Positions 1 to 33,081 of a DNA stretch of 33,081 bases are shown here, one piece after another (positions within the stretch are counted from its first letter, which is position 1; each line of letters starts with the position of its first letter). Source of the stretch: Planktothrix paucivesiculata PCC 9631 (GTDB lineage: Bacteria > Cyanobacteriota > Cyanobacteriia > Cyanobacteriales > Microcoleaceae); NCBI RefSeq assembly GCF_900009265.2, contig NZ_LR735029.1, positions 147,069 to 180,149 on the forward strand. Direction: 5' to 3'. Position numbers and translations under genes: made by a program. The notes beneath the pieces are model-generated. The model searched no databases. It saw only the letters and a list, made by a program, of their open reading frames with translations, and was not told the DNA's origin.

Positions 1-114
1 CCAACACCAACACCCGAACCCACGCCAACACCAACGCCCGAACCCACGCCAACACCAACGCCCGAACCCGAACCAACGCCCACGCCTACGCCCGAACCCA
101 CACCCGAACCTGAA
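1..114 (+). repeat. 24-bp tandem repeat coding for a Pro-Thr-Glu linker
   Basis: Units of 24 bp start at 1, 25, 49 and 73, with a shorter last unit at 97-114. Each codes for PTPTPEPT or a close variant. The units are nearly identical at the DNA level, so the linker length probably varies between strains by slippage. The array may continue upstream of the window. Confidence 0.85.
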
Positions 115-1194
115 GACCCAGACTGTCTCTGTCCCTCTTTTCCTGATTCTCCTAATGTTAATTTAACTCAACCTATCGATGGAATTTTAGGGAATGAACA
201 GGATGAATTATTATTCGGGACTGAGGGAAATGACTTTTTACAAATCTTTGGCGGGACTGATACTTTAATCGGTTTAGAGGGAAAAGATACCCTAATTGGA
301 GGAAGACAAAATGATATTTTATTGGGGAATAAAAGCTCAGATTTATTGATAGGTGAATTAGGAGAAGACACGATATATGGAGGGAAAGAAGATGATCTAA
401 TTTTGGGGAATCAAGGGAATGATATTATTTGGGGAGATGAGGACAATGATACCGTACTAAGAGAGGATGGAAATGATACTTTATTCGGTGGAATTAATAA
501 TCCATCTAATCCCGATAAAGATGGACTAGACTTATTATTTGGGAATGAAGGAAATGATTTAATTTTAGGAAATCAAGATCAGGATTCTCTCTCAGGACAG
601 GGGGGAAATGATAACTTGTATGGGGGGAAAAATGATGATTTAGTTGATGGGAATGGGGGTGATGATTTACTATTAGGTGATCAAGGAAACGATACCCTTT
701 GTGGCGGTGAAGGGGAAGACACACTTTATGGAAGTTTAGGAGCACAAACCGAAGCAAATGTGGGGGAAGAAGCCGATTTACTTTGTGGTGAAGGAGGCGA
801 TGATATTCTGTTGGGAAACGAGGGAAATGACACCTTAAATGGAGGTTCAGGAGATGATATTCTTTATGGGGGACAAAATAATGATAGCCTGATCGGTGGT
901 GCTGGTAATGATACTTTATGGGGTGATCAAGGGGATGATATTTTAGCAGGAGGAACTGGAAATGACCTCCTTATTATTGTGGTTAATTCAGGTCAAGATA
1001 AAATTATTGATTTTCAAGATAATCAAGATAAAATTCTGGTGAGTCTGAATGATAACTTAGATAATTTTATCCCTTTTGAAAACCTGAGCATCACCCAAGA
1101 TGGAGAAAATACCTTAATCCAATTTGAAACCCAGGTTATAGCTATTTTAGAAGGAATAAAAGCAGACTTAATCACGTCAGAAGATTTCTTTTAA
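1..1194 (+). CDS. RTX calcium-binding repeat protein, 3' part only
   Basis: The frame is open from base 1 to the TAA at 1192-1194, so the start lies outside the window and 397 residues are visible. Residues 1-38 are a Pro/Thr/Glu linker (PTPTPEPT units); a short Cys-containing patch (DPDCLCPSFP) follows. From about residue 60 to 322 there are many glycine/aspartate nonapeptides of the type GGxGxDxLxG or GNxGNDxIxG, the repeats that bind calcium and fold as a parallel beta-roll in hemolysin-type (RTX) proteins. The last 75 residues lack repeats and start with the usual cap-like pattern (DKIIDFQDNQDKILV). RTX proteins are usually exported by type I secretion and act outside the cell or as S-layer-like surface proteins; that is inferred here. 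The N-terminal part, which would define its activity, is not visible. No RTX transporter genes are next to it. Confidence 0.85.
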   Translation, partial: PTPTPEPTPTPTPEPTPTPTPEPEPTPTPTPEPTPEPEDPDCLCPSFPDSPNVNLTQPIDGILGNEQDELLFGTEGNDFLQIFGGTDTLIGLEGKDTLIGGRQNDILLGNKSSDLLIGELGEDTIYGGKEDDLILGNQGNDIIWGDEDNDTVLREDGNDTLFGGINNPSNPDKDGLDLLFGNEGNDLILGNQDQDSLSGQGGNDNLYGGKNDDLVDGNGGDDLLLGDQGNDTLCGGEGEDTLYGSLGAQTEANVGEEADLLCGEGGDDILLGNEGNDTLNGGSGDDILYGGQNNDSLIGGAGNDTLWGDQGDDILAGGTGNDLLIIVVNSGQDKIIDFQDNQDKILVSLNDNLDNFIPFENLSITQDGENTLIQFETQVIAILEGIKADLITSEDFF

Positions 1195-1202
1195 CCGACT
1201 CC

Positions 1203-2078
1203 TTAACGTCTTAAAAAATTCAATAATTCTCGATTCACGGTTTGGGGAACTTCCTGCTGCATCCAATGACCACAATCGGGAATTAATTTTAGTTTAAACG
1301 GGGCGGCAATTAATCGATCTAAACCTTCCGTGAGATGATGACTTAAAAATGAATCTTCCTTTCCCCATAAAACCAAGGTAGGAGAGAGGACTTGTTGAGG
1401 AGCTCGCACCCAATTTAACACCCAAATGGGCGGCCAAAATAAATGACGATAATAACTCATCGCCGCGTGTAATACCCCGGGTTTTTGTAAAGCTGCTTCA
1501 TAAATTTGAGTTTCTTCCGCACTAAAAGCGCCCTTACGAATCGCGTGTTCTCGCAAAGCAGTAGTGACAAATTCTTTTAAATTTTGTTGAATTAACCACT
1601 CAGGAATTCCTGGAACTTGAAAAGCAAAAATAAACCAACTGCGGCGAACTTGGTCTAAATTACTAACTAATTCTTGCACAAAACGATAAGGGGGAGGAGC
1701 GTTTAGAATCGCCAAACGATTCAGAGATTCGGGAAATTTCTGGGCAAAATGCCAGGCAATTAATCCCCCCCAATCATGCCCAACAATATGAGCTTTAGCA
1801 TAGCCCAAACGTTGAATTAAACCTTGAATATCAGCTACTAGGGTATCTAAATCATAGCCACTTTCGGGTTTATCTGAATCGTTGTAACCGCGCAAATCCG
1901 GTACAACGACCTTGAAATAACGAGCTAAAGCGGGGATTTGATAGCGCCAAGCGTACCAAAATTCAGGGAATCCATGTAGCAAAACAACCAGTTCACCCTC
2001 ACCTTGGGTAACCGTATGTAAACGAATATTATTCGTTTCCACAAACAGATGTGTCCAATCAGATTCTAATGTCACCAT
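1203..2078 (-). CDS. alpha/beta hydrolase, epoxide hydrolase type
   Basis: This 291-residue protein has the alpha/beta-hydrolase plan with an aspartate nucleophile, as in soluble epoxide hydrolases and haloalkane dehalogenases. Visible motifs are the oxyanion-hole HGFP (residues 35-38), nucleophile Asp102 in GHDWGG, a likely acid Asp242 in WGKEDSF, and catalytic His271 in DCGHW. The cap region holds a YYRHLFW stretch whose tyrosines fit epoxide hydrolases better than dehalogenases. The substrate cannot be told from sequence. I chose the ATG at 2078, preceded by GGAG only 3 bases upstream, because the typical family N-terminus begins there. An in-frame ATG at 2240 would add 54 residues that match nothing in the family and would overlap the upstream gene. 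Its 3' end is 8 bp from the convergent RTX gene. Confidence 0.85.
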   Translation of the reverse strand: MVTLESDWTHLFVETNNIRLHTVTQGEGELVVLLHGFPEFWYAWRYQIPALARYFKVVVPDLRGYNDSDKPESGYDLDTLVADIQGLIQRLGYAKAHIVGHDWGGLIAWHFAQKFPESLNRLAILNAPPPYRFVQELVSNLDQVRRSWFIFAFQVPGIPEWLIQQNLKEFVTTALREHAIRKGAFSAEETQIYEAALQKPGVLHAAMSYYRHLFWPPIWVLNWVRAPQQVLSPTLVLWGKEDSFLSHHLTEGLDRLIAAPFKLKLIPDCGHWMQQEVPQTVNRELLNFLRR

Positions 2079-2232
2079 AAACTCCACTATAATGCTAACC
2101 AGCAATTGCTGAATTTCCTCAAGGGAAGGGAGCCAGGCTAAACAGTTGTTTAGTGATTTTAGATGACCACCAACAGGAGTTAACTCCATCAACCTCATTA
2201 GATCTGTAGAAAGGCGATACGGGTCGCATTGT

Positions 2233-2583
2233 CTACGCACGCTGGGGAAGTTTGGGAGCTACCAGACCCGGGGACGGTGCACTTCTATAAATCACTAGAT
2301 TCGCTAACTCCTGTAACTGTTGAATGGCTTCGGCTCCTTCAAGTTTCATGAGTTCGCGATCATCACGCATTTCTGTCCAGGTAATCCCATAGTCCGATAC
2401 CAGAAAACGAATCAAATGACTTTCGCCTAAACTCACCATGAAGGAGGCACTATTCATCTGACCACCGCAGGTATAGCACGAAGCCAGATACCCCTGTCTT
2501 TCTAGCACCGTCGCCAGAGCTTGGAGGTTCATCACCAAGTCCTGTACAAATTTGCGGTGTTGTTCTGCAATTCTGAGAAACAT
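2233..2583 (-). CDS. conserved cyanobacterial protein with CYTCGG motif (DUF1815-like)
   Basis: A 116-residue soluble protein of unknown function. The stretch from residue 37 (CYTCGGQMNSASF) through LIRFLVSDYGITWTEMRDDRELMKLEG reads like the small cyanobacteria-only family I remember as DUF1815; the name is from memory and not verified. It has no membrane segment or signal peptide. The CxxC pair could bind a metal or be redox active, which is inference. The ATG at 2583 is chosen because AGGAGGAGA lies 5 bases upstream; an upstream in-frame ATG at 2631 has no such site. It runs in the same direction as the hydrolase gene, 154 bp ahead of it, so co-transcription is possible. Confidence 0.75.
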   Translation of the reverse strand: MFLRIAEQHRKFVQDLVMNLQALATVLERQGYLASCYTCGGQMNSASFMVSLGESHLIRFLVSDYGITWTEMRDDRELMKLEGAEAIQQLQELANLVIYRSAPSPGLVAPKLPQRA

Positions 2584-2954
2584 AATTCTCCTCCTATCAC
2601 CAAATCTAAGATTATTTACAAAATGTAACATAATCCTAAACTTATGGTGCTGAAATATTAATCTTAGTCTGACAAGCCTAAATTGAAAAGATCACCTCCC
2701 CACTGCTATAACTTGAGAATGTTTTGTAGGTTAACCAAAACCCTCAATTCATAAGGTATCTAAGAAAACAATCACCGTTTAAATTTTTCTGAATTTACCA
2801 CCCTAACCCACTTAAAATCCTGAAAGAATCACGGATTACCGGGAAAATCGGGTCTAAACCTGTTAAAAAATCTAATATTTCCAATAAGTTTAAACCCGAC
2901 TGATTCAATCTTTAATCGGTTGTTTCCGTTACTTCTCTCCCCTTTCCCTGAATA
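2584..2954. other. 371-bp AT-rich intergenic region
   Basis: No credible gene is visible. At 2616-2628 there is a small palindrome (TTACA, AAA, TGTAA) just upstream of the minus-strand gene starting at 2583, in a position where an operator could sit. At 2849-2859 and 2888-2898 there are 11-base inverted arms (CGGGTCTAAAC and GTTTAAACCCG, one G-T pair) that could form a hairpin about 60 bp past the end of the minus-strand gene at 2955. It has no U-run, so a terminator role is only possible. Confidence 0.4.
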
Positions 2955-3167
2955 TTAATCAATTTGCCACCAGCCCAATCCGGGGCCGATAAATCGAATC
3001 GTAATCCAGGCGACAACCAGTAAAGCAATCCCCAACCAACTGGCTTTAGTCGTGACTTCTACGAATTTTTGACTTTGATTTTTAGTAACGGGAAACCAAG
3101 GCGCAATTTTTTCGTCTTGGCCATAACGTTCTCCCATGTTGTCTTTTCGGCGTTTTGCTTCACCCAT
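2955..3167 (-). CDS. small single-helix membrane protein (DUF2839-like)
   Basis: A 70-residue protein that starts MGEAKRRKDNMGERYGQDE, a polar and charged N-terminus, and ends in one membrane helix (about residues 43-65, WLGIALLVVAWITIRFIGPG). This matches the small cyanobacterial family I know as DUF2839; function unknown. The basic N-terminus suggests it stays on the cytoplasmic side. No strong ribosome binding site precedes the ATG. It is 42 bp downstream of nagA on the same strand, so it may be the last gene of a nagA transcript. Confidence 0.75.
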   Translation of the reverse strand: MGEAKRRKDNMGERYGQDEKIAPWFPVTKNQSQKFVEVTTKASWLGIALLVVAWITIRFIGPGLGWWQID

Positions 3168-3209
3168 ATTTGTATATAAAAGTTAACAGTTAGACTTCTC
3201 AATTCGACT

Positions 3210-4457
3210 TCATTTTATTTGATTTTCGGTGAGTTGAGGAGGATTAAGCCCCCCGAATAGTCGCTGCCAATTCATATTCATCTTTTCCGAGGTGGAATCA
3301 AATTTCCATCGTAACAGTTGGCCGGCTGATGCACCGATTAGGGAAAACTCACCCAGGGCTTGGCGAGGAGCAATGGTGGCCAAGGCGATCGCCTCTCCTA
3401 CATCACAGCAATTCCACCCGACTAAATTTTTTACCCCCGTTAATAGGGGTAAGGTAGTTCCCGCTAATGTGCCATCGACTAAACGGGCTGTTCCCGCTTT
3501 CACCTCAATTTGTCGTTCATCCCAAGGATAAACCCCATCGGGTAGCCCTAAAGGAGCTAAGGCATCACTCACCAAAAACACGGGAATTAAACCTGTGGCT
3601 TCCCTGGGTTGGTTCATTCCCGACATCCGTAATAATAAATTAACCATCAGAGGAGAAATGTGCTCTCCATCGGCAATCAAGCCCGATTGAACCCGATTGT
3701 TAACCAAGGCTGCCCCCAATAAACCCGGTTCTCGATGGTGTAGACCGGGCATGGCATTAAAGGCATGAGTCACCATCGTTGCCCCCAGGGTAAAAGCCCG
3801 TTCTGCCTGGGGTGCTGTGGCTTGGGAATGCCCCAAACTCACAATTATGCCCAAATTTTTCAAATAGGGAATTATCGTGTCTGTGGGGTCTAATTCCGGG
3901 GCTAGGGTGATGATTTTGACTAGGTTTGCATAGTCTCCCAGAACCCGTTTGACCTGCTCCCAGGTTAGGGGTAATAAATATTCTTCAGGATGGGCGCCCC
4001 GTTTACTGGGATTGAGAAACGGCCCTTCCAGATGCACCCCCAGGATTTTAGCGGTGGGTTGATCGGGGGAAACGGTTTGGATAAATTCGGTTATTGTGGC
4101 GAGCGATCGCTGAATTTTATCGATGGAAGTAGTTACAATCGTGGGCATAAACCCATCAATGCCCTGCTCCCATAAATACTGACAAATTTGGGTCAATTTC
4201 GGCAGATCTTGGGGTTCTAAATCGGGAAACGCTAATCCCAATGCCCCATTAATTTGTAAATCGATACCCCCCAAGGATAGCCAATCTCCTTGCAAATCTA
4301 GGATATCAGTAGACGGGGAGGACAACTCCTCTACCATCGGTTGTACCCTATGGATTTTACCCTGGCGGATGCAAACCTGTTGCAAATTTTGGGATTCTGG
4401 GAGACGGACATTGATAATATCGAGGTTAACAGCGTCTGGCTGTAATGTTGTGCTCAT
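3210..4457 (-). CDS. nagA: N-acetylglucosamine-6-phosphate deacetylase
   Basis: This 415-residue cytosolic amidohydrolase would remove the acetyl group from N-acetylglucosamine 6-phosphate, a step in amino-sugar recycling from cell wall material. Seen motifs are [12 protein letters not shown] (residues 63-74), HLEGPFL with metal ligand Glu144, His210 in GHSQA, His231 in [16 protein letters not shown], and catalytic Asp298 in VSDALAPLG. Length is slightly above the usual 380 or so because of N-terminal residues. The ATG at 4457 is 9 bp from the divergent purE start, and no clear Shine-Dalgarno precedes it. With that spacing, the nagA promoter or 5' leader must lie within the purE coding region. 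Confidence 0.9.
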
Positions 4458-4466
4458 GAGGAACCG

Positions 4467-5003
4467 TTGGCTTTGAACTCTACACCATTATCAATTAACT
4501 CTACTCCCGTGATCGGAATGATCATGGGCAGTGATTCGGATTTACCGACGATGGCCGAGGCGATCGCCATTTGCGAAGAATTCAACATCCCCCATGAGGT
4601 GGCCATTGTTTCCGCCCACCGTACCCCAGAACGGATGTTTGAATACGCTAAAACCGCCCATTTAAGAGGATTAAAAGTGATTATTGCCGGAGCCGGAGGT
4701 GCGGCCCATTTACCCGGGATGGTTGCTGCTTTAACTCCTCTGCCGGTGATTGGGGTTCCGGTGATCACACGGACATTACAGGGCGTGGATTCTCTTTATT
4801 CTATTGTACAAATGCCCGGGGGAATTCCCGTAGCCACCGTGGCGATCGGGAATGCTAAAAATGCGGGTTTATTAGCGGTACAAATCCTAGCCAGTCATGA
4901 TCCTGAACTCTTACAAAAAGTTCAAGACTATCGAGAAAATCTTAAACAATCTGTTTTAGAAAAACAACATCGTTTGGATCAGGTCGGGTACAGAGAATAT
5001 TAG
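4467..5003 (+). CDS. purE: N5-carboxyaminoimidazole ribonucleotide mutase (PurE)
   Basis: PurE catalyses the rearrangement of N5-CAIR to CAIR in purine synthesis. The 178-residue product has the class I motifs GSDSDLPTM (residues 21-29), SAHRTPERM with His51, and [11 protein letters not shown] at about 85-95. The C-terminus is about 15 residues longer than E. coli PurE. The only start that leaves room for the family N-terminus is TTG at 4467: an in-frame stop (TAA) sits at 4443-4445, no ATG lies between, and GAGGA at 4458-4462 is well placed as ribosome binding site. That site abuts the start codon of the divergent nagA. A second TTG at 4473 cannot be excluded. Confidence 0.92.
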
Positions 5004-5068
5004 GGAGAAAATCAGAGATTTGCGGGAATTGATGTTGGGAACTCACAAAAAAATAGGATAAAAAAATC

Positions 5069-5575
5069 ATGATTACCCTTTGGCAGTCTGGTAGCGATCA
5101 CCCCGATAATACAACCCATCTCGATCTGATTCGTCAGTGGTGGGCATCCCTACAGGATCGGTCAATACAGTGGCAACAACGTTTGATTCCTACGGACGGG
5201 AATTTAAGCAATTTAGATTGGCAACCTCAACGTTTTGATGAAACCTTTAAGATCAAAAATCCAGAAATTCGGGGGATTACACTCTATTATTTTAAACCGG
5301 AATATCCCCAAGAACTGAATATTACTCCCCATAAGTTAGAACTGGATTCTCAACAAAAACGACTGTATATTTTTCCCCAATCTCAACAGCAAGTAGTAAT
5401 TCGAGTTGAAGGCTATCAACCTCCTTATCAAATGATTGAATTAACCGATCCCGATTTAGCCGTAGGCAATGGCATGATTTTATTACGGGATCATCAACAG
5501 TTAATTGATGTTAAAGTTAAGCTGAGTTCCGATCAATTGAAGTTACTAAAATCTAAACTCAATTCTATTCAATAA
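5069..5575 (+). CDS. conserved hypothetical protein, 168 aa
   Basis: I do not recognise a characterised family. The protein is soluble, rich in Gln, Leu and Asp, without signal peptide, membrane helix or cysteine motif. The middle part (about residues 70-150) alternates hydrophobic and polar residues with repeated prolines, as in a beta-rich domain (YIFPQSQQQVVIRVEGYQPP). The start ATG at 5069 follows an A-rich leader (AGGATAAAAAAATC) with a weak AGGA. It lies 65 bp behind purE in the same direction and might be co-transcribed. Base composition matches the neighbours, so there is no sign of recent transfer. Confidence 0.6.
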   Translation: MITLWQSGSDHPDNTTHLDLIRQWWASLQDRSIQWQQRLIPTDGNLSNLDWQPQRFDETFKIKNPEIRGITLYYFKPEYPQELNITPHKLELDSQQKRLYIFPQSQQQVVIRVEGYQPPYQMIELTDPDLAVGNGMILLRDHQQLIDVKVKLSSDQLKLLKSKLNSIQ

Positions 5576-5693
5576 TCAGTCTTTAAGAGGTTGAACTTGC
5601 CGATCAGTTCCTTGACATCCCTAATCGGGATGCACTACCATGTTCTCAATTGCAGACCTATCCTATAAATATTGGCAATTTAGGACGTTTCTG

Positions 5694-6305
5694 ATGTCAA
5701 AAATCTACAGTACAGAGGAACTGATCCAAATCTTAAAACAGGAGCGCCAAGCGTGCCTGAAAGGAGAGCGTTTGAATTTAAGGGCAACTCCGGCCGTCGG
5801 TAATCCAGTGGTTGATTGTTTTTTAAAACCCGAGGGCATTCAAAAGTTTACCGCCTATCAGAATTTTAAAGCGACAATCCATCAGTATCAACAAGACTAT
5901 CAAGTCTCGGGAATTGTTTGGCGAGAAATTAAGGTTCAGGAAAAAAGCCTCAAATTTCCAATTATTGATGAACAATTAATCGCTTTACCCGGGGATTTTG
6001 AACCCTTGAAACAATCAAGAATTGAGGTGTTAGAGTTTTGGCATGATGTGACGGTGGGGATGGATTTATATTTAAGTTTAAATGGGGGAAAAGATTATCG
6101 CCAGATTTGTGTTCAGGAAGTAGATGGAATTGTGCAACGGACGGAATGGGCTTGTATTTGGAAGTGGGAGAAATCGAGTTTTTTAGAAATATTATTACAA
6201 TTGGGTTGGGGACAACCGGCCGAAGCGGGCGATCGCCGAGGATGGCCCCATTCAGGGAGTGAAAATATTCACGCAGTTAAACCGGGTCAGCATCCGATTT
6301 GTTGA
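5694..6305 (+). CDS. conserved hypothetical protein, about 203 aa
   Basis: Function unknown. From the second in-frame ATG (5694) the protein begins MSKIYSTEELIQILKQERQ, a charged helix of the kind seen at the start of small cyanobacterial cytosolic proteins, and AGGA about 8 bases upstream supports this start. The ATG at 5640 would add 18 residues and cannot be excluded. There is no membrane segment or cysteine motif; the centre is mixed alpha/beta with several Trp residues (FWHDV, WACIWKWEKSSF). The last 30 residues (after LQLGWGQPAEAGDRRGW) look unstructured and include a HIP1 octamer (GCGATCGC) in the DNA. The gene precedes rpmB with a promoter-like sequence between them. Confidence 0.6.
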   Translation: MSKIYSTEELIQILKQERQACLKGERLNLRATPAVGNPVVDCFLKPEGIQKFTAYQNFKATIHQYQQDYQVSGIVWREIKVQEKSLKFPIIDEQLIALPGDFEPLKQSRIEVLEFWHDVTVGMDLYLSLNGGKDYRQICVQEVDGIVQRTEWACIWKWEKSSFLEILLQLGWGQPAEAGDRRGWPHSGSENIHAVKPGQHPIC

Positions 6306-6383
6306 ACAGAACTTCCGACGGAATCAAAATCAACACGAATAAGGCTAATGTAAGTCCTGATCAAAATAGTGAAGCCATTCATG

Positions 6384-6389
6384 TATAAT
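6384..6389 (+). promoter_or_regulatory. likely -10 element for rpmB
   Basis: A TATAAT hexamer stands 39 bp upstream of the rpmB start codon. No good -35 hexamer is seen at the proper distance, as is common for cyanobacterial promoters. GGAG before the ATG at 6429 acts as the ribosome binding site. Confidence 0.5.
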
Positions 6390-6428
6390 GGAGGTTTGGA
6401 CTTTTAATACAGTAAGCTGGAGTTAACC

Positions 6429-6665
6429 ATGTCTCGGATTTGTCAGTTAACGGGAAAGAGAGCCAATAACGGTATGGCCGTGTCCCACTCCCACCGTCGC
6501 ACCCACAAATTGCAGGAAGCGAATTTACAATGGAAACGGATTTGGTGGCCCCAAGGCAATCGTTTTGTGAGATTAAAACTTTCTACAAAAGCCATTAAAA
6601 CCATTGAACTCAAAGGCTTACAAGCCATGGCAAAAAAAGCCGGACTTGATTTGAATAAATTCTAA
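6429..6665 (+). CDS. rpmB: 50S ribosomal protein bL28
   Basis: The 78-residue basic protein matches ribosomal protein L28 over its whole length: [15 protein letters not shown] at the N-terminus, the SHSHRRTHK stretch, the [21 protein letters not shown] core and the KAGLDLNKF end. It belongs to the large ribosomal subunit. Length is normal for bacterial L28. GGAG lies 8 bases ahead of the ATG. It appears to be a single-gene unit, with its own -10 element upstream and a hairpin with a T-run downstream. Confidence 0.97.
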
Positions 6666-6693
6666 CTGTAGGCAACTCATGATGCTTATTGAT

Positions 6694-6730
6694 GTAGGGA
6701 CACACAAAGTTGTGTCCTTACAACTTTTTG
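6694..6730 (+). terminator. hairpin terminator after rpmB
   Basis: The arms GTAGGGACACA (6694-6704) and TGTGTCCTTAC (6711-6721) pair with one G-T pair and are followed by AACTTTTTGG. The stem starts 28 bp past the rpmB stop codon, so it fits a Rho-independent terminator. Confidence 0.6.
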
Positions 6731-6773
6731 GTAGAGCTTCACAATTTTTTACAAATATACTTTCTTTGATTAT

Positions 6774-7517
6774 ATGAATCATCATCAATATGTTTTTATA
6801 GGGGGTTTACATCGGAGCGGAACAACGCTGCTGGCTAACTGCTTAAGAGAACATCCTAAAATTAGTGGCTTTAAAGATACAGGGGTGAGCGAAGATGAAG
6901 GGCAATTTTTACAGTCTGTTTATCCCCCAGCAATGGTTTATGGTGGCCCTGGTCGCTTTGGCTTTAATTCAGGTTCTTTTTTGAATGAAACCTCTGATTT
7001 AGCTTCTTCAGAAAATGCTCAAAAGATGTTTCAAGAATGGAGTCATTACTGGGATTTACAACGACCAATCTTATTAGAAAAATCACCCCCAAATCTTTTA
7101 AAAACTCGTTTTTTACAAGCTTTATTTCCTAATTCTTTCTTTATTATTATTTTACGCCATCCCATTCCTGTTGCTTATGCAACTAAAAAATGGAGTCATA
7201 CTCAACTCTATTCATTAATAAAACATTGGTTAGTTTGTTATGAACAATTTGAACGGGATCGACCGTATTTAAAACGTTTATTGGTTTTAAAATATGAAGA
7301 TTTAATTGAAAATCCTCAACTGATTCTGAATCAAATTTATACGTTTATTGGGGTTGAGTCAGTTATTTCAAATCTGAATATTTGTGTGGGAGTTAATGAC
7401 CGTTATTTCAACTGGTGGAAAGATAGACAGAATTTGTTTAAAGCTTTGTATACCGACTATATTCAAGTCAAATTTGAAAAAAGGGTTAATCGATTTGGCT
7501 ATAGTCTACGAGTTTAA
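6774..7517 (+). CDS. PAPS-dependent sulfotransferase family protein
   Basis: A 247-residue protein with the two signatures that bind the cofactor 3'-phosphoadenylyl sulfate: the 5'-phosphosulfate loop GLHRSGTTLL (residues 11-20) and the 3'-phosphate region around Arg128 in IIILRHPIPVAY. LLEKSPPNLL (100-109) and the LKYEDLIENP segment are also typical. The family moves a sulfuryl group onto sugars, peptides or lipids; the acceptor here is unknown. Given hpsA-C directly downstream, sulfation of an exported polysaccharide is a reasonable guess but no more than that. The gene is more AT-rich than its neighbours and has no clear ribosome binding site before ATG 6774, which may point to acquisition. 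Confidence 0.8.
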   Translation: MNHHQYVFIGGLHRSGTTLLANCLREHPKISGFKDTGVSEDEGQFLQSVYPPAMVYGGPGRFGFNSGSFLNETSDLASSENAQKMFQEWSHYWDLQRPILLEKSPPNLLKTRFLQALFPNSFFIIILRHPIPVAYATKKWSHTQLYSLIKHWLVCYEQFERDRPYLKRLLVLKYEDLIENPQLILNQIYTFIGVESVISNLNICVGVNDRYFNWWKDRQNLFKALYTDYIQVKFEKRVNRFGYSLRV

Positions 7518-7981
7518 GTAAGCTCAAGCTTAACTAGACTTCTTTTACGATGCCCTGATCACTTTTGTCCCTATGGGGGGCATTCTAGTTATAGAACATC
7601 CTCTATACTCTTAGGGATTCAGCTAAGGTGCGTCAGATCACAAAAGCATAAAGGGTTAATCACACAACTCCCCCAAGTAACCGTTTAACATAGATAGTAG
7701 GGCTAAATTTCCCTGAGAACGTGTCAGCAGCCTACTGTTACATTCTGGCTCAATTTTAAAAAAACTGAAATCCTCGGAGTATTAGGGAAAAGGTTCAAGA
7801 GCAAAGTGCTAAAACTAAAGATATGGATCTTTCCTATCTTTCATAAATCTTAATAAATTAGCAGTTGTACTCAAAATTAACAATGGGGTTAGCTTTTTAT
7901 TGTCCTAATTTTAGGCTGTAATCCTTGAGTTACCTTAAGAGTTAGCATCACCACCTGGAAATAATGGTTAGGTAGGCGTCT
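7518..7981. other. 464-bp region upstream of hpsA
   Basis: No gene is visible on either strand. The region must hold the promoter of the hpsA cluster, but I could not pick out a convincing -35/-10 pair. The segment is AT-rich with several short T- and A-runs. TAGGTAGG at 7968-7975 ahead of ATG 7982 can serve as the ribosome binding site. Confidence 0.4.
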
Positions 7982-10900
7982 ATGTCACAGCGTAAGCAGA
8001 TCAAGTCTCATAACTTCATTCTCTCTCTGTTCCGACGAATCCGTATTTTGTGCCAACGGATGACTCGAAACTTGACGAGATCGCTCCTACGGAGTTTGAT
8101 GCTCATTAACCGTCAAGACCGCTATGGTCGGGCGGGGTTTGTTTTACCAACGGTGACGATGGTATTGTTGGTGGTGGTATTGCTAACTATTGCGATTTCA
8201 TTTCGAGCTTTAGAGCGATCGCAAGATGCCCGTATGGTCAGAGTCAGTCAAGAGGCTTTAAATGCTGCAACTCCTGCTGTTGATAGGGGGAGAGCGAAAA
8301 TTGAGCAAATGTTTAAAGAGTTAGAAGGAAAAGTTTTAGATGAACCCAACTTTTATCAAACATTAACATCAGGGAATTTTACAGCCTATCGATTTAAGGA
8401 TGAAGAAGTTCTCAGAGTTGAGTTTGACTCTGACAATAATGGAATTCAACCGAATGGTTCAGCACCAGCCAATGATGGGCGTCTGGGTGAAGATGATGAT
8501 AACTTTCGGGATAATGAACGGGTTAAAACAGCTTGGCGATTTCCCGTTGATACTAATAATGATGGTCAATTTGATAGCTTTGTTTTGTATGGTCTTTTCT
8601 TTCGCTCCCCTGAAGGCACTAAAAGAATTCCTTTAGAAGCTAGAACATTACCTATGCCTCCGTTCAAGAGTGCAACTCGTCCTGAATGTGAATTTGCCAG
8701 TGGTCAGAATGCTTCTTTAGTAACAGCTTCAGGTTGGTCTCCTATGGAGGGGAAACTGAAGAAAAGTATTTTTGTCTATACAACAACTGTACCCGCTACT
8801 CAAACAGATATTGATAACTTTGTAGCTAACGTCAAGGATTCGAATGGAGCGCCTCAGTTTAATGCTCAGGAATTTTTAGAGTATAAAGGAGAACCAAGCT
8901 TTACCGCTTTAGAATATCAACAAGACTGGAAACAAAAATATTTAACAGGTGTTGTTTATGAAAATGATTTAGATATCACACCTGGGCCTGCTTTTAACTT
9001 AAATGGAAACTTATATACTCAAGGAAATTTAATCGTTTCCCACTTTGGAAGTGGATTAAATATTTATCAAATAAGCTCAATTAATTCTTGTTTTTATCAG
9101 CAGGAAAAAAGCAAGATTGTTGTAGGGGGAAATGTCATTAATGGAATGCTAGGGAATAATCTAGCTGCTAACATTCGCTCTGTTAATATACATTTATTCA
9201 ATGGAACCGCTCCTCCAACTGTAAGAACTATAGATAGCACCGAGCAATCTATATCAAATGGTGCTTATGCTGGAGCTTTTAATGATTTTGCTTATCGGAG
9301 TCGCCTAGAAGCCTTAGTCCGATGGCAAGAGCAGGACGCTACTGGGACAAGTGATCCAACTTCAGTTAAAGAAGCCGTTAGCCGTCGCATGGCTGACGAT
9401 TCCAGTTTAGTTAAATCAAAAATTCGTCGAGAAGAATTACAAAGTTATTTTAAAGATCGCCTGCGGAAAGTTACTTTTGCCGAGGTCAGTAGCGTCAGTA
9501 ATACTACTGCGGCACTAAGTCCCTATGGACTTCCTCCTAGCGGAACTAACCCTCTACAAGGTAGCGGAGATACCCTACGTCCGCCTGATACATGGACGTT
9601 GATTTCGACGGCTATGGTCACCGTTACTCCAAGCAGATTGTCGGCAACAAAACCGGAAACACAACAAGCCAGTGGCGTTGAAACTGTGATTGGCGATCGC
9701 GTTGTAGAAGGAAATAACTTACCCGCTTTAGCTCTCGATAGTACAAATAAATGGGTAACAGCAACAGCTACAATTGCTAACGATCAATGGACAGATGCTA
9801 CTGAACGTACTCGTGTCAGTCGGCTGTCTAAATATCCTTCTGCTGGAGATAGAAGTCGAGATGGTTTTTGGGAAAAACTAGCCGCTAGAGAGCCTTTCTC
9901 AGAATTCAGTAATTTTGGAGGATTACGGGTTATTACAGGAGCAGGTGTTTATGAGCGAGATAATTCATTTTTACCTCCCCCAAAATGGAATGATCCGAGT
10001 ACACCAACAATCGATGAAAGTAAATATGATGATCCGGCAACGACAGCTACAGCAGAAGCATTTGACATAGTTTGGCCGGACACGATGCCGATGTCTCGGG
10101 TAGTTGGTGTTCAAATACCTTTTGATAATGTTAATAATAACTGGGATAGTAGTAACCCTGCTGTCTCTGGTTCATCCGCTACTGCAACTCCCACAATTGA
10201 TCCCTATACTCCCAAATATCTTAAGGGAGACTTACGGATGCGGGCAACGGCAGTATATCACTATGCCCAAGATGCCTTTAATCCTTCCACTGATCCGCCA
10301 GATTTGACTCAAGAACCCATTGCCTGTGTCAGTAGTTATTACGATCCTTCGGATAAGACAACGGCAAAGAATATGACCAGCTTACCTGGGGGAGCTACAG
10401 GTGGCTTATCCAATAATGGAATTGTTTATCCTTTCCCAGATAACAGACCCACCAGTGCAACTCTTCAAAACGGTTGGAAATTTACAGCCCCCACAGATTT
10501 AGCAAATCAAGCTAATATGGTCTTTCCCGATGGACGGTTTGCGAATAAACCATTGAGAGATGCCTTAACAAAATTAGCCGCCAGTCAGACATTAACTTTG
10601 GCAGATCAATCCGCTCTTGATACCACACTTTGCGCTTTGAGTATCCTCAACGGAGCGACTCCTCAAACGATTATTCCCAATAATGCCATTAAAGAAGTTA
10701 CTCTGTTAAATCCAAGAGAAGTTAAAGCATTAGATCGGGATGATCTGACGACCAGTGTTGATGAAACTTTTAGCCTCAGCAGTCCTTTAAGTGGGCCAGC
10801 ACAACTATCAGGACTTTATGATTTGCCCTTAGAGGAACGCCAACCTTTAGAAATTCGGGTGACTCAAATCGACTTAAATGTGTTGAGAAACCAAACCATT

Positions 10901-13042
10901 ACTCTAGCTGGAGGCATTACAGGCCCATCACCAGAATATTTGCTCCCTAATAGTGGCATTATCTATGCGAGTCGAGAAGATGCCCTTCCTGATCGGAGCA
11001 ATCGTTTACCCAACGATACTAACAATGGCATTAATGAAAATACCAGCGCTGAATTGAGTCCGGCTGATTTTCTGCTAGATCCCACTCGCCGTCCCAATGG
11101 GATTATGCTGATTAATGGCAATAGCTTAGGTCGAAATAACAATCAGGCTGCCACTACTGTAGAGGATATTCTCAAAGAAAAAGGCTTAATTCTAGCCTCT
11201 AATGTGCCAGTTTATATTCAAGGAAATTTCAATAGACACACTCAAGCTGAGTTTACAGGCACATTCAGTTGGAATATTAATCAATTCTATTCACGAAATA
11301 ACCTCAATCCTAACTTTGCCTGTCGTCAAGGCGATCCAACCCGTCCTGCTAACTTTGCTTGTGGTACAGGTGATAATTGGCGACCTGCAACGGTTCTCGC
11401 GGATGCCATTACTCTATTGTCCGATAACTTCCGCTTTGGCTTCCGTAATGAAGGGGACTTTGACCTGAGAAATAATGCAGGTAATGCCATTGTTGGGTTT
11501 AACTTTAATAGTGATCCTGATATGATTGATGCAATTTCTCCTAGTATTACTGAAACTGCTTTTGGATTTGATTTAAATGGTGATGGTGATACAGGCGATA
11601 CGATCACCAATGAAACCCAAGTCTCTGCAAAAGCCGCGAGAATGCTCAATGGCTTTGACCCCTATAACAACTTTGCTACCAATGGTTTAAGCAGTGGAAC
11701 TTTGGCTTTTACCGCCAACGAAATTAAAACTGGGGTTCCCGGTGCCAATACCACTCCAGATGATGCCTACTACCGAGCTACGCCTACTACTACTACTAAC
11801 AACCTTAACAATATTAACAGTTCCTACTTTAATAACTTCGTCACTCCAGTTCAAAGACGGGGGAACTTCTCGGAATACTTGATGGAAGTTTGTCGGAAAT
11901 TACCTGTTTCTGCTTGTGGGCCTGCTGATTGGGTATTACTCAGTAGTACAGGTGCTACTCCTCCTAATCCTCCTGCTGTTAAAGCATCTACTAAAATAGG
12001 TCAGGCATTCGATAACACTATTAATGGTGCAGGAACAACAGGCCAACCTCCTACTTTCGCAGCGCTGCAACGTCTACCTCGTCGTATTGCTTTCCGACGT
12101 TCTAATACTGCACCATTTGGGCTGGAAGGTGCAGGAGGTAGCTCAATTTCAGCAACCAACCCACCTGTTGCACTGGGAATTGATGCAACTCCAAATATTG
12201 TAGAAGCCACCTTTGCTAATGTAGCTTCTAAACCCAGAACCACCCAAAATAATACTCTCTGGTTCCAAACTAAAAATGCTAATGCTAAAAGTTGGGGTTC
12301 TGACTACCCTCTGTGGTATTTCAATCCTGGGTATTACTCTGATCCCACCACGGCTAAAGCTAATCAAGTAGATACTAACTTTGTTGCTTCTAACTCAGTT
12401 CGACAACCTTTGTTAGTGCCTATTTTACAATTCAATGCCACAAACTCAACTCCGGCGGGTAATACTGCAATTGCCACCCTAGGAAACCAACAAGCCCAAG
12501 GGACTCGATGGATACCCCGCAGTAGTCCCACAGAAGCTAACCTGGTCTTAACAACGAGCGATGTTCCGGCGCGTCCGGGTGAACTGAATGGGGGGATGCA
12601 AAACCTACCTCGTTTCATCGAAAGTTGGAATGATGCGATCGCAACCAATATTGCGGGTTCATTTCTGCAAAAAGGTCGCAGCGAATATGCCTCAGCACCC
12701 TACTTGAGTTTAAGGGATACTACTGGTGTGCATCTATTCGGAAACAATACCTTGTACAACATCAGTAATGCTGGTGGACGGATTGGCTACTTTGTCCCAC
12801 CAACACGGAACTGGGGGTTTGATGTCGGTCTGCTATACCAACTGGCTCCTGATTACTTTACTCAAAATTTCACAGTTCTGGAAACTGATGAAAATGGTGA
12901 TGCTATCCCAGACGAGTATTACCGGGAAGTCGGTCGTGATGATCCTTGGTTAAAAGCTCTGCTCTGTGCAAAAGATAGCGATGGTGCTGATGGCAATAAT
13001 GTGGTCAGTAAAGGGCGTCCTGATTGTAATGACTATGAATAA
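7982..13042 (+). CDS. hpsA: hormogonium polysaccharide biosynthesis protein HpsA-like
   Basis: A giant 1686-residue protein whose position ahead of two pseudopilin genes, size and N-terminus match HpsA, which in Nostoc punctiforme is needed for the polysaccharide that lets hormogonia glide. The first 52 residues are very rich in Arg. A prepilin-like hydrophobic segment follows (AGFVLPTVTMVLLVVVLL, residues 51-68), resembling PilX/GspK N-termini: after G52 the mature chain would start Phe53, and position +5 is Thr instead of the usual Glu. Calcium-loop-like patches occur near 149 (DSDNNG), 190 (DTNNDGQFD), 1197 (DLNGDGDTGD) and 1636 (DENGDAIPD). The rest is Asn/Thr/Pro-rich and looks extracellular. 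No glycosyltransferase motif is seen, so a structural or export role is more likely than an enzymatic one. It is 21 bp ahead of hpsB. Confidence 0.82.
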   Translation: MSQRKQIKSHNFILSLFRRIRILCQRMTRNLTRSLLRSLMLINRQDRYGRAGFVLPTVTMVLLVVVLLTIAISFRALERSQDARMVRVSQEALNAATPAVDRGRAKIEQMFKELEGKVLDEPNFYQTLTSGNFTAYRFKDEEVLRVEFDSDNNGIQPNGSAPANDGRLGEDDDNFRDNERVKTAWRFPVDTNNDGQFDSFVLYGLFFRSPEGTKRIPLEARTLPMPPFKSATRPECEFASGQNASLVTASGWSPMEGKLKKSIFVYTTTVPATQTDIDNFVANVKDSNGAPQFNAQEFLEYKGEPSFTALEYQQDWKQKYLTGVVYENDLDITPGPAFNLNGNLYTQGNLIVSHFGSGLNIYQISSINSCFYQQEKSKIVVGGNVINGMLGNNLAANIRSVNIHLFNGTAPPTVRTIDSTEQSISNGAYAGAFNDFAYRSRLEALVRWQEQDATGTSDPTSVKEAVSRRMADDSSLVKSKIRREELQSYFKDRLRKVTFAEVSSVSNTTAALSPYGLPPSGTNPLQGSGDTLRPPDTWTLISTAMVTVTPSRLSATKPETQQASGVETVIGDRVVEGNNLPALALDSTNKWVTATATIANDQWTDATERTRVSRLSKYPSAGDRSRDGFWEKLAAREPFSEFSNFGGLRVITGAGVYERDNSFLPPPKWNDPSTPTIDESKYDDPATTATAEAFDIVWPDTMPMSRVVGVQIPFDNVNNNWDSSNPAVSGSSATATPTIDPYTPKYLKGDLRMRATAVYHYAQDAFNPSTDPPDLTQEPIACVSSYYDPSDKTTAKNMTSLPGGATGGLSNNGIVYPFPDNRPTSATLQNGWKFTAPTDLANQANMVFPDGRFANKPLRDALTKLAASQTLTLADQSALDTTLCALSILNGATPQTIIPNNAIKEVTLLNPREVKALDRDDLTTSVDETFSLSSPLSGPAQLSGLYDLPLEERQPLEIRVTQIDLNVLRNQTITLAGGITGPSPEYLLPNSGIIYASREDALPDRSNRLPNDTNNGINENTSAELSPADFLLDPTRRPNGIMLINGNSLGRNNNQAATTVEDILKEKGLILASNVPVYIQGNFNRHTQAEFTGTFSWNINQFYSRNNLNPNFACRQGDPTRPANFACGTGDNWRPATVLADAITLLSDNFRFGFRNEGDFDLRNNAGNAIVGFNFNSDPDMIDAISPSITETAFGFDLNGDGDTGDTITNETQVSAKAARMLNGFDPYNNFATNGLSSGTLAFTANEIKTGVPGANTTPDDAYYRATPTTTTNNLNNINSSYFNNFVTPVQRRGNFSEYLMEVCRKLPVSACGPADWVLLSSTGATPPNPPAVKASTKIGQAFDNTINGAGTTGQPPTFAALQRLPRRIAFRRSNTAPFGLEGAGGSSISATNPPVALGIDATPNIVEATFANVASKPRTTQNNTLWFQTKNANAKSWGSDYPLWYFNPGYYSDPTTAKANQVDTNFVASNSVRQPLLVPILQFNATNSTPAGNTAIATLGNQQAQGTRWIPRSSPTEANLVLTTSDVPARPGELNGGMQNLPRFIESWNDAIATNIAGSFLQKGRSEYASAPYLSLRDTTGVHLFGNNTLYNISNAGGRIGYFVPPTRNWGFDVGLLYQLAPDYFTQNFTVLETDENGDAIPDEYYREVGRDDPWLKALLCAKDSDGADGNNVVSKGRPDCNDYE

Positions 13043-13063
13043 GCAACTCAAGGAGATCAACCC

Positions 13064-13738
13064 ATGAACAAGCACAAATTCCCCAAACTCAATTTCAGAC
13101 AATCTTCAGAAAGCGGCTACACGATCCTGGAAGGATTAATGGCTATCCTAGTGGTTTCTGCTTTAATTACAATGGTTGGCCCTGTGATTGCATTTTCGGC
13201 AGGGACTCGCGTACAAGCGAGGCGGGTTGAGTTGGCAACCCAAGCCGCCAAAACCTATATGAATGCCATTCGAGCTAATCCTTATAATGAAGATTCAACA
13301 ATTAACACAGAGTTAGTTGATGGCATCACTAGCATCGCAGCACCACCAGCAACAGTTACAGGCTTTGTCGCTCCTGCTGCTGTTGACTTAAATTGTCCAA
13401 ACACCAATGCTTACTGCACAGCACCCGCAGGTTTATACTGCGTTGATTTTGACAATTTACCTGCTAATCAGCCCGGATGTACCAATAATAGTTTATCCGA
13501 TATGATTGTTCAGCCTGTCCGTTCAGGCGGGAATCCTGACCAGCCTAATAATGGTTATAAATTAGGAATTCGAGTGTACCGAGCTAACTCATTTACTCCA
13601 GGCATTGGTAACAATTTACAGACAACCACACCTTCTACTAATGTTACAAATGCACTAGGAAATCGAAATGCACCCCTAGTAACCATGTCTAGTGATATTC
13701 CTTCTCAAACGGATAGATTTAGCAATTTTAAGGATTGA
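13064..13738 (+). CDS. hpsB: pseudopilin HpsB-like
   Basis: A 224-residue type IV prepilin-like protein. It has a short basic leader, a prepilin peptidase site G18/Y19 with the normal Glu at +5 (SGYTILEGLMAI), and a hydrophobic helix to about residue 45, then a polar periplasmic domain with several Cys (NCPNTNAYC, GLYCVD, PGCTN). It would be cut by PilD and join a pseudopilus. The overall plan resembles GspI/PilV minor pseudopilins, and the position right after hpsA matches HpsB of N. punctiforme. AAGGAGAT about 7 bases before the ATG is a strong ribosome binding site, and the 21-bp gap indicates co-transcription with hpsA. Confidence 0.82.
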   Translation: MNKHKFPKLNFRQSSESGYTILEGLMAILVVSALITMVGPVIAFSAGTRVQARRVELATQAAKTYMNAIRANPYNEDSTINTELVDGITSIAAPPATVTGFVAPAAVDLNCPNTNAYCTAPAGLYCVDFDNLPANQPGCTNNSLSDMIVQPVRSGGNPDQPNNGYKLGIRVYRANSFTPGIGNNLQTTTPSTNVTNALGNRNAPLVTMSSDIPSQTDRFSNFKD

Positions 13739-13856
13739 TTTCAATAGCCATATTTAAGGCTGATTAACATTGGAAAAAATAACGGTTATTAATTCCTGCT
13801 GAACTAGCCTTATTTCTAACTCTATCGTTCATAAGTCTTAAAATTTAGGAGACCCC

Positions 13857-14819
13857 ATGAAAAAAAATTTCTCTCCCTTTTGGAAAAGGTTCTATCACCC
13901 AAAACCACCGACTCAAATTAATCAAAGCTCTCTAGGAATGAGCATGATTGAGTTACTTGTTGGCACGGTAATTGCTTTTATCATTATTACACCCTTAATG
14001 GCTTTTGTTATTAATACTCTAAACGATGACCAAAGAGAAGAAGCAAAAGCAGTTACTGACAAAGAAATTCAATCTGCACTAGAGTTTATTACAGAAGATT
14101 TGAGTGAAGCACTCTATATTTATGATCAAGCTGGAATTCAAGCTATTGCTACTAATCAATTAATTCCGGCTGCGAGTACCACTCAGATTCCGATTTTAGT
14201 ATTTTGGAAAAGGCAAGTCGCTAGAAATATTATACCCATCGGAGGAGCTAATTGTGTTACTAATCCAGAAAAATGTGATGATACATTTATTTTGTCTTTA
14301 GTGGCTTATTATTTACGCACTGATGCTGATCCAATTTGGTGTCCAAATAATACCGATAATAACAAGTGTCCGGCTCGAATTACTCGCTTTCAATTAAATG
14401 GAGGAGGTCGAACAATTGCAACTGTACAATATCCACCGCCAGATGCTGGTTTTCCTACGAGTGTTGACTTGAGAAATCCTAATACAATAACAGCTAATGG
14501 GAATATAAATAATCCACAAAATGTATTAATCAATTTTATAGATCGAACGACTATTGCTAATGGTGCTCCTGCTTTGATTGCGGCTCAATGTCCTACGGCA
14601 TTAAATAATAGTACAACTGCTCGTTTTACTGTTGATCCTCCAGCAGCCACCTATAGCAGCTTTTCTGCCTGTGTAGATTCAACAAATAACATCGCTCAAA
14701 TTACGATTAGAGGAAACGCTTTACGCCGATTTCAAGAAAATGCAAAATACTCTTCTGGAAGTGCTTATTTTCCCTCTTCTAGTATCTTAGTCAAGGGAAT
14801 TAGTACAGTAGGTAATTAG
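13857..14819 (+). CDS. hpsC: pseudopilin HpsC-like
   Basis: A 320-residue prepilin-like protein. The leader is 27 residues, cut predicted at G27/M28 with Glu32 at +5 (LGMSMIELLVGTVIAF), followed by a single hydrophobic helix and a large soluble domain. The pattern after the helix (EIQSALEFITEDLSEALYIYD) is like GspJ/PilW minor pseudopilins. Length and gene order match HpsC, part of the hormogonium polysaccharide secretion set. TAGGAG about 7 bases before the ATG is the ribosome binding site. A 118-bp gap separates it from hpsB, so read-through or a second promoter are both possible. Confidence 0.82.
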   Translation: MKKNFSPFWKRFYHPKPPTQINQSSLGMSMIELLVGTVIAFIIITPLMAFVINTLNDDQREEAKAVTDKEIQSALEFITEDLSEALYIYDQAGIQAIATNQLIPAASTTQIPILVFWKRQVARNIIPIGGANCVTNPEKCDDTFILSLVAYYLRTDADPIWCPNNTDNNKCPARITRFQLNGGGRTIATVQYPPPDAGFPTSVDLRNPNTITANGNINNPQNVLINFIDRTTIANGAPALIAAQCPTALNNSTTARFTVDPPAATYSSFSACVDSTNNIAQITIRGNALRRFQENAKYSSGSAYFPSSSILVKGISTVGN

Positions 14820-14897
14820 AGAGAAAAAAATCTCAGCGTTAAAAAAATTAAAGCATAAAAGTTTAAGCATTTCTGTAATTAAACCTTGGTAAAAATC

Positions 14898-15560
14898 ATG
14901 AAAAATATATTGTTTCTGCTGAGAGCTAAAAAATTCAAACCTTCACTTAAGAGGAATGAAAATTCTGCTGGCTTTTCATTACTTGAGTTAATGGTTGTTG
15001 TGTTAATGATCGGCATATTAAGTGCAATTGCGGCTCCTAGTTGGTTAGGGTTTATTAACAATCAACGCCTTGGGAGTGCACAAGATGAAGTATATAGAGC
15101 TATGCGTACTGCTCAAAGCAATGCCAAAGCAAAACGAGAAGCATGGCAAGTCAGTGTTAGGGCAGAACCAGTGACACAGAAAGTTCAGTGGGCAATTCAT
15201 CAAGCAACAATAAAACCTACTGATCTATCAGTTGCTAGTGAAAGTGATAGATCCTCTGTTTCAGCTTGGCATAGTTTTGACTCTCAAATAGGGATAGATG
15301 GCACTCGTACTAACTTATCTGAAAATGCTGGAGTTTATACTCTGATATTTAACTATAATGGCTGTGCTGTTGGCAAATCTACCGAAGAATGCACACAAAG
15401 CTCCCTCGATGATGTTCCTACAAAAATTCCTCAAAAATTAACGTTTAGTCATCAAAAACTTGGTGACAATACCAGAAAATGTGTAAGAGTGGAAACGGTG
15501 CTAGGTTCAATTAGAGCAGCACAGGGAGTTAACCAAGAAGGATGTCCTCCTAATCAATGA
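14898..15560 (+). CDS. GspH/FimT-like pseudopilin, copy 1
   Basis: A 220-residue prepilin-like protein: basic leader, cut predicted at G25/F26 with Glu30 at +5 (AGFSLLELMVVVLMIGILS), then the GspH/FimT pattern of a helix ending in APSWLGFINNQRL and repeated AMRTAQSNAKAKR. The C-terminal domain carries cysteines (NGCAVG, EECTQSS, RKCVRVE, EGCPP) probably joined as disulfides outside the cytoplasm. It corresponds in position to HpsD, but I do not assign that name firmly. I prefer ATG 14898 over the in-frame TTG at 14886; neither has a strong ribosome binding site. The gene is AT-rich, unlike its paralogue at 15788. Confidence 0.78.
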   Translation: MKNILFLLRAKKFKPSLKRNENSAGFSLLELMVVVLMIGILSAIAAPSWLGFINNQRLGSAQDEVYRAMRTAQSNAKAKREAWQVSVRAEPVTQKVQWAIHQATIKPTDLSVASESDRSSVSAWHSFDSQIGIDGTRTNLSENAGVYTLIFNYNGCAVGKSTEECTQSSLDDVPTKIPQKLTFSHQKLGDNTRKCVRVETVLGSIRAAQGVNQEGCPPNQ

Positions 15561-15787
15561 AAAGTGGATGTATCAATTTATATTTAAGAGAAATTTTGTT
15601 TGTGGATTGTTTTTGTACTTACAGTCCTTAACTCCGTAATGTCCCTAATTGATTAAAATTTCAACGTTCAAAATAATTTTAAAAAATCCGTAATTTTCCC
15701 ATAGTCAAAGCCTCTGATTTTTAGCAAACTGGTAGTTAGGTTCGTTTAAAAAACATAACCATCCTAGTTAAAATCAGGTGTGCTTTC

Positions 15788-16429
15788 ATGATCAACCCTA
15801 AAAAGACCTGCGATCGCTCCCTATCCTATAGCGGATTTACCCTCATTGAACTCCTAATCGTTATACTGATAATTGGTATTCTCAGTGCCATAGTTGTCCC
15901 CAGTTGGTTAGGCTTCATTAACCGCTACCGCCTAAAGACCTCCACAGAACAACTACAATGGGCATTCCGAATGGCTCAAAGCAATGCCAAACGGGATAAA
16001 ACAGCATGGCAAATCAGCATCCAAGAAACTCCCAAAAGTATTCAGTTTGCCCTCCATCCCGCTAGTATCCCCCCAGTTCAACTCTCTGCTGGCAATTGGC
16101 AAACCCTAACACCCGGTATTATCATCGATGATAAACAACCCAACCCCAAGGGAAAACTCGAAACCAGCCTGCGTAAAGTTAACCCCACCACTAACAAAGT
16201 CACCACCACAGGCACAATGTACCGCGCCCTGTTCAACCACAAAGGTTGTCCCGTCTACTCCCCCAACGACGAATGTACCCAAACCAGTTTACAAGCCCTC
16301 GGACGTATTGGCTTGTACCATCCCGACCTCGGCAAAACTAAACGCTGCGTGATTATTTCCACCGTTCTCGGTGTGACCCGCATCGGAAAAGAAAACACCA
16401 AACCCAATGATGATCGCTATTGTCATTAA
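15788..16429 (+). CDS. GspH/FimT-like pseudopilin, copy 2
   Basis: A 213-residue paralogue of the protein encoded just upstream. The leader is 15-16 residues, cut predicted at G16/F17 with Glu21 at +5 (SGFTLIELLIVILIIGILS). It shares with copy 1 the segments PSWLGFIN, MAQSNAKR, a CTQ motif and the closing Cys pattern (KRCVIISTVLG). Codons end far more often in C than in copy 1, so the DNA diverged or came in separately. It has its own 227-bp AT-rich upstream region and AGGTG ahead of the ATG. Likely role: second GspH-type minor pseudopilin of the same machine. It is the last gene before an insertion sequence. Confidence 0.8.
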   Translation: MINPKKTCDRSLSYSGFTLIELLIVILIIGILSAIVVPSWLGFINRYRLKTSTEQLQWAFRMAQSNAKRDKTAWQISIQETPKSIQFALHPASIPPVQLSAGNWQTLTPGIIIDDKQPNPKGKLETSLRKVNPTTNKVTTTGTMYRALFNHKGCPVYSPNDECTQTSLQALGRIGLYHPDLGKTKRCVIISTVLGVTRIGKENTKPNDDRYCH

Positions 16430-16533
16430 AAAACACGATATTAACCCGCACTCATACCTCACATTCTTTTCTTCCTACCTTAGTACCTTTGTAATCAACT
16501 TAAGCAATAATCTTATTGTTTTCATCCCAGACC

Positions 16534-16569
16534 AGATCCCCCTAAATCCCCATTAAAAAGGGGGACTTA
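16534..16569 (+). repeat. C/G-run dispersed repeat, left copy
   Basis: The sequence AGATCCCCCTAAATCCCC, then ATTAAAAAGGGGGACTT, is self-complementary between its C- and G-runs. Degenerate related stretches follow at about 16580-16600 and 16615-16670 (CCCGTTTTTAAGG, CCCGCTAAAAAGGGCGACTT, CCCCCATTTTTAAG). An inverted related copy lies on the other side of the insertion sequence at 18079-18112. Confidence 0.7.
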
Positions 16570-16692
16570 TGAAGTACACTTTCCCCGTTTTTAAGGATTT
16601 ATGAATCCAGTTAACCCGCTAAAAAGGGCGACTTATAAATCCAGTTCCCCCATTTTTAAGCAGGGTGTTTTCATTGTCGGGGGTAAAAAAGA

Positions 16693-16743
16693 AAATAAAA
16701 GTGATCTTTTTTTGGTAAAATCAAAGAAAGATCACTTTTATTT
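16693..16743 (+). repeat. perfect 17-bp inverted repeat ahead of the transposase
   Basis: Left arm 16693-16709 and right arm 16727-16743 are exact reverse complements (core AAAAGTGATCTTT / AAAGATCACTTTT), with a 17-base loop. The hairpin ends 14 bp before the transposase ATG. In insertion sequences such structures can block translation from read-through transcripts. It could also be part of the element's left end. Confidence 0.75.
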
Positions 16744-16757
16744 GATTTTAAAAAACT

Positions 16758-17849
16758 ATGTTAAACAGTATAATCGAACAACTGAAGTTAGTCAAGGATT
16801 TTCGGAAAAATCGTGGTAAAAGACATGAATTATGGGTAGTGTTGACTATCATTGTTTTAGCACTGCTAACTGGCAATGTTACTTATAAGCAAATAGATAA
16901 TTTTAGAAAAAATGAAGAAAATAAGCTAATTAAATTATTAGAAACTAACACTAAAAAATTGCCGTCTTATAGTACCATAAGACGAGTAATGCTCGGAATA
17001 AATTCAATAGAAATTCAGTTGGTTTTTCAGTCAATAGTCCAGGAATATTATTGGCAACAAGAAGGCGTTGATTGGATTGCGATCGATGGAAAATCTTTAA
17101 AAAACACCCTGACTAACTATGAAAATCAGAAACAAAATATGTTAATTATGGTATCTTGGTTTAGTCAAGAAACAAAGTTAGTAATTAAATCGGAAAGTTT
17201 TGAAAGTAAACAAAGTTCTGAAAACGCTAAAGTTCTGTCTATGATAGAAAAATGCGGGTTATTAAATAAAGTATTTACCCTCGATGCTCTCCATTGTAGT
17301 AAGGAAACAACTCAGGCAATAATTGAGAGCAAAAATAATTATTTAATTACGGTAAAAGGGAATCAAATTAAATTGCACAATCGGATCAAGATTTTAGCAG
17401 AAATCGAAAAACCTTTAACGGTATATGAAGAAAAAGATGTCAGTCATGGGCGAAATATTAGCAGAAAAGTATCAGTATTTGATAGCCAAAATGTCAACCA
17501 TAAAAATTATCCTCATCTTCAAAGTTTTATTCAGGTAGAAAGAACGGGTTTTCGGGGTGATCAAGAATATAATGAGACTTTATATTATATTAGTAGTCAG
17601 AAATTAAGTGCGAAAACATTTGCAGAAAAAATTAAAGCACATTGGTTAATTGAAAATCAAGTACATTGGGTCAAAGATGTGAATTTTAATGAAGATAAAT
17701 CAAGAATAAAAGGCATAGACGTAGCCGGAAAATTCTCGTTATTAGTAACATTAATTTTGAATATATACAGAAGTTTGGGTTTTAGCTCAATAAAAGAGGG
17801 ACAGTCATGGTTGGGAAATAATTGGGAAAAGATTTTAGCGATCGCCTGA
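16758..17849 (+). CDS. ISAs1-family transposase
   Basis: A 363-residue DDE transposase, a normal full length for the ISAs1 family. The catalytic triad is visible: Asp110 in AIDGKSL, Asp176 in TLDALHC, and Glu299 in HWLIENQVHWVKDVNFNEDKSR. The N-terminal YSTIRRVMLG segment is also typical. The frame is intact and all catalytic residues are present, so it may be active. Codon use is very AT-rich compared with the pseudopilin gene just upstream. I could not define the terminal inverted repeats with certainty. No Shine-Dalgarno precedes the ATG, and a stable hairpin lies directly upstream, which suggests low expression. Confidence 0.9.
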   Translation: MLNSIIEQLKLVKDFRKNRGKRHELWVVLTIIVLALLTGNVTYKQIDNFRKNEENKLIKLLETNTKKLPSYSTIRRVMLGINSIEIQLVFQSIVQEYYWQQEGVDWIAIDGKSLKNTLTNYENQKQNMLIMVSWFSQETKLVIKSESFESKQSSENAKVLSMIEKCGLLNKVFTLDALHCSKETTQAIIESKNNYLITVKGNQIKLHNRIKILAEIEKPLTVYEEKDVSHGRNISRKVSVFDSQNVNHKNYPHLQSFIQVERTGFRGDQEYNETLYYISSQKLSAKTFAEKIKAHWLIENQVHWVKDVNFNEDKSRIKGIDVAGKFSLLVTLILNIYRSLGFSSIKEGQSWLGNNWEKILAIA

Positions 17850-18202
17850 ATTAATTAAGTTTTTAAAACTATTTTTCTAAAAAAACATTCAAAATATTTA
17901 ATAATAAATAGTCATAAAGTCTTATTAATCAAGACAATGGCTATCTTTTGCTGTTAATAAATATGAAAATTGTTCATTCTTAATATTTCCCACTTATCTG
18001 ATGAAAATTAGAGAGAATTTGATCGGAAAAATTGATAATTTTTTTTGAAGATAGCGATCGCATTTGGGAAAATGAAAACCCCCTGATTTTTAAGGGGGGC
18101 TAGGGGGGATCTACACGCCCAGAGAAAATCAGTTGAATATTCTTCCCTGTTTCTTTGTGTCTTTGTGCCTTTGTGGTTTTTTCCCATTGACCGACGACCC
18201 AA
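17850..18202. other. 353-bp region between transposase and sigma factor gene
   Basis: No gene. It holds AT-rich sequence from the insertion element side, the inverted C/G-run repeat (18079-18112), and near 18151-18180 three imperfect 8-base units (TTTGTGTC, TTTGTGCC, TTTGTGGT), a type of dispersed repeat frequent in cyanobacterial genomes. Confidence 0.6.
18079..18112 (-). repeat. C/G-run dispersed repeat, right inverted copy
   Basis: Read on the minus strand this is AGATCCCCCCTAGCCCCCC, then TTAAAAATCAGGGGG, clearly related to the left copy at 16534-16569 and in opposite orientation. Its C-run and G-run can also pair with each other, so on either strand it can form a hairpin downstream of the sigma factor gene. 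Confidence 0.7.
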
Positions 18203-18976
18203 CTAATCACCACCAGACATCATTTTTTGTAAAGAACTCAACCCTTTTTTCACCCGCCGAGAAACCGTCACCGAACTAATTCCCAAACGTTCCGCCGTTT
18301 CCTTCTGGGTTAAATCATACAAAAACACAAACTCCAAAACCTTACGGGTTCCATCTTCCAATTTAGCTAAAGCCTGCTGGACACGAATTTGATCCTCTTG
18401 CGCCAACTGAAAACTCCGATAACGACCATCGGGAACCATTTCCCCCAAACAGGTCGCCCCATCTTCCCCATCTTGAATCGGAGCATCCAAACTCAGCACA
18501 GAACGGTTGCTATTAGCGAGCTTCACCTCATTCCACTCATTCACAGAAATTCCTAACACCTCCGCCACTTCCCCATCCGTGGGCGGGCGCTTGAGTTCTA
18601 ACTGAAGTTGTTGGATGACCTTCACCGATTGCCGTTGTAGGGTCAACCATTGACGGGGAACCCGCACAGACGGGCTTTTGTCCCTTAAATAGTGTTGAAT
18701 TTCTCCCCGAATATAGGGAATCGCAAAGGAACTAAAGGCATGACCTTTGGACAGGTCAAATCGCTCAATTGCACGAATTAAGCCAATACAACCGACTTGA
18801 AGTAAATCTTCATAACTCTCCGTACACTGGTTTACCCAATGGTGCACCTCCTTACGCACCAATCCAATATTTAACTGAACAATCCGGTTGCGGATATCCT
18901 TAGAAGCAGACTGTTGATATTGGTGCAACAGTTCTAAACTTTCTCCTCTAGGGTAATTGACAACTTGAGTAGGCAT
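18203..18976 (-). CDS. sigF: group 3 RNA polymerase sigma factor, SigF-like
   Basis: A 257-residue alternative sigma factor. Region 2 covers about residues 55-100 (YEDLLQVGCIGLIRAIERFD, FSSFAIPYIRGEIQHYLRD), region 3 about 105-150 (VPRQWLTLQRQS, RPPTDGEVAEVLGIS) and region 4 about 215-250, with a helix-turn-helix (LTQKETAERLGISSVTVSRR). The sequence fits the sporulation-like group 3 class and most resembles cyanobacterial SigF, which in Synechocystis controls pilA and motility genes; the assignment to SigF rather than a sister is from memory. Position a few kb from the pseudopilin cluster fits a role in pilus or surface gene control. There is no anti-sigma gene beside it. The ATG at 18976 is the natural start. 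Confidence 0.8.
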   Translation of the reverse strand: MPTQVVNYPRGESLELLHQYQQSASKDIRNRIVQLNIGLVRKEVHHWVNQCTESYEDLLQVGCIGLIRAIERFDLSKGHAFSSFAIPYIRGEIQHYLRDKSPSVRVPRQWLTLQRQSVKVIQQLQLELKRPPTDGEVAEVLGISVNEWNEVKLANSNRSVLSLDAPIQDGEDGATCLGEMVPDGRYRSFQLAQEDQIRVQQALAKLEDGTRKVLEFVFLYDLTQKETAERLGISSVTVSRRVKKGLSSLQKMMSGGD

Positions 18977-19452
18977 GACAAGATCCTGCGTTGGTAGGGC
19001 TGGCTAATAAGTTCAGTATCAATCTTGACCACACTCGGCTCTAATGGCATGGGAGGTTAGAGGGTTTGCCCCAACAGAAGGGGGACTCTGAACCTATATT
19101 TAATAGTCAATGTGAGGTCGCGCTTAAGCACTAAACGAGGACTTTTAGGCTAGGGGCTAGAAGCCTAGCTTTCGGTAAATTTATATACACTATTAGGGCT
19201 AATAACATATTATTGTAGCCTGACTTGCGGGGTTAACGCAAGATCTTTAGAGAAATTTGATTAATATTTCCTGAAATTGGGAATTATATATATTCAACTT
19301 GGCAAAAAATCTTTGTGTTAATTCAGGAAGGCTGAGGGCCGAACCCTTACCCATCATCAGTCAGTGATTAAGTCCACAAACCGGAGACAGGCAACTGTTG
19401 ATCCCCCATTCTTCCTGGATCAAATCAGAACTCAATTCAAGGATAGATTAGC
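18977..19452. other. 476-bp region between psbO and sigma factor gene
   Basis: No gene on either strand. It contains the 5' region of the sigma factor gene and the 3' region of psbO. A 6-bp-arm hairpin (TAGGCT ... AGCCTA) lies at about 19146-19168. I found no clear terminator with a T-run for psbO and no convincing promoter for the sigma factor gene. Confidence 0.4.
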
Positions 19453-20289
19453 TTAGGAAGCCGCTTCAATCCGACCATAGAAGACACCCCGAACTTTCAC
19501 ATCCAAGGATTCCTTTGCACCCAAATCATCATCAGAAGGCTGTTCACTTTCAAAAATTCCAGCCACTTCTCCAGTTTCGCCGTCAATTTTAGAAACCTGT
19601 AAAGAAATCTGACCCGCTTTAACCTTGGTATCGGCTAACTTGACATTAGCAGTGCTTAAATCGGCTCCGTCGGCGGTGGCAGGTAAAGCAACGGCGTTGT
19701 CATAGCCAGCATTCACCCCACGGGCTTTAGGATCTAAGAAGTTGGCGCCTCGATAGGAAGGAACGTTAAAATCTCCCCGTAAATCGGTAGAAGTGTTAAT
19801 ACTGGATAATCCGGGCTGGGAACTGGCCACTAACCCTTTAACCGTGAATAAGAAGGGAACTTCTTCACCACCGGGTAATAAAACCGTAATCGGTTGGAAA
19901 TCCATGCCATCTTTTTCTTTAAAGGTGAGTGTCCCATCGGAACCCACCAGCAGGTTGCCAGTAATTTGATCTAAGCTATAGGTGAATCGGGTTAATAGAC
20001 GACCCGGAACAAATTCAGCTTCTTTGCGTTTATTGGTGGATTCTTCCTTGACAAAATAGCTGGTAGGTTGCAGACACAAACCACTGATACTGTAGGACTT
20101 ACCACCATCAATCGGAATAGAACCCCGGGCGGTTTCGGGCAAAGTTGGACAGTTTACAGCTAATCCTGTATTTCTAATGTCATCATAGGTCAGTAGCTTG
20201 GGATCTTTAGCTTCTGGGCCATCAGAACAGGCTGTAAGTACAGTTAAACAGATTGCTAATAGTGCAGCAACCAAAGCGCGATATCTCAT
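19453..20289 (-). CDS. psbO: photosystem II manganese-stabilizing protein PsbO
   Basis: PsbO is the extrinsic lumenal subunit that stabilises the oxygen-evolving manganese cluster of photosystem II. Diagnostic segments are LTYDDIRNTGLAVNCPTL and GLCLQPTSYFVKEE (the two cysteines form the conserved disulfide), EAEFVPGRLLTRFTYSLDQI, DFQPITVLLPGGEEVPFLFTVKGLVASSQP, FNVPSYRGANFLDPKARG and the C-terminal GVFYGRIE. The ATG at 20289 (GAGGTTG upstream) gives 278 residues and starts MRYRALVAALLAICLTVLTACSD. The signal peptide ends in a lipobox (L18-T-A-C21), so the mature protein may be a lipoprotein, unlike the cleaved soluble form of Synechocystis. An upstream in-frame ATG at 20325 is rejected because it lies in a repeat-like hairpin. 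Confidence 0.96.
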   Translation of the reverse strand: MRYRALVAALLAICLTVLTACSDGPEAKDPKLLTYDDIRNTGLAVNCPTLPETARGSIPIDGGKSYSISGLCLQPTSYFVKEESTNKRKEAEFVPGRLLTRFTYSLDQITGNLLVGSDGTLTFKEKDGMDFQPITVLLPGGEEVPFLFTVKGLVASSQPGLSSINTSTDLRGDFNVPSYRGANFLDPKARGVNAGYDNAVALPATADGADLSTANVKLADTKVKAGQISLQVSKIDGETGEVAGIFESEQPSDDDLGAKESLDVKVRGVFYGRIEAAS

Positions 20290-20811
20290 TGTCAACCTCA
20301 AATATGCAAAATTGATATTTGACACTCCGCCCTGTAAAGAGAGGCAGATTCTTTAAGACTTGCTTAAAAGGGATAGTCAAATATCCCCCTGGACACTCAA
20401 AACAACTATCAAAAAGATGCTGCTATTGCGCTTATTTGTACCATTTTTTGGCTTTCCGAGTCCATCACCATGCCAATTTGGTACGCTCCGCGTTTTTCCG
20501 TTACTTGCTTGCTCTGCGGCTACAACTTTGTAGGGGCGAGGCAAGTCAGGGGTTACTCCTTAAAAAACACTTCTTCGCGTAGATGGTTATTCTTACTTGC
20601 TGCCCATATTTTATCATTTCTGAGGGCAGTTCAAACTGCGGTGAGTCGTTTTTACTCCTTGAAGCTCAAGCCGCCGGGCTTGCCAACTCCGGGTTGATTT
20701 CTCGTGAGTCTTTTTCCGACGTACAAATTCTTCAACGATCAGTTAAACTACTTAAGTTAATTTACCGATCGCGCTCTCTGCGGGAGTGTTCGGTATTGAT
20801 GGATTTGAATT
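20290..20811. other. 522-bp psbO upstream region with hairpins
   Basis: No convincing gene on either strand; open frames here have no protein-like features. Besides the orphan end at 20318-20355 there is a 6-bp perfect hairpin (CAAGCC, GCCG, GGCTTG) at 20667-20682, and GTGAGTC occurs twice around it. The region may be the decayed body of a transposon and must also contain the psbO promoter, which I cannot locate. Confidence 0.45.
20318..20355 (-). mobile_element. orphan IS200/IS605-like right end next to psbO
   Basis: Read on the plus strand the order is TTTGACACTC, stem CGCC, loop, stem GGC, GATTCTT. This repeats the plan of the right end of the tnpB element at 24511-24557 (GTTGACACTC, stem-loop, GATTCTT). 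No tnpB reading frame is left to its right, so it would be a solo end or a relic. Its outer border is 28 bp from the psbO start codon. Confidence 0.5.
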
Positions 20812-21165
20812 ATGGACAATCCCACTAAATTTGATTCACAAGCTTGCTCAAATCAGCTTGAATTTTTAGCAGAAAAGGTTTTAACCTTAGCCCAGACCGC
20901 CGAAGGAAATACCCTGGAGATTTTGGCGATACTCAGAATTTTAGAACAGTTACATCAGAATGTTCGAGAGAGTTTATTTCAGCAATCTTTACCGGATAAT
21001 CGTCAAAAACTCTATCATTTATTACGAGAGATTGAATCGAAAGGAGGCTGGCCCTATATTCCTCGGAGTTCGATAAAAGCTCTGATAGAAAATTTGCAGA
21101 AGGAATCCCCAGAAGTGTCCGAGGAGTTAGGAAAAGATGGTGCGGGAGATCAAAAGCAAGATTGA
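20812..21165 (+). CDS. small conserved hypothetical protein, 117 aa
   Basis: No family recognised with confidence. The protein looks fully helical and soluble: residues 12-60 form an amphipathic stretch rich in Leu, Ile and Glu (LEFLAEKVLTLAQTAEGNTL), followed by a conserved-looking GGWPYIPRSSIKALIENLQ and a charged tail. The start ATG at 20812 lacks a Shine-Dalgarno sequence. The gene ends one base before the convergent trpF stop codon, so the two transcripts must share a termination zone or overlap. Confidence 0.6.
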   Translation: MDNPTKFDSQACSNQLEFLAEKVLTLAQTAEGNTLEILAILRILEQLHQNVRESLFQQSLPDNRQKLYHLLREIESKGGWPYIPRSSIKALIENLQKESPEVSEELGKDGAGDQKQD

Positions 21166-21816
21166 TTAATGGGTTTTCAATTCCGAGAAAAAAGCCGAAA
21201 TTGTTTGAAATAATTGGTTAACTTTTGCCAAATCTTTATCCCCCGGAGAACGTTCAAGGCTACTGGAAAGATCAATACCATCGGGTTTTAACTGTTGCAA
21301 TGCTTCCCCAATATTATCCGGGGTTAATCCTCCGGCTAAAAACCAGGAACAGGGGGGAGAAAACGGCTTCAAAATTTGCCAGTCCAATCTTTGACCCGTC
21401 CCTCCCAACTGTTGCGGATGATAAGCATCTAATAATAGGCTATCGATATGATTAAAATAGTTTTGGGCTTGAATTAAGGTGGCTGGAGATTTAATCCGTA
21501 GGGCTTTTATAAGTTCTATATTAGGAAGAATTTGACGCAGGCGATCGCAAAAATCAGGAGATTCATCCCCATGAAGTTGTACACCGGTTAATCCCGTTTC
21601 CGTGACCGTTTGATAAATTTCCTCCACACTCACATTTGCAAATACACCAATGGTTTGAATCGAGTTCGGTAAAATCTCTAAAATCCTGGAAATTTGCTCC
21701 GATGTGACGTAACGCGGGGAAGCACGAACACAAATAAATCCTAACATTGTCGCTCCCAGTTGGGTGATCGCATAACCTTGATCCGGTTGAGTAATGCCAC
21801 AAATTTTAATTCGCAT
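21166..21816 (-). CDS. trpF: phosphoribosylanthranilate isomerase
   Basis: TrpF converts phosphoribosylanthranilate to the carboxyphenylamino-deoxyribulose phosphate in tryptophan synthesis. The 216-residue protein is a typical (beta-alpha)8 barrel: catalytic Cys6 in KICGIT, general acid Asp130 in [15 protein letters not shown] (residues 78-86), and phosphate-binding AGGLTPDN and GIDLSSSLE near the end. Length is standard and it is not fused to another trp enzyme. No other trp gene is nearby, as usual in cyanobacteria where trp genes are scattered. It lies convergent with the small gene before it. Confidence 0.95.
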
Positions 21817-22052
21817 TGATGCTTTTGAAGTTGAGTTGACGGCCTGATCTAACTAGACAATTCTGATCAGGATTTTACAATAATTATAGCAACCGCCCCT
21901 AAGAATTAGGACATCAACTTATGCTCAAATCAATCGGGTGCATTCTGCCTATTCCCTATTCCCTCTTATATTAACTTTTTCAACAAATTAGGAGTTTTTA
22001 ACATCAGATTTTTATAATCAATGATTGAAATTAAGAAAATCGTCAATTGTTC

Positions 22053-22058
22053 AGGAGA
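22053..22058 (+). promoter_or_regulatory. ribosome binding site that sets the psaK start at TTG
   Basis: AGGAGA stands 8-9 bases ahead of TTG 22067. The upstream in-frame TTG at 22025 has no such site, and the downstream ATG at 22088 is too far away from it. Confidence 0.7.
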
Positions 22059-22066
22059 ATAAAAAC

Positions 22067-22348
22067 TTGATTTACACTTCCTTACTGATGTCAATACAAA
22101 ATAATGTTCCCGCCACCGTTACTTGGTCTCCGAGTGTAGCCATTGTGATGATTGTCTCTAACCTATTGGCAATTTTCATCGGTTTCTATGCCATTTCCAA
22201 AGAAAATCGCGGCAAAGGGCCGAGTTTGCCCGGTTTACCCCGGATGTTTACCGGGTTTGGAATTCCTGAATTATTAGCCACTGCTAGTTTTGGACATATT
22301 TTAGGGGCTGGGGTAATTTTAGCATTAGGAAACGCTGGGGTTCTTTAA
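22067..22348 (+). CDS. psaK: photosystem I subunit X (PsaK)
   Basis: PsaK is a small peripheral photosystem I subunit with two membrane helices. Seen here: VTWSPSVAIVMIVSNLLAIFIGFYAI (first helix), the conserved loop KENRGKGPSLPGLP, and GIPELLATASFGHILGAGVILALGNAGVL (second helix and end). From the TTG at 22067 it has 93 residues, close to the family length. It begins MIYTSLLMSIQNNVPA, which may include a short cleaved presequence. Only one psaK is present in the window. A long hairpin separates it from the convergent gene at 22415. Confidence 0.92.
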   Translation: MIYTSLLMSIQNNVPATVTWSPSVAIVMIVSNLLAIFIGFYAISKENRGKGPSLPGLPRMFTGFGIPELLATASFGHILGAGVILALGNAGVL

Positions 22349-22357
22349 ATACCCCTC

Positions 22358-22409
22358 GTAGAGACGTGCCCGAGCGCAGCGATGCCGTAGGCTATTGGCG
22401 CGTCTCTAC
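22358..22409. terminator. long hairpin between convergent psaK and next gene
   Basis: Arms GTAGAGACGTGCC (22358-22370) and GGCGCGTCTCTAC (22397-22409) match with one mismatch around a 26-base GC-rich loop. It lies exactly between two convergent stop codons and may stop transcripts from both sides. The GTAGAGACG arm is a type of dispersed repeat seen in cyanobacteria. Confidence 0.6.
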
Positions 22410-22414
22410 CCTGA

Positions 22415-24469
22415 TTAATGAATGGGTAAAGAAGGCCCTGGAGGGGGATTAACCGAACCTGCAATCGTGATTTTGTTGCTTTCTCGTTGGGTTTGCATTT
22501 CCACCGCGATCGCTTCAAATAGGACTTCCAAACTACTGTAAGGAATTTCTAAATCAAGGGTTGTTTCAATTTGATCAAACCCATTCGGTGAAAATTCCGT
22601 TAACCAACGGGGGCCATCAACCACGGTACGGGTTTGCCGATCAAACAGCCAAACCTTGACATAAATTCGGGGTAAACCATCGGGAAGTCTCACCCTGAGT
22701 TTAACTAAACGTCCGGCAATAATTTCTGGTGATAATACCTCAAGTTGAGGGTCTGGAACCGATTGATCTTCGGGTAAAACATAGGAAACCGGTTGATTTG
22801 TGGGCGGGGTTTCCGGTTTAATTCCCTTACTATTTTTACGTCGAGGGAAAAATGCCCCGGGGGATTCTAAAGGTTCATCATCAACTACAATTTCTTCTAA
22901 TTCTTCCTGGGCATTGATCACTTCTGGGTATGGCAAAGGTGCTGTATCCGATGAATTGGGTTCAGAACGTTTAACAATATTACTTGCAGCATTAAATGGA
23001 ATTTCCGGTAGGGGATTAACATTCGCCCGTTTTACCCACTCTGACCACGACCGATCCCCCGCTAAAGCATTCAGCCGTGACCAAAAGCGATTATTCAAGT
23101 CTAAGGCTTGAAAGGCTTCTTGAACCTCTGGATCGGGTTTCGGTTTAGCGATGGGGTCAAGTGGCCCAATCCCATCTGTCCCCGAGATCGATTCTAACGA
23201 ATCCCCGATTAATACCGGTGAAACAGAAGTTGAAAGATCCGTAGATGTTGATTCCCCCTGGGAGGACACAATCCCAGGAGCAGGTTTTGGGGGTAGCTCA
23301 ACCTCTTGAACTGGGGGGCTTTGGCCAAATATCGGCAAATCTAGGGAAGCAGCAGGTCGGGATTCAGCAGCTAGAGGATTGAGTTTGGGCGGAAGCACTG
23401 TAGGGGTTTCCGGGGTGAACGCTTCAGCCCTATTCTTGTTATCAGTCCAGTCGGGCAATTCCAGAACTCCTAGATCTAAAGCCGAAAGGTCGGGGAAGTC
23501 TTCTTGATCCAATTCGGGACTAAAACCTTGATCGATCGCTTCTAAAAGATGTTCTACTTGGGTAACAACGTTAAAAGATTGGGTCGTCACCCCAACCCCC
23601 TGATGGGAAAAAATTACTTCCCCTAAAATTAAGCGGGTTTTACATTCAAAGGGAATATAAACCACACCGGAAAAAAATAGGGGGAAGTCACAGAAGGTAA
23701 GGGTTTGAGTGACATCAAATAAGGGTTCTGCGGTTTGGGGGTCGCGTAGGCGAAATTGCAATTGTCCCTCTGTCAGAACAGGGGCAGTAGAAGACAGGGT
23801 AGCCGTTGGCAGTTCCACCTGTCCCGACAGGATTAAGGCTTCTCCCAAACGGCCCACAAAGGAATCTTGTTCTAGGACGATGTGCAGAGCATTCAGTAAA
23901 GTTTCTACCGCATCCAGGGTTTGGGGAGATGCTTCGGGAGTCTCCACAACCGAAAGCGGTGGCTGGGTTGGTTCTGGAACGATAGGTCGGCCAGAGGTCG
24001 GGAACGCTACAACGTTAGAAAACTGTTCCGTTGGGGGTTCAACAACTTGAGATTCTGTGGGGATAATATTAGCCGTTGGGGGTTCGGTATCCTCAAAAAA
24101 TTGATCAAATTCTTCTGCTTCCGAGGGGAGAACCCGCAATTGTATCGTTTTTTTGCCCACGGTTGCTAATAACCCAGATGTCAGTTGAGGAGCGCAGGAA
24201 AACTGCCAATTCCCGGGTTTGAGGGACGTATAAGGCATCACCACCATCAAACCTTCAGCATTAGTGGTTAGTGTCCGATTTTGAACCTGTTGGACGGGGG
24301 GAACCGCATCAAAATCTTGATAGATAATCCGAACATCAATTGAAGTGTTTGTATATCCAGATCGGGCTACCATCCGGTAGCGCCCTTCTAAAATCTCAAC
24401 ATCGGGGGATTCTAAGGTTAGCCAACTGTTATCCCCTTCTTTTTGTAGTAGAAACTCCCAACTTGCCAT
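22415..24469 (-). CDS. large Pro-rich conserved cyanobacterial protein, 684 aa
   Basis: Function unknown. Residues 1-115 form a beta-rich domain (MASWEFLLQKEGDNSWLTLE, then LEGRYRMVARSG and LKPGNWQFSC). An acidic, proline-rich linker follows to about 175, a second folded part (about 185-320, VETLLNALHIVLEQDSFVGRLGEALILSGQVEL, then CDFPLFFSGVVYIPFECKTRL), a long disordered Pro/Ser/Glu section to about 560, and a final beta domain (LSPEIIAGRLVKLRVRLPDGLPRIYVKVW). There is no signal peptide or membrane helix. WSRLNALAGDRSWSEWVKRANV near 465-490 is a likely conserved helix. The layout suggests a scaffold, but that is inference. Its start is 41 bp from the right end of the tnpB element, which probably separated it from its original promoter. 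Confidence 0.7.
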   Translation of the reverse strand: MASWEFLLQKEGDNSWLTLESPDVEILEGRYRMVARSGYTNTSIDVRIIYQDFDAVPPVQQVQNRTLTTNAEGLMVVMPYTSLKPGNWQFSCAPQLTSGLLATVGKKTIQLRVLPSEAEEFDQFFEDTEPPTANIIPTESQVVEPPTEQFSNVVAFPTSGRPIVPEPTQPPLSVVETPEASPQTLDAVETLLNALHIVLEQDSFVGRLGEALILSGQVELPTATLSSTAPVLTEGQLQFRLRDPQTAEPLFDVTQTLTFCDFPLFFSGVVYIPFECKTRLILGEVIFSHQGVGVTTQSFNVVTQVEHLLEAIDQGFSPELDQEDFPDLSALDLGVLELPDWTDNKNRAEAFTPETPTVLPPKLNPLAAESRPAASLDLPIFGQSPPVQEVELPPKPAPGIVSSQGESTSTDLSTSVSPVLIGDSLESISGTDGIGPLDPIAKPKPDPEVQEAFQALDLNNRFWSRLNALAGDRSWSEWVKRANVNPLPEIPFNAASNIVKRSEPNSSDTAPLPYPEVINAQEELEEIVVDDEPLESPGAFFPRRKNSKGIKPETPPTNQPVSYVLPEDQSVPDPQLEVLSPEIIAGRLVKLRVRLPDGLPRIYVKVWLFDRQTRTVVDGPRWLTEFSPNGFDQIETTLDLEIPYSSLEVLFEAIAVEMQTQRESNKITIAGSVNPPPGPSLPIH

Positions 24470-24510
24470 TTCCCGCCTCTATATTAGGTGGTTTTTCGTC
24501 TCTCCAATAT

Positions 24511-24680
24511 GTTGACACTCTCACCGTTAAGCCTTCGGCTGTAACGGGAGATTCTTGCTTAATGACACTTAACTAGCTCAAACAGTGTTAACTGTTCAAA
24601 CCCCGCCAGTACGTCTGACCCGATTAAGGGTACTTCACAAGCATTTTCGCTCACGGTATGCCCTACCGCAATTAAGCCTC
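24511..24680 (-). ncRNA. predicted omega (guide) RNA of TnpB
   Basis: TnpB proteins work with an RNA from the 3' end of tnpB through the right end of the element. On the minus strand, the region ends with AAGAATCTCCCGTT, a loop, AACGG, TGAGAGTGTCAAC. The stem is 24524-24533 with 24537-24547. TCAAC at the border resembles the TCAAT right cleavage site of ISDra2. The next bases outside (24491-24510, minus strand) would be the guide segment. The 5' end given here is a rough guess. Confidence 0.5.
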
Positions 24681-25800
24681 TATTTCTAATTACTTTAGCA
24701 CTAGCTATGTCTCTTGGTTCTGTATGACCACAATACTGACAATTATGCACTCTTTCACTTAATTGCTTTTTGCCAGTATGTTTTCCACAATGAGGACACT
24801 CTTGAGATGTACCATTTTTATCTACTTTCAAATAAAATCTATCTCTTTTCCAGCAGACATAAGGTAACACCTGATTCATAAATCCACCTATCCCTGAGTC
24901 TAAAGATGGCTTCCTGACAATCCCACGACTCCAAGATGTGTAATTGATGTCCTCTATGAATATATTTTCTGCTAAGTCACACAGATTATGAGCTAGTTTA
25001 AAATGCCAATCTTTCCTTGTATTAGAGACTTTTTCATGTAATCTTCCTATTTTGTTTTGCAATTTTAACCCATTGTTTGACCCCTTAGTTTTATGTTTTA
25101 AGCGTCTTTGTAGCGATTTCAGCTTACTTTGTGCCTTTAACAAAAACTTCGGTGCTTTGATTAATTCGCCTGTACTTGTTGCCACAAATGATTCAATACC
25201 CGCATCTAGTCCTAAACTATTTTTCCCTATTGGTATATCAGGACATACCTCTTCTGACTGAAACACAATTAGTAAATAATATCCACTCGCTTTTTTTACA
25301 ATCCGAGCTTGCTTGGGCACAAAACCCGTGGGATATTCCCTTGACTGTCTAATCTTCAACCAGCCTAATTGGGGTAGTTTTATCTTGCCTGTTGCTAAAC
25401 AATTTTTTAACATAGCTGGAAAAACAAAACTACGCATTTTCTTTTTATATCGAGGAAAACCACGACCTTGAGATTTCATTTCAGTAAAGGCTTTATCTAA
25501 TGTTTTCAACGTTTGTTGTAACACTTGAGCATTGACTGACTTTAAATCCTGATTATTTTGTTTGGCTATAGTTAAATTTTTGGCTTGTACATTGTAATTG
25601 GGGTAAGGTTGCTCCGATGGGATAATGTATTCTGACACAATTGAACAACTATTAACAGGTGATTTCCTACTGCGTAACCAGTGCTTACGTTCAACCAAAG
25701 CATAGTTATAAACAGACCGACAGACATCTAAGATATGCTCTATCTCTAACTCTTGCCGTCTGTTTAAATCTAACCTGAACTGATAAGTAAGATTAATCAC
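24559..25800 (-). CDS. tnpB: RNA-guided endonuclease TnpB
   Basis: A 413-residue TnpB, full length, of the family from which Cas12 enzymes arose. The RuvC nuclease residues are all present: Asp199 (LGLDAGIE), Glu283 (IFIEDINY) and Asp364 (EPRDIASAKVI), with a four-cysteine zinc finger in between (C335/C338 and C354/C357). The N-terminus (MINLTYQFRLDLNRRQ) is typical. TnpB cuts DNA at sites matching its omega RNA next to a short motif, helping the element persist. Translation starts at GTG 25800, with no strong ribosome binding site. A consensus promoter lies just upstream. The frame is unbroken and the catalytic set complete, so it may well be active. Confidence 0.93.
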   Translation of the reverse strand: MINLTYQFRLDLNRRQELEIEHILDVCRSVYNYALVERKHWLRSRKSPVNSCSIVSEYIIPSEQPYPNYNVQAKNLTIAKQNNQDLKSVNAQVLQQTLKTLDKAFTEMKSQGRGFPRYKKKMRSFVFPAMLKNCLATGKIKLPQLGWLKIRQSREYPTGFVPKQARIVKKASGYYLLIVFQSEEVCPDIPIGKNSLGLDAGIESFVATSTGELIKAPKFLLKAQSKLKSLQRRLKHKTKGSNNGLKLQNKIGRLHEKVSNTRKDWHFKLAHNLCDLAENIFIEDINYTSWSRGIVRKPSLDSGIGGFMNQVLPYVCWKRDRFYLKVDKNGTSQECPHCGKHTGKKQLSERVHNCQYCGHTEPRDIASAKVIRNRGLIAVGHTVSENACEVPLIGSDVLAGFEQLTLFELVKCH

Positions 25801-25837
25801 TGGCTTTCATTGATTTTTTTGTGGCATTTTTGTATTC

Positions 25838-25866
25838 ATTATAAACTTACTAATTAATCCTGTCAA
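25838..25866 (-). promoter_or_regulatory. consensus sigma-70 promoter for tnpB
   Basis: On the minus strand TTGACA (25861-25866) and TATAAT (25838-25843) are both perfect hexamers with a 17-bp spacer, the ideal arrangement. Transcription would start near 25831 and leave a leader of about 30 bases before GTG 25800. Confidence 0.75.
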
Positions 25867-25888
25867 CTAATTATCATAAAAATTGACT

Positions 25889-25907
25889 CAATATCAAGCT
25901 GATATTG
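25889..25907. repeat. 8-bp palindrome upstream of tnpB
   Basis: CAATATCA (25889-25896), loop AGC, TGATATTG (25900-25907). It may be the subterminal hairpin of the element's left end, which transposases of this group recognise as single-stranded DNA. An operator role ahead of the tnpB promoter is another option. Confidence 0.5.
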
Positions 25908-26028
25908 TTTTGTTACTATTAAGTGTTTATCTTAACTACAACTTAAACGACTATGTGTAAAACCACAAATCTTCTGAAGAATAAGGTATGGCGATCGCCA
26001 TGTTTTTTATTGGCAAAAATTCATCTCG

Positions 26029-26052
26029 CCGTTAACCTTTCAGGTTGAACGG
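26029..26052 (-). repeat. second copy of the tnpB right-end hairpin
   Basis: Plus strand: CTCG, CCGTTAACCT, TTC, AGGTTGAACGG, GAG. The tnpB right end reads CTCA, CCGTTAAGCC, TTC, GGCTGTAACGG, GAG. Orientation is the same, and the changed bases in the stem are matched by changes in the opposite arm. It lies about 230 bp upstream of the tnpB start codon. Confidence 0.7.
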
Positions 26053-26104
26053 GAGTCCTCTTTTTACATTACAGATAGCGGAATTGGATGGCATCAAAAC
26101 AGAA

Positions 26105-26219
26105 GGAGGCAGGAGGCAGGAGGCAGGAAGAATTAAGAATCGAGAATTAAGAATCAAGAATCAATCTTTTTTCTTTTTTCCGGTGTTCTTTCTACCTTCT
26201 GTCCCCAGCCTCCTGTCTT
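26105..26219. repeat. short tandem repeats and inverted repeat downstream of apcC
   Basis: GGAGGCA occurs three times in tandem (26105-26125), followed by a repeated AATTAAGAATC (26131-26157) and a T-rich stretch. The sequence GCCTCCTG near 26209 can pair with CAGGAGGC of the tandem part, so the region may fold into a hairpin and stop apcC transcription. I see no gene in it. Confidence 0.55.
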
Positions 26220-26423
26220 CTACAGCAATCCGGCGTTAGTTCCGGGCTTGCCCGTTGCCAGTTCCACTTTAACAATTTTACCGCCCATTTTCATGATCCG
26301 TTGTTGTTCTTTAAACCAACTGTCATAGGGAACTAACTTAGTAAAGTAGGTATTTTGTAATTCCCGTTGGGTACGAATCCGGCTTTGACTTGGAACACAA
26401 GCTGTGACTTTAAACATCCGCAT
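26220..26423 (-). CDS. apcC: phycobilisome core small linker ApcC
   Basis: The 67-residue ApcC (Lc7.8) sits in the central hole of allophycocyanin trimers at the ends of the phycobilisome core cylinders and tunes their spectrum. The sequence MRMFKVTACVPSQSRIRTQRE, with TKLVPYDSWFKEQQRIMKMGGKIVKVELATGKPG, is diagnostic, and length is normal. It is the last gene of the apcA-apcB-apcC group, 224 bp behind apcB. AGGAG lies about 12 bases before the ATG. The long apcB-apcC gap holds an inverted repeat that may lower its expression relative to apcA and apcB, as this linker is needed in smaller amounts. Confidence 0.96.
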   Translation of the reverse strand: MRMFKVTACVPSQSRIRTQRELQNTYFTKLVPYDSWFKEQQRIMKMGGKIVKVELATGKPGTNAGLL

Positions 26424-26480
26424 GAGGTTCGTCTCTCCTAAGCAAATTTAACAAGTTTTACATCAATTTTAAAATGCTCA

Positions 26481-26580
26481 AAGGCCGGGAGTCGGGAGTC
26501 AATCCTAGCTCGCTAAAACTTATCAGGAAAACAGACAAGCCTTTGGCGGTCTAGCATTCACTCCAGACTTCCCTGGCCTT
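26481..26580 (-). promoter_or_regulatory. imperfect hairpin between apcB and apcC
   Basis: Plus-strand AAGGCCGGGAGTC (from 26481) pairs imperfectly with GACTTCCCTGGCCTT (26566-26580). On the minus strand this lies 67 bp past the apcB stop codon. Partial termination or processing here would give much apcAB mRNA and less apcABC mRNA, as known for other cyanobacteria. Confidence 0.5.
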
Positions 26581-26647
26581 GAAGATCGTTGAGATTTCGG
26601 ATAGGGAATCAAACGCAGTGATCACCCTCAAAAATCTAACCTCGGTT

Positions 26648-27133
26648 TTAGCTTAAGCCAGAGGAGATATAGTCAAAGTAAATACCCATTTCTTTGCCAG
26701 CATCAGCACCGACTAAACTAGCGGTAACTTCTTTGATGGCTTGGATGGCTTGCACGGTAGAACCGATGGGTACACCCAGGGAGTTGTAGGTTTCTTTCAA
26801 ACCGTTGAGAACGCGCTCATCGAGAATGGAAGGATCGCCAGCTAACATTGCATAGGTAGCATAACGCAGGTAGTAGTCTAAGTCGCGGATGCAAGCGGCA
26901 TAGCGACGGGTGGTGTACATATTTCCACCGGGACGAGTTACGTCAGAGTACAGCAGGGATTTGGCTACTGCTTCTTTGACGATGCTGGCTGCGTTAGCAC
27001 TAATGGTGGAAGCAGCACGAACCCGCAGTTCGCCAGTGGCGAAGTAGGCTTTTAACTTTTGCAGGGAGTTGGCATCCAGGTACTTACCCTGAACGTCAGC
27101 AGAATTAATTACGGAAGTAATGGCGTCTTGCAT
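26648..27133 (-). CDS. apcB: allophycocyanin beta subunit
   Basis: ApcB pairs with ApcA to form the alpha-beta monomers of the phycobilisome core, which pass excitation energy to the photosystems. The 161-residue protein has the phycocyanobilin-binding Cys81 in [16 protein letters not shown] and Asn71 in GGNMY, the site of the usual N-methylation of beta subunits. The sequence starts [20 protein letters not shown] and ends [10 protein letters not shown], standard for the family. It is 68 bp behind apcA on the same strand. AAGGA lies about 12 bases ahead of the ATG. No oddities seen. Confidence 0.98.
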
Positions 27134-27201
27134 GATTGTTCTATTTCCTTGTAGTCGCTGAATCTAGGAATCGTTTAAAAAATGTGATAAAGCGATCGGA
27201 C

Positions 27202-27687
27202 TTATGAGAGCGCACCGATCACATAGTCGAAGTAAGCTGCGGCTTCGGCTGCATCTTCACCAGATAACAGACCTGTGGCAACACTCTTCAGCGCACGAAT
27301 TCCTTCGGCAACGGCTTCAACGGGAGTACCCAGAGATTTGTACATTTCCCGAGCGCCAACGATCCCAATTTCTTCGATGGGGGTAATATCGCCCGCAACG
27401 ACTCCATAGGTGACCAGACGCAGGTAGTAGTCAAGGTCGCGTAAGCAGGTAGCGGTCATTTCCGGGCCATAGGCGTTACCAGCAGGAGAAACCACATCAG
27501 GGCGTTTCTGGAACAGTTGGTTTCCAGCTTCTTTGATGATGCGTTCACGGGCACCGCTCACGGTTTCGGCGATGCGCAGACGACGCTCACCAGAGGTAAC
27601 AAAGGCTTTGATCCGGTCTAACTCACCAGGGCTGAGGTAACGCGCTTCGGCGTCGGCATTAACAATGGATTTTGTGACGATACTCAT
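27202..27687 (-). CDS. apcA: allophycocyanin alpha subunit
   Basis: ApcA is the alpha chain of the phycobilisome core pigment protein. The 161-residue sequence is full length with chromophore Cys81 in [15 protein letters not shown], start [22 protein letters not shown], and end [11 protein letters not shown]. It heads the apcA-apcB-apcC unit. apcE, which precedes apcA in many cyanobacteria, is absent here; a non-coding region and a divergent ADP-ribosylglycohydrolase gene are found instead. The long upstream region contains a possible promoter 139 bp ahead. Strong expression is expected, but no strong Shine-Dalgarno is visible before ATG 27687. Confidence 0.98.
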
Positions 27688-27760
27688 TTTCTACAAAAGC
27701 GTTTAGCTAACGTTTTCCTGATTGACGCTCTCCCGAAAACCCATTAACTGAGTTGGAGAG

Positions 27761-27778
27761 CCTCATCGTTACCGATGA
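27761..27778 (-). promoter_or_regulatory. small hairpin in apcA leader
   Basis: CTCATCG (27761-27767) and CGATGAG (27772-27778) are perfect arms around the 4-base loop TTAC, about 75 bases ahead of the apcA start codon. A short stable stem of this kind could protect the leader of an abundant mRNA; this role is inferred. Confidence 0.4.
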
Positions 27779-27825
27779 GCGTTCAGTGCTGGTTCAGACA
27801 CATTCTGGATCAGGTGATGACATAG

Positions 27826-27854
27826 AGTGTATCTGGTTTTTGATCCGCAATCAA
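27826..27854 (-). promoter_or_regulatory. possible apcA promoter
   Basis: Minus strand: TTGATT (27849-27854), 17-bp spacer, TACACT (27826-27831). This would give an apcA leader of about 130 bases. Neither hexamer is perfect and other promoters further upstream are likely. Confidence 0.35.
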
Positions 27855-27942
27855 ATCCATGGGTTTAAGATTTTCATTGCTTCACTTCCTGCGGGTTTGT
27901 ACCCTCAAAGATGTTTCAGCTTTTTTAGGTACAGTCCACAAG

Positions 27943-27980
27943 TTTGATATTCTCCACTGGCTTTTCGGCTGTGGATTCCC
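27943..27980 (-). mobile_element. orphan IS200/IS605-like right end upstream of apcA
   Basis: Plus strand: TTTGATATTCT, stem CCAC, loop, stem GTGG, ATTCCC. The same plan as the tnpB right end (TTGACACTCT, stem-loop, GATTC). The minus-strand sequence further inside (to about 28060) has several short GC stems (for example GCCCGAAAGGC) and could be what is left of an omega RNA or of a tnpB 3' end. No tnpB frame remains. Confidence 0.45.
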
Positions 27981-28279
27981 AGACTGCTGCCTTTCGGGCT
28001 ACAGTTATGGGGCGACCAGCTTTGGACATTAATTTGCCCATTACCGTCACTACCTATCGCTTGTATTTTCAGGCATGGAGTACACATTCTGAACCATGTT
28101 GTAATAGTTTTTAACATTACCAGGTGTCGAGGGTTGACGGTTGAGGTGTTGGCGGTTGAGATGTTAATGTTTTTAAATCGGGTTCTGAACTTTTTTTTTC
28201 GAGGATTGATCAGCAAATTAATCGGTTTTAAAATAACGCTCAACGTCTTTAATGTTTGAATATAAAATTACCCCTAAAC

Positions 28280-29293
28280 ATGATGAACCCTCAACCGAGT
28301 CCACAACAATATCGAGGTTGCTTAATTGGTCAGTGTTTGGGAGATGCCACCGGATGCCGAGTAGAAGGTTATCCGGCTTTTGTTTGTAACAATTATGTTC
28401 AATATGAACTGAGAAACAAGCAACCTAGAGATCGCGATCGTTTTCCCTTTCCCTTTGGTCAATATACCGATGATTCCCAAATGGCACGAGAACTACTTTC
28501 TAGTTATGTTGAATTGGGGAGATTTTGTCCCGATGACTATGCTCGTCGGATTGTTGCCCTGTTTACCGAAAACCGGATCGTCGGGAGGGGCCGAACCACG
28601 GAAACTGCGGTGGAACGGTTGGCCCTAGGTGTCCCTTGGCAAGAGGCGGGAACTCCACCTCCATCGGCCGGAAATGGCAGTGCCATGCGGGCGGCCCCCG
28701 TTGGGTTGATGTTTTACGATCATCCCCAACAACTGATTCAGGTGGCTCACCAGCAAGGGCTGATCACCCATCAAGATCCTCGTTGTTCCGGTGGGTCAAT
28801 TGCGATCGCCGGGGCGGTTGCCTTTGTATTACAAAATAAATCGTTTTCTCCAGAGCATTTTATTGCTCAAATCAGCCAATGGGTTCAAGAAGTTTCTCCC
28901 GAATTTGCGACGGAAATTTTGAGGTTAAATCAGTGGATTGAATTGCCATCTGCACCCGCATTTGAGTTAATTTCAAGGGCGGGATTAAATCCAGACTATC
29001 GCAGTGAATGGGATGGGATTTCACCCTTTGTTGTGGGTAGTGTGTTGTGGAGTTTATACTCTTTTTTGAGAACACCTAATGATTATTGGGAAACGATTTG
29101 TACAGCGATTATTATTGGTGGAGATGTCGATACAACCGCAGCTATGGCCGGGGCAATTAGTGGTGCTTATTTGGGATTAGATGCGATTCCGTTAGGCTTG
29201 GCAAAGCAATTAAATGATCGAGGAAGTTGGAAATATACAGAGCTTCTGGAATTAGCCGATCGCTGTTATAACCTAAAATTCAAAAAGGAATAA
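28280..29293 (+). CDS. ADP-ribosylglycohydrolase family protein
   Basis: A protein of about 337 residues of the DraG/ADP-ribosylhydrolase family, which removes ADP-ribose from proteins or small molecules with help of two Mg ions. Seen motifs: QYRGCLIGQCLGDATGCRVEG at the N-terminus, the metal-binding YTDDSQMA (about residue 62), GNGSAMRAAPVG near 150, and GGDVDTTAAMAGAISGAYLG near 285. The real substrate is unknown; nitrogenase reductase is not implied, as there are no nif genes here. I chose the ATG at 28280 (a second follows at 28283), since the in-frame TTG at 28256 has no ribosome binding site. It is divergent from apcA. Confidence 0.87.
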   Translation: MMNPQPSPQQYRGCLIGQCLGDATGCRVEGYPAFVCNNYVQYELRNKQPRDRDRFPFPFGQYTDDSQMARELLSSYVELGRFCPDDYARRIVALFTENRIVGRGRTTETAVERLALGVPWQEAGTPPPSAGNGSAMRAAPVGLMFYDHPQQLIQVAHQQGLITHQDPRCSGGSIAIAGAVAFVLQNKSFSPEHFIAQISQWVQEVSPEFATEILRLNQWIELPSAPAFELISRAGLNPDYRSEWDGISPFVVGSVLWSLYSFLRTPNDYWETICTAIIIGGDVDTTAAMAGAISGAYLGLDAIPLGLAKQLNDRGSWKYTELLELADRCYNLKFKKE

Positions 29294-29371
29294 AAGCGAT
29301 CGCTTGGGTAAAATAGACCCAAAAATGTGACAATAGATTCTGTTTAGAATCTCAATGGCTTTCGACCTAGT

Positions 29372-29989
29372 ATGCGTTTAACTCGATGGAATTCTCCCCA
29401 GTTCAATATCCTGCAACAGTGCTTTCACGGTTTTAGGGGTTTCAAAACCCTATTGATGACCTTTGTGATCATTTGTGTATTCTTTTTTACGATCACTCCT
29501 TCGGCATTAGCGGGTCTGGATGATGATCGGTTTGATGGTAATATTTTTGCTCTGTATGCTGGGAATGGTTCCTTGGTTCCCCCTAGAGTCACATTAACAG
29601 AATCAATGAACCAGGGTAGACCCTCATTATTATTCTTCTTTTTAGATGATAGTAAAGATTGTAAAAAATTTGTCACTACCATATCCGAACTTCAGCGTTT
29701 TTACGGAAGGGCTGCGGACTTTATTCCCGTGAATGTGGATACCTTGCTACCCGATGACAAAAATTCCCCCCGGGAACCCGGTTATTATTACAAAGGCTAT
29801 GTTCCCCAAACCGTATTAATTAACCAGTCGGGGAAAGTGGTTTTAGATAAAAATGGACAGGTTCCCTTTGAAACCGTTGATGATGTGTTTCGCAAAGTCT
29901 TTGATTTATTGCCTCGTGATCAATCCGTGGAATTGCGACGTCGTTCCTTCAATGAATTTAACACGGAGTTAGTCCCATCCCAGAAATAA
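29372..29989 (+). CDS. exported thioredoxin-fold protein, possible photosystem I accumulation factor
   Basis: A 205-residue protein with a long signal peptide (hydrophobic core LLMTFVIICVFFFTITPSALA, cleavage expected at A47/G48), so it acts in the thylakoid lumen or periplasm. The mature part opens GLDDDRFDGNIFALYAGNGSLVPP, then has a thioredoxin-like fold (PSLLFFFLDDSKDCKKF ... FIPVNVD ... GYVPQTVLINQSGKVV). The usual CxxC is reduced to one Cys, so a disulfide oxidoreductase role is unlikely. I recall close cyanobacterial relatives annotated as a thylakoid photosystem I accumulation factor; I cannot verify this. It stands 78 bp after the preceding gene on the same strand. Confidence 0.7.
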   Translation: MRLTRWNSPQFNILQQCFHGFRGFKTLLMTFVIICVFFFTITPSALAGLDDDRFDGNIFALYAGNGSLVPPRVTLTESMNQGRPSLLFFFLDDSKDCKKFVTTISELQRFYGRAADFIPVNVDTLLPDDKNSPREPGYYYKGYVPQTVLINQSGKVVLDKNGQVPFETVDDVFRKVFDLLPRDQSVELRRRSFNEFNTELVPSQK

Positions 29990-30034
29990 ACCTCTGTGGC
30001 AGATTGGGGAATATAGACTTGACTGGGCGATCGC

Positions 30035-30063
30035 TTCATAAAATGTAACATTTTTGTTATGAT
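30035..30063 (+). promoter_or_regulatory. possible promoter before the small membrane protein gene
   Basis: TTCATA (30035-30040), 17-bp spacer, TATGAT (30058-30063), about 38 bp before ATG 30102. The -10 is good, the -35 weak. Confidence 0.4.
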
Positions 30064-30101
30064 CTATTCAGTCGGTCTATATTTCCTATCCCCAGCCCTA
30101 A

Positions 30102-30293
30102 ATGAATACTCCCTCTTCCCCATCCACCCCCGACCTAGAACCCCAGGACAAACCCAAGGAACCCCAACCCAGCTATGTTAAATTAGCCATGCGGAATATG
30201 GTTCGTAAGGGCGGAAAATCGCTATTTCACTTCGCCTTAACCACCGCAGGTTTAGTTGGATTTCTAGTGGGGATGGCCTATTTAACTCGTTAA
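30102..30293 (+). CDS. small cyanobacterial membrane protein (DUF3285-like)
   Basis: A 63-residue protein with a Pro/Ser-rich cytoplasmic N-terminus (about residues 1-24), a conserved basic stretch YVKLAMRNMVRKGGKSL, and one C-terminal membrane helix (FHFALTTAGLVGFLVGMAYL). This pattern matches the cyanobacteria-only family I know as DUF3285; function unknown. It ends 31 bp before ybeY in the same direction and may be co-transcribed with it. No Shine-Dalgarno is visible before the ATG. Confidence 0.75.
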   Translation: MNTPSSPSTPDLEPQDKPKEPQPSYVKLAMRNMVRKGGKSLFHFALTTAGLVGFLVGMAYLTR

Positions 30294-30324
30294 TTTCTTT
30301 AAATTCCTATTAGATTTTTTATTA

Positions 30325-30873
30325 ATGACTGTACAGGTTGAAGTGAGTATACAGGACTGTTTTTGGAAACAGTTAGAACAGTTAGAAAATAATATCATTC
30401 CCAATGATTCCATAGAGTCTTCTGGCCTGGAAATCGACTGTCCCTTAACTATCACAGAATGGGAATATTGGTTCCAAAGTTGGTTAAATTATTTAGAGTC
30501 CTATCTGCCATTGGCATCCGGTTATGAGTTAAGCTTACGTCTTACGGATAATACGGAGATAGAAATGTTAAATACTCAGTATCGTTCGCAAAATAAACCA
30601 ACTGATGTGTTAGCCTTTGCTACATTAGAGGTCAATTGTCCCCAACCTCCAGAAGAATTTTCCTCGGAATCTCTGTATCTTGGTGATATTGTAATTTCGG
30701 TGGAAACTGCTTACCATCAAGCCCAACAACAAGGACATTCCCTAAAAATTGAGCTAGGATGGTTAGCGACTCACGGTTTATTACATCTCTTAGGTTGGGA
30801 TCATCCCGATGATCAAAGTTTAACTGAAATGTTAGAGCAACAACGGGTACTCTTAGAAACGATTGGCTTATAA
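30325..30873 (+). CDS. ybeY: endoribonuclease YbeY
   Basis: YbeY is a zinc-dependent endoribonuclease that matures the 3' end of 16S rRNA and takes part in ribosome quality control. The hallmark H3xH5xxxH motif is present as HGLLHLLGWDH with His150, His154 and His160, and YRSQNKPTDVLAFA and YLGDIVISVETA are family core strands. At 182 residues it is a little longer than E. coli YbeY because of an N-terminal extension of about 40 residues, typical of cyanobacteria. It is convergent with the aldo/keto reductase gene, with just 3 bases between stop codons. Confidence 0.94.
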   Translation: MTVQVEVSIQDCFWKQLEQLENNIIPNDSIESSGLEIDCPLTITEWEYWFQSWLNYLESYLPLASGYELSLRLTDNTEIEMLNTQYRSQNKPTDVLAFATLEVNCPQPPEEFSSESLYLGDIVISVETAYHQAQQQGHSLKIELGWLATHGLLHLLGWDHPDDQSLTEMLEQQRVLLETIGL

Positions 30874-30876
30874 TAA

Positions 30877-31878
30877 TTACCAAAGTTTAAAGATTGTTTT
30901 GATCCGGTCTCGGATTTTTTCGGGCAAAGATTTGGTAAAAATTTTCTGTCTAATTTGTTCTAAAGCCTCATGAGTTTTGCTATCGAGTGGAGCCAGATTA
31001 AAGACTTTTAAGGCTTCTCGATAGCGCTCAATAAATCTGCCCCCTAAAATAATTGTGTGGGTTGTATCAAAGTCTAGTAGATAGCGTAGAGCAAAAGCAG
31101 GCATTGACATACTTTCATTGAGAAACTGTTGATAAACCGCATATTTTTGAGGCTTTAATCCGTAGTAAAAAATATACTTGCGAATGTCTTGATCGGAAAA
31201 CTGAGGGTTTTGGTGGAAAAATTCTCCCGATAACCTTCCTGCGTCTAAAGCCCCTTTAATCATCACCCCCAAGTTGTGTTTTTGCACAAGACTGAGCAAC
31301 TCAGAAGGATAGGTGACAAGCGAGCGAGAAAACATAACCACATCCACCGAATTCTGCTGAATTAGCTGGCTTAATACCTGCGGGTCATCGGTGGAAATCC
31401 CATAAAACCGAATTTTTCCTTCCTGTTTTAAGGTTTCTAATACCTCCCTTCCCTGAGCAATCCAGGCCGGATCGGGGGGAGAATGGTAGAGGTAAATATC
31501 GATATAATCGGTTTGTAGTCGTTTTAAGCTGTTTTCCAGACTGACCCGGATAGTGTCGGGTTGGGGATTTTGGATTCTTTCCCCATTTTGCCCCCTACGG
31601 AGTCCAAACTTGCTACTGAGGAGCCATTGGTCTCTTTTCCCCTGAATTGCTTCACCGATGCGGCGCTGTCCTTCCCCATCTCCGTATATTTCTGCCGTAT
31701 CGATTAAATTGATACCTAAATCTCCGCAGGCTTGGATCAAATCGATCACCTTGTCTCGTCCCGGGTCGGGAAAGCCATCGGGTTTACCGTCAATCGTCAC
31801 AGGGCCACTTAACTGCCAAGTCCCAATTCCGATGGCAGAAACCTTCAAACCTGTTCGACCCAGGATTCGATATTCCAT
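30877..31878 (-). CDS. aldo/keto reductase
   Basis: A 333-residue NADPH-dependent oxidoreductase with the barrel fold. The catalytic tetrad is visible: Asp60 and Tyr65 in INLIDTAEIYGDGEG, Lys90 in LLSSKFGLR, His132 in IYLYHSPPD. FALRYLLDFDTTHTIILGG is the expected C-terminal cofactor-binding segment. The substrate cannot be derived. The ATG at 31878 has GAGGAG 10 bases upstream and begins MEYRILGRTGLKVSAIGIGT, the classic family start. The in-frame ATG at 31971 is rejected, as it would overlap the next gene and add 31 untypical residues. It follows the dioxygenase gene by 70 bp and is probably transcribed with it. Confidence 0.92.
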   Translation of the reverse strand: MEYRILGRTGLKVSAIGIGTWQLSGPVTIDGKPDGFPDPGRDKVIDLIQACGDLGINLIDTAEIYGDGEGQRRIGEAIQGKRDQWLLSSKFGLRRGQNGERIQNPQPDTIRVSLENSLKRLQTDYIDIYLYHSPPDPAWIAQGREVLETLKQEGKIRFYGISTDDPQVLSQLIQQNSVDVVMFSRSLVTYPSELLSLVQKHNLGVMIKGALDAGRLSGEFFHQNPQFSDQDIRKYIFYYGLKPQKYAVYQQFLNESMSMPAFALRYLLDFDTTHTIILGGRFIERYREALKVFNLAPLDSKTHEALEQIRQKIFTKSLPEKIRDRIKTIFKLW

Positions 31879-31948
31879 GATTTTGCTTCTCCTCAAGAAA
31901 GTGAATCGACTTTTCTCTATTTGTTTTGTCTCTAACTTGATAAAAGGG

Positions 31949-32746
31949 TTAATTTTTCTGATGACGTTCAAACAGGAAGTATTTTAGCTGCTTGAGTCGG
32001 ACATCTAGGTATTTTATTTGGTTGATCAAATTAAATTGACCCGGGTAAGATTGAACAAACTCTGGGTGAGATTTGCCATCGCGGGCAACGACAAAGTAGG
32101 GAGCATCAACCGTTGGATCAAGATGATTCAGAGACATATACTCAATCACATAGGCCCAGCGAGTTCCTTGGGTAATATTGGGTGTAGTCTTGTGAAGCAT
32201 CAAGGATGAAAACAGCACAATATCCCCAGCTTTTGTCTGAATCGATATGGGGTTATCGGGTGTCCCGTCGTAAGTAACATGGTTTTCCACTTCTTTATGG
32301 GGAAGGAATTCTTTATGACTACCGGGTACTAACCAAAGACCCCCGTTTTCAGGAGTTCCATCGGTTAGGGAAATCCACAGTTGATAGTATTCATCCTTGA
32401 GTCTGCTGTAGCCGTTATCCTGATGCCAGGGAAATATCCCCGAACCCGGTCTTTTGGCTACGGCTTGATCCCAGCGTACCCAAAAATCAGGGCCAATAAA
32501 TTGTTTTAAGAAATCGACTATTTTTTGCTGGGAAATGAAGTTTTGAATTTTCTGATTGTTAAAAAAAACTTCGCTATAGAAAGTCATTGTCCCTTTGGTT
32601 AAGCAACTTGATCCATGTCGAGGTTTAGTTGAAGAAATTTCTTCAATTAAATCATTCATTTCTTCTGTGGAAAAGAAGTCTCTAATTATTACGTATCCCT
32701 GCTCTTGAAACTTCTCGACAATATTTTCTTCAATTAATGTTTGCAT
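31949..32746 (-). CDS. phytanoyl-CoA dioxygenase family protein
   Basis: A 265-residue Fe(II)/2-oxoglutarate-dependent oxygenase. Iron ligands are His108 and Asp110 in FPWHQDNG and His185 in LMLHKTTPN; Arg196 in TQGTRWAYVIEY would bind 2-oxoglutarate. FEEQGY-like start (VEKFQEQGYVIIRDFFS) and ENGGLWLVPGSHKE are typical of the PhyH group, which hydroxylates fatty acids, amino acids or natural products; here the substrate is unknown. AGAGGA lies 6 bases before the ATG at 32746. The C-terminal stretch (LNLINQIKYLDVRLKQLKYFLF) is helical and of unclear use. Likely first gene of a two-gene unit with the aldo/keto reductase. Confidence 0.9.
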   Translation of the reverse strand: MQTLIEENIVEKFQEQGYVIIRDFFSTEEMNDLIEEISSTKPRHGSSCLTKGTMTFYSEVFFNNQKIQNFISQQKIVDFLKQFIGPDFWVRWDQAVAKRPGSGIFPWHQDNGYSRLKDEYYQLWISLTDGTPENGGLWLVPGSHKEFLPHKEVENHVTYDGTPDNPISIQTKAGDIVLFSSLMLHKTTPNITQGTRWAYVIEYMSLNHLDPTVDAPYFVVARDGKSHPEFVQSYPGQFNLINQIKYLDVRLKQLKYFLFERHQKN

Positions 32747-33081
32747 AAATTTCCTCTGGAAATAATGGTTTTCTAAAGAATAGTTTAATAATTTTACCCT
32801 TTAATATTTGATTTTGAATTTAACTAAAGATGCTTGATTTCCTGACGATAATTAAGAATTTGAATTTTTAATGAGTCGTTCTAAAACAAAGGGTAAGGTT
32901 AAACTACTTTCCTAGAATACTTGATCAAAACTCTAATCGTCAAGGTATTTTCGTGATTGAGAATTGACAAAAAATTCAATCCTACTTTAACAGGACTTAC
33001 GCAAGGACGCTATCAATAGTAGGGGTAATTCATGAATTACCCCTACATCTAGGGTTACATCCCCAAATTTGCGTAAGTCCT
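32747..33081. other. AT-rich terminal region with a mobile repeat
   Basis: No gene is visible. It contains the upstream region of the dioxygenase gene, where I could not find a firm promoter, and a miniature inverted-repeat element at the very end. Confidence 0.5.
32992..33081. mobile_element. miniature inverted-repeat transposable element (MITE)
   Basis: Perfect 13-bp terminal inverted repeats AGGACTTACGCAA (32992-33004) and TTGCGTAAGTCCT (33069-33081) bound a 90-bp non-coding unit. Inside is a perfect 28-base palindrome (33019-33046, arms GTAGGGGTAATTCA). No coding capacity, so it would depend on a transposase elsewhere. The window ends exactly at the right end, so I cannot see the target duplication. 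Confidence 0.85.

Follow-up and report, generated by a model that had tools for sequence, protein, structure and literature searches.

The hairpin-bearing ends that lie upstream of psbO and apcA in Planktothrix paucivesiculata PCC 9631 are very probably relics or mini-elements of the IS200/IS605 type and not conserved regulators. Some close relatives lack these ends or carry different ones, and for that reason they look like transposon remnants. The initial annotation of the 33,081-nucleotide stretch analyzed here (the window) had left two readings side by side, relics of lost elements or elements kept as guide-RNA-like or regulatory leaders. Empty sites, dispersed copies and the longer or different forms carried by relatives all support the former, alongside which we observed insertion borders, shared targets and scaffold homology; we saw no evidence of the ends being kept by the host for gene regulation.

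Three right ends in the window

The plan TTGAYAYTC, 10 to 34 nt, GATTC occurs three times in the window, compared with 0.04 on average, and never more than 1, in 200 dinucleotide shuffles; TTGAYAYTC by itself is weak evidence, with 4 occurrences against 1.6 expected. Ends of this kind are common, pattern matches exceeding the control in the own genome (58 versus 6), in G001 (116 versus 0) and in G009 (60 versus 1). The three sites proposed earlier were borne out, with coordinates shifted by about 1 base. On pattern and fold, the right-end motifs occupy positions 24512 to 24554 at the tnpB element (a hairpin followed by GTGTCAA), 20319 to 20351 adjoining psbO and 27944 to 27978 upstream of apcA. 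All three lie on the minus strand and, as had been stated, share one orientation, with their outer edges facing start codons: that of the gene at 22415 to 24469 (42 bp from the tnpB end), the psbO ATG at 20289 (29 bp) and the apcA start at 27687 (256 bp). The landmark genes, both on the minus strand, are psbO (19453 to 20289; Pfam MSP) and apcA (27202 to 27687; NCBIfam allophyco_ApcA, above cut-off). Rfam at gathering thresholds gave zero matches in the window.

Very probably the three sites are the right ends of three different IS200/IS605-type subfamilies: the tnpB end closes an intact tnpB-only element, the psbO end is that of a non-autonomous mini-element, and the apcA end is a truncated relic of another element. 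Such elements most likely moved as single strands, with a Y1 transposase (TnpA) provided in trans; they would insert 3' of a short target that is not duplicated, CTAT for the tnpB subfamily and TCAC for the mini-element subfamily seen at psbO in G001. TnpA would act on the hairpin and terminal TCAA, and the stretch upstream of these would be the TnpB guide-RNA scaffold; both mobilization by TnpA in trans and any use as guide RNA are what we infer.

The tnpB element

The tnpB-only element spans 1563 bp (24512 to 26074, minus strand) and is inserted 3' of CTAT. Of the eight relatives compared, seven (G001, G002, G003, G004, G006, G008 and G009) have a precise empty site and G007 has the element. 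It encodes a TnpB of 413 aa (24559 to 25800, minus strand; Pfam OrfB_IS605, Cas12f1-like_TNB and HTH_OrfB_IS605) in which D199, E283, D364 and two CxxC motifs are intact, the residues having been placed by aligning the protein with a TnpB-like nuclease of solved structure. The left end carries a hairpin at 26025 to 26055 (minus strand) that was absent from the initial annotation; it was identified by its fold, matches the model weakly (9.6 bits, E 0.55) and is common to a 437-bp copy elsewhere (L119/L257). CTAT is the target at both copies (2/2) with this left end. The element thus fits the IS200/IS605 type in its TnpB with RuvC residues and zinc-finger motifs, its subterminal hairpins at both ends, its fixed short target and the lack of a target duplication. 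It has no tnpA, and the own draft genome (97.5% complete) holds no match to PF01797, so that no mover was found there, a result that counts against our preferred reading; PF01797 matches occur in all 9 other genomes of the genus.

The element upstream of psbO

Next to psbO the end is that of a non-autonomous element at 20319 to 20705 (minus strand), whose psbO-side border is fixed by empty sites and whose left border is approximate, judged by eye. That the element seemingly reaches back to about 20705 had not been noted before. The site is uninterrupted in 5 of the 10 congeneric genomes, which rules out a chance hairpin at psbO, and copies related to the element are dispersed elsewhere. TCAC is the target at all six copies of the G001 type (6/6), the psbO copy in G001 included. 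Ends of the same pattern directly upstream of psbO were found at 3 of 80 named psbO loci, all in the Planktothrix group; upstream sequence is shorter than 300 bp at L286, L311 and L341, three of the 80 loci. Planktothrix rubescens PCC 7821 carries the psbO element. With no coding gene, IS605-type ends, precise polymorphism and dispersed copies, the element fits the type of the palindrome-associated transposable elements (PATEs), with the left border by eye.

Homology of the solo copies to guide-RNA scaffolds was uneven. Model R1 combines the tnpB end of the window with 15 ends related to it, the psbO and apcA subfamilies having no model of their own; since it contains 4 base pairs only, it is mostly a sequence model. 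The covariance search proposed earlier gave a split result: R1 found the psbO copy (20319 to 20400; 24.9 bits, E 2e-4), a weak homology, but missed the truncated apcA copy of the window at E up to 10. Scaffold sequence with homology to the 3' part of tnpB-linked elements is present at L249, L250 and L257 and upstream of apcA in G002 and G003. The earlier suggestion of guide-RNA-like elements was therefore half right, in that several solo copies, those upstream of apcA in G002 and G003 among them, show scaffold homology as judged from sequence. The psbO scaffold folds no better than its shuffles (z -0.7). Of the 16-nt sequences behind the psbO and apcA ends, neither recurs exactly elsewhere in the genome; allowing two mismatches, there was 1 match for apcA and 7 for psbO (control, 6).

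The probable relic upstream of apcA

Upstream of apcA, a truncated right end with a scaffold remainder (27944 to 28012, minus strand) is orthologous in 8 of the 10 genomes, two of which (G002 and G003) have a longer, guide-RNA-like form. The longer form aligns with the tnpB-linked ends L210, L217, L232 and L244 and is also homologous to a copy upstream of pnp. G006 and G008 lack the relic, which they may have lost, and both have a different end nearer apcA. The right end of this sequence, a candidate PATE-like element, is clear and the left end is lost or not identified; no precise empty site is known among the genomes compared, a point against the preferred reading.

Identity of the relic among genomes (72 to 96%) is close to that of the adjacent spacer (74 to 93%), indicating a similar rate of change, and the relic changes faster than the proximal leader. 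It is slightly more conserved than the spacer in 5 of 7 comparisons, and its fold beats most shuffles (z -2.0, 4/200); together with the all-sense insertions at the locus described below, these two observations weigh against reading it as a relic. Counts of compensatory pairs on the relic structure were near those of shuffles. A hairpin that ends in GAGAGYGTCAA close to the apcA start was considered as a further right end; its stem, compared by eye, differs in other family members, and we therefore take it to be part of apcA's own leader.

Orientation of solo ends

A census of four genomes comprised 156 insertions, with at least one orthologous pair (L215 and L256) still inside. It drew on G009 (40 stretches), G000 (31, in addition to the window), G001 (56, chosen among the matches listed of 116) and G006, where the loci came from the first 30 among 69 matches to a narrower pattern. 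The stretches were picked from listings, pattern matches without a hairpin were mostly left out, and sites folding more weakly than -1.4 kcal/mol were dropped. Open reading frames of 110 aa or more served as genes in place of curated calls, and their names came mostly from reading N-termini; psbO, apcA, psbB, petB, plastocyanin, pnp, rpsU, the L211 gene and the L219 pilus gene were checked by profile.

Within 350 bp of genes, 48 solo ends faced a start and 44 a stop (n = 111). Solo insertions in tandem with a gene were sense in 33 cases and antisense in 28 (P = 0.61), so that facing a start codon is ordinary; a first count, made with 44 solo sites from G000 and G009, came to 13 versus 10. The tnpB-linked ends (7 sense versus 10 antisense, P = 0.63) likewise led us to reject a bias of right ends towards start codons. 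We regard two features as odd. All seven inferred insertion events around apcA-psbO are in gene sense, as are 12 of 12 end rows in psbO-apcA stretches, and ends of related type also lie before psbB, in the own genome, and before petB, in a different genus. Four of the 48 start-facing solo ends lie at photosynthesis genes, namely psbO, psbB and apcA, the last with two separate insertions; this is a count by inspection, two of the four having prompted the search. Left ends within 900 bp of a facing start (44 genes) include those at an allophycocyanin alpha-like gene (L211; NCBIfam ApcA score below cut-off) and at plastocyanin (L387).

Alternative explanations

It is hardly conceivable that the sites are chance hairpins merely resembling transposon ends: TTGAYAYTC alone is expected more than once per window, but the full plan is not, and neither the clean insertion polymorphism at psbO nor the longer homologous form of the apcA end would follow from chance. 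We also consider it very improbable that the host keeps the hairpins as leaders regulating psbO and apcA, for example through mRNA stabilization or RNA-guided repression. Retention of the apcA relic in most congeners, its good fold, the substitute ends in G006 and G008 and the ends before psbB and petB speak for such a role; the first two also favor the broader claim that the elements are kept. Against it stand the uninterrupted psbO sites, the few psbO loci that carry an end, a relic that evolves at about the rate of the spacer and faster than the proximal leader, compensatory pair counts near those of shuffles, 16-nt flanks with no second exact genomic match and the lack of orientation bias in the census. 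The earlier proposal of kept regulatory or guide-RNA-like leaders is accordingly unsupported. Simple scans near psbO and apcA found no terminator-like site, and an attenuator was rejected, as was a TldR-like RNA-guided regulator, since the window TnpB keeps its nuclease residues.

Another explanation, which we think very unlikely, is that of leader-borne guide RNAs: sense solo elements would be transcribed with the downstream gene, processed by TnpB in trans and would direct it to cut element-free chromosome copies, so that the element is held in place in a polyploid cell. Scaffolds are kept at L249, L250 and L257, in the apcB-apcC insertion of G008 and upstream of apcA in G002 and G003, the window TnpB retains its catalytic residues, and every end row in the psbO-apcA stretches is in gene sense. 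According to the relevant passages of published work, the last 16 nt or so of a TnpB guide RNA come from the flanking DNA (PMC8612924), and on multicopy plasmids TnpB behaves as a drive (PMC11870625), both in keeping with this idea. However, the 111 solo ends show no sense bias, the psbO scaffold folds no better than shuffles, and the window TnpB falls outside the subfamilies of the psbO and apcA ends. In its widest form, which we hold with little confidence, leaders of strongly expressed photosynthesis genes would be homes for mobile guide-RNA genes: non-autonomous elements, some of them approximately bare scaffold, would sit in sense before apcA, apcC, psbO, psbB and, in another genus, petB, borrow the host promoter and yield guides from the leader with which TnpB in trans would cut element-free copies. 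If so, an element could be retained and spread in a polyploid cell.

Comparison with known systems

Ordinary IS200/IS605-type insertion thus accounts for the solo TnpB-type ends beside photosynthesis genes, with filled and uninterrupted sites supplied by relatives. Scaffold-bearing mini-elements and all-sense insertions around apcABC-psbO make it testable whether, in a bacterium that has many copies of its chromosome, host leaders supply guides to TnpB in trans. Annotators should check relatives before such hairpins are read as regulatory leaders.

IS200/IS605 is described as the commonest insertion sequence family in Planktothrix, with several TnpB groups (PMC9366434), and our elements belong to the same family and genus; the main text of that work contains neither "mite" nor "solo," and its passages on the family describe no non-autonomous ends. 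As in the account of ISDra2-type TnpB (PMC8612924), the guide-RNA region lies at the tnpB 3' end and right end and the target is kept on the left; unlike ISDra2, the window element has no tnpA and its target is CTAT, not TTGAT, and the psbO and apcA copies have no tnpB. TldR repressors, as presented in PMC13418256, likewise pair a TnpB-related protein with a guide RNA, whereas the TnpB described here keeps its nuclease residues and a regulatory target was not found. There is also a likeness to PATEs, ends-only IS605-type derivatives (PMC3119063, PMC7290912). From the descriptions in those papers, both have subterminal hairpins, no target duplication and no transposase gene, and both would be IS605-type elements that lost their core and presumably moved in trans; in contrast to PATEs, several solo copies here keep a guide-RNA-like scaffold and lie in the leaders of photosynthesis genes in a cyanobacterial host.

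Results

The initial annotation had grouped three sites by a shared plan (TTGAyAyTC, a short stem-loop and GATTC) on one strand, and this grouping is real: the plan occurs three times in the window, whereas 200 dinucleotide shuffles average 0.04 occurrences and never exceed 1. The right-end motifs of the tnpB element (24512-24554), at psbO (20319-20351) and at apcA (27944-27978) are all on the minus strand. The pattern GAATC-N(14-34)-GRRTRTCAA gave 58 matches in the 6.15-Mb draft genome of the strain itself (G000, in which the window is C110:147069-180149) versus 6 for the reversed control, 116 versus 0 in Planktothrix rubescens PCC 7821 (G001) and 60 versus 1 in the congener G009. A census of selected stretches from four genomes reduced 177 hairpin sites to 156 insertions (at least one orthologous pair still being counted twice), comprising 111 solo ends and 45 adjoining tnpB. 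Solo ends between same-direction genes were sense in 33 cases and antisense in 28 (p 0.61), and within 350 bp, 48 faced a start and 44 a stop; a solo end that faces a start codon is therefore ordinary, so that the placement described for the three outer borders stands, but not as anything special. The window also contains, at 16758-17849, a DDE transposase gene that is of a different kind (DDE_Tnp_1 plus DDE_Tnp_1_assoc).

The tnpB element runs from 26074 to 24512 (1563 bp, minus strand), with a hairpin at either end and a single gene product, a 413-aa TnpB in which the catalytic residues D199, E283 and D364 are present. Seven genomes (G001, G002, G003, G004, G006, G008 and G009) have the site without the element, which reads ...CCGCTAT|CATATTGG... 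in G001 and G009, with minor differences in the other relatives; the eighth relative compared, the metagenome-assembled genome CG2_30_40_61 (G007), has the element. The strain itself carries a second, internally deleted copy on contig C133 and a gene-less 437-bp copy on contig C184 (L119, L257), whose ends are identical in kind, which has CTAT on its left as the tnpB element does, and whose interior is related to the tnpB 3' region. The tnpB end folds better than most shuffles (z -2.6).

At psbO, five of the ten congeneric genomes (G002, G003, G005, G006 and G008) have the uninterrupted site TTTCAC|ATATCAATTT. Exactly at that border, G000, G004 and G007 carry the window-type end, and G001 and G009 carry a different mini-element with left and right hairpins discernible by eye. 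The latter type has five further copies in G001, all longer than the psbO copy, and is flanked on the left by TCAC at six of six sites, psbO included. Because each type resembles its own-type copies elsewhere more than it resembles the other, two separate insertions at one TCAC upstream of psbO are likely; replacement of one type by the other through conversion is possible. A psbO-plus-apcA tree of nine genomes, without G006 and the outgroups, places the five genomes that carry a psbO element apart from the four that do not, with support of 0.99. In G008 a relative of the window-type element precedes an exported-protein-like gene by 29 bp, and in G025, another genus of the family, one precedes petB (cytochrome b6) by 223 bp (L035:1501-1638, minus strand); the strain itself has one that separates an RNA-binding-protein-like gene from rpsU. 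The psbO stretch folds no better than shuffles (z -0.7). An older hairpin (CCTCGTGTCTTTAGATCGAGGAG-type), by eye like a decayed right end, is seen upstream of psbO in the seven congeners without the window-type element (L024-L030).

The right end at apcA occupies the same position in eight of ten congeners. In G002 and G003 it is about 90 bases longer internally, and these bases align with the guide-RNA-like region of the tnpB-linked ends L210, L217, L232 and L244; the window form (27944-28012) is therefore a truncated remainder. G006 and G008 are without the old-type end; they carry another right end, 153 bp away from the start of apcA, at a site (ATCAC|AAAGCAG) that reads uninterrupted in G002 and G003. 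Since G008 is the sister of G002/G003 on the tree, the simplest history would be an old insertion, later lost in the G006/G008 lineage. In the strain itself, a relative of the apcA end immediately precedes pnp (L255). A covariance search with the tnpB-end RNA, proposed in the initial annotation, recovered one of the two copies. Its model combined the window tnpB end with 15 related ends, no psbO end being among them; it matched the psbO end (24.9 bits, E 2e-4) but gave no hit to the apcA copy up to an E of 10, as expected of an end from another subfamily.

In seven comparisons, identity to the window was 72-96% for the apcA relic, 74-93% for the spacer after it, 81-97% for the promoter-like block before it, 89-99% for the proximal apcA leader and 84-96% for apcA third codon positions. 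The relic exceeded the spacer in five of the seven, equaled it in one and fell below it in one, and thus evolves about like spacer. Its predicted structure pairs in 88.2% of cells versus a shuffle mean of 86.3%, a value reached by 29 of 500 shuffles; its covariation score was reached by 40 of 500, and its count of pairs with both sides changed by 215 of 500. Folding counts against the spacer-like reading, the relic doing better than most of its shuffles (z -2.0, 4/200).

Two neighboring stretches were also observed. Eight congeners share a strongly conserved proximal apcA leader (27690-27850, 89-99%), which contains, by eye, a hairpin with two-sided changes (CTCATCG-GTAA-CGATGAG versus CTCAGAG-GTCA-CTCTGAG). 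The block at 28049-28118, which precedes apcA, can be aligned with sequence from several further genera in the family and order and is likely to be a promoter region.

A script run on apcA-centered stretches of eight genomes, psbO being included in four, detected 12 right ends, every one of them in gene sense, and none in the G002 stretch; it overlooks the apcA relics already known from G002, G003 and G004, likewise in sense. Seven insertion events were counted in the apcA-psbO stretches, all in gene sense: the old type at apcA, the apcA end of G006/G008, one that precedes apcA by 614 bp in G003, one in the apcB-apcC interval of G008, the tnpB element and two at psbO. The two-sided chance of this under one half is about 0.016, a post hoc value that depends on our event count. 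The apcB-apcC insertion of about 152 bp (435 bp at L131:2447-2881 in G008 versus 283 bp at L132:2599-2881 in G006) is a mini-element with a guide-RNA-like scaffold between hairpins and hardly anything else. Its relatives are dispersed in G000 and G006, and 8 of the 11 listed have extra left sequence in common, so that the copy in G008 may be a shortened one; the tnpB-end model scored it (L059) at 45.8 bits and the G000 copies L249 and L250 at 51-55 bits. In the strain itself, psbB (CP47) is also preceded, at a distance of 39 bp, by a solo right end (L246:2850-3072, contig C133). Photosynthesis genes account for 4 of the 48 start-facing solo ends, a raw count in which two of the four prompted the search. 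By eye, the region upstream of apcA in G026, which belongs to another genus, contains an end-like sequence.

Discussion

The initial annotation had offered two readings of the psbO and apcA copies: relics of lost elements, or guide-RNA-like or regulatory leaders kept at these genes. Our data support relics, given the uninterrupted psbO site in half of the congeners and the longer apcA form in G002/G003. Among ten congeners the apcA copy is shared by eight and the window-type psbO copy by three, and retention as regulatory elements is not supported, the apcA relic being about spacer-like.

Precise borders, subterminal hairpins, fixed short targets and zero target duplication were directly observed, as were the reduction of elements to ends and the homology of solo scaffolds to tnpB-linked scaffolds. 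The ends would have moved as single strands by means of TnpA supplied in trans. The draft genome of the strain has no match to the Y1 transposase (PF01797), and the other nine genus genomes have 2 to 19 each; its element copies may therefore now be stranded. The ISDra2 report (PMC8612924) describes a right-end RNA whose guide is about 16 nt of the DNA next to the element, and proposes that TnpB cuts the re-joined empty site. By analogy, ends in leaders could yield TnpB guides from the leader itself, although such leader-borne guide RNAs are improbable. Neither the 16 nt that follow the psbO end nor those that follow the apcA end recur exactly elsewhere in the genome; two-mismatch matches number 7 versus 6 for the control at psbO and 1 versus 0 at apcA.

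In Planktothrix, IS200/IS605 is reported to be the commonest IS family, at 30% (PMC9366434). We found no paper joining tnpB and psbO in the open-licence PMC literature, and do not claim its absence from print. Guide-RNA-bearing elements without tnpB have reportedly been studied in Geobacillus. Among the closest described counterparts of the solo ends are the PATEs of Haloquadratum (PMC3119063) and Halanaerobium (PMC7290912), which are ends-only derivatives of IS605-type elements.
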